Virus record (IMG/VR): IMGVR_UViG_3300010371_000001
Span: 38,274-102,273 of that record
Length of the DNA stretch: 64,000 nt
From: a virus
Strand: one strand, 5' to 3'
Below, piece by piece: positions 1 through 64,000 of the stretch. The notes beneath the pieces are model-generated. The model was given only the letters and a program-made list of their open reading frames with translations. It was not told the DNA's origin and ran no database searches. The position numbers and the translations under genes were made by a program. How positions within the stretch are numbered: the first letter of the stretch is position 1; each line of letters opens with the position of its first letter.

Positions 1-1
1 C

Positions 2-1801
2 CACGCCGCTGACGGTAAGTTTGCCTCAGGTAGTGGTAAATCGGTGCCAGACATCCGCGTGGAGCCGGGCGAGACAGGCGGCAAATATGCCCGCCTCATC
101 GCACGCGCTGAGGACCATGAATCCATCCATGTGCAATGCACGCATTGTTCTCGCATGAAGAATGGCCCGCTGAGTGGAAGAATTCTCGGCGTGGTCGTGC
201 GCAAGGACGGATGGTCACATGGCATCTGCGCTCCGTGTGAGCACGCCTGGTTGCAACAGTATTTCCAATCCAAGGGCATGAGTCAGGAAATGGCTGAACG
301 GCGGATTGCCTTGTTTATGACGAATCAACCTATCCCTGATGATTTGCTGCTGCCTGGTGAAACACCCTCCGCCGAGCAGCGCGCCCAGCGACTGCGCGTC
401 CTGGCGGCTCATGTGACACAGGTGGCGGAACAGGTGCGTCGTGCAGGCCATCCTTTGCGTGATGGACGTGGGCGTTGGATCGGCTGGGTCGGTGGCGACG
501 GCACGGTGCATATGAATGGCGAAGGCCATGCCCACACGGGATGGGGGGGCGTCACCCACCACAGCGCCAAGGCTGGCAAGAGTGGCGGAGGGACAAAGAC
601 GACAGGCAATCGGGAACTGGATGCCGAGATCGCCAGGCAGCAAGCGCGCATCACTGAGGCAAAACGCCAGTTAACCACGGAAGATGCAAAGCACGATGCT
701 TCGGTTTGGAATTATTATCAGCAGGAAATCAGCGACGCTGAGTACCGTATCAGTGTTGCTCAGCAAAAGGCCGGGATTGCACAGCCAGCACCAGTGTATA
801 AAACCGCAATGACCGATGAGCAATTCTGGCAAGCATTCGCTCGCACTCACCAGCAGATGCAAGCGAAAAACTTGTCTGGCCTTGTCGAAATCCGTGATAT
901 GCAGCGGCACTTCAAGCGTGAATATGGCATGTCAACTAGCGAGTTTTCAGCACGTATGAATGCCATGCGTGAGGATGGAGATCAAGGCGAACATCCAGGC
1001 CGTTTGCATTTTGAAGATGATGGAGAGTCTGGTCGCGCGCCACACTTCTATCATGGACTTGCGTTTCATTATGTTGCGCTGACCGATCTCAGCAAAGGCA
1101 CGCCGAATGCCTATCGTGGTGATCCGTATGAGAAGACAGGGGGCGTGCGCACTGGTGCGCTCATGAAGGCGTTTGATTATGCAGCAAAGGGAAGTGGCGG
1201 CAAATCCGGCGGCACGAAGGCGCTGGGTGAGGCCACCAGCAACGCCGCTGACCACCCATTCGCCGCTGAATATCGCGCCCGCCTCGCCGCCCTGCGCACT
1301 GATGCTGAGAAATCAGGCTATTTCGCCGCGCACCCCGAAGCCGAGAAGGCGCATGCGTCAGCCGAGAAGGCAGCGCGTGGGGGCAAGGGTGGCAAGGCGA
1401 AGACAGCAGGGGCAGAAAAAGTGTGGGCTGATGATGGCCTTGTGCCTATTCGGCGTGTTGAAGGGCGAGAAATCGGTATTGTTGCCCCTCCTGATGCACG
1501 GTTTTTGCGCGAACTCTATGGCCACGATCAGCTGGCCAAGGCACTTGCCCGCTACACACCTGCCAAGATTCGTGAAGCCGCTGACGGCGTTGGTGTCAGT
1601 AGACGAGGGAGTAAGGCAGATATCATCGCTCGTATCCTGGATAAACTCAAGGATGAGCCGGAAACCACGTATTCCCAACTCAAAGAGACACCCCTTGATC
1701 GCATTGATACCCAGCGTGCCGCTCTGCCCCCACACATCGACCTTGCCGCTCTGTCGCATCAAGTGAATAGCGTCATCGCCGATTTACGCCGCATCGCTTA
1801 G
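2..1801 (+). CDS. Minor head or capsid-associated protein, 5' truncated by the window edge
   Basis: The reading frame is open to the first base of the window, so the gene begins upstream; 599 residues are visible. The first residues (ADGKFASGSG) resemble the tails of phage portal or minor head proteins. Residues about 20-130 hold Cys pairs (CTHCS, CAPC) that could bind zinc. A Gly/Lys-rich linker follows. Residues about 510-545 look like a SAP-type helix-extended-helix DNA-binding motif (YTPAKIREAADGVGVSRRGS). The segment GWGGVTHHSAKA near residue 185 recurs in the protein at 13970-15631. The position directly before the prohead protease fits a portal-adjacent minor head protein. The product is otherwise unrecognised; the structural context is firm, the exact role is not. 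Confidence 0.55.
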   Translation, partial: HAADGKFASGSGKSVPDIRVEPGETGGKYARLIARAEDHESIHVQCTHCSRMKNGPLSGRILGVVVRKDGWSHGICAPCEHAWLQQYFQSKGMSQEMAERRIALFMTNQPIPDDLLLPGETPSAEQRAQRLRVLAAHVTQVAEQVRRAGHPLRDGRGRWIGWVGGDGTVHMNGEGHAHTGWGGVTHHSAKAGKSGGGTKTTGNRELDAEIARQQARITEAKRQLTTEDAKHDASVWNYYQQEISDAEYRISVAQQKAGIAQPAPVYKTAMTDEQFWQAFARTHQQMQAKNLSGLVEIRDMQRHFKREYGMSTSEFSARMNAMREDGDQGEHPGRLHFEDDGESGRAPHFYHGLAFHYVALTDLSKGTPNAYRGDPYEKTGGVRTGALMKAFDYAAKGSGGKSGGTKALGEATSNAADHPFAAEYRARLAALRTDAEKSGYFAAHPEAEKAHASAEKAARGGKGGKAKTAGAEKVWADDGLVPIRRVEGREIGIVAPPDARFLRELYGHDQLAKALARYTPAKIREAADGVGVSRRGSKADIIARILDKLKDEPETTYSQLKETPLDRIDTQRAALPPHIDLAALSHQVNSVIADLRRIA

Positions 1802-1827
1802 CTTCATCCCCTCATCCATCACTCTCT

Positions 1828-1852
1828 AGAGCCATCCGTGAAGGGTGGCTCT
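1828..1852 (+). terminator. Hairpin between head genes
   Basis: AGAGCCATCC and GGGTGGCTCT form a 10-base-pair stem with one G-T pair around a 5-base loop, just after the stop at 1801. It is followed by TCTGTTGC rather than a clean U-run. It is therefore a weak terminator, an attenuator or an mRNA-processing hairpin between co-transcribed genes. Confidence 0.4.
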
Positions 1853-1886
1853 TCTGTTGCATCCCGCAGCAGGAGGAACCACCCAC

Positions 1887-4379
1887 ATGGCTGTCAAATT
1901 CAAACAACGCAACCAGAAGGCGCATCATAAGCGCGCCGCATGGTCCAGTGCCTATGTCTCATCATTGCCTGATTCTAGCTTCGCGGCTATAGATGAAGCT
2001 GGACGCCACCTCCCCTACAAAGATAAGGATGGCAAGGTCGATCTGCCTCACCTGCGCAATGCTTTAGCTCGCCTCAATCAGACGCAGATTTCCCCTGATC
2101 TCAAAGCGAAAGCCCGCAAGAAACTGGAAGCCGCCGCCCGGCAGGCTGGTGTGGGCGATTACGATAACGACTCCGAAGGAGAACGCATGACTACCCCCAC
2201 AATGCCCGTCACGCCTGATGATGCGGCGCTGGACCCCCTGGCCCTCTTGCAGCGGGCGCAAGACACGTTCATGGAAGTGGCCGATGCCCTCGGCTATGAC
2301 CCCCTCACACTTGTTGAGCGCGCCAAGAAGAGCGCCCCCGCTGGCGACGAGGATGAGGAAGACGGCGACGACGAGTCCGATGAGGATGAGTCGGAAGACG
2401 AAGATGAGGACGAGGAAGAAGAGGATGTGCCACCGTCCAAGAGCAAGCCCGGCAAGGGCAAGTTCGCGCCACGCTTCACGAAGAAGCGCGAGCAAACGCC
2501 TGAGCCTGTGCTGACCCGTGGCGTGACGGTGAAAGCCTTCACGACGCCGAACCTGGACGAACTGGCCTACATCCCCTTCAACTTCATTAGCCGCAACGAT
2601 GCTGAGAAGCGCGAGGTGGAGGGCGTGCTCAGCAATGAGCAACCCGATACCTTCGGCACGATCTTTGATTACGATAGCATGAAGCGTGCGGTGGAATCCC
2701 GCTGGCATCGCAACGTGCGTGAGCAGCATGACCCCAAGAAAGCCGTTGGGAAGGGCGTCATGGTTATCTGTGATGATGACCAGCGCCAGGTGACGGTGCG
2801 CGCACGTATCAGCAAAGGTGCCGAGGACACCTGGCAGAAGATCCTGGATGGGACGCTCTGCGGTTTTTCCATCGGCGCGGCCAATGCCAAGACCGAGACG
2901 CGCATGATCGGTGATAAGGCCGTTCCATGCTATAAGGATTTCGACCTGGCGGAAATCAGCGTCGTGGATGCGCCTAGCAATCCTGGTGCTGCGCGTAGTG
3001 GCCTCACGCTGTATCGTAGCGCCATCGCCGTGCAAGCGGCAGATGATGTCTACGCCGATGTGCTCGCCGCTGATGAGGTGACAGTCGAGGCCGTCACCTC
3101 ATCAGCGGCAACCGATGCCTCTGCTGAACCTACCATTGCTCCCAGCGTTTCCCTCAGCGAGACGGAGATCGAGCAGCGTGTGGCGGAAGCTGAGGCAGCG
3201 CTGATGCGCGGCGATGCATTCGGTGCGCCACAAGTAACCACTGGCACCCCTGAGGCCAACGATACTGGCACCCCTGCCGTGCCGACCGGTGCTGAACTGG
3301 ATGCTCTGGACAAGGCGATGCACACGGACACGGGCCTCACCCATGCCCATACCCATGCCTACAATCCCAGCACCGTCCACATGGACCAGAACGCGCATCA
3401 CCACAGCGACGGCACCCAGCACGCGCATCACCACATGCACGGCCACGTCGGGCATGGCGATGGCAAGACACCGCATGTGCATGGCCACGAGCATGACCAC
3501 AACTTTCAGCGCGCCGCTGCGGATGGCAAAGGGCCAAATGGCTTCATCGGCGAGGGCGACTCGCGGATGGAAGATTATCTGAGTCTGGTGCAGCGCGCGC
3601 AGAAGCCCTCCGCACCGCCAGCCGCCCTCCCAACCAAAGTTGCGGAGACGAGCGGCAACGCAGCCTCTATTCCTGTGCCATTGGCACGGCCATCAGATCG
3701 CCCGTCGGCCATTCCTGTACCAACGACCGTGTCTGGTGGCAGCATGCCAGCGCCCCTTGCAGAGCGCACGCAAGTCCCTGACGAGACGCGCTATGGCCAG
3801 CGCATCAGCGGCGACACGCGCACTGGCATGCACGAAGGCGCGCTACTCATCTTGCGCACCTGCGGCTGCCCGACGTGCCAGGACGCCATCCAGTGTTACG
3901 ACCCCGACAACGATGGCGACGACGATGTGGACGAGGGCGGCGATACCGATCATGACGCAATGGTCGTCATGCCGCGCGTCCAGCGTGCCCAACTGACCCG
4001 CGCCGTCGCAGGCATCGTCCAGCAGCAAATGCAGCCCATCATCGCACAGCAGCGCCAGATCGCCGCGCGCCTTGCCGGTGTGCAAACCCCGGATCTCTCG
4101 CGCATGCAGACTCAGCTTGACGAGGTGCGCTCCGTATTGACGGAGGTACAAGGTCTCGTGAGTGTGATTGCCGAGCAAGAACAGCCAGGAGCACCCATCG
4201 TGCGTGCCACAGATAAGCGCCTCGCCATTCACCCGACACGGCAACAGGGCGGCATGACGCCCTTTTCCGATGATCAGCTCTCGTTTCTGCGTAAGCAGAA
4301 CCTCCTCACGCAGCCAACTGCGGATCAACAGACCGCATTGGCTGAGCAAGTCTTTCGCCAGCGCCATCCGGGCAGTTAG
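1887..4379 (+). CDS. Fused prohead serine protease (XkdF/HK97 type) and scaffold-like protein
   Basis: This 830-residue protein probably cleaves scaffold and capsid during head maturation. Residues 1-90 match a domain often fused to such proteases (LPDSSFA, then VDLPHLRNALARLNQ; DUF6582-like). Residues about 154-181 are almost purely Asp/Glu. The protease core (about 210-375) shows the catalytic His281 in REQHDPKK and Ser328 in CGFSIGA, then EISVVDAPSNPGA, as in HK97 and XkdF proteases. Residues about 477-541 are very His-rich. Residues 672-683 (DPDNDGDDDVDE) fit a canonical EF-hand loop. The C-terminus is helical and Gln-rich like a scaffold. The start at 1887 follows AGGAGGA; an upstream in-frame start at 1845 has no such site. 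The major capsid gene follows. Confidence 0.85.
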   Translation: MAVKFKQRNQKAHHKRAAWSSAYVSSLPDSSFAAIDEAGRHLPYKDKDGKVDLPHLRNALARLNQTQISPDLKAKARKKLEAAARQAGVGDYDNDSEGERMTTPTMPVTPDDAALDPLALLQRAQDTFMEVADALGYDPLTLVERAKKSAPAGDEDEEDGDDESDEDESEDEDEDEEEEDVPPSKSKPGKGKFAPRFTKKREQTPEPVLTRGVTVKAFTTPNLDELAYIPFNFISRNDAEKREVEGVLSNEQPDTFGTIFDYDSMKRAVESRWHRNVREQHDPKKAVGKGVMVICDDDQRQVTVRARISKGAEDTWQKILDGTLCGFSIGAANAKTETRMIGDKAVPCYKDFDLAEISVVDAPSNPGAARSGLTLYRSAIAVQAADDVYADVLAADEVTVEAVTSSAATDASAEPTIAPSVSLSETEIEQRVAEAEAALMRGDAFGAPQVTTGTPEANDTGTPAVPTGAELDALDKAMHTDTGLTHAHTHAYNPSTVHMDQNAHHHSDGTQHAHHHMHGHVGHGDGKTPHVHGHEHDHNFQRAAADGKGPNGFIGEGDSRMEDYLSLVQRAQKPSAPPAALPTKVAETSGNAASIPVPLARPSDRPSAIPVPTTVSGGSMPAPLAERTQVPDETRYGQRISGDTRTGMHEGALLILRTCGCPTCQDAIQCYDPDNDGDDDVDEGGDTDHDAMVVMPRVQRAQLTRAVAGIVQQQMQPIIAQQRQIAARLAGVQTPDLSRMQTQLDEVRSVLTEVQGLVSVIAEQEQPGAPIVRATDKRLAIHPTRQQGGMTPFSDDQLSFLRKQNLLTQPTADQQTALAEQVFRQRHPGS

Positions 4380-4466
4380 CCCGCTAGAGATATCTCCCCA
4401 CACATGTTTGCTTGTCCATTGACGATCATCTCCTGATCGGTGATGGACCAGAAAGGTTTTGGCCTT

Positions 4467-6092
4467 ATGCCCGCTCAAACGATCCCGGTGGGCCAGTATG
4501 CGGATAGTCTGACTGAAGAGACGATCCAACTGGTTCAACAGCGCCTACAAACGGCGAGTGTGACCCGCAACATCAACACCACCACTGGCCTCATTGGCTA
4601 CGATCTGCGTGGTCCTGCGGCTGTCGTGGTGCCAGTAGATACCCCGCTCGTCAACTTCATTCCTCGCGTCAACAATGTTGATCGCTCATCAGACCGGCAT
4701 CACTGGAAAGCCATCCAGTCCTTTGGCTGGAACCAGGTCTCAGGCTTGCCTGGTGTTCGCCAGCAGGCTGCCCTTTCATCGGGTGGCGATCTGCCCTACT
4801 CAACGTTGGACCTGTTCAACACATTCCAGAACATCGCCGTCGATCAGTCCATCACCATGCAGGCCGTTGATCGCGCCGGACTCTTGGAAGGTGATCTGCG
4901 CGCCCGTCGCTTTGGTGAGTTGATCTTTGCGTTCAAGCTCATCGAAGAGAACTGGCTGACGCACTATAGCGACTACCTGTGGGCACCTGCCACACCGTTG
5001 CAGCCCACGACGAAGTCCAGTGGCGGTACCATTGCCGACGGCACCTACTTTGTGTTCGTGAGCGCTACCAATGCGAATGGCGAAACCTTTGCCACTCAGG
5101 CGGCGGCGACAGTCGTCTGTGCATCGGGTGGTGCGAACACCAACACCATCTCATGCACGTATTTCACGGTACCCAACGCAACAGGCTACAACGTGTATGT
5201 GGGTACTGCTGCGAACTCCGCACGCAAGCAGGTGGCCGCGAATTTCAGTGTCCCCAATGGTGCTCTGCCCACCCAGAGCGTCCTCAACATGAACGGCAAC
5301 TCAAGTTTCACGCTCACCAGTATCACGACTGGCGCGAACCAGTTGCCCGCCAGCAATACCGCTGTAGTCGCACAGGATAACGCCTCGTATAACAGCCTAC
5401 CCATCACCAACAATGGCCTCATGGGCCTCATCTTTGGTGGCGGCAACCAAAACTACTCGTCGGGCGTCAACCCCGGACAATCCTCGGCTCCCACGCCGCT
5501 CAGCACCTTTACGGCGGCTGGATCGAATGCCGGGACCGTGGCAACGTCTGGTGGCTTGGGCGTCAATACGATGGGCTGTACTATCCTGCAACCCGCAGCG
5601 GCGAATGGCAAGCTTGCCTACAGCGATATCACCACGGCCTTGCTCATCTTCTACAACCAGGCACGTGCGAAACCGGATAAGATGTGGTGTTCCCCGCAGG
5701 ATAACCAGACGGTGACGAACATCCTCATGAATGCCGGTGGCACTCGCGTGATCTTAAACCCGACGACCGACGACGTGGGTAACATCACGGCTGGTGGCCG
5801 CGTGGGGCGCTTTTGGAACCCCACGACGAACTCGCCGATTGACATTGAGGTATTGCCCTTCTTGCCGCAAGGCACGATCTTATTCGGTTCCACTGTCATG
5901 CCCTACCCGGCCCCCGGCTTTGAGGGTTCGACCATGTGCGTGATGGAAAACAAACCCTATACCGGACTGGATTTCCAGCCGACGCGTGCCAACCCCGTGT
6001 ACGCCTATGAGGTCTACACTGACCAGGTTTTAAAAGTGACATTTCTGGGCGGATTTGGCGCTATTACAGGCATAATCCCCGGTACTTCGTAG
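4467..6092 (+). CDS. Major capsid protein with an inserted Ig/FN3-like domain
   Basis: The 541-residue product should form the icosahedral shell. The N-terminal 160 residues and the C-terminal 230 residues look like an HK97-fold capsid protein: a helix-rich start with ETIQLVQQRL, then later DITTALLIFYNQARAKPDK, and a C-terminal strand set around MENKPYTGLDFQPTRANPVYAYE. Residues about 172-300 are Thr/Ser/Asn-rich with YFVFVSATNANGETF and NATGYNVYVGTA, which is typical of a beta-sandwich insertion displayed on the capsid surface. The gene lies directly after the protease-scaffold gene, as expected. ATG 4467 has GAAAGG upstream; in-frame starts at 4440 (GTG) and 4443 (ATG) would add up to nine residues and cannot be excluded. 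Confidence 0.82.
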   Translation: MPAQTIPVGQYADSLTEETIQLVQQRLQTASVTRNINTTTGLIGYDLRGPAAVVVPVDTPLVNFIPRVNNVDRSSDRHHWKAIQSFGWNQVSGLPGVRQQAALSSGGDLPYSTLDLFNTFQNIAVDQSITMQAVDRAGLLEGDLRARRFGELIFAFKLIEENWLTHYSDYLWAPATPLQPTTKSSGGTIADGTYFVFVSATNANGETFATQAAATVVCASGGANTNTISCTYFTVPNATGYNVYVGTAANSARKQVAANFSVPNGALPTQSVLNMNGNSSFTLTSITTGANQLPASNTAVVAQDNASYNSLPITNNGLMGLIFGGGNQNYSSGVNPGQSSAPTPLSTFTAAGSNAGTVATSGGLGVNTMGCTILQPAAANGKLAYSDITTALLIFYNQARAKPDKMWCSPQDNQTVTNILMNAGGTRVILNPTTDDVGNITAGGRVGRFWNPTTNSPIDIEVLPFLPQGTILFGSTVMPYPAPGFEGSTMCVMENKPYTGLDFQPTRANPVYAYEVYTDQVLKVTFLGGFGAITGIIPGTS

Positions 6093-6117
6093 CTTGGTCG
6101 CTTAGGAGAGATCACGC

Positions 6118-6441
6118 ATGGCAACCAAGAAAGCGAAAGAGGAGGCGGCACACGTGTCGCCTCCTGCCCTTGAACCGCTCTATTCCATTTCACTGCGCAT
6201 GCAAGTGAGTTCACTGGCAGGTGATGCTGAATATCACTTACGCATGCGGCGAGATGAGATTGAAGGCATCCTTAGCGGCAAAGCCACGTGTGTGCGCTTG
6301 CCGTCACGCTACGGGCCATCTCGTGCGCTCGGCCACGCAAATGATGAGTGGCGCTTCCTACCGCTCAGCAATATCGTGGAAATTACCCTCTTTGACTTTG
6401 AATGGCCTGCGGCGGACTACATCGCCGAGGCGGAAGGGTGA
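6118..6441 (+). CDS. Small protein of the head module, unknown
   Basis: This 107-residue protein follows the capsid gene and has the ribosome site TAGGAGAG before ATG. It starts with a charged Lys/Glu/Ala stretch. A compact region follows with RRDEIEGILSGKA and LPLSNIVEITLFDFEW. No family is recognised. The C-terminal half resembles a small beta-rich fold that could bind capsid or act in head completion, but this is only positional inference. The next gene starts 3 bases after its stop, so the two are surely co-transcribed. Confidence 0.6.
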   Translation: MATKKAKEEAAHVSPPALEPLYSISLRMQVSSLAGDAEYHLRMRRDEIEGILSGKATCVRLPSRYGPSRALGHANDEWRFLPLSNIVEITLFDFEWPAADYIAEAEG

Positions 6442-6444
6442 GAT

Positions 6445-7647
6445 ATGGCTTCTCAGACCAGTTCCACCGTCAATCATGACGGGAACAACGTGCCATCGGA
6501 TGCGGTATACGTACCGTCATCGACGCCTAATAGCTTTCCAGCGGGAACGGGCGTCATTAATGCCCTCGGCGGCACCGTTGTCACCGATGCGAACAACAAC
6601 ACCGCGGCGGCACAAGTGCTGCAACTGGGCGACCGCACTTTGCCAACTCAGTGTGCGGCTGTTGACCCAGCGGGCAACCTTGCTGTCAAACTGGGCAGTG
6701 GTAGCACGCCCAGCATCGTGCAAAAAGCCAGCAGCGTCAGCACTGGCTCGGTGACGACGCTCACCGCCACCTTCACCAGCAACGTGACAGCAGGCAATAC
6801 CCTCGTGGTTTCTTGTGGCGTGGGCAACAACGCTGCCATTGCCGTGACCGACACGCTTGGCAACACCTATACCCAAGCGTCGCTGGTAGCGAACTCGACC
6901 ACCTTTGAAGCAGCGGTGTTCTTTGCCCCAGTGAAACTCAGTGGGGCCAACACCGTCACCATCACCGTGACCAGTGCCTCGGCGGCGATGGAAATCTACG
7001 AGGTGTCCGGCATCCTGTCGCAGGTTCCGGGCCAGCCGAGTAATGCCAGTACTGGCACTGGCACCGGCACCACCGCTTCCACATCCAACATCGGCGCTGC
7101 GGCCCCAGCATCCCTGGCGTTCCTGGCGGTCTCGGTGGGTACAGCGGCCCAAGCTGTCTCTGTCAGCACGAACACTACATGGACACTGGACAGCACGCAG
7201 AACAGCGCAGGCACCCCGGCGGGCCTGTTCACGTTTGGCGCGCTCAGTCAGAGTGTCAACAATGTGTCCGGCGTGTTGCCCAAAGCGACCCTGGCGGGTT
7301 CCGAGCCGTGGGCGGCGGCCAGCGCGCTCTTCCGCACCGCAGCGGTGCCAGTGGAAGGCACAGTGAGTGTTGGCGGCTACCAGAAGACCAACATCACGAG
7401 TGCCACGACCACGCTGGTGAAAACTGGTGCGGGTGTGCTGCACAGTGTGACGGTCAATAAGATGGTGGCCTCGGCCACGGTCGAGTTGGATGACGCCGTG
7501 ACGAACACTAACTCGTTCGGCATCATCACGCTGCCTGGCACCGTCACCAGCATGGCCCCCTTCACGCTCATCTATGACGCGCCGTTCAGTACTGGTCTGT
7601 CGATTACGACGAGCCAGGCGACGGATGTCACCGTGGTGTGGAAGTAA
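6445..7647 (+). CDS. Ig-like decoration or fibre protein
   Basis: The 400-residue product is Ser/Thr/Ala/Gly-rich and almost lacks Lys and Cys, as in displayed virion proteins. A central domain (about residues 90-200) reads as a beta-sandwich: repeated alternation such as TLTATFTSNVTAGNTLVVSC and NTVTITVTS. A Gly/Thr linker (TGTGTGTTAST) separates it from a second beta-rich domain. The last 100 residues (EGTVSVGGYQKTNITSAT onward) look like a small structural module. Its place between capsid and connector genes suggests a head decoration protein. No enzyme motif is visible. The start codon follows the previous stop by only 3 bases. Confidence 0.6.
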   Translation: MASQTSSTVNHDGNNVPSDAVYVPSSTPNSFPAGTGVINALGGTVVTDANNNTAAAQVLQLGDRTLPTQCAAVDPAGNLAVKLGSGSTPSIVQKASSVSTGSVTTLTATFTSNVTAGNTLVVSCGVGNNAAIAVTDTLGNTYTQASLVANSTTFEAAVFFAPVKLSGANTVTITVTSASAAMEIYEVSGILSQVPGQPSNASTGTGTGTTASTSNIGAAAPASLAFLAVSVGTAAQAVSVSTNTTWTLDSTQNSAGTPAGLFTFGALSQSVNNVSGVLPKATLAGSEPWAAASALFRTAAVPVEGTVSVGGYQKTNITSATTTLVKTGAGVLHSVTVNKMVASATVELDDAVTNTNSFGIITLPGTVTSMAPFTLIYDAPFSTGLSITTSQATDVTVVWK

Positions 7648-7666
7648 GGCAATTCCCAATTACAAT

Positions 7667-7691
7667 GGGTGCGGCTGTCATGGCCGCGCCC
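7667..7691 (+). other. Intergenic hairpin
   Basis: GGGTGCGGC and GCCGCGCCC pair over nine positions (one G-T) around a 7-base loop, 20 bases after the stop of the decoration gene. No U-run follows. It may be an attenuator or RNA-stability element within the structural operon. Confidence 0.4.
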
Positions 7692-7735
7692 TTGCGCATG
7701 AGTCCCATCCCTGCGCTTAAGTCGAGGTTCCGCTG

Positions 7736-8947
7736 ATGGCCATCTTCCCCATTTACTGCGATGTTATAGAATTTCTGACTGACAGCGCTGCCGCCATCGA
7801 GACGAACTCGCTCATCGGGGGCAACGCCACGCTACACGCGAGCTATCCTGCTGGCAGCACGTCACTCGTGGTTGATCCGGTGGCACTTGCCCAGACGTAT
7901 GCCATCAGCGGCTTCGGAAGCGGCGCGGTCTCAGTGCAAGCCTGGATTTTGGATGGTCTGCAATGCGAGCAAGTCACCATCACCAACGTCAACACTGGCA
8001 CCAGCACACTCACGCTGGCCAGCCCTGGCACGCAGGTGGCGCATGCGGCAGGCACCAACATTGCCAGCGCAGGCACCGCTGGCAATCTCGCCAAAGCGCT
8101 GGTGGATGCATCGCGCAAAGCCGAGACATTCTGTCGCCAGGGGCCAGCGGGCGTTACAGGCATCACCGGTGGCAACGCAACGGCGCTCACGGGCGGCCCC
8201 TACAGCATCGGGGCAGTTAGCGCGACGGTGCAGAGCAGCGCGGGCCTCGTGGCTGGCGCGGCACTGGTCATCGATGGCCCATCCAGCGAGCGTGTTACCC
8301 TCATCACTGCCACAGACAACGCCATCACCCTCGCCAGCCCTGGCTTCGCCAATACCCATTCCAGTGGCGCAACGGTGGTCATGGCGGCAGGTGGCGACCG
8401 CAACCTCTACGCGCTGCCCCGCACCGAGACCTACAGTCTCACCAGCATGACCGCACATGTGGACAACGACCGCACACTGGTGGTCAATCCGTATCACTTC
8501 CCCGTGACATCGGTGCAGGCGATGACGCTGCAATTCGGCACCTACGCGGGCAATGCGCTCTCTGGCACAGGGCTGGTGTTTCCCAATGATGGACGGCAAA
8601 TCATGCTGCCGTATGTCTCGTGGGGCAGTAGCGCGACCCCCTCGGCGTTCTATCCCCCTGCCTATCTGCGTGACCCCAATGTGTGGCTGCAACTCAGTTA
8701 CACGGCTGGCCCCATTCCCCTGGCGTTTTCTGGCACACCGCAACTCCTGCTGGTGCCGGATGACATCAAGCGCGGTGTGTACATGTATGCGCAGAACTAT
8801 CTGGGCTATCGGCAAAATCCCCTTGGTGCGGCGAATATCCACCAGGGCGACACCAGCCGGGAATACCGGTTACGTGGTGACAAATCCAGCAAGAGCCTAC
8901 TCGTGATGGAAGCGGAAGAAGCATTGCAGCCGTACAAGAGGTGTTGA
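7736..8947 (+). CDS. Head-tail connector protein with inserted beta domains
   Basis: This 403-residue protein occupies the place of a head-tail adaptor (HK97 gp6-like). The N-terminal helix region (YCDVIEFLTDSAAAIETN) and the C-terminal region (DDIKRGVYMYAQNYLGYRQNP) look like the helical parts of an adaptor. Between them lie two Gly/Thr/Ala-rich segments. Each has the pattern of a strand, then E(Q/R)VT, then a run of LASPG(T/F): CEQVTITNV...LASPG and SERVTLITA...LASPG. That is an internal repeat. The call rests on gene order plus the helical ends; the inserted repeats are unusual for the family. Confidence 0.5.
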   Translation: MAIFPIYCDVIEFLTDSAAAIETNSLIGGNATLHASYPAGSTSLVVDPVALAQTYAISGFGSGAVSVQAWILDGLQCEQVTITNVNTGTSTLTLASPGTQVAHAAGTNIASAGTAGNLAKALVDASRKAETFCRQGPAGVTGITGGNATALTGGPYSIGAVSATVQSSAGLVAGAALVIDGPSSERVTLITATDNAITLASPGFANTHSSGATVVMAAGGDRNLYALPRTETYSLTSMTAHVDNDRTLVVNPYHFPVTSVQAMTLQFGTYAGNALSGTGLVFPNDGRQIMLPYVSWGSSATPSAFYPPAYLRDPNVWLQLSYTAGPIPLAFSGTPQLLLVPDDIKRGVYMYAQNYLGYRQNPLGAANIHQGDTSREYRLRGDKSSKSLLVMEAEEALQPYKRC

Positions 8948-8948
8948 T

Positions 8949-9317
8949 GTGCGCGATACGACGATCACCATCCTGCGTGGCGGTAATAACAATCCAACGA
9001 ATATCCTAGTGGGGTTAGATAACCGCAACGCAACAGGCATCTACGTGCAGGTCGATCAGGCAGATGACAAAGAACTCGCACTGATGCAGCAGGTCTATCA
9101 GTGGTATGGCAAAATCGGGTTCAAAATCAAGACGCACTATTGGAACGCCAACGCCCTGATTAAGCAAGATGATATTTTGGTTGATGAGCGTTTCACCGAC
9201 CCTGATACTGGCGCGCTCTATCGCTATCACGTTGTGGGTCGGCCCAGGGATTTTAGCGAAGGCCCATATGCCGGGGATCATCAGGAGGTTTTCTGTGATG
9301 TGCCGGTGGGTACGTAG
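8949..9317 (+). CDS. Head-closure or stopper-like protein
   Basis: The 122-residue product begins with GTG at 8949, one base after the stop of the upstream gene, so translation is coupled. The sequence is rich in beta-strand patterns (ATGIYVQVDQADDKELA, DILVDERFTDPDTGALYRYHVVGRP). That size and position fit a head-completion (stopper) protein between adaptor and tail-completion genes. No catalytic residues are seen. The assignment is positional. Confidence 0.5.
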   Translation: MRDTTITILRGGNNNPTNILVGLDNRNATGIYVQVDQADDKELALMQQVYQWYGKIGFKIKTHYWNANALIKQDDILVDERFTDPDTGALYRYHVVGRPRDFSEGPYAGDHQEVFCDVPVGT

Positions 9318-9344
9318 CGAAAGAGGAACAGATGAGAGGGACAC

Positions 9345-9608
9345 ATGGCAGTTTTGACTGAGGAGACGGCGCAGGCGGCGCGCATCGCTGCCCAGCAGGA
9401 ATTGTACCGAGACCTGGTGCAGCGCCTCTACCAGCGGGGCAGGCGCGTGGAATTGGAGCCGATGCGCCTGGATGCGCTTTCAACGTTCATGGCAAAACTC
9501 GTGGCGGCTGGGCGTGTGAGCCACGCTGAACTGGAAGAAGAAATCATCACCTATCAGGTGCAGCGGTTGCAGCAGGAATTGCGCACCCTCTCAACACGCC
9601 AGCGGTAA
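9345..9608 (+). CDS. Small helical protein, unknown
   Basis: This 87-residue protein is Ala/Glu/Arg/Gln-rich and predicted to be almost entirely helical, with a likely coiled coil in the C-terminal half (SHAELEEEIITYQVQRLQQE). It sits between the stopper-like gene and the HK97 gp10-like gene. The ribosome site lies in GAGAGGGAC upstream. It could be a chaperone or small connector component; no family is recognised. Confidence 0.6.
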   Translation: MAVLTEETAQAARIAAQQELYRDLVQRLYQRGRRVELEPMRLDALSTFMAKLVAAGRVSHAELEEEIITYQVQRLQQELRTLSTRQR

Positions 9609-9630
9609 TTGCGATGAAGCGAGGCACGAC

Positions 9631-10089
9631 ATGGGACTCATCGGCAACGCCATGTATGGCATCTCCTTCGATCCAGCGAGCATGGCACGCATTGCGGCAC
9701 TGGTCAATGCGCAACCAGTGTTTGCGCGCTATAATCTTGCGGCAATGCGCGTCTGCGTGAACTTGGTCGTCCAAAAGGCAATAGCGAACGCGCCGGTGAA
9801 GGACGGCCATTTGTGGAAAGCCATTCGTGGCTATCCGCTATCCCCCTGGCTTGGCCAAGTCGGTGTTCTTGGTAATATCCCCTACGGTCGGCGGCGCGAG
9901 TTTGGCTTCGACAATATGACCGACAAACTTGGCCGGACGTACTCACGCGGCGATCCTTTGTACACTAACACCGATGCACGCAGTCACATGCACTATCTTG
10001 GTCGCGCACTGGATAGCAGTCGCCCCTTCATCGCCAACGCATTCCGCACCGCTACCCAAATGGCCATCCGTGCCTACATCGCACCATAG
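9631..10089 (+). CDS. Tail-completion protein, HK97 gp10-like
   Basis: The 152-residue protein has the family hallmark order: a helix with conserved ANAPVKDGHLWKAI, then a strand containing PYGRRREFGFD, and a C-terminal helical AL..SRPFIANAFR segment. These parallel the APVkTGrLr, PYa..vEfG and yL..Al elements of HK97 gp10 proteins, which join the head to the tail. The ribosome site GCGAGG lies 9 bases before ATG. Gene order (stopper, then gp10-like, then terminator-like) supports the call. Confidence 0.75.
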   Translation: MGLIGNAMYGISFDPASMARIAALVNAQPVFARYNLAAMRVCVNLVVQKAIANAPVKDGHLWKAIRGYPLSPWLGQVGVLGNIPYGRRREFGFDNMTDKLGRTYSRGDPLYTNTDARSHMHYLGRALDSSRPFIANAFRTATQMAIRAYIAP

Positions 10090-10100
10090 AAAGTCCATCC

Positions 10101-10388
10101 ATGTACGTGCTCATTTCCACCTGCCCGCACTGCGGCGCACCAATCTATGTCCCCTATGAAAGTTCCTCCGGCCAGCCCCTGCTCTCTGAGAGCGGGCTGT
10201 GGCATGCCGTGCAAGAGCCACGCTTCTCGTGCCAGTGCCGGGAAATTATGGTCGTGGCTCCTGTTGAATGTACGCCTGCTACCGTTACTGATGAAGTGCC
10301 GCCTCGCGCTGAGTATCATCGTCCCCGCCGCACCAGCGGCTATGATGCCATCAAGCCCAGCTTTGGCGTAGGGCGGAAAGAAGGGTAA
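10101..10388 (+). CDS. Small zinc-ribbon-like protein
   Basis: The 95-residue product has CPHCGAPIY near its start and FSCQC about 38 residues later, a spacing compatible with one treble-clef or ribbon zinc site. The C-terminal half is Pro/Arg-rich and likely disordered. It lies inside the head-tail connector cluster, so a structural or assembly role is possible, but none is established. The ribosome site is weak (AGAAAG). Confidence 0.55.
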   Translation: MYVLISTCPHCGAPIYVPYESSSGQPLLSESGLWHAVQEPRFSCQCREIMVVAPVECTPATVTDEVPPRAEYHRPRRTSGYDAIKPSFGVGRKEG

Positions 10389-10389
10389 T

Positions 10390-10971
10390 ATGGCATCCGG
10401 CCCCAACACCCTCAACGTGCTGCAAAGCATTCAATATCGGATCTTCACTGAGGTGCTGGTCAGCAGTGCGTCACCCTTCACCTCGTGGGCGCTGACGCCC
10501 AACCCGGATAATCCTGGTAGCGTCAGTGACTATACGCGCTTTGGGACCAATCGACAGGGACAAGTGACGACCGCCATTTACATCGGCATGCCCAAAGTGC
10601 CGAACCCCAACTACCCCGTGCAATGCCATATCATTCCGCCGTTTCAAGAGCAAATCTATCGCAAAAGCATGGGCGGCAAGGTCTTCGATGAGCAATCCAT
10701 CTACATTCGTTTCCTCTCGCTCAACGTGGGCGACTGGTATGATAATCAGATTTCCATGATGGCCCTACGTGATGTGGCTGTTCCCATGATTCAGCGCCAT
10801 GCCGAAATGCCAGGAGGCATCGCCACCACCGCCAGCAAAGAGATGCCTGGGGGCAATGGCATGCCCACGGGCTACAACCGTGTGGAAGTCATTGGCCGCG
10901 AGTGGGACACGTGGGGTTTTGTGTGGTGGGTGCGCCAGGAGTACACCCTTACAGATGGGTTTGTGACGTAG
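10390..10971 (+). CDS. Tail terminator-like protein
   Basis: This 193-residue protein follows the gp10-like region and precedes the tail tube gene, the usual place of the tail terminator (lambda gpU-like). Its sequence alternates strands and loops with many aromatic residues (NVGDWYDNQISMMALRD, WDTWGFVWWVRQEYTL), as in terminator ring proteins. No specific family motif is recognised. It starts 2 bases after the previous stop behind AAAGAAGGG. The Met/Pro/Gly-rich segment EMPGG occurs twice in a flexible loop. Confidence 0.5.
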   Translation: MASGPNTLNVLQSIQYRIFTEVLVSSASPFTSWALTPNPDNPGSVSDYTRFGTNRQGQVTTAIYIGMPKVPNPNYPVQCHIIPPFQEQIYRKSMGGKVFDEQSIYIRFLSLNVGDWYDNQISMMALRDVAVPMIQRHAEMPGGIATTASKEMPGGNGMPTGYNRVEVIGREWDTWGFVWWVRQEYTLTDGFVT

Positions 10972-11094
10972 CCCCTCTATCTTTTATGCACGCCAACATG
11001 GCGTTGTAGCGACGCCCATCCATGATGGTTTCCCCTTCACGTGGCGCAACAATCTCCCATCTTCACCGAAAACCTTAACCCCACGAGGTATCCC

Positions 11095-11373
11095 ATGCCC
11101 AAATCCCCCAAAGCGGATGCGCCTCTCGTATCCGCTGAACCCCTTGCGCCTGCCCCCATCCTCATCCCCATTGCTGGCGGCGATTCCCGTCTCCCGCAGG
11201 GGCTGCATCTGGGCGAGGGCGTCTGGTACGCCGAAGAACTGCCTGATGGCCGCATTGTGCCGCAGGGGCTGCCCCCAGCGGTTATCGCCGCCTTCTATCC
11301 CGATCTTGTTCCCCTTGCCTCACCTACCCCGGCGGACCCCTTGCCGCCGCCACCATCCGTCGAGGAGTTATAA
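11095..11373 (+). CDS. Small Pro-rich tail-region protein, unknown
   Basis: The start at ATG 11095 has GAGG 9 bases upstream; a GTG at 11041 in the same frame has none. The 92-residue protein is about one fifth Pro. Its only compact part is around LPQGLHLGEGVWYAEELPDG, a short beta-hairpin-like block. The ends look disordered. It is tightly linked to the tail tube gene (3-base gap), so it may be an assembly factor or minor tail component. Confidence 0.5.
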   Translation: MPKSPKADAPLVSAEPLAPAPILIPIAGGDSRLPQGLHLGEGVWYAEELPDGRIVPQGLPPAVIAAFYPDLVPLASPTPADPLPPPPSVEEL

Positions 11374-11376
11374 CCG

Positions 11377-13017
11377 ATGGCCTCCACCCCTAAGGGCTAT
11401 AGTGGGGTGGCGCTTGAGAACACGTCTGGAATCCAGCAGTTGCTCAGCGCCACCGCCGTCTCTAGCTTGCCCGTCTCCCTCACCAGCAGCACGGCGCTCA
11501 CTGCTGCCACGACTGGCATGCACCTGCTGATCCGCGCCTACAACCATACGGCCACCGGCACCATCACCGTCGCTGGGACTGCCGTCAATTCCTTGGCGGT
11601 GGTCAGTGAGACCACCACTACCATTCCCATCTTGGAAAACCCCGGCAACTACGCCGATTACGTCACCAGTGCCGTGTATGGTGCGGTGAATGCCTCTGGC
11701 GTGACACTGGGTGGCGGTCTCACGAATGGCTCCATCACCATCTATGGCATCCAGGCTGCTAAACGCATGGTGTTGGGCGAGTTCAAGCTGGTGGACAAAC
11801 GCCAGGAGCATGTGGTCCCGACACAGCGCGGCGACTTCTCCGAAAGTCACATCCCCAGCCTGCCCTTGGCGGATGACCCGGAGTGGGAATACCAGGCGGA
11901 CCTCTGGCCAGATTCATCCAGCTTCATTTTCACCACAGGCATCAACGCATCGCCCACCACCACCGCCATCCCGGCGAGTCCCGTGGCAATCCTGGGCGCA
12001 ACCAGCGTCACCACCTCTGGCACCGTTTCGGCATCGCTACAACCCACGACCCCTGGCATGATCCTCGTCATTGCCCTCACGGGCTCCCCCACGACCGCGC
12101 AAACCGTGTCGGTAACAGGAACGAACGTGTATGGCGAGCCGGTCACCGAAGTGGTTGTCTCCAGCACCAAGACCACAGGCACGTGGTACAGCTACAACAC
12201 GTTCGCCAGCATCGCCAGTAATGGCATCGCCTACGGCGCATTCGGCGGTACGGGGTCCATCACCGTCAATGGCCAGTTCCTCTGGCAACTCTCGGCCAAT
12301 ACGAGCGACGCCACCCTCAACTCGTTTGCTGCCTGTCAGTACGATGGCATCGGCTCATATGTCGCCCCAGACTGCATCACGGACTCGTGGGAACTGCAAT
12401 GGGGCGAGGACAAAGAGGCCAAAATCAGCGCCAAGGGCAAATGCCAGGCGGTGCTGAACGTCGGCAATTTTGCCACATCCACCAGTCAGGTACCCGCCCT
12501 CACCAATCCGCTGGATGAGGCGATCACCGGCTGGCGTGGCTTGGTATTCATTGATGCCATCAGTGGCACGCCTGGCACCACGTCATTTGGCACCGCCATC
12601 GAGGGCAAGATCGCCTGCGCGCTGAAGCAGAAGACGACGCACACGAGTGCCTGGAACCCCCCGGCGCGCTGGTTCAGCAAGGTGGACAGGGGCCGCCGTG
12701 AGGTGATGGTCGAACTCAAAGTTTACATGGATGCCACGACCTATCAGAATGAGTACGCCCAGGCCTGGAAACGCGGCACCCGTCGCCTCATCCAGATCCA
12801 GTTGCAGGGACTCAACGCGATGGGAACCAGCAGCGGCACCACCTACTCCCCTGGCTACACCTTCAATATGCCCGTGCGCTGGGTGGAAGATCCCACCCGT
12901 GAGTTCACGCTCTCCCAGGAGTTTGTGACGCTGACCTTGAAGGGCCGCGCCTACTATGATCCAGGGCTGGGCTATGACCTCAACGTCACACTCAACAGCC
13001 GCTACCAGGCGTGGTAG
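11377..13017 (+). CDS. Major tail (tube) protein with Ig-like insertions
   Basis: The 546-residue product is very rich in Thr/Ser/Gly with long beta-strand alternation. Two Ig/BIg2-like stretches are visible near residues 25-130 (TGTITVAGTAVNSLAVVSETT) and 195-310 (TTAQTVSVTGTNVYGEPVTEVVV). The C-terminal third (RREVMVELKVYMDATTYQNEY, SQEFVTLTLKGRAYYD) resembles the tube fold. Gene order, with chaperones immediately after, is the standard order for the tube protein. It is larger than usual (often 150-300 residues) because of the insertions. The ribosome site is GAGGAG. Confidence 0.7.
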   Translation: MASTPKGYSGVALENTSGIQQLLSATAVSSLPVSLTSSTALTAATTGMHLLIRAYNHTATGTITVAGTAVNSLAVVSETTTTIPILENPGNYADYVTSAVYGAVNASGVTLGGGLTNGSITIYGIQAAKRMVLGEFKLVDKRQEHVVPTQRGDFSESHIPSLPLADDPEWEYQADLWPDSSSFIFTTGINASPTTTAIPASPVAILGATSVTTSGTVSASLQPTTPGMILVIALTGSPTTAQTVSVTGTNVYGEPVTEVVVSSTKTTGTWYSYNTFASIASNGIAYGAFGGTGSITVNGQFLWQLSANTSDATLNSFAACQYDGIGSYVAPDCITDSWELQWGEDKEAKISAKGKCQAVLNVGNFATSTSQVPALTNPLDEAITGWRGLVFIDAISGTPGTTSFGTAIEGKIACALKQKTTHTSAWNPPARWFSKVDRGRREVMVELKVYMDATTYQNEYAQAWKRGTRRLIQIQLQGLNAMGTSSGTTYSPGYTFNMPVRWVEDPTREFTLSQEFVTLTLKGRAYYDPGLGYDLNVTLNSRYQAW

Positions 13018-13036
13018 CACGTCAACCATTCACCCC

Positions 13037-13068
13037 GCCCTGTGAAGGCGTACAGCGCCTCACAGGGC
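13037..13068 (+). other. Strong hairpin between tail tube and chaperone genes
   Basis: GCCCTGTGA-A-GGCG pairs with CGCC-TCACAGGGC: 13 base pairs with one bulged A and a 5-base loop. No U-run follows. It could lower expression of the downstream assembly genes relative to the abundant tube protein. Confidence 0.55.
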
Positions 13069-13089
13069 CATTCGAGAGAGGAAACCCGC

Positions 13090-13680
13090 ATGCCCCGCAG
13101 TTATACCAGCAATGACGAAACCCGTGAGAAGAAGATTCTGCATGCGCCCTGGTGGTCGGACACGTTCACTACTGACGGCAATCCCAATAGCCCGGAATGC
13201 GACGAAGAGCAGGGCGGCATCCCTGTTGAACGCTGCGTCGTGTTTGCCCGGCGTCTGCACATTGATGATGAAGCCGTAAATCGGCGTGTCTTTGGCACGA
13301 TGGAAGCCCCCAAGCCGGGGCAGAAGATCGACACGAGCATGACGGCGAAGACGCCCACCTACCTCATGCAGCAGATGATCGTGGAACTCACTGATGATGA
13401 GGGCCATCCCGCCCCCATGTTGAATATTATTGGCAAGCGTCCCCTGCTCAGTGAAGCGTTCATCAAAGGGATGGATAAGCGCGACACGGACTACATCATC
13501 CAGCAACTCGACGCCCTCAATGAGGCTCCGGTGCCAGTGACGGAAAGGGATGAGGAAGAGGCTGCCAAGCGCAATGCCGCACGGCAAGACAAACTCGACC
13601 GCGGCTTCCCAGGGGCGCGGATTGATCCCCCGGTCTCACCGGAGGAAATCGCCCAGGACGACTTTCGCACGTATCGCTAA
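13090..13680 (+). CDS. Tail assembly chaperone, short form (gpG-like)
   Basis: The 196-residue product lies between the tail tube gene and the tape measure region, the fixed place of tail assembly chaperones that coat the tape measure before tube polymerisation. The start at 13090 follows GAGAGGAAA; an upstream in-frame ATG at 13042 lacks a site. It is acidic and helical toward the end (VTERDEEEAAKRNAARQDKLDR). The overlapping +1 frame continues past its stop into a conserved-looking domain, suggesting that a fraction of ribosomes makes a longer form. No sequence-level family match was seen; the call rests on synteny and the frameshift layout. Confidence 0.65.
   Translation: MPRSYTSNDETREKKILHAPWWSDTFTTDGNPNSPECDEEQGGIPVERCVVFARRLHIDDEAVNRRVFGTMEAPKPGQKIDTSMTAKTPTYLMQQMIVELTDDEGHPAPMLNIIGKRPLLSEAFIKGMDKRDTDYIIQQLDALNEAPVPVTERDEEEAAKRNAARQDKLDRGFPGARIDPPVSPEEIAQDDFRTYR
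13627..13631 (+). promoter_or_regulatory. Candidate +1 frameshift site in the chaperone gene
   Basis: In frame the ribosome reads GAT CCC CCG GTC. The run of five C lets the proline tRNA on CCC re-pair one base forward on CCC, after which translation enters the frame that stays open to 13960. Chaperone pairs made by programmed frameshift are established for tailed phages, mostly by -1 shifts. A +1 (or -2) shift is needed here. This is the best slippery run in the overlap; the site itself is inference. Confidence 0.45.
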
Positions 13681-13960
13681 GGCGCTCTTCGCCGGAACCT
13701 CCCTTGGCCCGCCTGGTTCCAGTGCGCGAAGTGATCCGCGCGTCACGTTCGTCATGCAGTCACTCAGGGAGTGGCAGTATCTGATTGAGATGGGGACGGA
13801 TTATTGGCTCCTGCATGACGAGCCGCCCACCTCCGCCTACCTCTGGCGACTCCACGCGCTGCAATGCGCGCATAATGCCGCCGAAGCAGATGCCATGAGC
13901 AAGGCCAGGCCTGACACGGACTCCGCTGGCAATGCCCGCACCACCACCTCGCGCTCCTGA
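13631..13960 (+). CDS. Frameshift extension of the tail chaperone (T domain)
   Basis: This frame has no stop from the C-run to 13960. Its distal part is protein-like: SLREWQYLIEMGTDYWLLHD and SAYLWRLHALQCAHNAAEAD, an amphipathic helical domain typical of T extensions. The only good in-frame ATG, at 13754, has no ribosome site, which favours production by frameshift from the gene at 13090. It ends 10 bases before the next gene. If made separately it would be a 68-residue protein from 13754. Confidence 0.6.
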   Translation, partial: RSHRRKSPRTTFARIAKALFAGTSLGPPGSSARSDPRVTFVMQSLREWQYLIEMGTDYWLLHDEPPTSAYLWRLHALQCAHNAAEADAMSKARPDTDSAGNARTTTSRS

Positions 13961-13969
13961 GGTTTCCCC

Positions 13970-15631
13970 ATGCCCACCTCATCCCTCACCACGCTGGCCT
14001 GTCGCCTCGCCGCCATTCGCATCGACCTGCGCGCCATGCAGCGGGTGCAGATGGCCGAGGCGTTGCGCAACTACGAATATTGGGTGCAGACTGCCAATGG
14101 TGGCGAGGTGGAGCACGAGGTCACAACGGGCGCAGGTGGCAAATGGATCGCCAATGAGGTTATCGCCACCATTGGCGGCGCAGGCAAAAGCGCATGGGAG
14201 GGCGTGACGCATCACAGCGCGAAGGCCAGTAGCAAGGCTGGTGGATTGAAAGGCGAGAGCGCGCCCAAGGCCGCCACACCTCGCAAGACACCCGAACAGA
14301 AGGCGTCTGAACACGCCGCGCAGATTCATCAGGCGCTGGAAGACTGGAAAAGCGGGCGTGCCTATTACGGTAAGGGCAACTATCGCATCCACGTAGGTGA
14401 TGAGAAGTTCCTCGGCAAGTTTACCGGCAAGAGCGTGATGGCCTCCTGGAACAAGGCAGCGAAACTGGAATTCCCCGATGTGGATGCGCTCCATCGTGCT
14501 GCGCATGAGCCAAACTATACGCCGAAAGTGGATTTTAGCCGACCAGCGAAAGGCGCAGGGAAGGCCACTGGAAGCAAATCGACCGCGACACCGAACCGTG
14601 ATGTAGAGATCGCCGCTGGCATCGCCGCTCAGCGCGCCTATCGGGACGCCACCGCCCAACGTGACCAGATCTTGCGTGACATGGAGCAAGGGCGACGTAC
14701 CCATCCATACGATACCAACTTCACGACGCGCTACAAGGCGGAGCATGGCTTTGCCGACATCGTAGCGAAACGACGCCAGGCAGCGGCGGCGGCGGATAAA
14801 GTTGCCAAGACACTCACACATGAAGAGCGTCAACGTCTCTATGACGAGATGCACCAGCACACCGAACAAGCGCCTCGCTCATCTTCCCGCGAAGAACAGC
14901 ATCATCATTATGAAGAAGCATTCGCACGCGGGGATTTGCTAGCACGGCAGAAGAATTTGCCAAGCGAATCACCGCCCAAGGGCAGCAGCACGAAGGCGAC
15001 GGGCGGCGGAAAGAAGGCGGGGGCGGGGGCGGCGAAAACCCAAGACAATCTCTATGGCACCGCTAAGAATGTCACGCTCCCCAAGAGCCGCAAAGGTGAA
15101 ACGATCTACGATTCACCGATGCTACCACTATTCCTGCACGAGATCCAGGATAATCCGAGGAGTAAGATCGGCGATGGCGCGGTGCTCGTCACGTTCCCCA
15201 AGGATGTCAGCAAGATCTTCGCAACGGCGGGCAACATTGAGAAGGACCGCGAACTCCAAGCAGCAGAACAAACACGGCGTGATGCCAGTCCCGTCTATCG
15301 CGACCTGCGGGAACGCGGCGAAGTCACCTATTATAACGCCAACGGCACTAATCAGGAGAACGCATACATCACTATCCGCTATCGCTATGATATGCAGCAC
15401 CGCATCCCAGTGTACGATGTATTCATGGGTGACAGCACACAACCTGCCAAGGATTTTGCCAACCTCCTGTGGACGCCCGATCAGGCATTGCGATTCATTC
15501 AGGATACATCTATCCCCAATTTGCGCACCGACCGCGCCACCACCCCCGACCTCACCGCATTAGCCGAGCGCGTGGTAGCAGTACATGCGCAGATGGCGCG
15601 AATACGGCGGCGGGATGGCGGCGAGGGCTAG
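13970..15631 (+). CDS. Large basic tail-region protein, unknown
   Basis: The 553-residue protein lies between chaperones and tape measure. Its N-terminal part has GAGGKWIANEVIATIGGAGK and then WEGVTHHSAKA, a block shared with the minor head protein at the left window edge. The middle is Lys/Ala/Gln-rich and helical (residues about 200-330), with a Gly/Ser/Lys linker near 350. The last 190 residues form a compact region (GDGAVLVTFPKDVSKIFATA, NAYITIRYRYDMQHRIPVYD). No catalytic motif is recognised. Possible roles are a virion-internal protein or a protein ejected with DNA; both are guesses. The ribosome site is GAGG. Confidence 0.55.
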   Translation: MPTSSLTTLACRLAAIRIDLRAMQRVQMAEALRNYEYWVQTANGGEVEHEVTTGAGGKWIANEVIATIGGAGKSAWEGVTHHSAKASSKAGGLKGESAPKAATPRKTPEQKASEHAAQIHQALEDWKSGRAYYGKGNYRIHVGDEKFLGKFTGKSVMASWNKAAKLEFPDVDALHRAAHEPNYTPKVDFSRPAKGAGKATGSKSTATPNRDVEIAAGIAAQRAYRDATAQRDQILRDMEQGRRTHPYDTNFTTRYKAEHGFADIVAKRRQAAAAADKVAKTLTHEERQRLYDEMHQHTEQAPRSSSREEQHHHYEEAFARGDLLARQKNLPSESPPKGSSTKATGGGKKAGAGAAKTQDNLYGTAKNVTLPKSRKGETIYDSPMLPLFLHEIQDNPRSKIGDGAVLVTFPKDVSKIFATAGNIEKDRELQAAEQTRRDASPVYRDLRERGEVTYYNANGTNQENAYITIRYRYDMQHRIPVYDVFMGDSTQPAKDFANLLWTPDQALRFIQDTSIPNLRTDRATTPDLTALAERVVAVHAQMARIRRRDGGEG

Positions 15632-15633
15632 GG

Positions 15634-16593
15634 CTACGAGGCATCCTCCTCGAAGAGCATGGCTTGGGTGAGATGTGTGGATGGCTCTGACGAGACGGCA
15701 TATCCCTCAACTGTGATAATGCCTTCTTTGACGAAATGTCGTAAGCTGCGGTAAACGTTGTCTCGGCTCATGGAGTATCGTTCCATGAGCGACTTCACTG
15801 CCTTCATCAGAAGCACTGGCACATGCGGTACCCACCCCAATTCGTGCAATGCAGCAAGGACGGTTTCAAGCCGTTGCTGGCTACGTTGTCGCTGATAATT
15901 CTGCCCCGCTTCTAGGCGTGCCTGCTCATTCGCTGAGAGTTCACGCGGCTTCTGGGCAGTGCGCCGAGCCTCAGTCCATTGTACCCCTGATTTAGCACGA
16001 CTAATCTTCTCGCGGACTTCTGGCGGCTTGGGTCCCGTCTTCGCCCCACGCCGCCGCGCATAATAGGCTTCTCGTTCAGGTGTTTTACCACGCGCTTTGA
16101 TCGCCGCTGCGCGTTTGGCAATAAGTTCGGGGTCTTGTTTCTTGCCTAGTCGCGCTTCTAAAGATCGTGTACGTGCCAGCGGGGAGAAGGCACTGTTCTT
16201 CTGCGCCTCTCGCATTTTGGCGAGAGTCTCTGGTCGGGCCTTTACACCTAATCGACTACGACCAACAAAGAGGCAGAGATTGTAACGAGGCTTTCGCTCA
16301 TCAATGTACCACTGTTCGCGGTCATCTAATTTGCGTTTGTTATCCACCCACTCCAACACTTCCCAGCCAAACGCCTCAGCGCCATATTTATCCCAGGCTC
16401 TTTGTAAGTGAGCGGTGTTGATACCGAGGCGCAATTCACGCATATGTTTATGCCATCGATGCCGCAGATGGACCGCTTGGCCGATATATTCATCTTGCTG
16501 CTCGCCATCTAAACGGTAGATGTGGTAAATGCATGAATGCTTGAGTTCGTCGGGGGTGTATTGAGAGTACGGAAACTCTGCGTCACGGGGCAT
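15634..16593 (-). CDS. Free-standing GIY-YIG homing endonuclease
   Basis: The 319-residue protein has the GIY-YIG nuclease core at residues about 20-110: CIYHIYRLD, YIGQA, then R and H within LRHRWHKH, and the late Glu in DDREQWYID. Two NUMOD3-like DNA-binding repeats follow (RLGVKARPETLAKMREAQK and KTGPKPPEVREKISRAKSG). The C-terminus looks like a winged helix (SMSRDNVYRSLRHFVKEGII). It lies on the strand opposite the tail operon, as is common for mobile homing genes. The ribosome site GTAGGAG sits before ATG 16593. Its likely target is a related phage genome lacking the gene. Confidence 0.85.
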   Translation of the reverse strand: MPRDAEFPYSQYTPDELKHSCIYHIYRLDGEQQDEYIGQAVHLRHRWHKHMRELRLGINTAHLQRAWDKYGAEAFGWEVLEWVDNKRKLDDREQWYIDERKPRYNLCLFVGRSRLGVKARPETLAKMREAQKNSAFSPLARTRSLEARLGKKQDPELIAKRAAAIKARGKTPEREAYYARRRGAKTGPKPPEVREKISRAKSGVQWTEARRTAQKPRELSANEQARLEAGQNYQRQRSQQRLETVLAALHELGWVPHVPVLLMKAVKSLMERYSMSRDNVYRSLRHFVKEGIITVEGYAVSSEPSTHLTQAMLFEEDAS

Positions 16594-16739
16594 GTTCTTA
16601 GCTCCTACATGCTAATCCTACTCTTTGTGAGCCGTCAGGAGGGGTAGGAATCCCTCTTTTCAGGAAGTGCTGATCAGGCACCCCTTAGGCGGCACTTCAG
16701 TATAGCATTCTTTTTCCTGCTAAGCAGAAGCGGAAGTAC

Positions 16740-16770
16740 AAGCGCCATGGCCCAAAAGCTATGGCGCTTT
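16740..16770 (+). terminator. Terminator-like hairpin ahead of the tape measure gene
   Basis: AAGCGCCAT and ATGGCGCTT pair perfectly, extended by GGC/GCT, around the loop CCAAAA, and are followed by TTTTCG. The hairpin contains an in-frame ATG (16761) of the tape measure frame, which argues for the start at 16788. A second small hairpin (GAGGG/CCCTC, 16639-16656) followed by TTTT lies upstream. The 194-base gap 16594-16787 holds nothing else I can name. Confidence 0.6.
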
Positions 16771-16787
16771 TCGTTGGGAGACATCAT

Positions 16788-19700
16788 ATGGAAGGCGCCG
16801 GACAAGCACTCGTCTTAGCTGTATATATCCACGCCTATGACCAATTTTCCGGCATGATGCATAAGTTGGGGCTGGCTGGGATCGAGAATGCCAGCATCTT
16901 CCAGCATCTTCAAATGGGGGCGCTGGGAGTTGCGGCGGGCATCATCGCCATCGGTGCCGCTGCGAATCATTATGCATCCGATTTCCAAACACAGTTTGCC
17001 AGAATCACCGGCTTAACGGATAGTAATACCCAGCAGATCAGCTATTATCGCAACTCATTAATCCAACTGTCCGCCCAATATGACATGACAGCAAGCGATG
17101 CGGCGAAGGCACTGTACTTTATTATCTCTGCTGGCCTTGATCCGCTTGGAACTGCTATGCAGCAGGCGAAAGAAAACGTCGATGTTTTGCGCTACAGCAG
17201 TATGTCGGCAACCGCATCCTTGGCCGATCAGGCTGGGACGGCCTCGGCCATGACTGCGATGATGAAGGCGTACGCCGATTCCAACCTATCAGCCGCCGAT
17301 GCCGCAAATACGTTGACACGTATTGAACAACTTGGCAGCGCACAGCTTGGAAGTTTCACGTCCAGTCTTGGCTTTATGATGGTCACGGCACACGCAGCCG
17401 GGCTGACCGCCCATGAAGCCGCTGCTGCTCTAGCGAACCTCTCCCAAGTCTCAGGCAACCACGGGGTGAGGCGCATGGCGAATGACCTCGACAACCTCAT
17501 GCGCTCGCTTCTTTCTGTTGATGATGTCGCCAAGCGTTCCGGCGCGCAACTCAAAGCAATGGGCATCGATGATGTCCAAACCTTCCAGACGATCAATACG
17601 CGCGCAACCGACATGGGGTTGACATTTAACAAGCTGACATATAGTTCGCTCGACTTCATGGGCAAGTTGAAATATTTAGCCCAACTATCAGGCTTCTCGG
17701 CGAACCAATATAATACCAGCCGCGAAGCTATGATCGCCAAGCAGGCGTCACTTATTGAAGGTACCAAGGGCGAGGCTGCCGCAACGGCATGGCTCAACTT
17801 GCAAAACAACGAGGGTGCCGCCCGATTCATGAAAATGGTCGGTGGTGCTGCCGCATTCATCCCCGCTTTAACGCTGCTCACTAGCCACGGTGCTGAATAT
17901 ACCAAGATTCTTGGGCAGATGAACTCCAAGACGGATATCGTCGTCAACGCCTTCAACAATATGCGTAACACCGCCAACCAGCAGTGGAAGATGATGGAGA
18001 TCGGCGTCCAGAACCTGCTGGTGGTCATCGGCCTGCAACTGCTTCCGGTCCTGCAAGGCTTCTACCACTGGATCTACGAAATCACCAACGCGATGATCCG
18101 GTGGTTGCAAAACACTGGCAATATGGAGGCGTTCAAGTATGCCCTCCTGGGCATCGCCATCGTCGTCGGCACGATCCTGCTGCCCGCAATGGTCCGGCTG
18201 GCACTGGCCTTTGTCACGAATCCCGTTGGCATCGCCATGATGGCTATCGTGGCTGCGGGCATCCTCCTCGGCAAAGTCTTGCAATCGCATCCAGAGATCA
18301 TCAAGAAAGTGCAACAGGCACTGGGCGGTCTGATGGATACGGTAGGCAAGGTCATCGGCGTTTTCCACACGCTGGGTGACATGATTTCCGGCAGCACCAA
18401 ATCGGCGGCAGATGCGGCAGCGGTGCATGCGACGCAGATGCGGCTCACGGTCGTTGACCAGTCCATTAAGATGCAGCAAGACTCCGTGCAACATCTCCAA
18501 CTAATGCGCATGGGGATCTCGACGCAGTTAGCACTCACACACAGCGAGGCGGGGCGTCACGCATTGGAAACGCGCCTGGCCGTCGTGAATCACCTGATCG
18601 CCATGCGCGAGAAATCAGTAGTGGAAGCGGAAAAGATGCGTGCTGGGGTACAGTCGCATCTCAAGGCGCTGACGCATGACAGTCGCACGGCGCTGGGGCC
18701 ACTACCAACGGCCATCAACGCCATCGGCAGCGCCATCAGCACGACGCTGAGCAAGTTTATGCAATTCGCCAATTGGGTGCGCGGCAATGAGACCGCATTC
18801 ACCGCATTCAAGGCGATTATGCTGGCACTCGCCATCGCCATCGGCATCAATCTTGTCGGCGCGGTCATCTCAGCCATTCCCATCGTGCTGGCCTATGCAG
18901 CCGCCCTGTGGTCGGCTGCCATCGCCGCCCTCATCGCCGAGGGTCCAGTCATTCTCCTGGTCGCCGCCATCGCCCTCCTCGTTTTCGGCATCATGGAACT
19001 GGTGCAGCATTGGACGCAGGTGAAGGCGTTCTTCGCCAATATCGCCGCAGCAGTTGGCGGTTTCTTCTCCTGGTTGGGTGGGCATGTCCACGATGCACTG
19101 GGCAAAGTCGGCCAATTCTTTCAAGCGGGCTTTGATAAGCTGGGACAGATCGTTCACTGGTTCACCACACTCACGCCGCAGAAGATCGCCTACATGGTCG
19201 GTTATGCGTTGGGGTTCCTGCTGGGGTTGCCGGTACGCGGGGCTATCATTGTGTGGCAGTTCGTGCAGCGCGCCGCAGGATTCATTGCATGGCTGTGGCA
19301 CGAAGCACCCGGTTTCATCGCGCGTATGGCTGTGGCCATTGTGACATGGCTCCTGCACATGAAGGATGAGGCGATCAAACACATCAGCGCCTTCGCCGTG
19401 GCGGCAGTCGCTGAATTAGTCAAACTCTGGCATGAGGCACCGGGCTTCATCCTGAAAATGGCCATCGGCATTGTCGCCTGGCTGATTAAGCTGAAGGACG
19501 ATGCCTGGCAGAAAATCAAGGACGTGACGGCGGCGATCTGGAGTGAACTGCAAAAGCTGCCAGGGCAAGCATTACAAGCAGCCAAGGATTTTATCTCCGG
19601 CATCGTCAACGGTATCAAAAACGGTGCGGGCGCGGTTGTCAACGCGATCAAAAATATGGCAGGCGGTATGGTGGATGGCTTCAAGAATGCCCTCGGCATC

Positions 19701-20078
19701 CACAGCCCCTCCACCGTCATGTTCCAGCATGGCGTCAATCTCGTCCAGGGCTTGATCAACGGCTTCCGTAGCATCAACCTGGCTTCGGCCTGGATGCAGC
19801 ACACGGCGGCCCTGGCCAGCCCCATCACGGCGGGAGGCTTTGCTGGTGCTGGGCATGGGGTCGGCGGGAGTGTGCCAGGGGGTGCCATCGGCGGGTTACG
19901 GTTGGCCAATGGTGGAGGTGGCAATACCACGCACAACTGGACACTCAACTTCCCCAATGCGCGTGACCACAACGAGATCAAGAAGGCCATCCTCGATTCA
20001 CAGCAGGAAGTCTACCGACGCTCGCGTCGCCCCGGTGGCTATGGCGGGTTCGGCTCCGATTATACCAGCGACTCCTAG
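16788..20078 (+). CDS. Tail tape measure protein
   Basis: This 1096-residue protein sets tail length; at the usual 0.15 nm per residue the tail would be about 165 nm. Residues about 60-330 match the TP901-type tape measure core (ITGLTDSNTQQISYYRNSL, DMTASDAAKALYFIISAGLD, AAAALANLSQVSG). Long hydrophobic helices follow (residues about 450-500 and 680-760). LWHEAPGFI occurs twice, 47 residues apart, within a tandem repeat near residues 836-900. The end has GIVNGIKNGAGAVVNAIKNM and LGIHSPSTVM, typical of the family. ATG 16788 has GGGAG upstream. Confidence 0.92.
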   Translation: MEGAGQALVLAVYIHAYDQFSGMMHKLGLAGIENASIFQHLQMGALGVAAGIIAIGAAANHYASDFQTQFARITGLTDSNTQQISYYRNSLIQLSAQYDMTASDAAKALYFIISAGLDPLGTAMQQAKENVDVLRYSSMSATASLADQAGTASAMTAMMKAYADSNLSAADAANTLTRIEQLGSAQLGSFTSSLGFMMVTAHAAGLTAHEAAAALANLSQVSGNHGVRRMANDLDNLMRSLLSVDDVAKRSGAQLKAMGIDDVQTFQTINTRATDMGLTFNKLTYSSLDFMGKLKYLAQLSGFSANQYNTSREAMIAKQASLIEGTKGEAAATAWLNLQNNEGAARFMKMVGGAAAFIPALTLLTSHGAEYTKILGQMNSKTDIVVNAFNNMRNTANQQWKMMEIGVQNLLVVIGLQLLPVLQGFYHWIYEITNAMIRWLQNTGNMEAFKYALLGIAIVVGTILLPAMVRLALAFVTNPVGIAMMAIVAAGILLGKVLQSHPEIIKKVQQALGGLMDTVGKVIGVFHTLGDMISGSTKSAADAAAVHATQMRLTVVDQSIKMQQDSVQHLQLMRMGISTQLALTHSEAGRHALETRLAVVNHLIAMREKSVVEAEKMRAGVQSHLKALTHDSRTALGPLPTAINAIGSAISTTLSKFMQFANWVRGNETAFTAFKAIMLALAIAIGINLVGAVISAIPIVLAYAAALWSAAIAALIAEGPVILLVAAIALLVFGIMELVQHWTQVKAFFANIAAAVGGFFSWLGGHVHDALGKVGQFFQAGFDKLGQIVHWFTTLTPQKIAYMVGYALGFLLGLPVRGAIIVWQFVQRAAGFIAWLWHEAPGFIARMAVAIVTWLLHMKDEAIKHISAFAVAAVAELVKLWHEAPGFILKMAIGIVAWLIKLKDDAWQKIKDVTAAIWSELQKLPGQALQAAKDFISGIVNGIKNGAGAVVNAIKNMAGGMVDGFKNALGIHSPSTVMFQHGVNLVQGLINGFRSINLASAWMQHTAALASPITAGGFAGAGHGVGGSVPGGAIGGLRLANGGGGNTTHNWTLNFPNARDHNEIKKAILDSQQEVYRRSRRPGGYGGFGSDYTSDS

Positions 20079-20079
20079 C

Positions 20080-20114
20080 CGATAAGTGACATGTGATTCA
20101 TATGTCACTTATCG
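20080..20114. repeat. Perfect 13-base inverted repeat between tape measure and tail tip genes
   Basis: CGATAAGTGACAT (20080-20092) and ATGTCACTTATCG (20102-20114) are exact inverse complements around a 9-base loop, starting 1 base after the tape measure stop. No U-run follows. It could be an mRNA-processing or attenuation hairpin, or a protein-binding palindrome. Confidence 0.7.
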
Positions 20115-20143
20115 ATGTTCACATTCTCCCGACGAGGTTCCAC

Positions 20144-23100
20144 ATGACGGCCACGGTATGTCAAATTGGGGCATGGCAAACAAGCAACGATACGTTCATT
20201 GCTCACCCCAATTCCCCCACTGGCGCAATCCTCAACCTCAACGACGGCACCACGTTCTCGCTGCTGGATACCAGCGGCACGGGGACGGGGCTGGACTGGG
20301 GGCAGATGAAGCGCGAGGTGCTCACCACGGGCAATCCGCGCACGACGGGCAGCCGTGTCACCAGCGCGACCTATCGGGAGAATCGGGAGATCAAGCTGCA
20401 CCTCGTGCTGGGGCCAACGGCGACTTTTGCCGTGTTACAGACAGCCATCCACACCCTCATCCAGACGTGCCGGGGCATCACCAACGAGTATCCCGGCGCA
20501 TTGCAATTCCAGTCCAGTGGCGAGGCCAATCCGATCTATTTCGACATCCTGGAAGCGCACGTGGATGCGCGCTTCCAGGAGTTGCTGTGGATACAAAACA
20601 TTGATGATTCGTTCGAGGTGACGCTGACCTGTAAGCCATTTGGGCGCGGGGCGCGGGTGTGGTTGCAAAACTTGGTCAACAATCCGGGGGCGGAAGCACC
20701 GAGTGGGCCAGGGGTCACGGTGTTTAATGATCCGCTGACGAACCTCAATGCATATCAGACGGCCTACATCGGCACGGTGCTGGCAGACTCGCCCGTGTCA
20801 TTTTGGAAGACCAATGAAGCGTCTGGCACGACGATGACCGATAGCGTTGGTACGAACAACGGCTCCACGGGCGTGGGCGTGACCGTGGGACAAGCGGCGT
20901 TCAACGGCGAGGCAGATCTGGGGAGTTATAGCTATGCGTCCAGCTTCTCCAACGTCCTCTACACGGCGGCACTCAACACTGCCACATGGACGATTGAAGC
21001 ATGGGTGAACCCTAGTGGCGGCGCAGGCACGCAGCGCACGATCATCAGCAATCAGAGCAATTTCAAGGGCATCCAAATCCAGGCATCAGGCGGCAATGTC
21101 TACTCGGTGCAGATTGGCAATGGCGCGTCCTTCCCAACAGTGACCGGCGGCACGGCGACCGTGGGATCGTGGGCACATGTTGTCGCCACGTTTGGGAGCG
21201 GCACGCTCACGCTCTATGTCAATGGCTCCCAGGTCGGACAAACTGGAAGCCTGGCATTCGTTGCTAATACGTCGAACAACTGGGTCATTGGGGAAACGTC
21301 GGCACTTACTGCGCCCTGGCCTGGCAATATTGGCCCCGTTGCCATTTACAATACGGCCCTTTCATCGGGTCGGGTCAGCGCGCATTATAGTGCTGCTGGT
21401 TCTGGCAGCACGCTCACCCAGGACAAATTCACCTATCTGGATGCCGTCATTGCTGATGCACCGTTGCGCTACTACCGCATGGATGAAGCGAGTGGCACGG
21501 TGGCACGCGACGCGATGTTTTCTGGCAATAATGGCACCTACACGGGGACGCCGACGCTCGGTGTTGCGGGCGCACTCACCAGTGACCCACAGTCAGACAC
21601 CGCCATCACCCTCAACGGTACGACGGATTATGTGACAGCAGGTGGCGCTGGACTCCCCACTGGCAACGCGACGCACGCTCTGGATGCCTGGGTCAAGATT
21701 GCAGGCAACCCCGCATCGACGGCCTTTGTCCTTACACTGGGTGATGGCAATACCGCAGGACATTTTAGCAGTATCCAACTCACGACGGCAAGCAAGGTAC
21801 AATGGTCCAATGGCACCAACACCGTGACATCTGCGTCAGCGATTTCCTTCAACTCCTGGCATCATGTGGGCATGACGTATGATGGCACGACGGTGATTCT
21901 TGAGGTGGATGGCGCTCAAGTCGGCACGGCAACACCCACCAATACGCTCAGCATGCCGACCAATGCGGTCATGATCGGCGCGAGATTCACCACCGTCGCT
22001 ACGGCATTTCTCACCGGCAGCATTGATGAGTGTGCGGTCTACGGCACCAACATTGGTCTCTCGCGGCTCTCGGCACACTACAATGCGGGACACAATGCAC
22101 CCAGCGTCACAGCCAATACGATGGCCATCCCTGCTGGCATGCAGGTGGCATTCGGTAGCCCTGCCTGGACGAGTTACAATCAGTGGCAGATTCGCTTCCG
22201 CTGGGTGACGGGCGGAACGGTCAAGTTTTTCTTGCATTACCTGGATGCCAATAACTATCTGCTCTGCCAAATGCAGAGCACGTCGCTCACCTTGATCAAT
22301 GTTGCGGGGGGCGCGTCAACCACGATTGCCACCAGCGGCAGCGTGGTGTTGACCAACGGGATGCAGTATTGGCTGCAAATCACGCAATTTCCGGTTGCTC
22401 CGCAAATTGATACAGGAGCGGGCCTCACGGGGACACTCGGAACCCCGTTTGTCCAGGCGACGATCCTGGTGGATAGCGCTGGGACGGTGGGAAGTAGCAT
22501 TGCATCCATTGGCCCCGCCGCAGCGACAGATACGAGTCAATATACCAGCCTGGGATCAAGTTCCAGCCTCAACGGTCGTGCGCAAATTGCGGCAAGCGGA
22601 GCAACACTGGGCATCGGCGGCAATTTTTCCAACGTCAATCAGGTGCAGTTGTTTGGGCCAGGTGGCTGGACGTGTACCAGTACGGGTTCAGGATACGCCA
22701 GTGGCGCGTGGGAGTCGTTCACAACGACGCCTACCGTCATTGGCAACACCTACGGTGCCGGTCCAGTCATCTCCTATGGTGCTGGGCGCATTGATGCCCC
22801 GCCAGCGGGAACGCTCAATGCCCAATGGGCGAGCGGATCATCGGGCAACACCGGGAATATGATCCTGTATGGTATACCTGCCACACAAGGGCAGGTGATG
22901 GGCGTGTTTGGCTATCTCATGACATCAGGGGTGGGGTCTGGCTGTGTCGAGTCGCTGGGCGTCATTGAATACAACAGCAATGGATCGCAGCAGGCATCTG
23001 GCACCGTAGCGACGCATACGGGGGGATTGAGTAGTTATACCAAACTGAGCGGCACCTATACGGTAGCAAATGCCAACACCAATTATTGTCTTATCTACGT

Positions 23101-24163
23101 CAACGCAACGGATAGCACGGCTGGGGCAAGTGCAAACGGCACCGTGTGGTGGGATAACGTGTGCGCCTGGAACCAGACCACCACTGGCATGACCACTATG
23201 CCGTATTGCGAGTTACGCTTCCCACAAGCCCCTGCCATGTTCGTGGTGAGTGGTCTCACAGGCGACATGCCCGCTCCTGCGCTATTCAGTGTCGGCATCA
23301 ACATTGGCACAACCGCATGGCCCAATAATCGCAACGCCAATCTCTTTCTGGGACGGCGACCGTATTTCAGTAAATATGCGCAATTGGTCACACCCGCCTA
23401 TCCCTTCACCACCACCAACATCCAGCCCACACTTGCCACCTCGGCCTATGGGGGCTTTTACTTGCAAACAACCTCCAATGCCACCACCCAACTGGCAACG
23501 TTTCCCAGCCTCCCCTCCGATGCATCAGGGCAGAACCTTATCGCTGGCACCTACCATGCATTTAGCCGCATGCAGGTTACGGGTGCTGCGACGCCAACCG
23601 CCGTTTCCGCTACCGCGAATGAGTTCTACTACGGTGGCGGTACCTTCCCTACGTATGCCTATCCAACACAGCAGCCATTTTCCGCCAACAGCGCATGGAC
23701 CCTTGCGGACCTCGGTCAAGTCTTTGGCAATATTTCCCCCCCCAGCACATTAACAGGCCAGGGAAACTGGGTGCAGCCTTTTGTTGGCTGCGACAGTTCC
23801 AGCAAGACCGCTTTCTGCAACTACATGGTGCTGGTCCCAGTAGACGGTGAGTATTTTAGCCTTCTTGCCACGAACACCACCTCTGGATTTAGTGCGGGAT
23901 GGGTCCATACCTATCTTGACGGGCAAAACCGCAGTTGCTCCTACACGGTCGATACTGCCGCTGCAAGCAATACTGCTTTTGCATTCACGAACGTTGGCGT
24001 AACAGCGAGCGTAACGAGCCTGGGCTACAGTCAGCCCATTGTCGATCCTGATCTCGGTAGCGGGACCAATCAGTTTGGCTTCGTGGCGCAAGACAGTACA
24101 GGCAACATTCTCCCGTGTTCGCTCGAAGTCATCTACTCCCCTCAGTTCGGCTTCACATCGTAG
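20144..24163 (+). CDS. Distal tail or tail fibre protein with two LamG domains
   Basis: The 1339-residue protein follows the tape measure, where distal tail proteins lie. Residues 1-190 look like a distal-tail domain (VTSATYRENREIKLHLVLG, RFQELLWIQNIDDSFEVTLT). Residues about 214-415 and 435-647 are two LamG/concanavalin-like domains. Each opens with an xDSPVSFW or ADAPLRYYR block followed by EASGT, and contains WTIEAWVNP or HALDAWVKI, then a W.HV or WHHVG strand and YVNGSQVG or EVDGAQVG. Such domains bind sugars, so this protein may recognise the host surface. The C-terminal half is beta-rich and unassigned. ATG 20144 has GACGAGG upstream; GTG 20093 lies inside the inverted repeat. Confidence 0.75.
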   Translation: MTATVCQIGAWQTSNDTFIAHPNSPTGAILNLNDGTTFSLLDTSGTGTGLDWGQMKREVLTTGNPRTTGSRVTSATYRENREIKLHLVLGPTATFAVLQTAIHTLIQTCRGITNEYPGALQFQSSGEANPIYFDILEAHVDARFQELLWIQNIDDSFEVTLTCKPFGRGARVWLQNLVNNPGAEAPSGPGVTVFNDPLTNLNAYQTAYIGTVLADSPVSFWKTNEASGTTMTDSVGTNNGSTGVGVTVGQAAFNGEADLGSYSYASSFSNVLYTAALNTATWTIEAWVNPSGGAGTQRTIISNQSNFKGIQIQASGGNVYSVQIGNGASFPTVTGGTATVGSWAHVVATFGSGTLTLYVNGSQVGQTGSLAFVANTSNNWVIGETSALTAPWPGNIGPVAIYNTALSSGRVSAHYSAAGSGSTLTQDKFTYLDAVIADAPLRYYRMDEASGTVARDAMFSGNNGTYTGTPTLGVAGALTSDPQSDTAITLNGTTDYVTAGGAGLPTGNATHALDAWVKIAGNPASTAFVLTLGDGNTAGHFSSIQLTTASKVQWSNGTNTVTSASAISFNSWHHVGMTYDGTTVILEVDGAQVGTATPTNTLSMPTNAVMIGARFTTVATAFLTGSIDECAVYGTNIGLSRLSAHYNAGHNAPSVTANTMAIPAGMQVAFGSPAWTSYNQWQIRFRWVTGGTVKFFLHYLDANNYLLCQMQSTSLTLINVAGGASTTIATSGSVVLTNGMQYWLQITQFPVAPQIDTGAGLTGTLGTPFVQATILVDSAGTVGSSIASIGPAAATDTSQYTSLGSSSSLNGRAQIAASGATLGIGGNFSNVNQVQLFGPGGWTCTSTGSGYASGAWESFTTTPTVIGNTYGAGPVISYGAGRIDAPPAGTLNAQWASGSSGNTGNMILYGIPATQGQVMGVFGYLMTSGVGSGCVESLGVIEYNSNGSQQASGTVATHTGGLSSYTKLSGTYTVANANTNYCLIYVNATDSTAGASANGTVWWDNVCAWNQTTTGMTTMPYCELRFPQAPAMFVVSGLTGDMPAPALFSVGINIGTTAWPNNRNANLFLGRRPYFSKYAQLVTPAYPFTTTNIQPTLATSAYGGFYLQTTSNATTQLATFPSLPSDASGQNLIAGTYHAFSRMQVTGAATPTAVSATANEFYYGGGTFPTYAYPTQQPFSANSAWTLADLGQVFGNISPPSTLTGQGNWVQPFVGCDSSSKTAFCNYMVLVPVDGEYFSLLATNTTSGFSAGWVHTYLDGQNRSCSYTVDTAAASNTAFAFTNVGVTASVTSLGYSQPIVDPDLGSGTNQFGFVAQDSTGNILPCSLEVIYSPQFGFTS

Positions 24164-24172
24164 AGGTGCCGC

Positions 24173-25681
24173 ATGGCCATTACGCAGCCCCCCATCGTCG
24201 CCTATTTCTACAGCCTCAGTCAGGCGTTGCCTGCTGTGGACTACGGATGGCAATTGGAGAACGTCAAACTGACCACCGTGTCGCCAGGAGGGTTTGGCGA
24301 TTTCACGGCGGACCTTTACGTATCGCAGAGCCAGATCGTCCCTGCGGCTTTCACCTCATTCAATAATGTGGCTGTCGCCTGCGAGGACACGTGGATCTTC
24401 TTGGGGCGACTGGATGAGCCTGGCCCGGCGTTGGACACGGCGCAAGGCCCCGTCATCCACCTGAGTGCCTTAGGTGCGGCGGACGTGCTCAAAGATGATC
24501 CCCAAGATTCGGCTTACACCACCCAGACCGCCACGCAGATCATTGAGGATCAGTTGACTGGCCCCACCGGTGCCGCGCATCCGCGCAGCAATTATCTCCT
24601 CATCTCAACCGATTACACGACGATTCTGCCGGATGCGCCATCGGCCCAATTTACCCCCGTCTTTACCGGCAAAACCATTGAAGATGTCCTCAACGAGATG
24701 ATCAACGATCTCGGCGACTACACCTGGGGCATGTGGGATCACCCTACACAGAAAGACGCCCAAGGGTTCCCTAAGTGGCAACTACAAGTCCACCAACGGA
24801 ATTTCTCCATCGCGTCACCGTCGGTCAATTATCGCATCACTCAGGATCAGATCATTGATTTCGAGATCCGCCCAGCAGTGGAATACTCGTTCAATAGCGC
24901 CTACCTCACCTACCGCGATCCGACAAGCCAGAATCCCAACGCCGTGCAGGTACAAGACTCACGACTCAATAGCAATCGCAGCCAAGGCACGGCACCATTT
25001 CCCTATCGACTGCTGCGCAAGGATGTCAGTGAGGCACTGTTGACGACTACCCAGGCGACGGCACTAGCCAATGCACTGCTGAACCAGTACAAGAATGGTA
25101 GCTACAAAATCACGCTCAAGGTCAGCGGGATCAGCAATGGTAATGGCCAGGAGATCCCCCTTCCCACCGTGCGCGCAGATACTAATGTCTTTGTCGATCT
25201 GCTCTCGCCACTGGGCAACACGCTACCGACCGGACTGGTGAAGGATAACGGGCTATACTACATCACCGAGACCGAATACAACGAGACATCCGGGCAAGCA
25301 CCAGAGCTGACACTCACCTGTGACTCGTTCTACGACACCACGGCGTTTCAACTGGCGCGCATCCAACGTATCGCGCACCAAAAGGCGAAGAATCATAAAG
25401 GCAAGGGGACGGTACAGCAGCCAAACATCGCAGAGAAGGGCAGCGTCGGCACAAGCTGGGGGGCGAATGCGGTAAGCACTGATGCCTATGAGGAGGGTGT
25501 GAATTTTCGGGCGACGATGACATCGGCACCGACGAGCATCACCCTCACGGCGACAGCCTCAACCAATGCCAAAACGCCAAGTGTCGCCAACATTACCACG
25601 ACGGGGTTTGAATTTATCGTACAGCCAAATGCCAATGGTGCCGGTAAATGGTTTGGGGCCTACTCTACAAATGGAAATTAA
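24173..25681 (+). CDS. Tail hub or baseplate protein
   Basis: This 502-residue protein follows the distal tail gene. Its strand-rich middle has a conserved-looking TGKTIEDVLNEMINDLGDYTW block and AVEYSFNSAYLTYRDP, as in tail-associated hub proteins. The C-terminal 80 residues are Thr/Ser/Asn-rich, likely an attached beta module (TSITLTATASTNAKTPSVAN). A Lys/His-rich hinge (IAHQKAKNHKGKG) separates the two. No lysozyme or peptidase motif is visible. Function is inferred from position and general pattern. Confidence 0.6.
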   Translation: MAITQPPIVAYFYSLSQALPAVDYGWQLENVKLTTVSPGGFGDFTADLYVSQSQIVPAAFTSFNNVAVACEDTWIFLGRLDEPGPALDTAQGPVIHLSALGAADVLKDDPQDSAYTTQTATQIIEDQLTGPTGAAHPRSNYLLISTDYTTILPDAPSAQFTPVFTGKTIEDVLNEMINDLGDYTWGMWDHPTQKDAQGFPKWQLQVHQRNFSIASPSVNYRITQDQIIDFEIRPAVEYSFNSAYLTYRDPTSQNPNAVQVQDSRLNSNRSQGTAPFPYRLLRKDVSEALLTTTQATALANALLNQYKNGSYKITLKVSGISNGNGQEIPLPTVRADTNVFVDLLSPLGNTLPTGLVKDNGLYYITETEYNETSGQAPELTLTCDSFYDTTAFQLARIQRIAHQKAKNHKGKGTVQQPNIAEKGSVGTSWGANAVSTDAYEEGVNFRATMTSAPTSITLTATASTNAKTPSVANITTTGFEFIVQPNANGAGKWFGAYSTNGN

Positions 25682-25704
25682 CCTACGCTGGATAGGATGG
25701 CGCT

Positions 25705-26166
25705 ATGCTCACTCACGTTGATCTCGTCAATCATACCTTGGACTTCCGCTGCGAACACTGCTACGGGCACCACACGCAGCTGCCCATTCACCCGCAGCAC
25801 GGCCACGTCACGGTGCGAGTTGATGATTGCTACGTCACATGTCCATCGTGTCGTGCGCATGCGGAGAGCGGTACGCCATGTCCAGAATGTGTCGGCACCG
25901 AGGGTGAGGTACACGGACACACGGTGGAGATCTTCCGCTTCAACCATCTCACTGATGTTGACGCGGGCTGGGTCGAGTCAGCGGACTCACTGGTCGGTAC
26001 CGTATTGGAAGGCGGCAACGTGGTCGTGCTAGATGACCGGCGTGGGGTGAGCAATCCCGCACGGCAGCGCCAGGCACGGCTTATCCTGGCGCTACAGCGT
26101 CACCCGTATGTTGTGGCGGCACGGGAAGCCGCCACGGCCACGACCAATTTCAGCGCACATAGATGA
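25705..26166 (+). CDS. Zinc-finger protein at the end of the tail module
   Basis: The 153-residue product carries three Cys pairs, FRCEHCYGH, VTCPSCRAH and TPCPECVGT, the pattern of a double zinc ribbon in the first 70 residues. The second half (GWVESADSLVGTVLEGGNVV, ARLILALQRHPYVVAA) has no recognisable motif. The 3' end overlaps the convergent membrane gene at 26150 by 17 bases. It may be a regulator or small virion component; the role is unknown. Confidence 0.6.
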   Translation: MLTHVDLVNHTLDFRCEHCYGHHTQLPIHPQHGHVTVRVDDCYVTCPSCRAHAESGTPCPECVGTEGEVHGHTVEIFRFNHLTDVDAGWVESADSLVGTVLEGGNVVVLDDRRGVSNPARQRQARLILALQRHPYVVAAREAATATTNFSAHR

Positions 26167-26422
26167 GCATGACACCGGTAATGGCCCCACTCACCACCAC
26201 ACTGAGTGGCATCCAGCGGGGCCACAAGACGCATACACACCATGTCATTCCACGGCAAAGCAAGAGGAGAATGACCAACTCACCCAACCGTGGCAGAGGA
26301 AATGGGGACTCGGCAAGCCGCACAAGTAAGGATGCGAAAAATGCAAAGAACCACACATTTGCATGGCGCTGATTCACCTCCTCGCGCTCATCAATAGTTT
26401 CATCTGCTTGCGCTGAACGCAT
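26150..26422 (-). CDS. Small three-segment membrane protein
   Basis: The 90-residue protein has three hydrophobic segments (VWFFAFFASLLVRLA, LVILLLLCRGMTWCVCVLW and LSVVVSGAITGVMLIYV) after an acidic N-terminus. A strong ribosome site AGGAGGGG precedes ATG 26422. It is read leftward just after the surface protein at 26435-28075, with a 12-base gap, so both belong to one transcript from the promoter at 28128-28156. It may help export or anchor that protein, or act in superinfection exclusion. A holin role is possible but the moron context argues against it. Confidence 0.6.
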   Translation of the reverse strand: MRSAQADETIDEREEVNQRHANVWFFAFFASLLVRLAESPFPLPRLGELVILLLLCRGMTWCVCVLWPRWMPLSVVVSGAITGVMLIYVR

Positions 26423-26434
26423 GGTCGTCCCCTC

Positions 26435-28075
26435 CTATGGCGTGATGACGGAATAGCTGATCCGGCTCGCCCCTTGCGGCACATAGGAGCCGCCAGTTAG
26501 GCCAATAGATGCGGACCCCGACCTCACGCCTTGCACTGCGTTCACGGTGGCAAGCGCCGCTCCTTTTGTTTCACCGACGATTAACGGTGAAATGGTGGAT
26601 GCTGCACTCACTGAACTCCATTTCCACCCTGCTAGCCCGCTTGCCGCGCAGGTGATGGTCACGCTCGTGGCGCTGCCAGTACCATGTGAACCGCCGCCAG
26701 TGCAAATGGCATCATGGGCAGGAAGTATCTGCCAACTTCCCGCTGGCGTCAGACCACTCACCGCATCCTGCAACTGTTGCACCTCAAATGCCTGCACGGC
26801 GGCATTGCTGTAATACGTCTCGGTTCCGGTTCCCGCCACACTCACGGAGTATTGGAAAAGCGCGTTCTTCGCGGTGTTCGCCGCAGGTGTGCAGGTGGCA
26901 TGCGCGTCGTCATAGGTGTGGCCGATAGAGAAGCGCGTCGAATTCCCTGGCAACGCACCTTGTAACTCTATGTCCAACTTCCCTTGTGCGGCAGCTTCGG
27001 CAGCAGCGCTATTATCGCTGGCGCAAGTGCTGGGCACGGTCCACGTTGCCTGCGATCCTCCTGCTGTGCTTGTCCCCTGATACAGCCATCCACCAAGCGT
27101 GACGTTATATGTTGCGGAGGGTTCCGCTTGTTGTGGCTCAACACACAATTGAACAGTATTGGCACCGGCTGCCAGCGGAGTGACGGTCGATCCTGTGTTT
27201 TGTGTACTGCAAGCGACAAAGTCACCTGATGCGTTCTTGGTGCCGCTCGTCACATTGATACCTTGCGGGACGTTCTGTTTTACGCCGGTATTGTTGGTGA
27301 CCTTGATGAGGAACGAGACCTGAGAGCCGAAATCGGTTTCTGGTGCATTAAACCCGGTAGTAGATGTATCTCCTACGGCAACGCTTACGTTGGCGACGCT
27401 CGCGGCGATATCGCCCACGCCTGTTGAGGCGGTGAGGGTTTGTTTTGCCGAGGTAATGCTCTTGGATGCAGCCGTAAACGTCACCGCTGCATGACTGGCG
27501 TAGGGAATTGGTGTTGCCGTTGGCACCGGAGTGAAGGTCGGTTGGCCGGGAGGTGCGGTGGGCTGCGCGGTGGCGGGGGGCGGCGGTATAGCTGTTGGCA
27601 CCTTCGTGGGCAGCGGCGTTTGTCCAGGTTTCAGTGTCGCGGTTGGCGTTGGCTTGTCGGTGGCGACGGCCACGGGGCCATTGGGCACAGAAGATGTCGT
27701 GCTATTCCCGTCGCGCGTCAAGAGGATGCCCGCACCGCCAGCAACCAGGAACACCAGCGACGCAAGCGCTAAGATCGTCCAGTTTCTCCGCCTACGCCCA
27801 CGTGGCGAGGTCATGCCCTGTTGCCCTCGGCCTGGGGGCGGTGGCGGCGCGTAACCGGGCATCGGTGCGCCATACGGTGTCGATGGCGGGCCACCGGAGG
27901 CATAGCCGCCACCCCAAGGCCCACTGGCAGTGTCATATGGCCCAGTCGGCGGCACGTGATCCGCCGAGAGCGGCGCGCTCCACGGACTGCCGCCCGGATT
28001 GAAGGGTGTGCTGGGCGGATCGCCGCTGGGTGTTTTGCGCGCCGGTGGAAGGTCGAAGTTCGAGTCGTCGTTCAT
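26435..28075 (-). CDS. Membrane-anchored surface protein with Pro/Thr linker (moron)
   Basis: The 546-residue protein starts with a Pro/Gly-rich cytoplasmic region of about 95 residues. A basic RGRRRRNW motif follows, then one membrane helix at about 98-120 (LALASLVFLVAGGAGILL). A linker rich in TPT, KP and PPP comes next, then a long exported region with beta patterns and paired Cys (VACSTQ, VQLCVEP, STCASD, ATCTP, AICTGG). This architecture is common among Ktedonobacteria-type surface proteins. It opposes the tail and lysis genes and has its own consensus promoter, so it is likely expressed in the lysogen. The start at 28075 follows AAAGGA; the longer frame to 28183 crosses the promoter. 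Confidence 0.7.
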   Translation of the reverse strand: MNDDSNFDLPPARKTPSGDPPSTPFNPGGSPWSAPLSADHVPPTGPYDTASGPWGGGYASGGPPSTPYGAPMPGYAPPPPPGRGQQGMTSPRGRRRRNWTILALASLVFLVAGGAGILLTRDGNSTTSSVPNGPVAVATDKPTPTATLKPGQTPLPTKVPTAIPPPPATAQPTAPPGQPTFTPVPTATPIPYASHAAVTFTAASKSITSAKQTLTASTGVGDIAASVANVSVAVGDTSTTGFNAPETDFGSQVSFLIKVTNNTGVKQNVPQGINVTSGTKNASGDFVACSTQNTGSTVTPLAAGANTVQLCVEPQQAEPSATYNVTLGGWLYQGTSTAGGSQATWTVPSTCASDNSAAAEAAAQGKLDIELQGALPGNSTRFSIGHTYDDAHATCTPAANTAKNALFQYSVSVAGTGTETYYSNAAVQAFEVQQLQDAVSGLTPAGSWQILPAHDAICTGGGSHGTGSATSVTITCAASGLAGWKWSSVSAASTISPLIVGETKGAALATVNAVQGVRSGSASIGLTGGSYVPQGASRISYSVITP

Positions 28076-28127
28076 GAGTGCAATGAATCCTTTACCGTGA
28101 TGCGAATAACGTCTGTTTCCCCGCGCC

Positions 28128-28156
28128 ATTAGACCAAATCCGCGCCCCATTGTCAA
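28128..28156 (-). promoter_or_regulatory. Consensus promoter of the surface-protein moron
   Basis: On the minus strand, TTGACA (28151-28156) and TCTAAT (28128-28133) are separated by exactly 17 bases and point at the gene starting at 28075. No other leftward promoter of this quality was found in the late region. Confidence 0.75.
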
Positions 28157-28195
28157 CCCCTCAGCACGGACGCCATCCCCCACTTGGAGTCACCC

Positions 28196-28606
28196 ATGAC
28201 CCGAAACGATGACATGCTCCGCTCGCTGCAAACCATCGTGCAGGGCGCAACGGCCCCGCTGCAACAGATGCTCTCCCAGGTCAGCGCGAAAGTGGACACC
28301 CTCACTGCCGACCACGTGCGCCGCTCGGATCTCGATGACATGCGGCGCGAGATGAGCCAGGGTTTCGCCGCGATGGAGAGCAAGTTTGTGCCGAGGGACT
28401 TGGGCGAGCAACGCTACAAAGATCTCGTCTCGGATCTCGCGAATCACCAGAAGGCCATAGAGGCGCTCGGCACGAAGATGGACGCAATGGATGAGAAGCG
28501 CCAGGAACGGGGATTCACCCTGAGTAGCCAAGTGGTCATGTGGATTCTCATGAGCCTGGAATTGGCCGCGTCCATCATCGCCATTATTATCGCAGTGCAT
28601 CATTAG
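28196..28606 (+). CDS. Coiled-coil protein with C-terminal membrane anchor
   Basis: The 136-residue protein is a long helix with heptad-like spacing (MLSQVSAKVDTLTADHVRRS, LANHQKAIEALGTKMDAMDE), ending in one hydrophobic segment (VVMWILMSLELAASIIAIII). This layout is shared by XhlA-type haemolysin or lysis accessory proteins that work with a holin and endolysin. ATG 28196 has TTGGAG upstream. It opens the lysis-like cluster that runs to the terminator at 31873. Confidence 0.6.
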   Translation: MTRNDDMLRSLQTIVQGATAPLQQMLSQVSAKVDTLTADHVRRSDLDDMRREMSQGFAAMESKFVPRDLGEQRYKDLVSDLANHQKAIEALGTKMDAMDEKRQERGFTLSSQVVMWILMSLELAASIIAIIIAVHH

Positions 28607-28615
28607 GAGAACACC

Positions 28616-29167
28616 ATGCCCCGCAAACCCAAAGCACCCAGCACCACGCTCGCCCATGTTCATCTGACCAAAGAGAGCGTCGCCACGGTGGAGGAAACTC
28701 CTCCTCATGCGCCAAGAGTTGAGACCGAAGCCTACAAGAAGGCGCACAACTTTCTTATCAACGAGAAGAAACAGGGATGTCACATCTGCGGCGTAACGGT
28801 GGATACCATAAGCGATCCAGCGCGTAACCCTGTTGGGGCAGTCCAGTTGGAAAGTCACCACTATCCAGTGGAGCGCAGCTTGCTCGATGCTGTGGACCCC
28901 AAGAAGGTGCATGTCGATTTCCCCACCGTGTATGATCGTGCAACGTTAGAAGCCTGGGTGGATAGTCCTGAGAATCTTTTGGTGGTCTGCGACCGGCACC
29001 ATCGCGGAGGTGAAACGGGCATTCACCACTTACTCACCCAGGATTGGATCATTCAAAAATATCTCCTGGATGGCTATGTCGTTGCCGCCACCGCCGCCGA
29101 CGCATCCGCCGTTGAGGCGAAAGACGAGCAGATCGAGCAACAAGCGGGGATGGAGCCAGCCGCATGA
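28616..29167 (+). CDS. HNH-type nuclease-like protein
   Basis: The 183-residue product has GCHICGV, then the core ESHHYPVE, then NLLVVCDRHHRGG and GIHHL. These are the Cys pair and His-rich beta-beta-alpha metal arrangement seen in HNH proteins. The first 45 residues are basic and probably disordered; the last 30 are acidic and Ala-rich. Its place among lysis genes suggests a mobile homing nuclease, but a DNA-packaging HNH role cannot be excluded. It starts behind AGGAGAA and overlaps the next small gene by 4 bases (ATGA). Confidence 0.65.
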   Translation: MPRKPKAPSTTLAHVHLTKESVATVEETPPHAPRVETEAYKKAHNFLINEKKQGCHICGVTVDTISDPARNPVGAVQLESHHYPVERSLLDAVDPKKVHVDFPTVYDRATLEAWVDSPENLLVVCDRHHRGGETGIHHLLTQDWIIQKYLLDGYVVAATAADASAVEAKDEQIEQQAGMEPAA

Positions 29168-29298
29168 ACCTGGACGCCCTCTACATACACTGCACCGCCA
29201 CACTCCTCGGCCACGCCCTCTTCTGGCTCGGTGGCTGGATGGCGAACATCCTGGCGTTGCTGCTGCTCATATGGGCGGTGACGGCGGGCGGGCGCTAG
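29164..29298 (+). CDS. 44-residue membrane peptide
   Basis: The ATG overlaps the stop of the HNH gene (ATGA), so translation is coupled. The peptide is hydrophobic throughout, with ATLLGHALFWLGGW and MANILALLLLIWAV as one long or two short membrane segments, and ends in GGR. Its size and position fit a mini-holin or lysis accessory peptide; that role is inference. It overlaps the stop of the convergent gene at 29295 by 4 bases. Confidence 0.6.
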   Translation: MNLDALYIHCTATLLGHALFWLGGWMANILALLLLIWAVTAGGR

Positions 29299-29537
29299 GG
29301 GCTACCAGACATATTCCAGAGCAAAATGAGCAATCCGAATCCACCAAAGATAACGAAGAAGGCAGTCATGTAGATGGTATTAAAGAGATTTAGCCTCCGA
29401 AATTGATTGCCGCAATAGCGACATCGCCATGACCCAAAGAAGAACATGGATTGCTCATCAATACGCTTTGCGGCACATCCACACTTGGGACATGGTAGCC
29501 ACTTCGCCATTGCCACTAATTCCTCTGACTCATCCAT
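29295..29537 (-). CDS. Small zinc-ribbon membrane protein
   Basis: The 80-residue protein has CPKCGCAAKR and FGSWRCRYCGNQF, a clear four-Cys zinc ribbon, followed by one membrane segment (IYMTAFFVIFGGFGLLILLW). The ribosome site GAGGAA lies before ATG 29537. It is read against the lysis-like genes, which marks it as a second leftward insertion or moron. No promoter as clear as that at 28128 was found. Confidence 0.6.
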   Translation of the reverse strand: MDESEELVAMAKWLPCPKCGCAAKRIDEQSMFFFGSWRCRYCGNQFRRLNLFNTIYMTAFFVIFGGFGLLILLWNMSGSP

Positions 29538-29583
29538 TCTTCATTCCTCGTTCCCCGTCAGTTTACCACAGAGAGGCACACGT

Positions 29584-30069
29584 ATGTCCCTATACCATCG
29601 CGTCACCTCGTGGCTGGAATCAACGTTGTTTCCCGCCATCGTCGCCTATGTTACCAATCCCCTCATCATCCTTGGCACCATTCTCCTGTTGCTGCCCCTG
29701 CTTGTCTGGGCAACGAACACGACGGTTGTGCTGCTCAGTAACTCGTACCTCAACGTTGCCAGCGCCAGCGTGAGTAGTATTGTCCTTTTGCAGCAATTGG
29801 TTCACCACAAGGAGAATCGCCGTCTGCACGAGGGCAACGCCGCACAATTGACGGCATTGGCCCAGCAGCACGCCGAAGAAGCCGCTCGCCACGAAGACAT
29901 GGTGGCGCAGGTGGTGCGCTCCCATGCCGCTCTCGCCGCCAGTCACGACGCCCTACACGCCAAAGTCGATGCACTGGCCACGCCGCCGAAGGTCGCCAAC
30001 ACGCAGGCACGCGACGACAAGGGGCGGTTTACGAAGGCCGCGCCGATGGCGGAAGGAGCATCATCATGA
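29584..30069 (+). CDS. Membrane protein resembling low-affinity iron permease or holin
   Basis: The 161-residue protein begins at ATG 29584 behind GAGAGG. It has a hydrophobic segment at about 20-45 (NPLIILGTILLLLPLLVWA), a second at about 50-70, and then a charged helical tail (HHKENRRLHEGNAAQLTALA). The second half of the membrane region with its NTTVV pattern and charged tail recalls small low-affinity iron permease family proteins. The lysis-cluster context suggests a holin or spanin-like helper instead. The final KGRFTKAA resembles virion-protein tails. Function is open. Confidence 0.55.
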   Translation: MSLYHRVTSWLESTLFPAIVAYVTNPLIILGTILLLLPLLVWATNTTVVLLSNSYLNVASASVSSIVLLQQLVHHKENRRLHEGNAAQLTALAQQHAEEAARHEDMVAQVVRSHAALAASHDALHAKVDALATPPKVANTQARDDKGRFTKAAPMAEGASS

Positions 30070-30773
30070 CCGCCGCCCCACCACACGTTCACATCGTCGT
30101 CCCCAACTTCACAGCCCTGACCGAGTTCCCCTCAGAGCGCCCCGATATCAAAGATGACTGCGGCCCATGTGCCAGCGAGGTGTGTATTGCCGCTTGTGAG
30201 CGTCGCGCCCCCGCAACGGGCAACATGATCGAGATCCGCAGCCGTGATATCCAAGCGGGCAAGTTCCGTGTCAACGGCGGGCAAACACTGGATGAACTGG
30301 AATGGGATGTTCACGCGCATACCACCATCGAAACGACGAAAACGCCGCTGGGGTCATCTGTGGATGCTATTCACACGGCGCTGAAAGCAGCGGCCATGCG
30401 CGGCAATCCCTGTGTGCTGAACCTGGCACTGGCGACCAATCTTCCAGGGAACGAGCCAGACGTCCACTATCATTTCATCGCCATAGGTGGCATTGATAGC
30501 AACCAGGGATACTTATGCGCCAACGGAGATAAGTTTCCGTTCGGACACATCGGAACCTATTGGGTGCGCTGGAATCCTGGCATTGAACAAGCCCAGCCCA
30601 TCGGCTTACTCGAATATCACATGCCAGCCCCGCCACGTCCCTTGCCACCGCCAGTCGTGCGCCCCATCCCCACACCAGTGCCAGCGAGCGATGATAAGCT
30701 GCAACTGGCGCTGCGCACTGTCGCCACGCAACTGAGCCAGGCACAGGCGACGATCAGTGATGCGCTGAAATAG
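30066..30773 (+). CDS. C39-like cysteine peptidase, candidate endolysin
   Basis: The 235-residue protein has DDCGPCASEVCIAAC near residue 30, the Cys-Gly-Pro motif of C39/papain-like peptidases. The expected His appears in HYHFIAIGGID near 140 and a following Asn/Asp in CANGDKF. After residue 180 a Pro-rich linker leads to a short helical tail. It overlaps the upstream membrane gene by 4 bases (ATGA). In a cluster of small membrane proteins before the late terminator, it is the best visible candidate for the cell-wall-cleaving lysis enzyme. No amidase or muramidase gene is seen. Confidence 0.5.
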   Translation: MTAAPPHVHIVVPNFTALTEFPSERPDIKDDCGPCASEVCIAACERRAPATGNMIEIRSRDIQAGKFRVNGGQTLDELEWDVHAHTTIETTKTPLGSSVDAIHTALKAAAMRGNPCVLNLALATNLPGNEPDVHYHFIAIGGIDSNQGYLCANGDKFPFGHIGTYWVRWNPGIEQAQPIGLLEYHMPAPPRPLPPPVVRPIPTPVPASDDKLQLALRTVATQLSQAQATISDALK

Positions 30774-30809
30774 GGCGGCGCATCACTCAATCACACGTGA
30801 GGTGCAACT

Positions 30810-31256
30810 ATGCCAGGTGAACCGATTCTTGCGAAAGCATACCCGTCACCCGCTCAAGACCATCATCTGCTCACATGGGAACGCTTTCTTGCCCTGCGTG
30901 CGTGGGCGCAGCGCGTCGCCGATGCTGAGGGCCACCCCATCTATCTCGTCGGCTCTGCTCTGATGAAAGACCACCCACGCGACATTGATGTGTCGATCAT
31001 CGTGCCTCATGACACGTTTGTTGCGCGTTTCGGCCCCATCCCGCCGAATGCCCTGACGCCAGAGGAAGAACGCGATCCGCGCCGCATGCCCGCCTATATG
31101 AATAAACTTGCTCATTATTTGGCAGACAACGCCTATAGGCTTTGGGCATTACAAGCGGGTCTGTGCGATACGCGCCTCGACCTGAAAATCTGTCCTGATT
31201 CCTGGTGGCCTGATAACGATAAGTTGCTGCTTGCCACACCATCTCCGAAAGGATAA
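30810..31256 (+). CDS. Nucleotidyltransferase-fold protein
   Basis: The 148-residue protein contains IYLVGSALMKDHPRDIDVSI, the GS motif followed by DxD of the nucleotidyltransferase fold, and a later acidic strand TRLDLKICPD that would supply the third carboxylate. Such proteins transfer nucleotides to proteins, RNA or drugs; the substrate here is unknown. The ribosome site GAGGTG lies before ATG. No HEPN partner is adjacent, so a MNT-HEPN toxin-antitoxin pair is unlikely. Confidence 0.65.
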   Translation: MPGEPILAKAYPSPAQDHHLLTWERFLALRAWAQRVADAEGHPIYLVGSALMKDHPRDIDVSIIVPHDTFVARFGPIPPNALTPEEERDPRRMPAYMNKLAHYLADNAYRLWALQAGLCDTRLDLKICPDSWWPDNDKLLLATPSPKG

Positions 31257-31260
31257 CCCC

Positions 31261-31794
31261 ATGTCGCAACCCATCTTGCCCGCCCTGCCCTCGCTGAAGC
31301 TGCCCCCGGAAGTCGCCACCATCGGCTCGATGCTGATCGGCCTCGCCACCCTTGCCGCCACCACATTCGGCGTGTCCCCCGATGCCACCAACGCCGCCGT
31401 GCTGGCCTTGCAATACCTCATTGCCACTGGCACCATCGTTGCTGGGCTGGTGGGCGACCTACACCTGCACAACCAGCACGTGACGCTGGCTCGCGCTCAG
31501 ATGGAAATCAGCGGCGTGCAAGCCGCATCCGTGGCATTGCCCCCACCACCCGCCACCAATGCGCCGGTCTCGCCCTCTTATGGCACAGTAACGCCCGTGC
31601 TTAGTCCACTGAATGTGCAAGGTAGCAGTGTGATGACGGTACCCGCATTCAAGGATGTGCAGATAACGCTGGGCAATGCCGCCCCTGTTGCCCCACAGCC
31701 CGCGCCATCCGACACACCGACGCAGGTGGTCGCCAAAGTGCCAGACGCCACACCAGCGAGCGCACAGGCAGCGACGGATGGCGGCGCGACGTAG
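31261..31794 (+). CDS. Two-segment membrane protein, candidate holin
   Basis: The 177-residue protein starts at 31261 behind AAAGGA. Residues about 20-40 (ATIGSMLIGLATLAATTFGV) and 48-68 (VLALQYLIATGTIVAGLV) are membrane segments joined by a short turn, followed by a long Pro/Ala/Thr-rich soluble tail. Two membrane segments with a small loop fit class II holins, although the 100-residue tail is longer than usual. It is the last gene before the late terminator. Confidence 0.5.
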   Translation: MSQPILPALPSLKLPPEVATIGSMLIGLATLAATTFGVSPDATNAAVLALQYLIATGTIVAGLVGDLHLHNQHVTLARAQMEISGVQAASVALPPPPATNAPVSPSYGTVTPVLSPLNVQGSSVMTVPAFKDVQITLGNAAPVAPQPAPSDTPTQVVAKVPDATPASAQAATDGGAT

Positions 31795-31834
31795 CAGACA
31801 CCCTTCGTCTCTCTTGGTTCCCTCTTTTTCGTGC

Positions 31835-31873
31835 GAAAAGCCGCCCGGATCGTAATGATCTGGGCGGCTTTTC
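31835..31873 (+). terminator. Strong rho-independent terminator of the late operon
   Basis: GAAAAGCCGCCC-G-GATC and GATC-T-GGGCGGCTTTTC form a long GC-rich stem with one mismatch and the loop GTAAT; the descending arm carries TTTT. The self-complementary A-run on the left arm makes it active in both directions. Confidence 0.9.
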
Positions 31874-31878
31874 GTGCT

Positions 31879-31946
31879 ATATACCATTAGGCAATTTGAC
31901 TTATTGTATAGCACCTAGAGAGCACACAACCATCTTTATGGTATAT
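31879..31946. repeat. Separated inverted repeats upstream of the toxin-antitoxin operon
   Basis: ATATACCAT (31879-31887) and ATGGTATAT (31938-31946) are exact inverse complements 50 bases apart. A near-identical sequence pair occurs at 52684-52706. They may be operator half-sites for a DNA-looping regulator. Confidence 0.4.
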
Positions 31947-31982
31947 TGAGGCAAGTTCACAGAGAACTGGGACTACTAGACA

Positions 31983-32011
31983 TGGACAGAGTATAACGTA
32001 TATGTTATATT
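31983..32011 (+). promoter_or_regulatory. Promoter with embedded operator for the HigBA-like operon
   Basis: TGGACA (31983-31988) and TATATT (32006-32011) are spaced by 17 bases. An inverted repeat TATAAC-GTATAT-GTTATA (31992-32009) covers the spacer and -10, as expected for an operator bound by the antitoxin or complex encoded downstream. The first start codon lies 12 bases after the -10. Confidence 0.65.
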
Positions 32012-32022
32012 AGGGGTGGAAG

Positions 32023-32433
32023 ATGCCAAAACCGCCAAAGAAAGGGCCAGGGCCAAGCAACTCATCAAAAATTCTCCGCAGTCAAACAAGATTTCGGCGA
32101 ACTTCGCGGTATGATGAGTCGTTAGCAGCCATTCAACCACCAAAACATGGAGTAGTTGTTGCACATGTACAAACTTTTGAGCGTGCTTGGAAAGCAAGCA
32201 GGATTAACGCAGATATTCCCAACAGTTACGAGTTTAAAGAGATACAAACCAAACCAGGAGCGTATACCCTATATCAGATCTACGTTACCTCAGATTTTCG
32301 AGCAATCATGATGTTTCCGCGCAATACGAATAACGGCTATTGGATCCATGTCTGGAAAAAGTCGAGGCAAAACGACAGAGCGGAGGTCAATCGAGCAGAA
32401 CAATTCGCGGCACGACTTTGGGAGACCATGTAG
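32023..32433 (+). CDS. HigB/Gp49-like toxin with N-terminal extension
   Basis: The 136-residue protein has a compact C-terminal two-thirds with YTLYQIYVTSDFRAIMMF, then IHVWKKSRQND and the ending helix EVNRAEQFAARLW. That order (strand, R.i strand, F/W.KK..., A...R helix) is the HigB/Gp49 RelE-type fold, which cleaves mRNA on the ribosome. The first 45 residues are basic and Ser/Pro-rich, an extension not usual for the family. The gene precedes its antitoxin, the HigBA order. Its stop overlaps the ribosome site of the next gene. Confidence 0.65.
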   Translation: MPKPPKKGPGPSNSSKILRSQTRFRRTSRYDESLAAIQPPKHGVVVAHVQTFERAWKASRINADIPNSYEFKEIQTKPGAYTLYQIYVTSDFRAIMMFPRNTNNGYWIHVWKKSRQNDRAEVNRAEQFAARLWETM

Positions 32434-32444
32434 GAGGAAAGAAG

Positions 32445-33008
32445 TTGAATAACCGAGTAACTGGCAGCATTGCCGATAGTGTGCAAAGTCTCCTTGAAGA
32501 AGGTGGACAGCAAGCATACGAATATTTACGAGAGTCATTCCTGGCCAATGCCATGTTGTTGTTGTTTCAAGCGCGTCGGGAGGCAGATCTCACCCAAGTT
32601 CAGCTCGCAGAAAAATTGAAGACACGGCAATCAGCGATAGCGCGGATGGAGAACGACACAACAGGGAGTATTTCTCTTCGGCGTTTCATCGAGGTCGCCT
32701 TGGCGTGCGGTAAAATGCCGTTCGACATCTCTCTGGCACCACTCCAAGATGTTGTCGCGTTTTCGATGCACAATCCTGAAGAGGAACGGACCGAGGTAAA
32801 CTTTGCTAAATGGCAAAGTTGGTCCTCGACAACACTCGTAAACGTGGAAGCATCTCCTGCCGTTTCCATAGCACGGGAGAACCCTCGTTGGGAGAGTACC
32901 ATACAAGTACCCCCTTCGCTCTTCAGTACCGATCAGCCCCAGCCAGAGGTGTATCCCAATCAACGCACCGTCATTCATTCTCGACAACTGATGGGAGTCG
33001 TAGCATGA
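32445..33008 (+). CDS. XRE-type antitoxin, HigA-like
   Basis: The 187-residue protein has a classic helix-turn-helix at about residues 45-85 (ADLTQVQLAEKLKTRQSAIA then RMENDTTGSISLRRFIEVA), the HigA pattern. It should neutralise the upstream toxin and repress the operon through the inverted repeat at 31992-32009. The start is TTG at 32445, chosen because TAGGAGGAAAGAAG lies directly before it; no ATG is suitable. The C-terminal 80 residues are not typical HigA and may contact the third gene product. Its stop overlaps the next start (ATGA). Confidence 0.7.
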   Translation: MNNRVTGSIADSVQSLLEEGGQQAYEYLRESFLANAMLLLFQARREADLTQVQLAEKLKTRQSAIARMENDTTGSISLRRFIEVALACGKMPFDISLAPLQDVVAFSMHNPEEERTEVNFAKWQSWSSTTLVNVEASPAVSIARENPRWESTIQVPPSLFSTDQPQPEVYPNQRTVIHSRQLMGVVA

Positions 33009-33718
33009 AACTCTCTAACATCAAGATTTTGACGAATCGTATATCCTACGAATGCCAGGTTGACGATCTTCGCCTATCGTCATTGGTCACGCCACGGTAT
33101 ATAGAGGCTATCAAGCAGCAATTCAATTTTCATACTGCTGCGGTCGGCCCACCTATCCCAACGTTTGGTGATGTGGCGGCAACATTCCCCCCTGGCCTCG
33201 TTTTCAATTTGGGCTTCTTCGTTGGTGAGGAAGAGCGAGTCATTCCCATACGGTTTATGCATTTTGAACAACGTCGTATTGTCATAGATGCGGCGGGATC
33301 GCCAACTGATCTTGCCCGTATCTTTGCTCACCTGCAATTCCTCTTTGAAGACGAGGACGCTTTTGATGGAAGCCCTATCATTGGCGGATCTGGAAAGCTA
33401 TTGTCCTATTCAGAAATAACGTTTTCCATCCCAGGTGGGGTGAACAATCTCTTTAGACCCAACACGCTGAGCGCAATTCGACACACGGTTAAAACTGAAC
33501 GGGGGAGCGTCTTAACGCCCATCGTGTTTTTTGTCATCGAGAAAGAGGATCAGGAATCGAGAGGCGTGGTTATCAATCCTACAAACCAGATGCTTCAACT
33601 CTCTATTCGGGCTGGGACAACGCCTTCAGACGATATTTATTTTAGCGGAGCGCCACTTGATAGCGATAAGCACCTAGAGTTATTAGAAACGATGTTTGCC
33701 TCTGGCGAGGAGGCGTAA
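33005..33718 (+). CDS. Third gene of the toxin-antitoxin operon, unknown
   Basis: The 237-residue product starts at an ATGA overlap with the antitoxin gene. It has FPPGLVFNLGFFVGEEERVI, IDAAGSPTDLARIFAHLQFL and a beta-rich end. No membrane segment, signal or catalytic motif is seen. Tight coupling with a HigBA-like pair suggests it modulates or extends that system, as chaperone, effector or sensor. I do not recognise the family. Confidence 0.6.
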   Translation: MKLSNIKILTNRISYECQVDDLRLSSLVTPRYIEAIKQQFNFHTAAVGPPIPTFGDVAATFPPGLVFNLGFFVGEEERVIPIRFMHFEQRRIVIDAAGSPTDLARIFAHLQFLFEDEDAFDGSPIIGGSGKLLSYSEITFSIPGGVNNLFRPNTLSAIRHTVKTERGSVLTPIVFFVIEKEDQESRGVVINPTNQMLQLSIRAGTTPSDDIYFSGAPLDSDKHLELLETMFASGEEA

Positions 33719-33720
33719 CT

Positions 33721-33960
33721 ATGGAGGAAGAAGAATTGACATTGGCAGAGATTGCGGAACAGCGCGGTATCCCTGAACGTGTGGTGCGCTATTGGCTACG
33801 AAACGGCTTGCCCTATCGGCAGCGCAGTCGGGTGATCTTTATCAAGGTAAGCGATTTGGATGATTTCCTTCAGCGGCGTGTGGAAATCGTCACCACGTAT
33901 CGGCTCAGGCCGGAAGAAGAGAGTGAACCTGACCTATCCCTGGTGGGGGCTAGTTGCTAG
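33721..33960 (+). CDS. Excisionase/MerR-type helix-turn-helix protein
   Basis: The 79-residue protein reads LTLAEIAEQRGIPERVVRYW then LRNGLPYRQRSRVIFIKVSD, a winged helix of the HTH_17/excisionase type. Such small proteins bind DNA in recombination or act as regulators. It starts 2 bases after the third gene of the toxin-antitoxin operon and precedes a terminator, so it is the last gene of that operon. No integrase is in view. Confidence 0.7.
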   Translation: MEEEELTLAEIAEQRGIPERVVRYWLRNGLPYRQRSRVIFIKVSDLDDFLQRRVEIVTTYRLRPEEESEPDLSLVGASC

Positions 33961-33964
33961 TCAT

Positions 33965-33992
33965 GCGCCCTGAGTGATTTGACTCAGGGCGC
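33965..33992 (+). terminator. Rho-independent terminator of the HigBA-like operon
   Basis: GCGCCCTGAGT and ACTCAGGGCGC form a perfect 11-base-pair stem with the loop GATTTG, followed by TCTCTTTA. It lies between convergent operons. The stem resembles that of the terminator at 52183-52210. Confidence 0.85.
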
Positions 33993-33997
33993 TCTCT

Positions 33998-34321
33998 TTA
34001 TGGCCGTTGCCCCAGCGCCCGCTGCACGTCCCCCGCCACGGCGTCCACCTCTGCGGCACTATGCGGCTGTGTGACGAGGTGCCACAGTTGCCGGATGAGC
34101 ATACGCGCCGCCTGCGGAATCTCATCACCCTGCATGGCGCTCAGCCGGGCATCGGCGCGGGCCAGGCAGTCAAGACATCCCCACCAGATGACAATGCCGG
34201 TGATGGGATCAGGCGTGGTGATGACGCGATCCGGTGGCACATCCTGCTTGCACTTGGGGCAGCGCGTGACGATGGGTTTCAGGTTGAGGTTAATGGTGTG
34301 CCGAAGTCCTTGGGGGGTCAT
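33998..34321 (-). CDS. Zinc-ribbon protein, unknown
   Basis: The 107-residue protein has RCPKCKQDVP and WWGCLDCLARADAR, a four-Cys zinc site spanning about 30 residues. A helical C-terminal half follows (IPQAARMLIRQLWHLV, EVDAVAGDVQRALG). ATG 34321 has GAGAGG upstream; an in-frame start at 34345 is less well placed. It is the last gene of the long leftward operon. The role is unknown. Confidence 0.6.
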   Translation of the reverse strand: MTPQGLRHTINLNLKPIVTRCPKCKQDVPPDRVITTPDPITGIVIWWGCLDCLARADARLSAMQGDEIPQAARMLIRQLWHLVTQPHSAAEVDAVAGDVQRALGQRP

Positions 34322-34522
34322 GGTGGCATCCTCTCGAATAGGCAATGGGCGGGTACAAAGAGGCCCGCCGTTGTGATAGCAGGGGGTGACGGCGGGCGGT
34401 AATGGCGACGCACTACGAAGACGCGCTACAGGAACGCACTACGCAACCATGATTCGCCACGTCCAGTATACCTGCTCGCCCGCCACATGTACAGTTGTGC
34501 TGACTATCCTGTGACAGATGGG

Positions 34523-34609
34523 CTAGTGGACGTGCGTGACTATGAGCCACGCCGTCACCAGAGCCACCGCAACGAGCATCGCCAGCATGCCCAGGCATTG
34601 CACTCTCAT
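34523..34609 (-). CDS. 28-residue membrane peptide
   Basis: The ATG overlaps the stop of the upstream gene (ATGA), which indicates coupled translation. The peptide, beginning MRVQCLGMLAMLVAVALV, is one membrane segment ending in a short polar tail. It is the third tiny membrane protein around csrA. Between 34322 and 34522 I see only small GC-rich inverted repeats (for example CCCGCCG/CGGCGGG). Confidence 0.45.
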   Translation of the reverse strand: MRVQCLGMLAMLVAVALVTAWLIVTHVH

Positions 34610-34773
34610 GGCCGCACCGTGGCAATCGCGCCCGCCACGGCCACCACTGCGATGAGCAGCATCGCACCTGCGACGATCATCCCCAGCATGATGACATGGC
34701 GCTTGTCGATGGGCGAGACCGCATCGGATGGGGTATCATCGTTATCCACGGGGTTATCCACTGGATTGTGCAT
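34606..34773 (-). CDS. Small single-span membrane protein
   Basis: The 55-residue protein has an acidic N-terminal half (PVDNPVDNDD) and one membrane segment (IMLGMIVAGAMLLIAVVAVA). It overlaps the end of csrA by 20 bases. The start is uncertain: ATG 34773 has GGAGAGG immediately adjacent, GTG 34761 has better spacing, and ATG 34806 would give 66 residues. It forms a compact unit with csrA and two other membrane peptides. Confidence 0.5.
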   Translation of the reverse strand: MHNPVDNPVDNDDTPSDAVSPIDKRHVIMLGMIVAGAMLLIAVVAVAGAIATVRP

Positions 34774-34954
34774 CCTCTCCGTGTGGTGGGCTGGGCATGC
34801 CCGCATCGTGCAGCAGCTCGTCTCTGACGATGATGATATCTGGCGGGGCTTCGATGCCCAGCTTCACCCGATCCCCCTCAACGGTCAGGATGATGATCTT
34901 GACGACGCCATTCAACACGATGGCTTCACCGGCCTTGCGGCGTAAAACGAGCAT
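34754..34954 (-). CDS. csrA: CsrA-family translational regulator
   Basis: The 66-residue protein begins MLVLRRKAGEAIVLNGVVKI and continues with VKLGIEAPPDIIIVRDELL, a near-textbook CsrA (usual length about 60-70). CsrA dimers bind GGA-containing mRNA hairpins and block or stabilise transcripts. The RNA-binding residues near the N-terminus (L4, R6) and in the IVRDE stretch are kept. The ribosome site is AAGGAAGGAAG. It sits late in the leftward operon among tiny membrane peptides. A phage copy could redirect host motility or carbon metabolism, or control phage messages; targets are unknown. Confidence 0.88.
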   Translation of the reverse strand: MLVLRRKAGEAIVLNGVVKIIILTVEGDRVKLGIEAPPDIIIVRDELLHDAGMPSPPHGEDAQSSG

Positions 34955-34968
34955 CTATGCTTCCTTCC

Positions 34969-35076
34969 TTAGTGATTTCCAATAGCAATGGCGCATAGCA
35001 GGCCAGCAAGGATGGCAAGGATAACGAATCCCACCACCAGGCCAGATGTTATAAGCCGACGTGACCCATTCTCCAT
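34969..35076 (-). CDS. 35-residue membrane peptide upstream of csrA
   Basis: The peptide has a charged start (MENGSRR) and one long membrane segment (ITSGLVVGFVILAILAGLL), ending 14 bases before the csrA start. A weak ribosome site (AAAGAGGTG) precedes it. The pattern of charged head plus single span fits small membrane regulators. Function is unknown. Confidence 0.5.
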   Translation of the reverse strand: MENGSRRLITSGLVVGFVILAILAGLLCAIAIGNH

Positions 35077-35120
35077 AGGCGATGACACCTCTTTCTCTCT
35101 GAACTGTTACGAATCAGCCT

Positions 35121-35145
35121 CTAGCCCTGGCAGATACAGGGCTAG
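35121..35145. repeat. Perfect inverted repeat upstream of the csrA cluster
   Basis: CTAGCCCTG and CAGGGCTAG are exact inverse complements with a 7-base loop, in the 166-base gap between parB and the csrA cluster. It could be a terminator without U-run or an operator. Confidence 0.5.
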
Positions 35146-35206
35146 GGTGGGTTTTGGCACGGGGAAATGGTGAAGGTTTTGGTTAAGCCAAGGCGGCGTC
35201 ACAGGA

Positions 35207-35230
35207 CAATTATTAGGTGACTAATAATTG
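35207..35230. repeat. AT-rich palindrome directly after parB
   Basis: CAATTATTAG and CTAATAATTG pair perfectly (10 base pairs, loop GTGA) 13 bases after the parB stop. The AT-rich stem is a poor terminator, so a protein-binding site, possibly for the partition system, is an alternative. Confidence 0.5.
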
Positions 35231-35242
35231 CCCTCAAACCCT

Positions 35243-36340
35243 TTACTCGCCTAATGCGGACGCTTCGATCTCCTCCGTAAATTGCACAAAAGCATCGTCA
35301 TCAAGGAGAGCGGCTAATCGCTGCAACAACGGGTGCAATTTCGCCTGATCCTGACGAATGATGCCTAGCACTTCGCGTACATCGTGAACGTAGCACCCTA
35401 GTGCGACCATAGGCGCAGTCCCATCGGCGATATGCGTGGCCCAAAGATTCACTTCGGGCAACTCACCTGGCACCTGCCACGCAATGGGGCGCGCCCCTTT
35501 TCGTCGCGGTTTATTCGCGCGCTCTGCAATGAGGCGAATCTGCTTGGTGGGGACCATTCCATGTTCGTTGCGTTCAGCAAGTTTTGTCGCTTGCGCCACG
35601 CGCTCGCTAATTTTCCTGATGCGCAGTAGTTCAATAGCCTGCCCCTCGCTCAACTTACCTTCTTCCAGCAGGGCAATGATGGGATCGGGCTGTTCTGCAA
35701 GAGCCATCCAGTTGTGGATAGAGGCTTGCGAGCATGACCACCGTTTCGCTAACTCTTCTTGCGTGTAGAATCGCTGCATAGGATGCTCTTGTCCACGTGC
35801 CACCCATGACTCTTGTTCCTGTTCAAACGCGATACGGGCGCTACACATCAGTCGCCCTCGCTCCAACCCTGTCAGAGGATGCTGCGAAATCTTGTTGGCC
35901 GTGAACTCCAACATGACCTCGGCCATCGTCTGATAGCGTTTCACGCGGGCGCGCAAATAATCCCAATCGGCGGCACACGCGCCCAGGTACCGCAATTTGC
36001 CATCAACGATCATAAGATGGCCCAATGGCATCCCATCGGCATCCATGCCAGGGGATTCCACATAAGCGACAGTGATGGCTTGTGTTTGCCCCAGCGTTTG
36101 GAGGCTTTTCGTCATGCCATCGATTTCATCGTTAGTGTATATGAGCGGATTGAGAGGATTAGGCCAGAGTTCGCGCACCGCAACGGACTCTTCCACTCCC
36201 TCAATATCACCCTGATTGCCCCAGCCGATCTCATTGAGCAGTTTCGCCGCATCAATCATTTCCGTGCGATGTTTGCGCTGCTGCGGCGTCGGATCATGCT
36301 GCGATGCAGCGGTAGGTGCAAACGGGACGATCTGTTGCAT
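35243..36340 (-). CDS. parB: ParB-like partition protein
   Basis: The 365-residue protein has the ParB N-terminal domain: VRELWPNPLNP, EIDGMTKSLQTLGQTQAITV and IVDGKLRYLGACA. A helix-turn-helix region follows (YTQEELAKRWSCSQASIHNW) and then KLSEGQAIELLRIR. ParB binds a centromere-like site and stimulates ParA to move DNA copies apart. It begins 3 bases after the parA stop, the usual order. The C-terminal 120 residues are phage-specific. Together with ParA it suggests plasmid-like prophage maintenance. Confidence 0.85.
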   Translation of the reverse strand: MQQIVPFAPTAASQHDPTPQQRKHRTEMIDAAKLLNEIGWGNQGDIEGVEESVAVRELWPNPLNPLIYTNDEIDGMTKSLQTLGQTQAITVAYVESPGMDADGMPLGHLMIVDGKLRYLGACAADWDYLRARVKRYQTMAEVMLEFTANKISQHPLTGLERGRLMCSARIAFEQEQESWVARGQEHPMQRFYTQEELAKRWSCSQASIHNWMALAEQPDPIIALLEEGKLSEGQAIELLRIRKISERVAQATKLAERNEHGMVPTKQIRLIAERANKPRRKGARPIAWQVPGELPEVNLWATHIADGTAPMVALGCYVHDVREVLGIIRQDQAKLHPLLQRLAALLDDDAFVQFTEEIEASALGE

Positions 36341-36343
36341 CGC

Positions 36344-37300
36344 TTACTCCAATCCTAATGTCTGCATAACGTTCTGCACCATCTGCCATGCCGCCATCCC
36401 TGGTTCGCCCAGCGGTGCATACTGGTGCAGCGAACGGTGGAACTTGGCGGCGCGATTGATGAGATCGTTTTCCATCGGGATGATGCCCAGCACAGGAGCC
36501 GTGATCAATGCCGCTGCCCGCACGCGCTGTTGATCCACGACCTCATCATGGTCCTGGGTGTAGGCTCTTAGCATTTCCGTGTGATCTTCATTGCGCGCGT
36601 TGAATTTGTTGAACACCACGCCCATCAGTTTTGCGGGTTCGCGGCGTTGTGCCTGAATCTTGCGCCGCACATCCAGATAGGCATTATAGGTGCGGTCATA
36701 GTCGCCGGGCGAGGCGAAATCAAAATCAACAGGCACGATGATGTGCGTGGCGGCGTTGACGATGTTGGCCCAGATGTGGGTGAGCGAGGGAGGCGCGTCA
36801 ATCAACACGATGCGCCGTCCTGATTCTTGTCCGATGGCCTGCTGCAATTGCATCGCAGGCTTGAAAACGGTCGTATCTTCTAGCGCACGGCGGGCAAAGA
36901 GATCTTCCACCTCTTTGATGCGCTCGGACCCTGGCACAAATTGCAGCGTGCCGGGAATGCCCCAGCCGCGCTCGCTGCGCAGACGGTTCACAGTGTCGAT
37001 GCCCAGGTGCGGCACACCTTCCCAGAGGCGATCCAACTTCACCGTGTGGGCGAATGACCCCACACCAAATGCCGGATTGGTCAGCAATCCATAGGTCGTC
37101 TGCGCAGCGTCAACGCGCTGCGTTTGCAGCCCTTCCAGAATGTCGCGCAAGCGTGGATTATCATCCGCCTCGATGGCGAGGCAGTCATACCCGGAAAGGG
37201 TTAGGCCAGTGGCGAGGTGGTGCATGATGGTGGTTTTGCCGACGCCGCCCTTGCGCTGAATGACGGCGATTACGATGGGTTGCTTCAATGGCTTTGGCAT
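36344..37300 (-). CDS. parA: ParA-type partition ATPase
   Basis: The 318-residue protein has the deviant Walker A motif QRKGGVGKTTIMHHLA near its N-terminus and the ParA lead-in IVIAVIQ. It continues with CLAIEADDNPRLRDIL, IVLIDAPPSLTH (Walker B region) and GVVFNKFNARNEDH. ParA binds DNA non-specifically and segregates ParB-bound replicons. Start 37300 has AGGACAAG upstream; an in-frame ATG at 37360 lies before a hairpin and is less likely. There is no N-terminal regulatory helix-turn-helix, so autoregulation may fall to ParB. Confidence 0.9.
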   Translation of the reverse strand: MPKPLKQPIVIAVIQRKGGVGKTTIMHHLATGLTLSGYDCLAIEADDNPRLRDILEGLQTQRVDAAQTTYGLLTNPAFGVGSFAHTVKLDRLWEGVPHLGIDTVNRLRSERGWGIPGTLQFVPGSERIKEVEDLFARRALEDTTVFKPAMQLQQAIGQESGRRIVLIDAPPSLTHIWANIVNAATHIIVPVDFDFASPGDYDRTYNAYLDVRRKIQAQRREPAKLMGVVFNKFNARNEDHTEMLRAYTQDHDEVVDQQRVRAAALITAPVLGIIPMENDLINRAAKFHRSLHQYAPLGEPGMAAWQMVQNVMQTLGLE

Positions 37301-37329
37301 TGCTTGTCCTATCTGTATGTGAGGTGGTA

Positions 37330-37347
37330 GCCCCCTTTTCAGGGGGC
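37330..37347. repeat. GC-rich hairpin upstream of parA
   Basis: GCCCCC and GGGGGC flank TTTTCA between the membrane-protein gene and parA. On the leftward transcript it would be a short stable hairpin without U-run, perhaps limiting read-through or shielding the parA leader. Confidence 0.4.
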
Positions 37348-37372
37348 GCGTGTTTGGCATGGGATATCCTCT

Positions 37373-38191
37373 CTAGGAGGTTTGTGCCGCCAGCACGTCC
37401 GCCGATGTCTCAACGTGTGGCGCGCGGCCCCGGCGAATTGCCGTTGCCAGACGTGGTGGCAATGGTGGTGTCCCTGGTGTTTCAGTGGTGGCACTCATTG
37501 CTGCCGCGGCTGCCTCAGCAGGTAGTTCTACCGTTGTCGCTGCATTGCCCCCGAACAGCGCGCCCGCCGCGCCACGGATGCCCGCCGCGCCGATCTGGCG
37601 CATGCGCGCCTTATGCTCTGCCTGAATGCGCTCATTTTCCAGCCGTTGTGCCAAGGTAGCAGGATCTTCCACAGGTGCGGGGGCGGGATCATCGGCGGCG
37701 AATCCCCACAGTTGCGAGGCAAAGGGGATGACCAGCGCGATCAGGATGGCCGCGATGCTGAACGGCAATGCTGGCACGGGTAACAGTGCATCGGCGGCGG
37801 TGGGATGCAGGTTCGGGGCGCGCTGCGAGAAGGATGCCCAGAACTCAATCACCGCCAGGACCGCCATGCCCAGCCCTAAGAATAGCGCACGGCCCCACTG
37901 GCGGCGCAACACGCATTCGCTCAGCTTGTAGGACACGCGCAAGGTGAGACCGCCCATTGCCAGCCCGGCGGCAAAGAGTAATGGGACACCGGCACCGTGG
38001 AAGATACCCCACGTGTGCCAATCTTCGATGTTCGGTACCCAGCCATCAACCAGCATCACGCCATTGACATACCCGCTCGCCAGAATCAGTAGAGGGAGCA
38101 GCAGGTTGTCTTGAATAGCCGTGGCGAATTTCGGCATGCGCGCGTGGTGGGCGCTTTGTTGAGGTGGTGGCGTTTGCACTTGTTCGCTCAT
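37373..38191 (-). CDS. Polytopic membrane protein with helical cytoplasmic tail
   Basis: The 272-residue protein has four predicted membrane segments: LLLPLLILASGYVNGVMLV, GVPLLFAAGLAMGGLTL, ALFLGLGMAVLAVIEFWA and LPFSIAAILIALVIPFASQL. A charged helix follows (LAQRLENERIQAEHKARMRQ) and then an Ala/Thr/Pro-rich tail. The topology recalls the DUF2637-type membrane proteins of actinobacterial plasmids and phages, but I cannot confirm a match. It precedes parA and may tie the element to the membrane. The ribosome site lies in AGAGAGAAGAG. Confidence 0.6.
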   Translation of the reverse strand: MSEQVQTPPPQQSAHHARMPKFATAIQDNLLLPLLILASGYVNGVMLVDGWVPNIEDWHTWGIFHGAGVPLLFAAGLAMGGLTLRVSYKLSECVLRRQWGRALFLGLGMAVLAVIEFWASFSQRAPNLHPTAADALLPVPALPFSIAAILIALVIPFASQLWGFAADDPAPAPVEDPATLAQRLENERIQAEHKARMRQIGAAGIRGAAGALFGGNAATTVELPAEAAAAAMSATTETPGTPPLPPRLATAIRRGRAPHVETSADVLAAQTS

Positions 38192-38277
38192 CTCTTCTCT
38201 CTTTAGGTTTGTTCATCGTTTGCTGACGGTTTGTTCATGCCGCGTCGCCAGGCCCGCGCCGTTGCGGGGTGTCTCGT

Positions 38278-38577
38278 TTACCGTTGTGCCATACCCGCCA
38301 CCATGTATTCAGTGACGGCGTTGCCCAGGTCTGTCAGCACGAAACATAGTTCTGCATGGCCATACTGGTCCTGCATGCCGATGGCGACGATCCCTGCGCC
38401 CTGCAATTCCAGGGTCAGGCCGGTGTTCAATTCGTGCGGCCAGATGATAGGTTGATCCCCGCATTGCACTCGCACCACGAACGCTTCTAGGAAAAGCAGG
38501 GCGCTGACGGATAGGCGTTCCGTGACGCCATACGCCTGCACGTGATGACGTGCATGAGCAATCCACCTGAGCATCAT
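38278..38577 (-). CDS. Hypothetical protein of the leftward operon
   Basis: The 99-residue product overlaps the upstream gene by 4 bases (ATGA). It contains LSVSALLFLEAFVVRVQCGD and GAGIVAIGMQDQYGHAELCF, a small alpha/beta fold by appearance. The last part (VLTDLGNAVTEYMVAG) resembles the end of a winged helix. No family is recognised. Confidence 0.6.
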   Translation of the reverse strand: MMLRWIAHARHHVQAYGVTERLSVSALLFLEAFVVRVQCGDQPIIWPHELNTGLTLELQGAGIVAIGMQDQYGHAELCFVLTDLGNAVTEYMVAGMAQR

Positions 38578-39218
38578 GCGTCCTGCCGTTCGGCATCGTC
38601 GTCGTCGGGATAGTCATCGAACCACTGGACGGTGCCGATGCGGGCAAAATCAGCGGCGTCTTGCGCCATCGTGGCTGGGCCATCCTCATCGGCATAGAAA
38701 CTCACAGGGATGTTCCACGCTGTGACCTCGCCATGCTCAGGGCAGCGCCGCGTGCCAGTGGCATCGGTCAGGATGTAGCTACTGCACGATGATTCCTGAT
38801 GCTGGCAGGTGGGGAAATCATCTGGCACGACATGCATGCTGCCATCGGCTTGTTCGATGACGTATAGCGGGCAACGCGCCGCACACACGCCATCCACCAC
38901 GCTCAGATCGATGTACCAGTAGCGGCCCGGCATGGTGAGGCTGGGCGGCGTCTCATTGCCCTCATCTGTCCACTCGCTCACGCTGATCTCATCCACCTCA
39001 TGCCCCGCTGCTTTTGCCCATGCCGCTGCCGCGAGCGTGGCGCGGGTCGGGGCGAGGTCAACCGCATAGCACTTGCCGCAGAAGGTGACGGTCGGGTTGT
39101 CGCTGTCCATGACCAGATCGCCGCCGCAGGTCGCGCATACGCTGTCATCAATGAGCGACAGCACACCGCTGGATTTGGTCGTGAGCGCGGGAAGTTCTGT
39201 GGTGAGTATTTGTGCCAT
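38574..39218 (-). CDS. Zinc-ribbon protein, unknown
   Basis: The 214-residue protein has VCATCGGDL then VTFCGKCYAVD, a clear N-terminal zinc ribbon. A second Cys/His-rich stretch follows in the middle (VCAARCPLYV, FPTCQHQESSCSS, RRCPEHGE). A short acidic tail (DDYPDDDDAE) closes it. It overlaps the next gene by 4 bases. The domain set looks like a nucleic-acid-binding accessory protein, but the function is unknown. Confidence 0.6.
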   Translation of the reverse strand: MAQILTTELPALTTKSSGVLSLIDDSVCATCGGDLVMDSDNPTVTFCGKCYAVDLAPTRATLAAAAWAKAAGHEVDEISVSEWTDEGNETPPSLTMPGRYWYIDLSVVDGVCAARCPLYVIEQADGSMHVVPDDFPTCQHQESSCSSYILTDATGTRRCPEHGEVTAWNIPVSFYADEDGPATMAQDAADFARIGTVQWFDDYPDDDDAERQDA

Positions 39219-39626
39219 CTACGCCGCCTCACTCTCTGCTGCTTGTCCCACCGCTGGCAACGTCGCCACAAAGGCGCGGATCTCCCCTGCTGCCTGGGCA
39301 TGGCGCGTGGTGTCGCCTGTGGTGCCGCATGTCGCGCCGATGGTGTGGCCCGCCACGTATGCGCCGGTAATGACCGCAATGGCCGTGGTGCCATCGCCGT
39401 TACGGCAGGGCGCGTAGACGATGACCGTCCACAGGTCGCCCTCGTCTACGGTGAGCAAGGCATCCATGACAGATGCGTGTCCCACCACGCGCAGTGGCAC
39501 CCATCGTTCGCCCGTGTCGCTGGGGCCGCGATGCACATCCTGTCGGGTGATGAGGTTGCGTGCCAGGGAAGCGGCGGCGTCTATCAAGTCGCGTGTTGCC
39601 TGTTGTGATACGCTGGTGTTCGACAT
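39219..39626 (-). CDS. Hypothetical protein of the leftward operon
   Basis: The 135-residue product starts at 39626 behind AAGGAGAAA; an in-frame start at 39653 is poorer. It has VPLRVVGHASVMDALLTVDE and TTAIAVITGAYVAGHTIGAT, a compact alpha/beta pattern with many Ala and Thr. The stop abuts the start of the next gene. No motif is recognised. Confidence 0.55.
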   Translation of the reverse strand: MSNTSVSQQATRDLIDAAASLARNLITRQDVHRGPSDTGERWVPLRVVGHASVMDALLTVDEGDLWTVIVYAPCRNGDGTTAIAVITGAYVAGHTIGATCGTTGDTTRHAQAAGEIRAFVATLPAVGQAAESEAA

Positions 39627-39696
39627 CGATTTCTCCTTGTTGATTGTGGGCATCGGTGTTGGGCGGCGTCGTTAGAGCGGTGCCGCCCGCTTTTCG

Positions 39697-40404
39697 TTAG
39701 GCTTTCTCCGGTTCCAGGAATCGCACGGCCTTGCCATGCTGGCGGGCATAGGCGATTTCAGCGGCGGTGGATTGCCCGATGTAGCCGCCGACATTCAGCA
39801 CGAATATTTCGTCAGATAAATCTATCTGGCGTAGATGGCGCGTCGCCAGTACAGCCAACGCTTCATCATCCAGTTGCAATTCGGCATCGCTCTGGCTGTC
39901 GCTACCCAGCGTCAGCACGATGTTCCCATCCAGCGCCTCTGCCAAGCGCGCCCTGCGAAATGCTTCACTGAACCGTGTGGAACCGCACAAGCAGACGATG
40001 CGTGGGAACTGCGTTGTTTCTGCCCGTGCGACGCCATCCATCATCGGGTCGGCTTTCATGGCCGTTGCCATCGCATCCTCAAATGCGGCGGCGGCTTTCG
40101 CGCTGTTGGGGTGTTCCTCGCCATACAGTCTCATCCACCAACGATACGCATACCCGGCCTTGCGCCATGCCCGCACGATGGAGCGCAACCACGATGGGTG
40201 CATAGCCTCCTCGGCTGGCACCAGCACCATTTCGCGCCCTGCCATCACATCATCGGCGAAGTTGCTGACGTATGCGACGTGGCTGCCCTCGTCGTCATAC
40301 CGGATGAGGACGCCAGTATTGTCGCTGGCCATCACCCACACGCCGTGCTGATTCTGCGTAATGCGCGCCTGTGGAATGTAGTAGGTTGCGGTGTCTTCGC
40401 TCAT
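39697..40404 (-). CDS. Nucleoside 2-deoxyribosyltransferase-like protein with N-terminal extension
   Basis: Residues about 130-235 have RIVCLCGSTRFSEAFRRARL, IVLTLGS and SDEIFVLNVGGYIGQSTAAE, then YARQHGKAVRFLEP. This matches small phage proteins annotated as nucleoside 2-deoxyribosyltransferase-like (Rossmann-like, binding nucleotide sugars). Such proteins may recycle nucleosides or sense NAD-related ligands; the reaction here is not proven. The first 125 residues are an unrelated domain with GVWVMASDNTGVLIRYDDEG. It overlaps the upstream stop and downstream gene closely. The ribosome site is GAGGGG. Confidence 0.7.
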   Translation of the reverse strand: MSEDTATYYIPQARITQNQHGVWVMASDNTGVLIRYDDEGSHVAYVSNFADDVMAGREMVLVPAEEAMHPSWLRSIVRAWRKAGYAYRWWMRLYGEEHPNSAKAAAAFEDAMATAMKADPMMDGVARAETTQFPRIVCLCGSTRFSEAFRRARLAEALDGNIVLTLGSDSQSDAELQLDDEALAVLATRHLRQIDLSDEIFVLNVGGYIGQSTAAEIAYARQHGKAVRFLEPEKA

Positions 40405-40718
40405 GCGTTCCCCTCACTCTCTTGCCGTTCACTGTCTCCTGTGCCACCCGGCAAATAGAACCCCACCTGCTCAACGCATTCATCGTTCGTCTGGCAATCC
40501 AGCGCCGCCTTGATGGCAGGGGCGATGACGCCCATCATCTCATCGATGGTCTCGCCATACACATCGTCATGCTCGCCTAGCATCGCCCGCGCGGTGCCTA
40601 CGCCTTCCGTGATGGCGATGGCCTGTGCCAGCGCATCCACCAGGGCCAGGAGCCGTTGCGCCGATGCGTCGCCGTTCTCTGCGTCGCGCTGGACGCGCTT
40701 GCGGTCTACCGAATTCAT
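40401..40718 (-). CDS. Hypothetical helical protein
   Basis: The 105-residue acidic protein is mostly helical (AQRLLALVDALAQAIAITEG, IDEMMGVIAPAIKAALD). A basic N-terminus (VDRKRVQRDAE) is followed by an acidic C-terminus. Start and stop overlap neighbours by 1 and 4 bases. No family is recognised. Confidence 0.55.
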   Translation of the reverse strand: MNSVDRKRVQRDAENGDASAQRLLALVDALAQAIAITEGVGTARAMLGEHDDVYGETIDEMMGVIAPAIKAALDCQTNDECVEQVGFYLPGGTGDSERQESEGNA

Positions 40719-40906
40719 TACTCACCTTCCCTCAAATTGGGTAGCACCCAATCGTCCAAATATTCCTGGCTCAGCACCAGGACGCCGCCGCATTCCGTGC
40801 ATCGCCCGTCGCGCTCCTCATAGATGTGTCGCCACGTCTGGCACGTGGCACACCACCAGGGATAGAGGACGCTGATGGGCATGTCGTCAGTCGGCCACCA
40901 GCGCAT
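40718..40906 (-). CDS. Small zinc-ribbon protein
   Basis: The 62-residue protein has WWCATCQTWRHIYEERDGRC then TECGGVLVL, a complete four-Cys zinc ribbon. It overlaps the upstream gene by 20 bases and the downstream gene by 1 base (TAATG). It is probably a small DNA- or protein-binding adaptor. Confidence 0.6.
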   Translation of the reverse strand: MRWWPTDDMPISVLYPWWCATCQTWRHIYEERDGRCTECGGVLVLSQEYLDDWVLPNLREGE

Positions 40907-41129
40907 CGGCTATCCCCCAGCACGCTTTCTCATGCTCGCTCCATTCGTCGTTGAATACCGTCTCGCCACAATAGGGGCACGTGTCCGCTTCGTATTCCTG
41001 CTTGCGCTCTGCTTCCACGCGCCCGAACGTGGCATACTGATCGAACTTGCGGCCACGCGCACACAGGTTGCCGGTGCGACACTGAGGACATGCGATCCAG
41101 TGGCTCACGGAATAGACTGCCGTACTCAT
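40887..41129 (-). CDS. Small zinc-binding protein
   Basis: The 80-residue protein starts at 41129 behind GGGAGGG. It has IACPQCRTGNLCARG and DTCPYCGETVFNDEWSEHEK then AC, giving a Cys4 ribbon plus a possible second Cys/His site. A longer in-frame extension upstream reads as low-quality protein and is rejected. The start overlaps the previous stop (ATGA). Confidence 0.6.
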   Translation of the reverse strand: MSTAVYSVSHWIACPQCRTGNLCARGRKFDQYATFGRVEAERKQEYEADTCPYCGETVFNDEWSEHEKACWGIADALVAD

Positions 41130-41377
41130 TCGTCGCCCTCCCCATCGTCGTAGTAGTCGCCGCCCGCTGGTGCCGTTGCCCGCCGTTTCGCCCGCGCTGC
41201 CCACATCCGGCGATTCTCCCAGCGCGACACCGTGTGTGCCAGCAGGGAGAGCAGCCCCAGCACACCGACGGTGATAGTGGGCGCGCTCAGGGCGGTAGAC
41301 AGCGGATAGTGGGCAATGAGGCAACCAGCAAAGAACACCAGCCACATCACCGCTAGCAAACGTAGGATGCTACCCAT
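41126..41377 (-). CDS. Small two-span membrane protein
   Basis: The 83-residue protein has two hydrophobic segments (LRLLAVMWLVFFAGCLIA and TITVGVLGLLSLLAHTV), then a basic stretch (RWENRRMWAARAKRR) and an acidic end (DYYDDGEGDE). It overlaps both neighbours. No family is recognised. Confidence 0.6.
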   Translation of the reverse strand: MGSILRLLAVMWLVFFAGCLIAHYPLSTALSAPTITVGVLGLLSLLAHTVSRWENRRMWAARAKRRATAPAGGDYYDDGEGDE

Positions 41378-41564
41378 GCTGCTTGCCCCTCTCTCGTTCC
41401 ACCTTGAATCGCTCGATCTTCGCCACCAGATGCCGCCCGGTGGGACACAGATCCGTTGCGCCGCGCTCTTTGCAGCCGTGCTGGCATGTGGCGAAATGAT
41501 CCACCCATGCCGCGATGGCGCGGTCCTCAGCAGGGGAGATGGCAGGATGTTGCGGATGGCTCAT
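41370..41564 (-). CDS. Small Cys/His-containing protein
   Basis: The 64-residue protein has HFATCQHGCKERGATDLC followed by PTGRHLV, a compact Cys3-His set that could bind zinc, then a charged helix (IERFKVERERGK). It overlaps the upstream gene by 4 bases and the downstream gene by 8 bases. Function is unknown. Confidence 0.55.
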   Translation of the reverse strand: MSHPQHPAISPAEDRAIAAWVDHFATCQHGCKERGATDLCPTGRHLVAKIERFKVERERGKQHG

Positions 41565-41836
41565 GATGCACCCCCTTCCTGGCTCAATTCACGGCGGCGT
41601 TCCGCCGCCGTCTCGCCACCATGCACCATCCGCACGATGCTGATCGCCTCATCAAAGCGAACAATCCCTGCATCAATGCCACGTTGCACTTTTTCCTCAG
41701 CATCGGAACGCCCCAGGTATTCCCGGCAGCATTCAATGGCCGCCTCTTTGGTCATGTCATAGTGCGTGAAGTCATCAACCACTTCACTGAATCGGGCAAA
41801 TAGCCCATTTGGTTGCTGAACAATTCTCCAAGCCAC
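41561..41836 (-). CDS. Hypothetical protein, GTG start
   Basis: The start at GTG 41836 shares one base with the upstream stop (TAGTG), which supports it over a longer frame starting at 41893. The 91-residue protein has VVDDFTHYDMTKEAAIECCR and RGIDAGIVRFDEAISIVRMV, then a charged end. It is likely a small alpha/beta protein of unknown role. Confidence 0.5.
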   Translation of the reverse strand: MAWRIVQQPNGLFARFSEVVDDFTHYDMTKEAAIECCREYLGRSDAEEKVQRGIDAGIVRFDEAISIVRMVHGGETAAERRRELSQEGGAS

Positions 41837-42192
41837 TAGGATGCGCCCCCTTCCAGCGCCGCCGCGATCAGCCCCACGCCAGCCGTACACCACTGCCCAT
41901 CACGACACTCTTTGCACGTCTGCATATGCGTCTCATCTTCCAGCCCTGTCAGCACCAGGGGAACCGGCGCACCGGGGATATCCGTCACCGCCCGCCAGTT
42001 TTTGCCGCGCCACCAGAATGCGTAGCCTAGCTTACCGGGGATGGCCTTGATGGGCGTCGGCTCGCGCAACCCTAACATCTCACCCGCCGTGCGAGGCAGC
42101 ACGAACGCATCCATGACGGTGCCGCCGGGTTGCCAATGGAACGCGCTTTCCGGCGCGATGAGGTTCTGTGGGGTCAAGAGGATGATGGTCAC
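41836..42192 (-). CDS. Hypothetical protein with Cys pair
   Basis: The 118-residue protein starts at GTG 42192 behind AAGGAGGGG. It has AFWWRGKNWRAVTDIPGAPV and the Cys-rich CKECRDGQWC near the C-terminus. The beginning (TIILLTPQNLIAPESAFHW) reads as a strand-turn element. No family is recognised. Confidence 0.55.
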   Translation of the reverse strand: MTIILLTPQNLIAPESAFHWQPGGTVMDAFVLPRTAGEMLGLREPTPIKAIPGKLGYAFWWRGKNWRAVTDIPGAPVPLVLTGLEDETHMQTCKECRDGQWCTAGVGLIAAALEGGAS

Positions 42193-42393
42193 TTACTTAT
42201 CCCCTCCTTGCTGGCCACGCTTATCCAGCCACGTCCCCAGCAGCGAATGCAGTTCGGCGATTTCGCCGGGCTGCAAGGTCGTGATGACTTGCTCGCCGCC
42301 CTCAAATTGCCAGTGGTGATGCTTGATGATGAACCAGCCCGCATGCTCAGGATCTTCGTCAATGCTCATGAAACTGGTTTCCACACGTGGCAT
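42193..42393 (-). CDS. Hypothetical protein, 66 residues
   Basis: ATG 42393 follows AAGGAGGG. The protein contains DEDPEHAGWFIIKHHHWQF and LQPGEIAELHSLLGTWLDKR, a strand-strand-helix layout. Its stop abuts the GTG of the next gene. No function is assigned. Confidence 0.55.
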   Translation of the reverse strand: MPRVETSFMSIDEDPEHAGWFIIKHHHWQFEGGEQVITTLQPGEIAELHSLLGTWLDKRGQQGGDK

Positions 42394-42406
42394 TGGTATG
42401 CCCTCC

Positions 42407-42616
42407 TTATGTTGCATCGTCGTAGCGTTCTTCCGTCGCTGACCGCTGCCAGCCGTAACGAATACAGTCACCACACCCCAGTGGATGCCCTGGCTGGCGG
42501 GCGCGGAACCAGTGCAGAATGCGGCAGAACTCGACGTACTGACTGAGTGTCATTTGATTGCCATGCGCGTCGTCGTATGCTTCCAATGCGGCAATGACAT
42601 CGACGATATCAGCCAT
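42407..42616 (-). CDS. Hypothetical protein, 69 residues
   Basis: ATG 42616 lies behind GAGGGGG and shares a base with the upstream stop (TGATG). Residues 1-35 form helices (DVIAALEAYDDAHG, LSQYVEFCRILHWF). CGDC in the second half could be part of a metal site. No family is recognised. Confidence 0.5.
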   Translation of the reverse strand: MADIVDVIAALEAYDDAHGNQMTLSQYVEFCRILHWFRARQPGHPLGCGDCIRYGWQRSATEERYDDAT

Positions 42617-42822
42617 CACTCCCCCTCGCCTTCCAGCCGCGCCCGCAGCGCTTCCCACTCGGATGCATTGTGGATGATCGTGCCGCCATCGTCGCCCTGG
42701 CGCTCCCCCATGCGGATGACGGCGATGATGCGCGTCCCCGTCTCAGCATGGATGCGCCACCACAGTTCCATCACCTCAGCCATCGGCATGCGCGGGGTTG
42801 GCGTGTTGGTTGGTTCAGCCAT
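42616..42822 (-). CDS. Hypothetical protein, 68 residues
   Basis: The protein has a Thr/Pro-rich start, then MAEVMELWWRIHAETGTRII and an acidic end. It overlaps both neighbours by one base. The fold appears small and helical; the role is unknown. Confidence 0.5.
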   Translation of the reverse strand: MAEPTNTPTPRMPMAEVMELWWRIHAETGTRIIAVIRMGERQGDDGGTIIHNASEWEALRARLEGEGE

Positions 42823-43001
42823 TACTCACCTCCCTGAGTTTTTACCGCTGTCGGTAAAAACTCAGGTTCCGGCGGTGCCTGTGGTGGCACCGCCTCCTTA
42901 TTGGCATGCGTGCGCTCATGCTCATTGGCGCATGGGGGACAGAGCATCAGGCCGCAGTCACAGCGGTACATGGCGGTAGGTTGCCAGCAGAGATCACACA
43001 T
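42822..43001 (-). CDS. B-box-like zinc-finger mini-protein
   Basis: The 59-residue protein has CDLCWQPTAMYRCDCG then LMLCPPCANEHERTH, a Cys/His spacing like a B-box or related two-site zinc finger. A Pro/Glu-rich tail follows. ATG 43001 shares its A with the upstream stop (TAATG) and follows AGGAGG. A longer frame starting at 43358 overlaps the upstream gene and is rejected. It may be a protein-protein adaptor. Confidence 0.6.
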   Translation of the reverse strand: MCDLCWQPTAMYRCDCGLMLCPPCANEHERTHANKEAVPPQAPPEPEFLPTAVKTQGGE

Positions 43002-43555
43002 TAGCGTAAGCCTCCTGTTTGGTGAATAGGGTGCGTGGGGCAGAAATCCACCAGGCCATCCACCCATGCCGTCAGCCGCAGCCGCCAGAAGGTCGTGCGC
43101 AGATCGGGCAATGCGGTGATGAGCGATTGATACACATCCGGCATGCTGCCTTCCCAGCACTGCTCTTTGATGCGCGCGCAATACGTCCCCATGCGGTGAT
43201 CGCCCGCCAGCACCGCGCCGTGGAATGGGGCCACCATCTCGAAGGGCGTCTGTGTTTTCGCGGCCAGCCCCATCGCCAGATCCAGCGGGATCAACTCGGT
43301 TTCGCCGCGCTGCTGCAATTGCGTCCAGAGCAGCCCCATACGCACCTTGTCGCGCCAATACGCCGCGAGCGGATGGCTATCCGATGCGGGCTGTGGTGGC
43401 GCTGCTTCGGCCACCGGGCGCGTGATGGTCTTGGGATGGCCCTGCGGGTCGCTGTACATCCGGTGGCTGCCTGATGATGAGGACAGCGGGCCGGAGTCGA
43501 TGCGGCGTGTGGCATGCACCGGGCGGGTGTAGTTGGGATCGTCGTACAGGCTCAT
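43001..43555 (-). CDS. Hypothetical protein of the leftward operon
   Basis: The 184-residue protein starts at 43555 behind GGGAGGG, overlapping the upstream stop (ATGA). Residues 1-60 are Ser/Arg/Pro-rich and likely disordered. The rest is helical: PLAAYWRDKVRMGLLWTQLQ, GETELIPLDLAMGLAAKT, LRTTFWRLRLTAWVDGLVDF. No catalytic or metal motif is seen and no family is recognised. Confidence 0.55.
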   Translation of the reverse strand: MSLYDDPNYTRPVHATRRIDSGPLSSSSGSHRMYSDPQGHPKTITRPVAEAAPPQPASDSHPLAAYWRDKVRMGLLWTQLQQRGETELIPLDLAMGLAAKTQTPFEMVAPFHGAVLAGDHRMGTYCARIKEQCWEGSMPDVYQSLITALPDLRTTFWRLRLTAWVDGLVDFCPTHPIHQTGGLR

Positions 43556-44205
43556 GCGCCCTCCCACAGGCGCATTGCTGCCTGACCTGGCAAGGGCTGC
43601 CATACGCGGGCATCACGTGCCGGGAAGCCATTGAGGCGATCATGGAATGCTTCTAATGGCTTGCGCTTCGAGACGTGCAGGCGTGCATCAGTTCCAAGTG
43701 GGCGTAAAATATCTTGCGTGAACAGGTCGTATAGCCCCTTCTCGCCCGCTGGTTCAACATAGATACGCAACATGCCAACGGCATCGGTATACGCACCGAA
43801 ACCATTGGCATGCAGCACGGTCGCCAATGACCGCCCAATAGGTTGCGTATGGGGAAGCTCAACATCAATCCCGCGCAACTCTTTTTGATGCCGCAGCACG
43901 AGGTCATACACTTCGCGCAACCGGTCGCTCTTGACACGGCGCTCACCACCGCAGATAGGGCAAAGGGCTGTGGCACCATACAAGGCGTTGCCTACGCGAC
44001 TACGCACGCAGTCGCAATCACTCCAAAAGTCGGACGTGGGAATGGTGACGGTGCGCTTGCCGGTGTTGTGGCATGCATGGCATTTACCGCCAGGCAAGGC
44101 GTCTGGAACGCCTTTGCAGTCAGGGCAAATATCAGGATTGCGGCTGGCACGCACGATGGCGAGCCGTTCTAAGGGGATGATGGAGCCATCAATTTCTTCT
44201 GCCAT
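43552..44205 (-). CDS. DnaJ-type zinc-finger protein, first gene of the leftward operon
   Basis: The 217-residue protein has ICPDCKGVP, KCHACHNTGKRT, SDCDCVRSR and ALCPICGGERR, the repeated CxxCxG pattern of DnaJ-like cysteine-rich domains. A helical and mixed C-terminal region follows (RLREVYDLVLRHQKELRG, GRSLATVLHANGFGAY). It may bind partially folded protein or DNA. GGGAG lies before ATG 44205. It is the first coding region after the long leader from the promoter at 44610-44638. Confidence 0.6.
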   Translation of the reverse strand: MAEEIDGSIIPLERLAIVRASRNPDICPDCKGVPDALPGGKCHACHNTGKRTVTIPTSDFWSDCDCVRSRVGNALYGATALCPICGGERRVKSDRLREVYDLVLRHQKELRGIDVELPHTQPIGRSLATVLHANGFGAYTDAVGMLRIYVEPAGEKGLYDLFTQDILRPLGTDARLHVSKRKPLEAFHDRLNGFPARDARVWQPLPGQAAMRLWEGA

Positions 44206-44603
44206 TAGCTACTCCCAAAACTGGCCCCTTGCTGAAAATGGGTATAAAAATACCACGTACCCAGCAAGGGCAACGTGGGGAACATGGCTCGCTGGTTTCC
44301 AGCCTAGCGGTATACAATTAGCACCGCATCTGCTAAACTGGAAACGCCAGTTCCCGGACACAACGGGAAAGGGCTGCAAGTGGGCGGGGGCTACCAACAC
44401 CCGCCCCTTGCCTTCAGGGGGAATACAAAAGGATATCGCAACTCCCCTTTATGGGGATCAGGGGCCGTCAACCGGAAGCCAGACTGAAATAGACGAGATA
44501 GACATCGTTTGACGCCAACTCCTTCCATCCACCAGGGCTGGGAGAGGTCAATGTGCCTCTCAGAAACAGCGAATCGCAATTCGACGGCAAGCGCGCCGCA
44601 TGC
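44206..44603 (-). promoter_or_regulatory. About 400-base structured untranslated leader
   Basis: Between the promoter at 44610-44638 and the first gene there is no open frame with a ribosome site. Visible structures include CCCTTGCTG/CAGCAAGGG (44226-44234 with 44262-44270), enclosing GGTAT/ATACC near the start codon, and several C/G-rich blocks at 44396-44475 (CCCCTTGCCTTCAGGGGG, CTCCCCTTTATGGGGA). This could be an antitermination, attenuation or small-RNA region. No known riboswitch consensus is recognised. Confidence 0.45.
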
Positions 44604-44609
44604 CATCCA

Positions 44610-44638
44610 GTATACCGGTCGCATAACTGCCTGTCAAC
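44610..44638 (-). promoter_or_regulatory. Consensus promoter of the leftward operon
   Basis: On the minus strand TTGACA (44633-44638) and TATACT (44610-44615) are exactly 17 bases apart. It points to the operon that begins at 44205. The -35 overlaps one arm of the operator-like repeat CCTGTCAA. Confidence 0.8.
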
Positions 44639-44794
44639 CATATTACTGTCACAGGGTGATTGACAGGCAATAGAAAAGCGCGTTGCGCCACCCAGCGCCA
44701 GACGGCGCAACGCACCAATAATGCGTGGGGCAGCAACAACGCGCATGCACGTTCTTGACACGCGAAAGTGAACCTGTCACACCATTGCGACAGG
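44631..44794. repeat. Repeated CCTGTC/GACAGG operator-like sites
   Basis: CCTGTCAA (44631-44638) and TTGACAGG (44660-44667) are exact inverse complements; CTGTCACAG lies between them. A second pair, CCTGTC (44773-44778) and GACAGG (44789-44794), lies upstream. The first overlaps the -35 of the leftward promoter, so a repressor probably binds here. The best candidate is the XRE protein encoded at 44989-45213. Confidence 0.55.
44680..44713 (-). terminator. Terminator of the leftward XRE gene
   Basis: GCGTTGCGCC and GGCGCAACGC form a perfect 10-base-pair stem with a 14-base loop. On the minus strand it is followed by GCTTTTCTATT. It would stop transcripts from 45213-44989 before the leftward operon promoter. 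From 44795 to 44988 I see no gene. Confidence 0.7.
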
Positions 44795-44988
44795 CTGCGC
44801 ATAGCCCGCTTGGCTGTGTACAACACACCCATGACGTGCTATGCTGGCCACAGCCCATTCTGGCTACCCAACCAGCGTGGGTTAGCGGGCGGTTGAGGTC
44901 GAATCTCTTCCGTCCCGCGCTCTCCTGCGACTTATCGACAATCTAGCCTAAATGGCTAGATATGTCAATCTCCGATCAAACTGCGTTT

Positions 44989-45213
44989 CTATTGTTCATG
45001 TGCGTTACCTGTCGAATCCTCAATGATGAGATCCGTCACTTTGACATTGAACGCAGCGGCAATCTTACGCAACGTATCTATTTCTAGATTGAGATCAGTG
45101 TCTTTCCACAACTCCCTAGCGGTGTTGTAACTTATCCCCGTTGCGCGCATGAGATCGGTGGGATTTTTCATCCCACGTTCTTCTGCATATTGCTTGACTC
45201 GAAATCGAGCCAT
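44989..45213 (-). CDS. XRE-type regulator, Cro/CI-like
   Basis: The 74-residue protein is a small helix-turn-helix: FRVKQYAEERGMKNPTDLMR, then ATGISYNTARELWKD and LRKIAAAFNVKVTDLI. Its size fits a Cro or a minimal CI. ATG 45213 has GGGAGAG upstream; an in-frame start at 45234 is less well spaced. It has a consensus promoter (45241-45269) and a terminator, so it is a single-gene unit. A divergent promoter lies 23 bases away. Confidence 0.75.
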   Translation of the reverse strand: MARFRVKQYAEERGMKNPTDLMRATGISYNTARELWKDTDLNLEIDTLRKIAAAFNVKVTDLIIEDSTGNAHEQ

Positions 45214-45240
45214 ATTCTTTGCTCTCCCGTTCATGAAGAT

Positions 45241-45269
45241 ATCTTAACATCAGTTACCACCAATGTCAA
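45241..45269 (-). promoter_or_regulatory. Leftward promoter of the XRE gene
   Basis: On the minus strand TTGACA (45264-45269) and TAAGAT (45241-45246) are 17 bases apart and read toward the start at 45213. Confidence 0.75.
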
Positions 45270-45291
45270 GAGGCATCACTTTAAGATGGTA

Positions 45292-45320
45292 TTGACAAGA
45301 GCGTAAATTCCTGTTATCAT
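45292..45320 (+). promoter_or_regulatory. Divergent rightward promoter
   Basis: TTGACA (45292-45297) and TATCAT (45315-45320) are 17 bases apart. The transcript would run antisense to the gene at 45359-45562 and could reach the gene at 45646. No well-placed start codon follows directly, so an antisense or regulatory RNA is possible. Confidence 0.6.
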
Positions 45321-45358
45321 GTGCATCAGACAAAACACCTAGCACATGAGCAACCGAA

Positions 45359-45562
45359 TTACCCCAGTTGATAAATGACGATGAGGCGCTTTGTGCGATA
45401 GAAATCCGACGGGTTGCGGAAATAGCGTTGCACGATATTCTGCTCCGTCTTTCCATTCCGAACACTAAGCACCTTGTAACCCTGTGCGGCCATCTTGGCC
45501 GCATCACGTTCAAACTCTTTTGTGTCTTTGTATTCCTTCGTGACGATTGGTGGAAGTGGCAT
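45359..45562 (-). CDS. Small conserved-looking protein, unknown
   Basis: The 67-residue protein starts behind TAGGAGGG at ATG 45562. It has KEYKDTKEFERDAAKMAAQG, then YKVLSVRNGKT and RTKRLIVIYQLG. This is a pattern known from small bacterial proteins that read the same way (KEF..D...M...GY.V). It lies in the switch region, opposite the divergent promoter at 45292. Function is unknown. Confidence 0.6.
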   Translation of the reverse strand: MPLPPIVTKEYKDTKEFERDAAKMAAQGYKVLSVRNGKTEQNIVQRYFRNPSDFYRTKRLIVIYQLG

Positions 45563-45579
45563 AAGTCCCTCCTAAATGT

Positions 45580-45609
45580 TTGACGCACTCCTTGCCCATC
45601 GCATATACT
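45580..45609 (+). promoter_or_regulatory. Rightward promoter for the small HTH gene
   Basis: TTGACG (45580-45585) and TATACT (45604-45609) are separated by 18 bases and lie 36 bases before the start at 45646. Confidence 0.6.
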
Positions 45610-45645
45610 GCCCTTAGAACAAGCTTTCCTTGGGTAGTGGTGGTG

Positions 45646-45861
45646 ATGATGGCAAGAACAAAGGGAGCTATTCGACTCATCAGCAAGGCGGCGGCGGCAA
45701 AAGAGTTTGACGTGAAATGGTATCAAGTCGATCATCTCGTGCGCAAATTCCGCCTTCAGCCGATACCTGTTTTCAGCGGGGACCACCGCACGAAGCACAT
45801 GTATCGCTATGACGATGTCGCACGCCTCATGAGAATTGCGCCCCTAAAGCGCGCCTCATGA
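45646..45861 (+). CDS. Small MerR/excisionase-like DNA-binding protein
   Basis: The 71-residue protein has RLISKAAAAKEFDVKWYQVD, then LVRKFRLQPIPVFSGDHRTK and YRYDDVARLMRIA, a winged helix with a recognition wing. Either ATG 45646 or 45649 is the start; the ribosome site is weak. It overlaps the end of the convergent repressor gene by 6 bases. The -35 lies in the leader of the opposite gene, a typical crowded switch. Confidence 0.55.
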   Translation: MMARTKGAIRLISKAAAAKEFDVKWYQVDHLVRKFRLQPIPVFSGDHRTKHMYRYDDVARLMRIAPLKRAS

Positions 45862-46434
45862 GGCGTTCCCAACGAGTGCCGCGATCTCATCGGTTTTACG
45901 TTGCCATCGTGGCGTATCGCGTTCCCGATTCTGATACCAGTCATAGATGACATCGGCATAGCGCACCGCTTTCTCCAATGGCGGCATGTCCGAAGCCAAG
46001 ATTTCATCAGCACGCTCTTTGTAGGGCGATTGCTGATTGATCCCTTGCCACAAAGGTGATTGGGCCGCAATGTGCAAGAGGTCGATTGCGTACTGACGAA
46101 CCTCGCGCGCCTCTTTCGTTTGTGGCGGTGGTTCTTGTCCCACAATTTGGGCGAGTTGCTTGATATCGGGAAACCCCTCCAAACGCAGCACATCTTCTAG
46201 CGGGATCTCCAATTGTCGCGCAATGGCGAGGCATTGCCCTATTAGTGGGCGTCGCTTGCCACGGCGGATCTGAGACCAGCTGGTCTCATTGATGTGCATT
46301 TGCTCTGCAAGATGCACATTGCGCGTATCTGCGTCCGGGTGTCGCGCCTGATACGCCGCAATCCAACGCCTGAATGCCGTAGTGGCGGCGGCGGGCGCAG
46401 GGGGCATCTTTGCCACATCAGTTGGCAAAGGCAT
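45856..46434 (-). CDS. XRE-type repressor, candidate prophage repressor
   Basis: The 192-residue protein has a helix-turn-helix at about 40-85: NVHLAEQMHINETSWSQIRR then GKRRPLIGQCLAIARQLEIP. A helical C-terminal half (REVRQYAIDLLHIAAQSPLW, LEKAVRYADVIYDWY) could dimerise; no LexA-type Ser/Lys protease site is visible. ATG 46434 has AAGGGAG upstream. Its promoter carries the palindrome at 46473-46488, and a related site lies in the early promoter at 60904-60932. It is the best candidate for the immunity repressor. Confidence 0.65.
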   Translation of the reverse strand: MPLPTDVAKMPPAPAAATTAFRRWIAAYQARHPDADTRNVHLAEQMHINETSWSQIRRGKRRPLIGQCLAIARQLEIPLEDVLRLEGFPDIKQLAQIVGQEPPPQTKEAREVRQYAIDLLHIAAQSPLWQGINQQSPYKERADEILASDMPPLEKAVRYADVIYDWYQNRERDTPRWQRKTDEIAALVGNAS

Positions 46435-46462
46435 AGGCACTCCCTTCTTTAATTGACCCGAC

Positions 46463-46488
46463 ATTATATGACACAGAACATGTTCTGT
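46463..46488 (-). promoter_or_regulatory. Repressor promoter with 16-base palindromic operator
   Basis: On the minus strand TATAAT (46463-46468) lies 29 bases before the repressor start. The perfect palindrome ACAGAACATGTTCTGT (46473-46488) fills the region between -10 and -35. No good -35 hexamer is seen. The layout suggests autoregulation. Confidence 0.7.
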
Positions 46489-46787
46489 TCCCCATCAATG
46501 TACCACGCGCAACTAATATTCGTCTAGATAAATCCCCCGCAACAGCCGATAAATGCTAGCCTCGTTTCGCATTCTTTTCCAGATATCGACTTCTTGCCTA
46601 CGGCAAGACTAGGGAGCGCGTGATGGCATCGAGGGCCGGTATCACTATGGATGAGGATAACAGTGGATAATAAGAGTACGCTTGATTATCTCAGTATACG
46701 ACGGGGCGGGGGTGGGGGGCAAGTGGGGGGGGGATGTGGGGAATGGGGATAAAGCTTGGCTGATTTATCCCCTTTAGAACTGGTAGA
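46489..46787. other. Intergenic region with a G-rich tract
   Basis: No gene is visible. TCTTGCC/GGCAAGA (46592-46598 with 46602-46608) forms a hairpin with loop TAC. From 46703 to 46748 the plus strand has six or more runs of four to nine G, enough for one or two intramolecular G-quadruplexes. The tract ends about 40 bases after the stop of the leftward gene at 46788, so leftward RNA would be C-rich here. Confidence 0.55.
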
Positions 46788-48443
46788 CTACATCGGTAAC
46801 ATGGGCTGAGCAATCCACCCTAGCGTCTGAACCTTTGAAGGCGTGTCGAACGCCTTGCCGTCTAATAAGTCTTGAATCGTCCTGATTTGCAGGCGATGAT
46901 ATTCTTTGCCAAGATAGGTATATGTCCCAGCAGAAGCTGCTTCGGATATCATGCCCTTTGTTGGCTCTTGTAGACAGATGAACCCGGCCATTTCGGAATT
47001 GGGTTCCCGTTCCAAAACCCCGCGTAATTCACGCACAAATGCAGGTGTTAGTTTTCCGCCCTTGACGGATATGACCATATTTTTGAGGCTATCCCCTGTT
47101 TCAAAGTGGATGCGGCCATCCACTCCCAGATCGCCAGAATGTTTCGTGCTAGAAAATCCCCCGGCAAGCTCCACTGACCAATGCTGAAATTGCCGTGGAT
47201 CGCGGTTAAAGAGATCCTGAGCGCCTTCAACACTCAAGGGAACACCGCTAACTTCATAGTGTTCACCTTCTTGCAATCCGTAGCGACGGAAAAGGACATC
47301 ACGCACAAGCTGAACGGAGAGAATAGCGATATCGCATCCTATCCATTTGCGCCCAGACAAATGTGCGGCATAAATTGCCGTCCCGCAGCCACAAAACGGG
47401 TCAAAGACCACATCTCCCGGATTACTGCTTGCGGTGATGATGCGATCTAGGAGAGCGATAGGCTTTTGCGTAGGGTAGCCCAGTCGCTCGGAGGCCGATG
47501 CCTGAATTGGTGGGATATCATCCCATAAATTGCCAACTTTGGGAGGGGCCACCTCATTGAGATAAATCTTGCGGAGTGGGCGGCCCTTGCTATTCCAGGC
47601 TAGTTTGCCTAGTCGGTCAAACTCCTCAAGTTTCTCTCGTGTCATCATCCACCCATATTGGGGTGTGTAGCCCTTATATTCATAGATCAAGTTGGGTCGT
47701 ATCCCTAACGCCGCATTGCGCTCAATATCGTGTAATCGGTATCGCCTTCCATCCGGTTCCACGAAACGATAAAAATTCTCTACATAACGCTCATCACGCT
47801 CCTGAGTAGGGGGGTAAAATACGTAGCGATTGGTTTTGCTATAAAAGAAAATCGTATCAGTGATGTCACCTAGCCTGCGTGAAGTTGTATTATGAGCGGT
47901 CGTGCGCTTCCAAATAATCTCATTGCGGAAGTTCTGATGCCCGAACACTCCGTCCAGGATGACCTTGATATAGTGGCTAGCAGTAGAATCGCAATGAAGA
48001 TACAGGGAACCAGTTGGTTTAAGGATGCGACGCATTTCAAACAAGCGGTAAGACATGTACACCAGGTACGCAAGTAACCTTGGTTGTGTATGCCTAAGTG
48101 CATTGATCCAGGTTGCCCAAAAGGCTACCAAATCCTCATCAGCCCCGTACTCCCGAAATGACTGGGGCATATTGCGCACCATTTCTTCCTTTTCCGGGTC
48201 CATATCCCAGGCATCACAAAACGCTTCTTCCTGCTCTGGTACAGGTAGACCAGTGAGATTTTTGTAGATTAAGTTGTAGTTTCGCTGGCTATTGAATGGG
48301 GGATCGAGGTAAATGAGATCGACGGAAGCACTGGTCATTTCTCGCATAATGGTAAGGTTATCACCGTAAAATAAGTGGTTGTTTCTTATCCGCGTCTCCA
48401 CATCGAAGATGCCTGGTAGGTGTTGTGGATGCCTTTTGGTCAC
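46788..48443 (-). CDS. DNA methyltransferase fused to Mrr-like nuclease domain (copy 1)
   Basis: The 551-residue protein is an N4-Cys/N6-Ade methyltransferase of the beta class order: the catalytic DPPF motif at 47-50 (in IYLDPPFNS) precedes the SAM-binding DPFCGCGT near 348. The C-terminal 150 residues look like a PD-(D/E)xK nuclease of the Mrr type: SGDLGVDGRI near 437-447 and VISVKGG near 453-459. One chain may both modify and cut DNA, or cut only unmodified DNA. The start is GTG 48443 behind AAGGGG. An operator-like inverted repeat lies upstream (48470-48487). A diverged copy lies at 56579-58045. Confidence 0.85.
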   Translation of the reverse strand: MTKRHPQHLPGIFDVETRIRNNHLFYGDNLTIMREMTSASVDLIYLDPPFNSQRNYNLIYKNLTGLPVPEQEEAFCDAWDMDPEKEEMVRNMPQSFREYGADEDLVAFWATWINALRHTQPRLLAYLVYMSYRLFEMRRILKPTGSLYLHCDSTASHYIKVILDGVFGHQNFRNEIIWKRTTAHNTTSRRLGDITDTIFFYSKTNRYVFYPPTQERDERYVENFYRFVEPDGRRYRLHDIERNAALGIRPNLIYEYKGYTPQYGWMMTREKLEEFDRLGKLAWNSKGRPLRKIYLNEVAPPKVGNLWDDIPPIQASASERLGYPTQKPIALLDRIITASSNPGDVVFDPFCGCGTAIYAAHLSGRKWIGCDIAILSVQLVRDVLFRRYGLQEGEHYEVSGVPLSVEGAQDLFNRDPRQFQHWSVELAGGFSSTKHSGDLGVDGRIHFETGDSLKNMVISVKGGKLTPAFVRELRGVLEREPNSEMAGFICLQEPTKGMISEAASAGTYTYLGKEYHRLQIRTIQDLLDGKAFDTPSKVQTLGWIAQPMLPM

Positions 48444-48469
48444 GTCGTTGCCCCTTATCTATGAGAATA

Positions 48470-48487
48470 TAGCGAGATAACTCGCTA
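48470..48487. repeat. Inverted repeat upstream of the first methyltransferase-nuclease
   Basis: TAGCGAG and CTCGCTA are exact inverse complements around ATAA, 26 bases upstream of the GTG start. It is a likely operator. From here to 48654 there is no gene. Confidence 0.5.
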
Positions 48488-48654
48488 ACTCTGCTTGTAT
48501 TCTTGTGACCATTGTACTTGCAAAGTCAACATCCGGAGTTGCGCAAGGTGCATGACGAATATGTGCGACAGCATGGCAAGGGATGAATCGATTTGCCAAT
48601 CTGCTCCCCCTGCACTATCATGTAACCGTATCAAGCATGTGAAGGATGCAGCAG

Positions 48655-49254
48655 ATGTACGACGAACCGCCTACCTCGCCCTGGCCGCGCGCCGATATCC
48701 CACCTCCCCCGCCGCCCCCTGCTCCATACACACGCCCCAACACGCTCGTAGTTGGCCTAGTCGCCAGCGTCACCGCCAATGTGATTCTCCTGGTGTGCCT
48801 GTTGGGCGTGTTTCTCCTCGCGCGAGGGGGTGCCTTTGCACCAGCCAATTCCACTGCCCGGTCTCTATCAGGGAGTGCAACTCCCACCATACACACCAGC
48901 CCCAGTGCCACATCCAGTCCCACGCTCACACCGAATTGGCTGCAAGTGGCACCAACTACCGTCCAGTTGGGTTGCAATGGTGGCCAGCAGGCCCAACTCG
49001 TGGTGTTGACGAATAGCGGCCCACAGGATGTGCAATGGCAGGTCGATTTTGTTGGCTCAGGAGATCAGTCTGGAATTAATGTCTCGCCGAATCAGGGCGA
49101 TCTCAAAGCGGGGGCAAGTACAACTATCCAGATCCAGGCCAGGAAACATGCCAGCAATCAGCAAGGGGTTATCCGATTTACCTCTACGACATCAACGGCT
49201 GGATCGACTGCCGGTTCAGCGCCAAGTCTGAGTTATAGCATTTCGGGCTGCTAA
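48655..49254 (+). CDS. Membrane-anchored protein with BACON/Ig-like exported domain
   Basis: The 199-residue protein has a Pro-rich cytoplasmic start (PRADIPPPPPPPAPY) and one membrane segment at about 29-56 (VASVTANVILLVCLLGVFLL). A Ser/Thr-rich linker follows. The beta-sandwich domain reads WLQVAPTTVQLGCNGG, VQWQVDFVG, INVSPNQGDLKAGASTTIQI, the BACON-like pattern. ATG 48655 has GAAGG at good spacing; ATG 48646 does not. It is one of three such surface proteins in the window and may alter the lysogen surface. Confidence 0.65.
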   Translation: MYDEPPTSPWPRADIPPPPPPPAPYTRPNTLVVGLVASVTANVILLVCLLGVFLLARGGAFAPANSTARSLSGSATPTIHTSPSATSSPTLTPNWLQVAPTTVQLGCNGGQQAQLVVLTNSGPQDVQWQVDFVGSGDQSGINVSPNQGDLKAGASTTIQIQARKHASNQQGVIRFTSTTSTAGSTAGSAPSLSYSISGC

Positions 49255-49296
49255 GGTGGGTAGGTTTACCCACCCATCGTTATTTATCTGCGTGAC

Positions 49297-49365
49297 TTAC
49301 GGCTGATACACCGGCTGTTTCTCACTGCCATGTTTACTGCATGCTCCATGACGCCGCCGGAGTGG
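49297..49365 (-). pseudogene. Relic of a DUF3761-like C-terminus
   Basis: On the minus strand this stretch reads RHGACSKHGSEKQPVYQP and then a stop. The intact gene at 50590-51243 ends GDCSKHGNELRPVYKP. No start or upstream domain remains, so this looks like the remnant of a duplicated or recombined copy. It lies in the 262-base gap between the genes at 48655 and 49517. Confidence 0.6.
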
Positions 49366-49436
49366 AGGTGATGTCAAATGAAGGGGGGGGAATAGCAAGG
49401 CAGGACTTTTGATGGTGAATTGTTACCGATTCCATC

Positions 49437-49465
49437 TTGATCCGCTTTGAAGTTTGGGGTATAGT
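49437..49465 (+). promoter_or_regulatory. Promoter of the Panacea operon
   Basis: TTGATC (49437-49442) and TATAGT (49460-49465) are 17 bases apart. Just downstream, ACATGT occurs twice (49475-49480 and 49486-49491) in an imperfect inverted arrangement, a likely operator for autoregulation. Confidence 0.7.
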
Positions 49466-49516
49466 ATGTGGACAACATGTGGAAAACATGTTCACATCTC
49501 GAAGAGGAGGACCAAC

Positions 49517-50194
49517 ATGACCCAGCTTAACGAAGCAAAGTATCGGAATATTATCCTTTATTTCATTGGGAACACGGATGCAGCACAGCTCGGCAAAGTC
49601 AAGCTCATGAAATTGTTGTATTTCCTCGACTTCGCCTATTTTGAGCGGTATCGTATTTCGATGACGGGTGATGACTATCAGCATCAGGTTATGGGGCCAG
49701 TTCCCCTGGCGGCTTCTGCGGTAATTCATCGCATGCAATCAGATGGGCAAATCACCGCTCAAAAGCGCGCTGGGCAGGATGCCCACCCGCAAACAGAATA
49801 CATTCCACGCCAAGATCCTGACCTTACGGTCTTCTCAGATGCTGAGCGTGAAATGCTGATCATCGTTGCTCGTAAGTGGTATTGGCATACAGAGCGAGAA
49901 ATCGTTGATGCGGTGCATGGCGATTTGCCCTGGCAACAAACGGCTCCTAATGCTATCATTGATTACGCTCTTGCAGTTGAACGTGAACGCGAGTTTATCC
50001 TTAGTATGGCAACCGAAGAGATAGAGGATGACCTGCTGACGCCCGAAGATCAGCAGTTGCGTGATGATGGCTTGGCATTAATGGCGCAATTTGAGGAAAT
50101 GTCCCGCACGAATCCTACGTTTCAGCAGTGGATTCAAAAAGGCCTCATAAGCCTACAATCAGGGAACTACAGAACAACGTTCCTTGATATCTGA
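49517..50194 (+). CDS. Panacea-domain antitoxin-like protein
   Basis: The 225-residue protein contains KVKLMKLLYFLDFAYFERYR, then ISMTGDDYQHQVMGPVPLAA, the signature of the Panacea/DUF4065 (GepA-like) domain. Later it has EREMLIIVARKWYWHTEREI, also typical. Panacea proteins neutralise very diverse small toxins encoded next to them. The ribosome site GAGGAGG lies before ATG 49517. It has its own promoter and a downstream gene 44 bases away, matching the two-gene arrangement. The last 60 residues form an acidic helical tail. Confidence 0.82.
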   Translation: MTQLNEAKYRNIILYFIGNTDAAQLGKVKLMKLLYFLDFAYFERYRISMTGDDYQHQVMGPVPLAASAVIHRMQSDGQITAQKRAGQDAHPQTEYIPRQDPDLTVFSDAEREMLIIVARKWYWHTEREIVDAVHGDLPWQQTAPNAIIDYALAVEREREFILSMATEEIEDDLLTPEDQQLRDDGLALMAQFEEMSRTNPTFQQWIQKGLISLQSGNYRTTFLDI

Positions 50195-50238
50195 GGCTTT
50201 TTCCTTTACACTACTCTTATCCAGAAAAGGAGTCGGGG

Positions 50239-50553
50239 ATGAGAGTAGAATTTCACCATTTTGAAATCGCGCAAACGTTTGAAGATGGCCTTTCTCAAAT
50301 AGAGCAAGAGGCATTTACGAAGTGCCTGCGCTATATCGGGGGACACGTCAACCCTGATAGGATACGCACTTTTTTCTTTCGCACTTTGGATGCTATTGTT
50401 CTATTTGCCTATCGAGACACGCAGTTTATAATTACCTATCAATGGATGCAACGCACTGTTCCTAACGATGCCACTCTCCTGATAACCCTCACTCATGCTA
50501 TGTACACAAAAGATAGTAGTCATGCATTTGATCATTTACAAGATCCCCTTTAG
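50239..50553 (+). CDS. Candidate toxin paired with the Panacea protein
   Basis: The 104-residue protein follows the Panacea gene and has AAAAGGAG before ATG. It reads FHHFEIAQTFEDGLSQIEQE, GGHVNPDRIRTFFFRTLDAI and TQFIITYQWMQRT, a compact alpha/beta protein of toxin size. It has no membrane segment. I recognise no family. The toxin role is inferred from the established pairing rule for Panacea antitoxins. Confidence 0.6.
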   Translation: MRVEFHHFEIAQTFEDGLSQIEQEAFTKCLRYIGGHVNPDRIRTFFFRTLDAIVLFAYRDTQFIITYQWMQRTVPNDATLLITLTHAMYTKDSSHAFDHLQDPL

Positions 50554-50589
50554 ATCGATGGGGAGGTAGGCTACCCATCGATCACATAA

Positions 50590-51243
50590 CTACGGCTTAT
50601 ATACCGGCCTCAACTCGTTGCCATGCTTGCTGCAATCGCCCTGATGCCCGCCACTCAGGCTATAGGTTCCGTCAACGCACTCATTCATAAATCCTGTGCC
50701 ATTCCAGAACGAGGCGATACAGTTGAACCAGTTGCAGATGTCCGCTGGGGGACTGTAGGCCAGGTGGCCAGTATTGGTGAATGTGTAATCGTAAGGATTG
50801 CCGTTGATCGCCGGATACTTTGGTGCTGGCTTCGGCGTTGCTGTGGGCGGGTGGCTCACGGGCTGCGTCGCCACAGGTGCGGGTGTTGATCCCGGCTTGG
50901 GAGTGGCATCCACGGCGGTATGCGTCGCTGTTGGACTCTGCGCTTGTGGTGTGTCTGTCGCACTGGTGACAATGACACCCGGCGAGGTGGAAGATCCACC
51001 GTCATTGGCTTGCTGGCTAGTGGTATCGGTTGTGCTGGCGTTGCTATTCAGCGCGCCGAAGGCACAGCAGGATATCAGTAAAATGCCAGTGATGCTGCCG
51101 ACGATGATCTGTGTGCGGCGCGTTTGCCCCTTGTACCAGGGCCATGCATGAGTGCGCAATTGCTGATATGTCCAGGCGCAAGCGCGCCATGTCATGCGGA
51201 ATAGCCAGACGGTCGCATTGATGCAGAAACGCAAGAAAGCCAT
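50590..51243 (-). CDS. Membrane-anchored protein with DUF3761-like C-terminus
   Basis: The 217-residue protein starts at 51243 behind AAGGAG. An amphipathic Trp-rich start is followed by a basic stretch and one membrane segment at about 43-66 (IIVGSITGILLISCCAFGAL). A Thr/Pro linker follows, and the exported end has ICNWFNCIASFWNGTGFMNE, CVDGTYSLSGGHQGDCSKHG. The last part matches the DUF3761 pattern (C.DGTYS....GdCS.HG). A relic of a similar end lies at 49297-49365. Its likely role is at the cell surface of the lysogen. Confidence 0.65.
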   Translation of the reverse strand: MAFLRFCINATVWLFRMTWRACAWTYQQLRTHAWPWYKGQTRRTQIIVGSITGILLISCCAFGALNSNASTTDTTSQQANDGGSSTSPGVIVTSATDTPQAQSPTATHTAVDATPKPGSTPAPVATQPVSHPPTATPKPAPKYPAINGNPYDYTFTNTGHLAYSPPADICNWFNCIASFWNGTGFMNECVDGTYSLSGGHQGDCSKHGNELRPVYKP

Positions 51244-51483
51244 GATGCACTCCTTGATGAACGAACGAACAATCAGAGTTCCATCATAGAGTGACAATTC
51301 GGCGCTGTCGAACGGCGTAGTACAAGACGGCTATAGAGCGCTGTGTGAGTGGTGTAATGGGGAATGTAAGGACTCGAGGATAATAGCCGATAAAAATTAG
51401 CACATACATTCAATTACTTGTTCATTTGTCCTAATAACCAGCGGATATATATGCTGACTTTTGAAATAAACATAAAATCCCTA

Positions 51484-51512
51484 TTGACAAGTGGCCATTA
51501 CTTAGGTAGCAT
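51484..51512 (+). promoter_or_regulatory. Promoter upstream of the serine recombinase
   Basis: TTGACA (51484-51489) and TAGCAT (51507-51512) are 17 bases apart, 90 bases before the recombinase start. A second -10-like TAGAAT with extended TGG lies at 51590-51595, directly before the start codons. The inverted pair CTACC/GGTAG (51576-51591) surrounds CTTGTAT. The gap 51244-51595 holds no gene. Confidence 0.5.
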
Positions 51513-51601
51513 GGTGTCCTCATCCATCACATCATCAGGAGGCATTATAACTAGTCCCTTGTTTTGTACCCAAATCTACCCTTGTATGGTAGAATATGAG
51601 G

Positions 51602-52180
51602 ATGAAACTGAGTGTATACGCAAGGCAGGTAGGCATCACCTACAAGACCGCCTATCGGATGTGGAAGGCAGGGCAGCTTGACGCCTATCAGTTGCCGACG
51701 GGGACCATTATCGTGCAAGAGGCACAACCACCTGTGACCGGAGTGGCGACCTATGCGCGGGTCTCATCTGCGGACCAGAAAGCCGATCTGGTGCGACAGG
51801 TAGAACGCTTGCGCGACTATGCCGCCGCCAAAGGCTATATCCTCACACGCGAAGTCCAAGAGATTGCTTCTGGCGTCAACGATAGCCGCCCGAAGCTGGC
51901 GTCATTGCTCAGTGATCGGCGCATCGGCTTGATCATCGTGGAACATCGGGATCGTCTCACTCGCTTTGGTTATAACTATCTTCGCTTACTCTTGGAACAG
52001 CAAGGACGGCGCATTGAAGTCATCAACCTTGCCGACAATGGCAAAGAGGATCTGATCGTGGATCTCGTCTCGATCATCTACTCGTTCAGCGCACGCCTGT
52101 ATGGACAGCGACGAGCCAAGCGCAAGACCGCCGATATCCACACCATCCTTGCCAGTGACACCCACTCATCGGTAGCATGA
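51602..52180 (+). CDS. IS607-type serine recombinase
   Basis: The 192-residue protein begins with a MerR-like helix-turn-helix (KLSVYARQVGITYKTAYRMW), followed by the small serine recombinase domain: ATYARVSSADQKADLVRQVE with the nucleophilic Ser, then IGLIIVEHRDRLTRFGYNYL. That order is IS607 TnpA. ATG 51602 starts exactly where the family starts; an ATG two codons earlier is also possible. Unlike IS607 elements no tnpB follows; a terminator does. It may be a stranded transposase or a co-opted resolvase for prophage multimers. Confidence 0.82.
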   Translation: MKLSVYARQVGITYKTAYRMWKAGQLDAYQLPTGTIIVQEAQPPVTGVATYARVSSADQKADLVRQVERLRDYAAAKGYILTREVQEIASGVNDSRPKLASLLSDRRIGLIIVEHRDRLTRFGYNYLRLLLEQQGRRIEVINLADNGKEDLIVDLVSIIYSFSARLYGQRRAKRKTADIHTILASDTHSSVA

Positions 52181-52182
52181 CA

Positions 52183-52210
52183 ACGCCCTGAGCCTTTCCG
52201 CTCAGGGCGT
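52183..52210 (+). terminator. Rho-independent terminator after the recombinase
   Basis: ACGCCCTGAGC and GCTCAGGGCGT form a perfect 11-base-pair stem with loop CTTTCC, followed by CTTTTTATTT. It starts 2 bases after the stop. The stem core CGCCCTGAG is the same as in the terminator at 33965-33992. Confidence 0.92.
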
Positions 52211-52234
52211 CTTTTTATTTGGTTGTCTCGCTAC

Positions 52235-52615
52235 CTACGCATACATGCGTGGTCCGGTATCCCGCCGCATCGGTATGGCGGCAGCGCGTTCTGCATCCGC
52301 CGCATCCATTGCCGCCGCCATGATGGCGACGCCCTGCTGCACATAGGCCGCATCCGCCGCCGCCGTGCGCTCCATAATCTCATGACGAGCAACGGCGCGA
52401 TGATGACAGTAGCGACCTGCCTTACCGGCGGGGCAAGAGCAAATCAGAGAGTAGCCTGCGATAATAACCGTGTAGCACCCGTCACCGCTAGCCGACGAAA
52501 CGGCGATGAACTTCTGCCCGGTCGCCTTGATCGTGCCATGCCCCACCACGTGAACCTCTTTGACCGTCGCGCGTGCCAGCGCCTTTTCGTACTGTGTCTG
52601 CTGATACTGTGTCAT
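52235..52615 (-). CDS. SWIM zinc-finger protein (copy 1)
   Basis: The 126-residue protein has SLICSCPAGKAGRYCHHRAV, the SWIM signature CxC...CxH, in the middle. N-terminal strands lead into it (TGQKFIAVSSASGDGCYTVI) and an Ala-rich helix follows. SWIM domains bind DNA or protein and often sit in recombination or mobile element proteins. Two other SWIM-like genes lie at 54362 and 61220. The start is ATG 52615 behind AAGGGGA. Confidence 0.7.
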   Translation of the reverse strand: MTQYQQTQYEKALARATVKEVHVVGHGTIKATGQKFIAVSSASGDGCYTVIIAGYSLICSCPAGKAGRYCHHRAVARHEIMERTAAADAAYVQQGVAIMAAAMDAADAERAAAIPMRRDTGPRMYA

Positions 52616-52683
52616 GATTGGAAGTCCCCTTGTCTTGATGTTAAGCCCTGAGTGGTCGCATCACTCATAACTTACATCTAAAT

Positions 52684-52706
52684 TATACCATACTTAATAT
52701 GGTATA
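52684..52706. repeat. Operator-like palindrome between divergent genes
   Basis: TATACCATA and TATGGTATA are exact inverse complements around CTTAA. It lies between the SWIM gene (leftward) and the XRE gene (rightward), 69 bases upstream of the latter's start of the leftward frame at 52615 and about 33 bases upstream of the rightward -35. Confidence 0.55.
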
Positions 52707-52738
52707 GCAAGGGAAATGGGACCAAAGTTACACCTATC

Positions 52739-52767
52739 TTGCATCGCTCTTTCTTGCGGGGTATAAT
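52739..52767 (+). promoter_or_regulatory. Promoter of the first tandem XRE gene
   Basis: TTGCAT (52739-52744) and TATAAT (52762-52767) are 17 bases apart. The direct repeat ACTGTA (52771-52776 and 52782-52787) follows, then AAGGAGG and the start at 52799. The repeat may be an autoregulatory operator. Confidence 0.8.
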
Positions 52768-52798
52768 TTTACTGTAATTCTACTGTAAGGAGGATTCA

Positions 52799-53059
52799 AT
52801 GACGCTTGCCGAATTACGCAAGGTCGTATCTCTCACGCAAGAAGAGGTCGCTCAATCGTGCGGGGTTAGTAAAACTACCGTATCAGCATGGGAGCGGGGT
52901 ACAGCAATTCCAAGGCTACGACATGTGCGCGCATTAGCAGAAGCATTGCACACCTCGATCAAAGATGTTCAATCGGCGATAGAGGCACAAAGAGAGGCGA
53001 GCATCAATGCGACAGATGCCCGCCGAAAAGCCCGCGCGGGGACTTCCATCAGCGCGTAG
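52799..53059 (+). CDS. XRE regulator (tandem copy 1)
   Basis: The 86-residue protein has VSLTQEEVAQSCGVSKTTVS then AWERGTAIPRLRHVRALAEA, a textbook helix-turn-helix of the XRE type, with a short basic tail (DARRKARAGTS). It closely parallels the protein at 53226-53441 (about half the residues agree by eye over the first 65). Each has its own promoter. They may form a switch or act on different operators. Confidence 0.8.
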   Translation: MTLAELRKVVSLTQEEVAQSCGVSKTTVSAWERGTAIPRLRHVRALAEALHTSIKDVQSAIEAQREASINATDARRKARAGTSISA

Positions 53060-53081
53060 GCACCCTCAGCATAGCACATAG

Positions 53082-53105
53082 AAAGGTTAAGAAACTTTAA
53101 CCTTT
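53082..53105 (+). terminator. Hairpin after the first tandem XRE gene
   Basis: AAAGGTTAA and TTAACCTTT pair perfectly over 9 positions around GAAACT, 22 bases after the stop. The stem is AT-rich and followed by ACTTTC, so termination would be weak. Confidence 0.45.
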
Positions 53106-53170
53106 ACTTTCAGGCCAGGCCAGCAAAGGGTTGAGAGCATAGTACCATAGCCCAAAGTCTTTATAAGGAC

Positions 53171-53199
53171 TTGATAAAGTTCCTGGGCTAGGTTATAAT
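53171..53199 (+). promoter_or_regulatory. Promoter of the second tandem XRE gene
   Basis: TTGATA (53171-53176) and TATAAT (53194-53199) are 17 bases apart, 26 bases before the start at 53226. Confidence 0.8.
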
Positions 53200-53225
53200 G
53201 CTTTTATCCTGATGAAAGGAGAAAG

Positions 53226-53441
53226 ATGACGCTCAGAGAGCTGCGTGAAAAGCGATCCATGACACAAATGGAAATCGCTGTTGCTGTTGAGGTTTCACTT
53301 CCCACAGTGGGCGCTTGGGAAAAAGGAACCAGCAGACCGCGACCCATTCATGTCAGAAAGTTAGCGACACTGTTTGGAGTGAGCATTGAAGAAATGCAAG
53401 CAGTCCTTGATACTACTGCTCAATCCGCATCCAGTTCGTAG
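53226..53441 (+). CDS. XRE regulator (tandem copy 2)
   Basis: The 71-residue protein reads RSMTQMEIAVAVEVSLPTVG then AWEKGTSRPRPIHVRKLATL, a helix-turn-helix of the same subfamily as the gene upstream. GAAAGGAG lies before ATG. It precedes the rightward gene cluster at 53543-58045 and may control it, since no terminator lies between. Confidence 0.8.
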   Translation: MTLRELREKRSMTQMEIAVAVEVSLPTVGAWEKGTSRPRPIHVRKLATLFGVSIEEMQAVLDTTAQSASSS

Positions 53442-53509
53442 TTAATGTTTAGCATGTCGAAAGCGGCTGTTCAGTTTCCAGGCCGACAACCGCTCTCACC
53501 AAAACCACA

Positions 53510-53527
53510 TTCGAGAGGAATCTCGAA
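53510..53527 (+). other. GNRA-type hairpin at a ribosome site
   Basis: TTCGAGA and TCTCGAA close the tetraloop GGAA, ending right at the AAGGAG ribosome site of the gene at 53543. Such a placement could modulate translation; GGAA is a common CsrA contact, which makes the phage CsrA a candidate binder. Confidence 0.4.
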
Positions 53528-53542
53528 AGGAGCCTTACCCAT

Positions 53543-54049
53543 ATGGTAGCATATACCCCGGCGGTTGGCAATAAGCCGCCGATGACCGCTACGCCCGCAT
53601 GGCCCGTCAGTGTGCCAGCCATTCAAGAGCAACCCGCCACGCGCCGTATTTGCCCCACGTGTGACGGGCGTGGTGACACGCTCACGCATGGTCGTTACGA
53701 CACATGCCGCCCTTGCGCTGGCCTGGGTGAAATTATCCCAGACCGCGCCGTGTTCGCCCATGAATTGCTCGCTGACTTTCAGCGCCATATCGCCGTCCCC
53801 CTTGTCAGTGACACCACATCATCCACGTGGCTTGCCGATGCCCTTGACCAGGGCGCGACGGACCAGCAGTGGAATCTGCAAGACTGGCTGCAAATCTATG
53901 AGTTCGTCTGCTTCTATGCCCCACTGTACGAAGTGGCGGATGATGACGAAATCGCCCCGTATTGGCAGCCCGCCGCTCGGCGCTGTGTGAAGCGCATCAA
54001 CGCGTTCCTGCATGCCCAATGGGCAGAAGGGGTGGATGACGCGCTATGA
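53543..54049 (+). CDS. Protein with DnaJ-like zinc motif
   Basis: The 168-residue protein has RRICPTCDGRGDTLTHGRYD then TCRPCAGLGEI, two CxxCxG repeats making one zinc site, followed by a helical domain (VFAHELLADFQRHIAVPL, WLQIYEFVCFYAPLYEVADD). AAGGAG precedes ATG. It overlaps the next gene by 4 bases. It resembles the leader gene of the leftward operon (43552-44205) in domain layout. The role is unknown. Confidence 0.65.
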   Translation: MVAYTPAVGNKPPMTATPAWPVSVPAIQEQPATRRICPTCDGRGDTLTHGRYDTCRPCAGLGEIIPDRAVFAHELLADFQRHIAVPLVSDTTSSTWLADALDQGATDQQWNLQDWLQIYEFVCFYAPLYEVADDDEIAPYWQPAARRCVKRINAFLHAQWAEGVDDAL

Positions 54050-54348
54050 ACCTGCCTCCACGTGGCCCCGCGCCCGTCAACCCGCAAATGGAGGCGTATG
54101 TGACGCGCATCGCCCCTGCCATTACTGAGGCGGTCGCGCTGATCCTCGTTTTGCAGAGCCAGCGCCGTGATCCCGCGCTGTACACCCCGATGGTTGCCCA
54201 CGTGGCAACCATCCTAGCCGTCTCGCGTCACATCTTCCACGTAGATGGCGCATCCAAGTCTGCCATGACGCAGATCGACGCGCTGCTTACCAAGATGCAA
54301 AAGGTTCAGGATATGGCGCTTGCCGTCCTGAATCCCCCAACCGATTAG
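54046..54348 (+). CDS. Hypothetical helical protein
   Basis: The 100-residue protein overlaps the previous stop (ATGA). It is helical: MEAYVTRIAPAITEAVALIL, MVAHVATILAVSRHIFHVDG, MTQIDALLTKMQKVQDMALA. There is no Cys and no known motif. It is probably a partner of its neighbours. Confidence 0.55.
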   Translation: MNLPPRGPAPVNPQMEAYVTRIAPAITEAVALILVLQSQRRDPALYTPMVAHVATILAVSRHIFHVDGASKSAMTQIDALLTKMQKVQDMALAVLNPPTD

Positions 54349-54361
54349 GGAGAATCACCCG

Positions 54362-54628
54362 ATGTTTCCTGAATTGACCGTCCCTCTTGCTGTATTCATG
54401 GATGCAGCCGTGCGTCACCCAATGAAGGTGCTTGGTTGCGGCACGTGGGAGAGCGGTTGCGAGTTTTATCTGATTGCTGATACCGAACACGCTGCCCTTG
54501 TCACCGCTGGTGAGCATGACTACACGTGTTCCTGTGGTGGCAAGTTGAGTGAGCCATGCATACATGTCGGCACAATGGTTGCCCGGTATTTCGGTTACTC
54601 CCCCATCCTGAAAGGAAACCTGCCGTGA
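54362..54628 (+). CDS. SWIM-like zinc-finger protein (copy 2)
   Basis: The 88-residue protein has YTCSCGGKLSEPCIHVGTMV, the CxC...CxH SWIM signature, preceded by strands (GCEFYLIADTEHAALVTAGE). It is shorter than the copy at 52235-52615 and lacks its helical tail. Start ATG 54362 lies after TAGGGAG. The stop overlaps the next GTG. Confidence 0.65.
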   Translation: MFPELTVPLAVFMDAAVRHPMKVLGCGTWESGCEFYLIADTEHAALVTAGEHDYTCSCGGKLSEPCIHVGTMVARYFGYSPILKGNLP

Positions 54629-55224
54629 GTAACGCCGCCGCCCCTTTGTATGAAGTCAAGGGACCACCACTTTCGGTGCCAGCCAGGGACCACACGCCCC
54701 TTGCGCCAAGTAGCATCACTCATACGCCTGTGGATGGCATGAGCGATATCGAATATGCCATTAGCACCCTTGGCACCGCCGATCCCGGCAATATCGGGCA
54801 TTTCCTGGGCGATCAGTTTGCCAATCGGACGTATCCTAAGCTCATCACCTTGCCGGAAATGGAGCAGATGGCGTATGAGAGCCTCCATTTCCTGAGCATC
54901 CCTGCCATCACGGCTTACGCGCATTGGTGGCTTTCGCCCGATTTCCACCGCTCACCTAACTTGACGGATGATGAGGCGTTGGCACTGGGCAAGTTCGTGA
55001 GCCGATTCATCACCGAGTATGGATGTGCAACGGTGGAACTCTTGGAGATGCAAATGTCGGATCTGTTCGACATGGGCGAATATGATAACATGTTCGCTCT
55101 TGCCCGTCTGCATCCGGCCTATGCCCGCTACTGCATCGCCCACATTGTCCGTCTGTTCCTGACGAAAAGCTGCCACATTCACTTCAATGTGGTAGAAGAT
55201 GTCATTGCGCACGCTGGGTTGTAG
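54625..55224 (+). CDS. Hypothetical helical protein, GTG start
   Basis: GTG 54625 overlaps the upstream stop and follows AAAGGA; an in-frame ATG at 54556 lies inside the upstream gene. The 199-residue protein is helical after residue 40: DIEYAISTLGTADPGNIGHF, EMEQMAYESLHFLSIPAITA, YARYCIAHIVRLFLTKSC. No catalytic motif is seen. TnpB starts 11 bases downstream. Confidence 0.6.
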   Translation: MSNAAAPLYEVKGPPLSVPARDHTPLAPSSITHTPVDGMSDIEYAISTLGTADPGNIGHFLGDQFANRTYPKLITLPEMEQMAYESLHFLSIPAITAYAHWWLSPDFHRSPNLTDDEALALGKFVSRFITEYGCATVELLEMQMSDLFDMGEYDNMFALARLHPAYARYCIAHIVRLFLTKSCHIHFNVVEDVIAHAGL

Positions 55225-55235
55225 GAGCTAACCAT

Positions 55236-56537
55236 ATGGAGATCGTCCGGGGATACAAGACTGAACTGGATTTGAATAACAAGCAGCGCACGGCATGTCT
55301 CCAGCATGCGGGGTGTGCCAGATTCGCCTACAATTGGGGACTGGCACGCAAACAAGCGGCAATGGCAGCACGCAAAGCAGCGGCAGATCCTAAGTCAGTC
55401 AAGATTCCCACCGCCATCGATCTCCATCGGGAACTGAATGCCTTGAAATCCACCGAGTTCCCTTGGATGTACGAAAGCTCAAAATGCGGACCCCAAGAGG
55501 CGTTGCGCGACCTGGACACGGCATTCAGCAACTTCTTTGCCAAGCGTGCCAAGTACCCCAAGTTCAAGAAACGCAGCAAGGGCATCGGCTCGTTCACGCT
55601 GACGGGAACCATTCATGTTGGTCCGGACTGGATTCAGTTACCCGTCATTGGGAAGGTGCGATTGTTTGAACATGGCTACTTGCCCCAAGACACGGATCTG
55701 CATACCAAAGACCGCAAGACGCTCAAGAAACGTGAGAAGAAAGGGCGCATCATCACAGGGCCAGCCCACTACCTGAGCGCGACTGTATCTGAACGTGCGG
55801 GACATTGGTTCGTTTCTGTGCAAGTCAAAGACATCGTTCCTGACCCTGAACCAGCGACGGGTGAACCAATTGGCGTTGACTTGGGCATCAAAACATTAGC
55901 CGTATGTTCGGATGGGCAAGAGGTTCCTAATCCCAAGGCGTTGCGGGGCAACCTGGGCAAACTCAAAAGGACACAGCGCCATCACAGTAAGCGCAAGAAA
56001 GGTAGTAACAACCGCAAGAAGTCCAAACAAGAAGTAGCCCGCGTCCATTATCGGATTGCCAATATCCGAGAAGATGCTTTGCATCAGGCGACCGCGAAGA
56101 TCACGGCAAAAGCCAAGCCGCCATCCAAGCGACCGCAAGCGATCATCTTGGAAGATCTCAACGTGGCGGGCATGCTCAAAAATCACAAGCTGGCACAGGC
56201 GATAGCGGACGTGGGGCTAGGGGAGTTTCGCCGCCAGATGAGCTACAAATCTCTCTGGTATGGCAATCGGCTGTATCTGGCCCATCGTTTCTTCCCTTCA
56301 ACTCAACTGTGTTCACAGTGCCATCGTTTGCCCTCGGTGCCACTGGATTTGAGCGTGCGGACCTATGAGTGTGAGCATTGCGGCCTGGTCCTTGACCGGG
56401 ATCTCAATGCCGCACGCAATTTACTGTGGCTGTATACCGCTAGTTCAGCGGAAATCGACGCCTGTGGAGAGATCGTAAGACCAATGGTGCTTGCACTAAA
56501 GGCAGTCTCGTTGAAGCAGGAACCGGATGCCACTTAG
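55236..56537 (+). CDS. tnpB: TnpB RNA-guided nuclease, intact active site
   Basis: The 433-residue protein has the RuvC-like residues in place: D215 in GVDLGIKTLAV, E306 in IILEDLNVAGM and D389 in DRDLNAARNL, plus the zinc finger CSQCHRLPS...CEHCG. The N-terminal helix-turn-helix region begins YKTELDLNNKQRTACLQHAG. TnpB cuts DNA next to a short motif, guided by a right-end RNA. Here it starts 11 bases after one phage gene (TAGGAG site) and ends 41 bases before the next, with no visible transposon ends. The matching IS607-type recombinase lies 3 kb upstream. It appears embedded in a phage operon. Confidence 0.88.
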   Translation: MEIVRGYKTELDLNNKQRTACLQHAGCARFAYNWGLARKQAAMAARKAAADPKSVKIPTAIDLHRELNALKSTEFPWMYESSKCGPQEALRDLDTAFSNFFAKRAKYPKFKKRSKGIGSFTLTGTIHVGPDWIQLPVIGKVRLFEHGYLPQDTDLHTKDRKTLKKREKKGRIITGPAHYLSATVSERAGHWFVSVQVKDIVPDPEPATGEPIGVDLGIKTLAVCSDGQEVPNPKALRGNLGKLKRTQRHHSKRKKGSNNRKKSKQEVARVHYRIANIREDALHQATAKITAKAKPPSKRPQAIILEDLNVAGMLKNHKLAQAIADVGLGEFRRQMSYKSLWYGNRLYLAHRFFPSTQLCSQCHRLPSVPLDLSVRTYECEHCGLVLDRDLNAARNLLWLYTASSAEIDACGEIVRPMVLALKAVSLKQEPDAT

Positions 56538-56578
56538 GCGTGTCCTATTTGGGTAAATTCTGGAGAACGGACATCCAC

Positions 56579-58045
56579 ATGGCCAGCAACCAGTTGTACT
56601 ACGGCGACAACCTCGACATCTTGCGTAAGAAAATTCATGACGAGACGATAGATCTCTGCTACATTGACCCACCGTTTAACTCCAAACGCACCTACAACCA
56701 AATTTACAACAATATCGGTACTGAAGATCGCGCGCAATCCCAAGCATTTATCGATACCTGGACATGGGATGATCGCGCTATTGCCGGATTCCAAGAAATC
56801 CTCAGCAATGATCAGGCGCGATTTACCAGTCAGACAGTTGAGCTAATCAAGGGACTGTATCATGTTTTGGGTTTTGGCAGCTTGTTAGCATACTTGGTGA
56901 GTATGACTTTGCGTGTCACAGAAATCCACCGTGTTTTGAAACCGACTGGAAGCTTCTACCTTCATTGCGATCCAACCTCAAGTCACTACCTGAAACTGGT
57001 ACTCGATGCGATCTTCGTACCTACTGGCGGTGATTTTCAGAATGAGATTGCTTGGTGTTATGGCTCAGGAGGGGCAAGTAAACGGCATTTTTCGAGAAAA
57101 CATGACATCCTGTTTTTCTACACAAAAGGAGCATACTACACCTTTAACGTGGATGGTGTGAGAGAGCCATATAGTTCACCTGAGAAAGTAGAATTCAAAG
57201 TTATTGGAGATAAGCGGTATCAGAGAAAAAACCCTCTTGGTCGCATACCGTTTGACTGGTGGCAAATGCCAATACTGACAAATACTGCCAAAGAACGGCT
57301 TGGCTACCCCACACAAAAGCCAGAGGCATTGCTTGAACGAATTATTGAGGCAAGTTCTAATGAAGGCGATACTGTCCTTGATGCCTATTGCGGCTGTGGA
57401 ACAACGATTGCTGTAGCACAACACCTGAAACGCAAATGGATCGGTATTGATATCACCTATCAGGCAATTGCACTCATTTTAGAGCGAATCGAGGATCAGT
57501 TTAGCAAAGAGGCGCTTGACGCCATTACGCTTGATGGCATTCCAAGTGATATAGATTCAGCCAAAGCTCTCGCTCATAAGCAGGATGATCGGGTGCGCAA
57601 GGAATTTGAGAAGTGGGCCGTCTTGACCTACACCAATAATCGGGCCATCATCCATCAAAAGAAGGGTGCAGACGGTGGGGTTGATGGCGTTGCCTACTTT
57701 TTGACCAGTCATTCAGGCAATGCCAAGATCATCTTTCAGGTGAAATCGGGCAAAGTAGGACGTGGCGACATTGCAAAATTACGTGGGGATATGCAACGAG
57801 AGTCAGCAGCGTTGGCGGTATTTATTACACTTGAACACCCTACTGGACCTATGATCGCTGAAGCAAAGGCCGCTGGACGCTATTATCATGAGATCATGGA
57901 CAGGCACTACGATACGATTGCGATTATGGCTATCCAAGATATCCTTGATCGCCAACGCCTCAGCATTCCTCTGAATTTTGAAGTCATTCGATCCGCACAA
58001 CGGAAAGCTTCCGAGGTTCAACTCTCACTTGTCGATAGCATGTAG
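56579..58045 (+). CDS. DNA methyltransferase fused to Mrr-like nuclease domain (copy 2)
   Basis: The 488-residue protein has DPPF at 30-33 (CYIDPPFNS), the SAM motif DAYCGCGT near 268 and RLGYPTQKPEALLERII between, as in copy 1 at 46788-48443. The C-terminal domain has GGVDGVAYF near 365 and IIFQVKSGK near 387, a D...QxK active site of the Mrr type, then LEHPTGPMIAEAK. The two copies share domain order but differ widely in sequence, so they may read different targets. ATG 56579 follows GGAGA; GTG 56540 is an alternative. A bidirectional terminator follows. Confidence 0.85.
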   Translation: MASNQLYYGDNLDILRKKIHDETIDLCYIDPPFNSKRTYNQIYNNIGTEDRAQSQAFIDTWTWDDRAIAGFQEILSNDQARFTSQTVELIKGLYHVLGFGSLLAYLVSMTLRVTEIHRVLKPTGSFYLHCDPTSSHYLKLVLDAIFVPTGGDFQNEIAWCYGSGGASKRHFSRKHDILFFYTKGAYYTFNVDGVREPYSSPEKVEFKVIGDKRYQRKNPLGRIPFDWWQMPILTNTAKERLGYPTQKPEALLERIIEASSNEGDTVLDAYCGCGTTIAVAQHLKRKWIGIDITYQAIALILERIEDQFSKEALDAITLDGIPSDIDSAKALAHKQDDRVRKEFEKWAVLTYTNNRAIIHQKKGADGGVDGVAYFLTSHSGNAKIIFQVKSGKVGRGDIAKLRGDMQRESAALAVFITLEHPTGPMIAEAKAAGRYYHEIMDRHYDTIAIMAIQDILDRQRLSIPLNFEVIRSAQRKASEVQLSLVDSM

Positions 58046-58075
58046 GTGGAACAGGCGAGCGATTAGGAATAGAAG

Positions 58076-58099
58076 TGAAGGGGTGATATTACCCCTTCA
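58076..58099. terminator. Bidirectional terminator between convergent genes
   Basis: TGAAGGGGT and ACCCCTTCA pair perfectly around GATATT. The right arm includes the stop codon of the leftward gene at 58097. Short T-rich stretches follow on both sides, but no long U-run. Confidence 0.6.
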
Positions 58100-58540
58100 T
58101 TCATCCATCGGCACAATCGTGAAATTCCGCTGCTTCACACTGATCGCTTCATAGAAGTAACTGGCATTATCATAGAACAGGTCTACCTCAGGATCGGCCA
58201 CGTCTTGAAAGAATGCATAGTCATCGGCAGAGAGATCCTCCTTGATCTGGTCAACCAATGTTGCGTCACTTATGGCATTTTGCAGAGGTGCCAAGCTATC
58301 ATCATCGGCGTTGACACTTTCAAGTGACATTGCCACCTGGCCGGTAAGGAATGCACGCAGCGTGTCAGGATGCCTCAGTAATGCATCCAGCAATGCGCGC
58401 TCGCGGCGAATGAGTTCATCAGTATTCTCAATATACTTCATGCGCTCCTGTGACGCTGCGATTACTTCCTCGTCAATCTCAGAGATGGCGATGTCGATAT
58501 CGAAGGTGACGCGAAAGGTGTGATGATTCAGGTTGCTCAT
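58097..58540 (-). CDS. Hypothetical acidic protein
   Basis: The 147-residue protein is Asp/Glu-rich with helical stretches (EVIAASQERMKYIENTDELI, RALLDALLRHPDTLRAFLTG) between two strand regions (FRVTFDIDIAISEID; ISVKQRNFTIVPMDE). It lies 14 bases after the antirepressor-like gene, so it is co-transcribed. The acidic character recalls DNA mimics, but the helical middle does not. Function is unknown. GAGGAG precedes ATG 58540. Confidence 0.6.
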   Translation of the reverse strand: MSNLNHHTFRVTFDIDIAISEIDEEVIAASQERMKYIENTDELIRRERALLDALLRHPDTLRAFLTGQVAMSLESVNADDDSLAPLQNAISDATLVDQIKEDLSADDYAFFQDVADPEVDLFYDNASYFYEAISVKQRNFTIVPMDE

Positions 58541-58554
58541 TGGTGTTGTCTCCT

Positions 58555-59301
58555 CTAACGCAGATCGTCAAACAAGGCCCTGATGTCTGGCATGATCCGC
58601 TTCAGCTCTTGCACAAAGCCACTAAATGCGTTGTAGTCTTCCTGGGTGATGGCTGCCAGGAAGGTGAAGAAGCGCGGCTCCTCTTCACGGATTTCGCCTT
58701 CATCCGTGTACGTGGGTTCAATGACACCAATCTTGCCATCGTTCGCTGCCATCCACTTGCTCATGAATGCGCCAGCACGTGTTCGATACTCTTGCCAGCG
58801 AGCGTCAACCGTCCAGAGATGAACGCGCTGCGCTGCGGAAATGCGCCCTTCCAGCTGGCGTGTATGCTCCATATGGGTTTCGATTTCCGCAATGGCGGTG
58901 GCGACCTCGATCATCTGCTTGCGCGTTCCGAGAAACCGCTTCTCCATGCTGTGTTGCGCCTCGACCATCACCTCCATGCCCCATTTCTCAAATTGTTCCA
59001 ACGGTTCCACCCACTCAGTATGTTTGATGCGCTTATGCACGTTCCCCAGCCACATTGCTAGCGCGATAGGATAGGGGAATGCCCACTCGCGCCACGCATG
59101 GCCCCGTCGCTGAACGGTGAATGCACGCATTTGGTAGTGCAGCATGATGTGCTGCACAATCTGCATCTCATATGAGTGGTTGAGTCCTAGCAGGCGGCTG
59201 TAGAATATGGCCGGACTATAGTGATGCCCTTCCTCATCAAGATACATCGGCGCTTCGATGTTGAGGTGCGGCAGGATGATGCTCGTGCCATAGCCTTCCA
59301 T
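58555..59301 (-). CDS. Phage antirepressor-like protein
   Basis: The 248-residue protein begins YGTSIILPHLNIEAPMYLDE, HHYSPAIFYSRLLGLNHSYE and then WREWAFPYPIALAMWLGNVH, the order of strand pair, helix and WL motif seen in P22 antirepressor N-terminal domains. A long helical region (EVATAIAEIETHMEHTRQLE) and an acidic end follow. Antirepressors bind phage repressors to induce lysis. A 19-codon truncated copy of the N-terminus lies at 60708-60767. The family call is by pattern only. Confidence 0.45.
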   Translation of the reverse strand: MEGYGTSIILPHLNIEAPMYLDEEGHHYSPAIFYSRLLGLNHSYEMQIVQHIMLHYQMRAFTVQRRGHAWREWAFPYPIALAMWLGNVHKRIKHTEWVEPLEQFEKWGMEVMVEAQHSMEKRFLGTRKQMIEVATAIAEIETHMEHTRQLEGRISAAQRVHLWTVDARWQEYRTRAGAFMSKWMAANDGKIGVIEPTYTDEGEIREEEPRFFTFLAAITQEDYNAFSGFVQELKRIMPDIRALFDDLR

Positions 59302-59409
59302 CAGTTATGCTTCCTTTATGCTTTATGCGCATTCTATTCTATTTTTCCCCAGCCCAACGAAAGCCACATCACGGACATTCTTGATTGGGTTCAAGGGACA
59401 ATTCTATGA

Positions 59410-60177
59410 TTAGGCAGCAAATTCACTAATGGATTGATTGCGTTGACTCCATAAAATAGGCGTCAGTCCGTACTTTCTGAGGGCGTCAATCGCCTCAGGT
59501 GAAGTAGATTTATCCATATCATTAATCATGGTATAGGCTCGTGCATCGGATGGACGTGTCTCTCGAATATCAATCCAGGTAAACGCAATGGATTCAATCT
59601 TTTCTCGTCCCGAAGAGTTGGCGACTTGGACGATGCGCTCTGGAGCCTGGGGCGAATGGGGTATGACAAAGTTGAGGAGGTGATCGTACCCGGACTTTCC
59701 GGCAACCTTAATATTCGATATGTAGCGGATGCTCGACGCATCGAACCATGTTGATACATCTTCAAGGAAGATGCCAGCAACATTGTGGGATGCTATTGAA
59801 AACAAGTCGTTGACCGCAAGCATCGCTTGGACGAGGCTGTGTTTCTTCAAAGGGAAGTCTTGCTTCGTTGCATAGACTACAAGAGCATCGCCATCACGTT
59901 GCACGCCAAATCCATTAAGGATTGCTTGCAGCATAGCCTGCCGCCGTGGGGTTTGTAAATCGCATCCAGATCGGAGCAGATCGTGGATAATATACGCATC
60001 ATCTGTCAGGACGAATCCTGAGTCATTGGTCCCTACATAGATCTGTAGATAATCATTATGGCGATCAAGAAACGGCGTATTGATTTCAATCCACTGATGA
60101 TCAATCTGGCGCAAGGTCTCTTTGCTCTTGAGCCAAATCCAATAGTGATCGATCAGGCTTTGCACATTATTTATCAT
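59410..60177 (-). CDS. DUF1828/DUF1829-like protein
   Basis: The 255-residue protein has EINTPFLDRHNDYLQIYVGT, then GFVLTDDAYIIHDLLRSGCD, a near-signature of DUF1828. The C-terminal half (AGKSGYDHLLNFVIPHS, ESIAFTWIDIRETRPSDARA) fits DUF1829. These domains occur together in phages and mobile elements; the biochemical function is not established to my knowledge. It overlaps the upstream DUF6978-like gene by 4 bases (ATGA), so the two are a translationally coupled pair. Confidence 0.7.
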   Translation of the reverse strand: MINNVQSLIDHYWIWLKSKETLRQIDHQWIEINTPFLDRHNDYLQIYVGTNDSGFVLTDDAYIIHDLLRSGCDLQTPRRQAMLQAILNGFGVQRDGDALVVYATKQDFPLKKHSLVQAMLAVNDLFSIASHNVAGIFLEDVSTWFDASSIRYISNIKVAGKSGYDHLLNFVIPHSPQAPERIVQVANSSGREKIESIAFTWIDIRETRPSDARAYTMINDMDKSTSPEAIDALRKYGLTPILWSQRNQSISEFAA

Positions 60178-60623
60178 GCAAACAGCCCCCTCTCTATCCT
60201 TGGCTTTTGCGTAATATTACAAAACTGCATGAAGTCATGCAATGTTTGCCACATATCGCTGATATGTGGGAATTCGCTAATATCTATCGGTTTTGCCCAC
60301 TTGTCTCCATATCCTTCTCGATATAGGTGTAAATGTGGGCATGGTACCTCTTCACCATCTGGATTTCTATGTGGTGGGCCTTCAATATCCAATCGAACTA
60401 GGACAATTATACCACGCCCACGCATTTGATGTGTAATCTTTTGAAGGTTAATGTTGCCACGGTGCATGTCGAGTATGAACTTCTCTCGCTTATTCGCTGA
60501 TGCCAACGGGATTGTCAGTTGTTCACCTCTCATTGGCATACCATACTTAGTGTTGTCTATACAATGCTTTTCGACATGAATCAATGTGTCCGCCTCAGTC
60601 TGAGTTAAATCGACACCTGACAT
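60174..60623 (-). CDS. DUF6978-like protein
   Basis: The 149-residue protein starts at 60623 behind AGGAGG. It has LIHVEKHCIDNTKYGMP, REKFILDMHRGNINLQKITH, LVRLDIEGPPHRNPDGEEVP, CPHLHLYREGYGDKWA. The string of conserved His, Asn and Asp (GPPHRNPDG...PHLHLYREGY) matches the DUF6978 pattern and looks like a metal or active site. It is the first gene of a coupled pair with the DUF1828/1829-like gene, an arrangement suggestive of a two-component conflict system. Confidence 0.7.
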   Translation of the reverse strand: MSGVDLTQTEADTLIHVEKHCIDNTKYGMPMRGEQLTIPLASANKREKFILDMHRGNINLQKITHQMRGRGIIVLVRLDIEGPPHRNPDGEEVPCPHLHLYREGYGDKWAKPIDISEFPHISDMWQTLHDFMQFCNITQKPRIERGLFA

Positions 60624-60707
60624 GAACTGCCTCCTATCGCTCGATCTTTCTCTATACAGCCCAGGCGTTTTTCGTAGCATGAAGATACCACACATCTATT
60701 TGCTTGT

Positions 60708-60767
60708 CTAGTTATCGGATTCGATGTTGAGGAACGGTAGGATGATGCCAGTGCCATAGCCTTCCAT
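60708..60767 (-). pseudogene. Truncated duplicate of the antirepressor-like gene start
   Basis: On the minus strand a start behind AAGGGGG gives MEGYGTGIILPFLNIESDN and then a stop. The intact gene at 58555 starts MEGYGTSIILPHLNIEAPM. The copy keeps ribosome site and start but breaks off after 16 codons, so recombination probably replaced the rest. It lies in the 339-base gap 60624-60962. Confidence 0.7.
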
Positions 60768-60903
60768 CGGTTGCGCCCCCTTCTCGTAGTTACCATTCAC
60801 CCCATTGATACACAAACGCCCGGAAGAATTCAAGCAGAAAAGACACGAATGTTTCTACCTATCATGCGACACAGGAAATATTTCATGACCATATTAGTAT
60901 TCC

Positions 60904-60932
60904 TTGACACAGAACATATTCCGTGTTATACT
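60904..60932 (+). promoter_or_regulatory. Early promoter with repressor-like operator
   Basis: TTGACA (60904-60909) and TATACT (60927-60932) are exactly 17 bases apart. The spacer holds ACAGAACATATTCCGTGT, whose left half together with the -35 end (GACACAGAACAT) is identical to the operator flank at 46470-46481. Repressor binding here would block the early operon. Confidence 0.82.
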
Positions 60933-60962
60933 CAGGTCAGAGAACGAAAGGATGGTGACGAC

Positions 60963-61163
60963 ATGAACGGCAAGCAGATTCGCCGCGCGCGTCGCGCTCT
61001 CGATCTCACGCAAGGGCAACTTGCTCAGATGGCGAACGTCTCACAAGCGGTCGTTTCGATTCTGGAGAATGAGCAGCGCCTTGAAAAGTACCGCGCTCAG
61101 CTAGCAGCAGCTTTGGAGCGCGCACAGGCGGAAGATCGGCAACCACAACCACAAGCAGCATAA
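60963..61163 (+). CDS. XRE regulator, first gene of the early operon
   Basis: The 66-residue protein reads RRARRALDLTQGQLAQMANV then SQAVVSILENEQRLEKYRAQ, a minimal helix-turn-helix of Cro size. It is the first gene after the operator-bearing early promoter, the lambda Cro position. GAAAGG precedes ATG at a slightly long distance. An imperfect hairpin (CGCCG...CGGCG) follows the stop before the next gene. Confidence 0.8.
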   Translation: MNGKQIRRARRALDLTQGQLAQMANVSQAVVSILENEQRLEKYRAQLAAALERAQAEDRQPQPQAA

Positions 61164-61219
61164 GAAAAACGCCGCCCGGTGTATCAGACCGAACGGCGAG
61201 AAACGAGAGGGAAAACAAC

Positions 61220-61750
61220 ATGAACCTCGTCAGCAGCAATTCTACCACAACGAGCGCACCAGGCGCAACCACAGCATCCAACCTTCCTGGTCGCTTTTCC
61301 CCAGCAGGCGCGGTTGTCTACGCGCCTGCTGCATCGGGAGCGGTGTGCGAAGACGCCGTCGCCCACACCCATGCACCAGCGCGTGCGGGGGGCTACCCCA
61401 TCGAGAGCGCCATCCGCACCGTGCATGGCGTCAGCATCATCAAGACGAAATGGTGCGAGGACGGCTGGCTGCACCGCGTCCCATCTCACAGCCACCCAGG
61501 CCAGCACCACTACGTTGCCGACAGCGAATGCACGTGCTGGGGCTTCATTCGCCATCACCATTGCTACCACGTTGATGCGGTGACGGGCATCGAAGCGCAA
61601 TTGCATAGCGACTGCTGGTACGCGCTGCGCTACATGCGCCCGTCGCAGTCCATCGAGGATTACTGCTACGGCCTGGCGCTGCTGGCTCGCATGGGCCTGA
61701 GCGAAGACACCGCGCGGGCGGTCATCAATGCAGAAACGGCGGTGGCGTAG
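61220..61750 (+). CDS. SWIM-like zinc-finger protein (copy 3)
   Basis: The 176-residue protein has SECTCWGFIRHHHCYHVDAV, the CxC...CxH SWIM pattern with extra His. Upstream is GVSIIKTKWCEDGWLHRVPS and a Ser/Thr/Ala-rich N-terminus. It directly precedes the recombination genes, and SWIM proteins elsewhere assist recombinases, so a helper role for Bet is plausible. GAGAGGGAA precedes ATG. Confidence 0.65.
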   Translation: MNLVSSNSTTTSAPGATTASNLPGRFSPAGAVVYAPAASGAVCEDAVAHTHAPARAGGYPIESAIRTVHGVSIIKTKWCEDGWLHRVPSHSHPGQHHYVADSECTCWGFIRHHHCYHVDAVTGIEAQLHSDCWYALRYMRPSQSIEDYCYGLALLARMGLSEDTARAVINAETAVA

Positions 61751-61960
61751 ATGAACAACTGGACGTTTGACGAACTGGACCGCATCATTGATGGCTTGCG
61801 CTTCATGGCGAAATATGAGGCAAAGGATAATCAAGCGAAGGAAGGCTTGATGTACTGGGCAAGCAGGGCTGCGGCAATCAAGCAAAGCCTTGAATGGGAA
61901 TGCGCCCATCAGCCAGAGGCAACGCCAACTATGACTGCACAGAAGGGGATGGTGGCGTAG
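61751..61960 (+). CDS. Hypothetical protein before bet
   Basis: The 69-residue protein is helical (FDELDRIIDGLRFMAKYEAK, GLMYWASRAAAIKQSLEWE) with a short tail. Its start directly follows the previous stop and its stop directly precedes bet, so it is translationally linked. Function is unknown. Confidence 0.6.
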   Translation: MNNWTFDELDRIIDGLRFMAKYEAKDNQAKEGLMYWASRAAAIKQSLEWECAHQPEATPTMTAQKGMVA

Positions 61961-62770
61961 ATGGCAGAAACAGCACTCACCACAACAACGGGCGGCGCGG
62001 TCGCCACGGCGGGGCAGTGGGACAGCCGCCAGATCGACATCATCAAGCGCACCATCGCCCCTGGCATTTCAGACGACGAACTCTATCTCTTTGGCATGGT
62101 CTGTCGCCGCACGGGGCTTGACCCATTTTTCAAACAGATCTATGCCATCAAGCGTTCGGGCAAGATGACGATTCAGACAGGCATTGATGGCTATCGGCTG
62201 CTAGCTGATCGCACTCACTGCTATGCAGGTAGTGATGTGCCGGAATACGACACCGAAGACGCGAAAAATCCGACATGGGCCAAAGTCACCGTATGGAAAA
62301 TCGTGCAAGGACAGCGTGTCGCCTTTACCGCAAAGGCGCGCTGGGATGAATATGCATTGCCCACCTATGATATGTGGAAGAAAATGCCATACCTCATGCT
62401 TGCAAAATGCGCCGAAGCACTGGCCTTGCGCAAGGCATTTCCTGCTGAACTCTCAGGCGTGTACACCACAGAGGAAATGCAGCAGGCGGATAATGACCAA
62501 CATGGTTATGTGGAGGCGGTAGTTACGTCTGTTGAGACATCGCCATCCCCGGCCATGCCCGCACAGCAGCCCCGCGCCGCCGCTGGCAACGCACAGACGG
62601 GCGCAGATGCACTGGCGACAGAACGGCAGATTAGCAGCATTCGCAAGCTCTGCGCATCGCTAGGGCGCACTGAGCCGGATGTGAAGACGCTGACGTTTGC
62701 CGATGCCAGCACGATGATCACCGGACTGAGCGCGGCATACGCAGAAGCGCGTCAGGGGGTGGCTAAATGA
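61961..62770 (+). CDS. bet: Bet-family single-strand annealing protein
   Basis: The 269-residue protein has DDELYLFGMVCRRTGLDPFF, KQIYAIKRSGKMTIQTGIDG, YRLLADRTHCYAGSD and the later LMLAKCAEALALRKAFPAEL SGVYT block, the hallmarks of lambda Bet/RedB-type annealing proteins. The C-terminal 90 residues contain a variable linker and a helical tail (TERQISSIRKLCASLGRTEP). Bet anneals single strands during phage recombination. No exonuclease partner is seen in the window; it may follow on the right. Confidence 0.92.
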   Translation: MAETALTTTTGGAVATAGQWDSRQIDIIKRTIAPGISDDELYLFGMVCRRTGLDPFFKQIYAIKRSGKMTIQTGIDGYRLLADRTHCYAGSDVPEYDTEDAKNPTWAKVTVWKIVQGQRVAFTAKARWDEYALPTYDMWKKMPYLMLAKCAEALALRKAFPAELSGVYTTEEMQQADNDQHGYVEAVVTSVETSPSPAMPAQQPRAAAGNAQTGADALATERQISSIRKLCASLGRTEPDVKTLTFADASTMITGLSAAYAEARQGVAK

Positions 62771-63084
62771 TCAATCTGGACATCGCCGCCTTCCGGGCGT
62801 GGCTGGAAGCGAAAGAGCCAACAAAGCGTGTTGGACTCGCTCGTGAGTGTTCTGTCTGCCCCCTTGCCATGTTTACGTTTCAACAAACGAGTATGGCACA
62901 GCAAACCGTGCGTGTCTATGACGGCTACGCAATTGTCGTGACACGCGAGGGTTGCCGCACGGAGCCGCTTCCAGAGTGGGCTAGCACGTTTGTCACGTTC
63001 GTGGATACATCAGGTGAGCATGATATCACCGCCGCCGCCGCGCTGGAGATCCTGGGGCGGGTGGAACGGCTGGGGGTGGCATGA
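62767..63084 (+). CDS. Hypothetical protein after bet
   Basis: The 105-residue protein overlaps bet by 4 bases (ATGA). It reads LDIAAFRAWLEAKEPTKRVG, RECSVCPLAMFTFQQTSMAQ and YDGYAIVVTREGC. A Cys pair (CSVC) plus a later Cys could bind metal. Small proteins of this kind often follow phage recombinases; the function is unknown. Confidence 0.6.
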   Translation: MINLDIAAFRAWLEAKEPTKRVGLARECSVCPLAMFTFQQTSMAQQTVRVYDGYAIVVTREGCRTEPLPEWASTFVTFVDTSGEHDITAAAALEILGRVERLGVA

Positions 63085-63584
63085 TGCAGACAACCTTCCC
63101 GCCCGCCAGCCCTGCCGATGCGCAGCGCCCGGCCACCGCCGCTGATATCGCCAGCAACGAGATGACGCGCCTGGCCTGGCTGGATTATCTGGACATGCTC
63201 CATTCGCGCATCGCCCGTCAATGCCGGACCCACCGTGTGGCCCGCATGGCACGTCAGGAAGCAGTGTCACACATCGTCATCCGCCCACCGCCTGGTGCGC
63301 CAAAGGCCACGCCCACGCCGCCATCGGGCTACGGATGGGAGTCACCCATCGGACCCAATGATCAGCGGCCCACGTTTGCTGAGGCATTGGCAGCACACAT
63401 GGCGCGTACCGGGATAAGCGAGCATCGCGTGGCCTTGCTTGCCAACGTGCCGCGTACCACCTCCAATATCGTGTGGCGCTGTGCCGCGATCCCAACTCAG
63501 GAAACACGCATGCGCCTGGCCGCGATGCTGGGCATGCAACCACAAGATATCCGCTGGCCGGTGCCGGTGAAGGAGGTCCGCTAA
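63081..63584 (+). CDS. Protein with C-terminal XRE-type domain
   Basis: The 167-residue protein has a helical N-terminal half (NEMTRLAWLDYLDMLHSRIA), a Pro-rich linker, and a C-terminal helix-turn-helix: TFAEALAAHMARTGISEHRV then ALLANVPRTTSNIVWRC. The domain order is the reverse of classical repressors. It overlaps the upstream gene by 4 bases. It may regulate the early-to-late shift. Confidence 0.6.
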   Translation: MMQTTFPPASPADAQRPATAADIASNEMTRLAWLDYLDMLHSRIARQCRTHRVARMARQEAVSHIVIRPPPGAPKATPTPPSGYGWESPIGPNDQRPTFAEALAAHMARTGISEHRVALLANVPRTTSNIVWRCAAIPTQETRMRLAAMLGMQPQDIRWPVPVKEVR

Positions 63585-63700
63585 TGCTTGACCTCATGTA
63601 CCTGCTCTTTAATCTTGACGCCGTGGTTGCCCTGGTCCGCAAAGTCGGCAAGCTCCTGGCACGGCACATCACATCACGACCGGAGGCGCATCATGTTTGA
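63584..63700 (+). CDS. 38-residue hydrophobic peptide
   Basis: ATG 63584 shares a base with the previous stop (TAATG) and follows AAGGAGGTCC, a near-perfect ribosome site. The peptide begins MLDLMYLLFNLDAVVALVRK and is amphipathic or weakly membrane-bound. It overlaps the next gene by 8 bases. Function is unknown. Confidence 0.55.
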   Translation: MLDLMYLLFNLDAVVALVRKVGKLLARHITSRPEAHHV

Positions 63701-63944
63701 CTTTCTCAGTTTCATGCTACCTATCATCGCGACCGCTGCCATCTTCGGCGTGATCGGCGCTCTGGCGGTGTGGCTTAGCAATCGGCACGAGGCACGCCAG
63801 CAACGTGCCGATGCCCACGCCACGTCCATCTGCGGCCAGTGCTGGGTAGACGGCGATATCATCCCGCTGTGTGCTGCCGGAGCCACGCGCCACGCGGCAT
63901 GCACCCGCCACGCCACGACAACCTCACCGAAAGAGGTGGCGTGA
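63693..63944 (+). CDS. Small membrane protein with Cys-rich tail
   Basis: The 83-residue protein has one membrane segment (MLPIIATAAIFGVIGALAVW) and a tail with CGQCWVDGDIIPLCAAG and more Cys/His, a possible zinc site facing the cytoplasm. ATG 63693 follows GGAGGCG; an earlier in-frame start at 63588 overlaps the upstream gene. Function is unknown. Confidence 0.55.
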   Translation: MFDFLSFMLPIIATAAIFGVIGALAVWLSNRHEARQQRADAHATSICGQCWVDGDIIPLCAAGATRHAACTRHATTTSPKEVA

Positions 63945-64000
63945 TGTCTGGATTGAATCGATTTTTCCGCTGGTTCCAGCCAGATAAACCGGAGCAGCCA
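63944..64000 (+). CDS. Start of a gene cut by the window end
   Basis: ATG 63944 overlaps the previous stop (ATG/TGA) behind AAGAGGTGG. Nineteen codons are visible (MSGLNRFFRWFQPDKPEQP) with no stop. Nothing can be said about the product except that it continues the early operon. Confidence 0.5.
   Translation, partial: MSGLNRFFRWFQPDKPEQP

Follow-up and report, generated by a model that had tools for sequence, protein, structure and literature searches.

What might a CsrA-family RNA-binding protein do for a virus that encodes it among several tiny membrane-protein frames? The locus that raises this question lies in a stretch of 64,000 nucleotides (hereafter the window), which corresponds to bases 38274-102273 of a virus record of 102,273 bases. 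An initial annotation described a near-consensus csrA gene placed between frames for 35-aa and 55-aa single-span membrane proteins and followed by a coupled 28-aa frame. ORF calling reproduced these four frames exactly, with the same coordinates, lengths and order, on the minus strand. The annotation did not include the wider context: the cluster runs upstream into genes encoding ParB and ParA, and downstream into a zinc-ribbon gene and a terminator-like hairpin (Table 1).

Table 1. Features of the csrA cluster (38191 to 33965), listed in the direction of the minus strand; positions are those of the window.
Feature	Position	Strand	Basis and remarks
Multi-span membrane protein, 272 aa	37373..38191	-	ORF; no Pfam match; first cluster gene considered
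ParA-like partition ATPase, 338 aa	36344..37360	-	Pfam CbiA 8.5e-14, AAA_31 8e-13; PHROG 164 ParA-like 4e-22
ParB-like protein, 365 aa	35243..36340	-	Pfam HTH_ParB 2.2e-10, 41 bits vs cut-off 22.6
Palindrome between parB and pepA	35203..35234	.	14-nt arms, 93% complementary, 4-nt spacer
pepA, 35-aa single-span membrane peptide	34969..35076	-	ORF, hydropathy 3.06, ATG and SD
csrA, 66-aa CsrA-family RNA-binding protein	34754..34954	-	PF02599 1.8e-17, alignment, Foldseek
pepB, 55-aa single-span membrane protein	34606..34773	-	ORF, hydropathy 2.89
pepC, 28-aa membrane peptide	34523..34609	-	ORF, ATGA overlap with pepB
Zinc-ribbon-like protein, 107 aa	33998..34321	-	Final gene ahead of the terminator; homologue 3' of csrA in phage L138
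Terminator-like hairpin, 11-bp stem	33965..33992	.	Between convergent units

The identity of the central gene was borne out by all the comparisons performed. Its product matched PF02599 with 63.5 bits (cut-off 27; E=1.8e-17) over profile positions 1-49 of 53, and the alignment revealed the presence of L4 and R44, both critical for RNA binding by CsrA (PMC7652899); R6, K7 and R44 were invariant across the 16 aligned CsrA proteins. When a model of the monomer (pLDDT 79) was compared with the PDB using Foldseek, the top 15 matches were all CsrA/RsmA proteins (probability 0.97-1.00, E about 2e-3 to 6e-2). Judged by its profile match, its RNA-contact residues and the fold of the modelled monomer, the protein is a member of the CsrA/RsmA family, and it is predicted to bind GGA-containing RNA. 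Its highest identity to any CsrA in the annotated phage collection was below 50%.

The genes of the cluster are closely packed. The start of csrA lies 14 nt past pepA (which extends from the ATG at 35076 to the end of its stop codon at 34969) and is served by the Shine-Dalgarno (SD) sequence AAGGAAGGAAG. The pepB frame overlaps csrA by 20 nt and starts inside GGAGAGGATG, with its ATG at 34773; an alternative ATG at 34806 would give a protein of 66 aa. The palindrome is housed in the 166-nt gap between parB and pepA, and its core is present once in the window; it is a candidate operator or parS. A gap of 201 nt separates pepC from the zinc-ribbon gene. The cluster is presumably co-transcribed. 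A promoter scan returned 3 matches against 2.4 expected, which provides no evidence of promoters.

Tiny membrane frames were counted as ORFs of 25-75 aa with an ATG, an SD sequence and a strong hydrophobic segment. Nine of them are present in the whole 102 kb, whereas ten third-order Markov sequences of equal length averaged 0.6; by hydrophobicity, pepA and pepB both rank in the top four of the nine. The overlapping frames noticed initially do exist, such frames are commoner than expected by Markov chance, and they are very probably real genes. The pepC frame has no SD sequence of its own; its status as a real frame is supported by the ATGA overlap with pepB, by its codon pattern (GC1/2/3 0.66/0.34/0.83) and by a possible duplication. 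The last of these is suggested by a direct repeat shared by pepB and pepC (D1; 74% over 34 nt, in the same register) and by their similar transmembrane (TM) segments, so pepC may be derived from pepB. Searches of the fetched loci with tblastn yielded only chance-level matches to the tiny peptides, and the single database match of pepB (L121) was discarded as an Asp-rich low-complexity stretch. The peptides showed no feature indicative of sensing or of CsrA binding. They are most likely small phage membrane proteins that presumably act independently, and not CsrA sensors.

The record as a whole is that of a phage. It encodes virion-type proteins (tape measure protein and large terminase), and it begins and ends with the same 123 bases, a direct terminal repeat indicating that the genome is circular or terminally redundant, and nearly complete. 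Two serine recombinases, RecT, TnpB and DNA methylases are also encoded. Virion genes, ParA/ParB and the 123-bp end repeat are thus present on one genome, a combination typical of phage-plasmids. A plasmid replication initiator was not found among the phage proteins scanned, and the presence of the serine recombinases means that integration is possible. The phage is large, probably temperate and perhaps plasmid-like, lysogeny being suggested by the recombinases together with the par genes. No copy of this phage was found, either integrated or as a plasmid: its ParA had no match in any of 47 Ktedonobacteria genomes at E 1e-10, the terminase relatives in these genomes were merely 31-46% identical, and there was no DNA-level match to plasmids. 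Used as baits against viral contigs, ParA, ParB and RecT retrieved no relatives, and csrA was absent from the records of the 11 terminase relatives searched.

Two of the DNA methylases (window positions 46788-48443 and 56540-58045) carry C-terminal restriction-endonuclease-like domains (NA-iREase1 and Mrr_cat), and may be single-chain restriction-modification enzymes.

Assignment of the host to Ktedonobacteria is well supported by sequence comparisons. The nearest non-phage relatives of csrA come almost exclusively from Ktedonobacteria/Chloroflexi MAGs; some are titled Proteobacteria, one of which (G003) is classed together with G002. The gene is present in 41 of the 47 genomes of the Ktedonobacteria class, in up to 8 copies. 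Moreover, the TnpB of the window (55236-56537; IS605/IS607 type) is 90% identical to a copy in G002 and 87% identical to one in G003, the former value pointing to recent exchange between the phage and the host group. In a csrA tree built on 52 columns, the window sequence joined L007 and a host paralogue located near ftsZ-like/ffh-like genes, with support of 90/77, which is not strong. The csrA loci L011, L015, L016-L018 and L020 were considered as prophages, and this was rejected, since they look chromosomal (ftsZ-like/ffh-like or glmU-like neighbours, judged by eye).

Analysis of the same class also revealed amplified csrA families in the genomes G033, G034 and G035 (loci L096-L102, L105, L107-L109 and L115), with up to 8 copies, several of them in near-repeated clusters. 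These adjoin a gene for a large uncharacterised protein, in some cases with a PAS histidine kinase, and are probably mobile elements. In G026, two near-identical chromosomal clusters (L103:1332-5273 and L104:3815-8486) have a DNA polymerase beta clamp (DnaN) gene 5' of csrA, and are likely to be integrated elements bearing csrA.

The csrA-par association was found again in a divergent phage of 85 kb (L126/L138), whose CsrA is 68-70% identical to that of the window. Directly 5' of its csrA lie three tiny TM frames, which encode 26, 41 and 35 aa and all have an SD sequence. The complete order is multi-TM protein, ParA, ParB-like protein, the tiny frames, csrA, a small ORF and a 113-aa zinc-ribbon homologue. 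The ParA of this phage (AAA_31, 1.3e-10) is about 23% identical to that of the window, its ParB-like protein has a weak HTH_ParB match under the cut-off, and the zinc-ribbon proteins share 27% identity over 63 aa (E=3.7e-6); csrA is the best conserved of the cluster genes. In a third phage (L139), where tiny TM frames are absent, csrA is succeeded first by a multi-TM gene and then by the genes for ParA and for a ParB-like protein (HTH_ParB 7e-8). The multi-TM protein precedes ParA in the window, in L138 and in L139. The window terminase has no match in the L138 or L139 records, and therefore the shared block is not due to close kinship of the whole phages.

The peptide sequences are not common to the window and L126, so that, at the level of the sequences compared, the small frames recur by position and not by sequence. 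Tiny TM ORFs within 500 bp of csrA were present at 4 of 18 distinct viral csrA loci but at none of 55 cellular ones (one-sided Fisher 0.003), or at 3 of 17 viral loci when the window was left out (0.011), although these p-values are a guide only, because the loci are related to varying degree and phages are generally richer in tiny TM frames. In the viral background, such frames have a frequency of 0.022 per kb and strand, which predicts 0.026 of them per csrA neighbourhood. Conservation of the arrangement, a matter raised by the initial annotation, therefore holds for the position of the frames near some viral csrA genes and not for the sequences of the peptides. A different pair of phages shares a 35-aa TM peptide (L003:5532-5639 and L144:4523-4630) about 470 nt 5' of csrA, with pS of 0.66 and pN of 0.14, which indicates purifying selection within this pair.

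Several other features were observed among the loci. In the record L138 (phage G062) a sigma-70 factor with regions 2 and 4 is encoded about 1.5 kb 3' of csrA (6089-6910). A 761-aa protein of L005 (11200-13485) combines an SNF2-type helicase with N6/N4 DNA methylase domains, and a 738-aa ORF of L006 (15690-17906) has a weak match, below the cut-off, to an intein splicing domain.

We estimate at about one half the probability of our preferred reading, namely that a host-type CsrA, encoded in the par cluster of a Ktedonobacteria phage, alters host translation via GGA-containing leaders and is insensitive to FliW. This reading builds on features established from the sequence (the gene identities and order, the recurrence in a second phage, the tie to the host, the RNA-binding residues and the lack of N55), and it supposes expression in the lysogen, binding to host RNA targets and escape from FliW. 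For as long as the phage genome is maintained in the cell, CsrA would be produced alongside the partition proteins, and its dimer would bind GGA at the ribosome-binding sites of host mRNAs. It may compete for GGA leaders such as that of flagellin, and this binding would alter host translation, rather as RsmQ, a plasmid-encoded regulator, alters it in Pseudomonas. In Bacillus subtilis, CsrA blocks the SD sequence in the hag leader (PMC7652899); the flagellin leaders of the Ktedonobacteria genomes G002, G003 and G009 contain five GGA each, including that of the SD sequence.

The host group has a fliW-csrA-fliD arrangement, and the CsrA linked with fliW carries L/I/V51 and N55, compared with A51 and S55 in the phage protein. 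In Campylobacter jejuni and B. subtilis, FliW binding depends on N55 (PMC7829508). Among the CsrA proteins sampled, this residue is confined to those linked with fliW or closely similar (L008, L009, L010, L012, L013, L079, L083) and to two Bacillota outliers, and it is missing from the window CsrA and from every other Ktedonobacteria paralogue. Many host paralogues thus likewise lack N55, and blindness to FliW would not set the phage apart. Nor does fliW adjoin the phage csrA, whose neighbours are parB (beyond pepA) and the tiny TM ORFs. Without N55, the phage CsrA should go on repressing flagellin mRNA where FliW silences the flagellar CsrA of the host; flagellin and other messages with GGA leaders would then be repressed.

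Targets of CsrA within the phage itself were also considered. The hairpin at 53510-53527, proposed initially as a ligand, is real: it has a perfect 7-bp stem and a GGAA loop, lies 15 nt ahead of the ATG of a 168-aa ORF, and as a single site is a reasonable candidate for binding by CsrA. However, GGA ranks only 38 of 64 triplets in the hairpin loops of the phage genome, and enrichment of such loops was rejected as a mark of phage-own targets. No Rfam family was detected within the window, which means that it contains no CsrB-like RNA known to Rfam.

It is unlikely that CsrA chiefly regulates its own cluster, binding the csrA and pepB leaders to limit CsrA and the membrane peptides, an excess of which could be harmful, and so balance the maintenance operon. 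The csrA leader contains three GGA in the interval -30..+15, a number reached by 2 of 127 called genes, and pepB starts in GGAGAGGATG, overlapping the end of csrA. Yet GGA belongs to ordinary SD sequences, the leader folds no more stably than its shuffled versions, and the doubled GGA ahead of csrA is not conserved in L126.

We also find it improbable that csrA is merely a host-derived moron of low effect and that the par flank is a tolerated insertion point collecting small early genes. Phage csrA genes are indeed found in many unrelated contexts, and small membrane ORFs abound in the genome of this phage; on the other hand, the same neighbours in two phages with such distant ParA proteins, with csrA the best conserved gene, suggest retention, and the critical CsrA residues are intact.

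Quite unlikely, in our view, is a single maintenance module composed of parA-parB, the peptides, csrA and the zinc-ribbon gene, in which the interdependent peptides and CsrA would couple partition to host translation. The peptides would then be under translational control of CsrA or would anchor or sequester it. Finally, the suggestion that membrane sensing is linked to translational control, with the tiny peptide(s) binding or signalling to CsrA and a membrane event releasing or sequestering it, is very unlikely: tiny TM frames do accompany some viral csrA loci and none of the cellular ones, and three of them stand between ParB and csrA in L138, but the peptides vary in sequence from phage to phage, contain neither a soluble domain of sensor size nor a CsrA-binding feature, and are absent from L139 despite its csrA and par genes.

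The occurrence of CsrA on phages and on plasmids is already known. The gene was detected in 30 of 2,517 phage genomes (PMC7366521), and phage CsrA proteins have been published for the Pseudomonas phi297 group ('RsmM'), Bcep22-like Lessieviruses and Vibrio phages (PMC7366521, PMC9144972). The window resembles these in that a small csrA gene is carried by a phage. In phi297, csrA lies in a leftward operon, an annotated 42-aa one-TM ORF is located two genes before it, and a ParA gene is found about 1.7 kb upstream. The initial view that the arrangement is not known from described phages was thus too strong. However, those published phages are proteobacterial, whereas the phage studied here is of Ktedonobacteria type and carries csrA immediately after parA-parB and a tiny TM frame.

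Among plasmids, RsmQ of pQBR103 is a CsrA homologue that acts on host mRNAs and switches Pseudomonas from a motile to a sessile state (PMC9928087). The phage record likewise represents a mobile element with a CsrA homologue, ParA and ParB being encoded upstream; in contrast to RsmQ, which resides on a conjugative Pseudomonas plasmid, this CsrA is phage-borne, and in the host group FliW is the suggested antagonist. A csrA gene was also reported in the replication region of Sinorhizobium meliloti plasmid pMBA19a, where it was functional in complementation (Agaras et al. 2013, cited in PMC7366521). According to that account, csrA is there also placed beside plasmid maintenance genes, but the plasmid is cryptic and its host lacks csrA, and the account as cited does not mention membrane peptides. 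The FliW-CsrA-Hag system of B. subtilis and C. jejuni (PMC7652899, PMC7829508) has its likeness in the host group, in the fliW-csrA-fliD arrangement and the GGA at the flagellin SD sequence; the phage CsrA differs in lacking N55 and in not adjoining fliW. As far as our searches show, the recurring block of partition genes, tiny TM frames and csrA in Ktedonobacteria-type phages is new, as is the N55 pattern.

Phage-borne CsrA has so far been counted in genomes, and is here placed in a recurring partition cluster. The hosts belong to a poorly studied phylum with several CsrA paralogues, one of them linked with FliW. The tiny peptides permit one test, of whether phage membrane mini-proteins are functionally tied to CsrA. 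The absent Asn55 permits another, simple one: is a FliW-blind phage CsrA used to shut flagella down or to redirect translation in the host? The sequence suggests a virus that may be able to reprogram the translation of its host, for example by switching off flagella.
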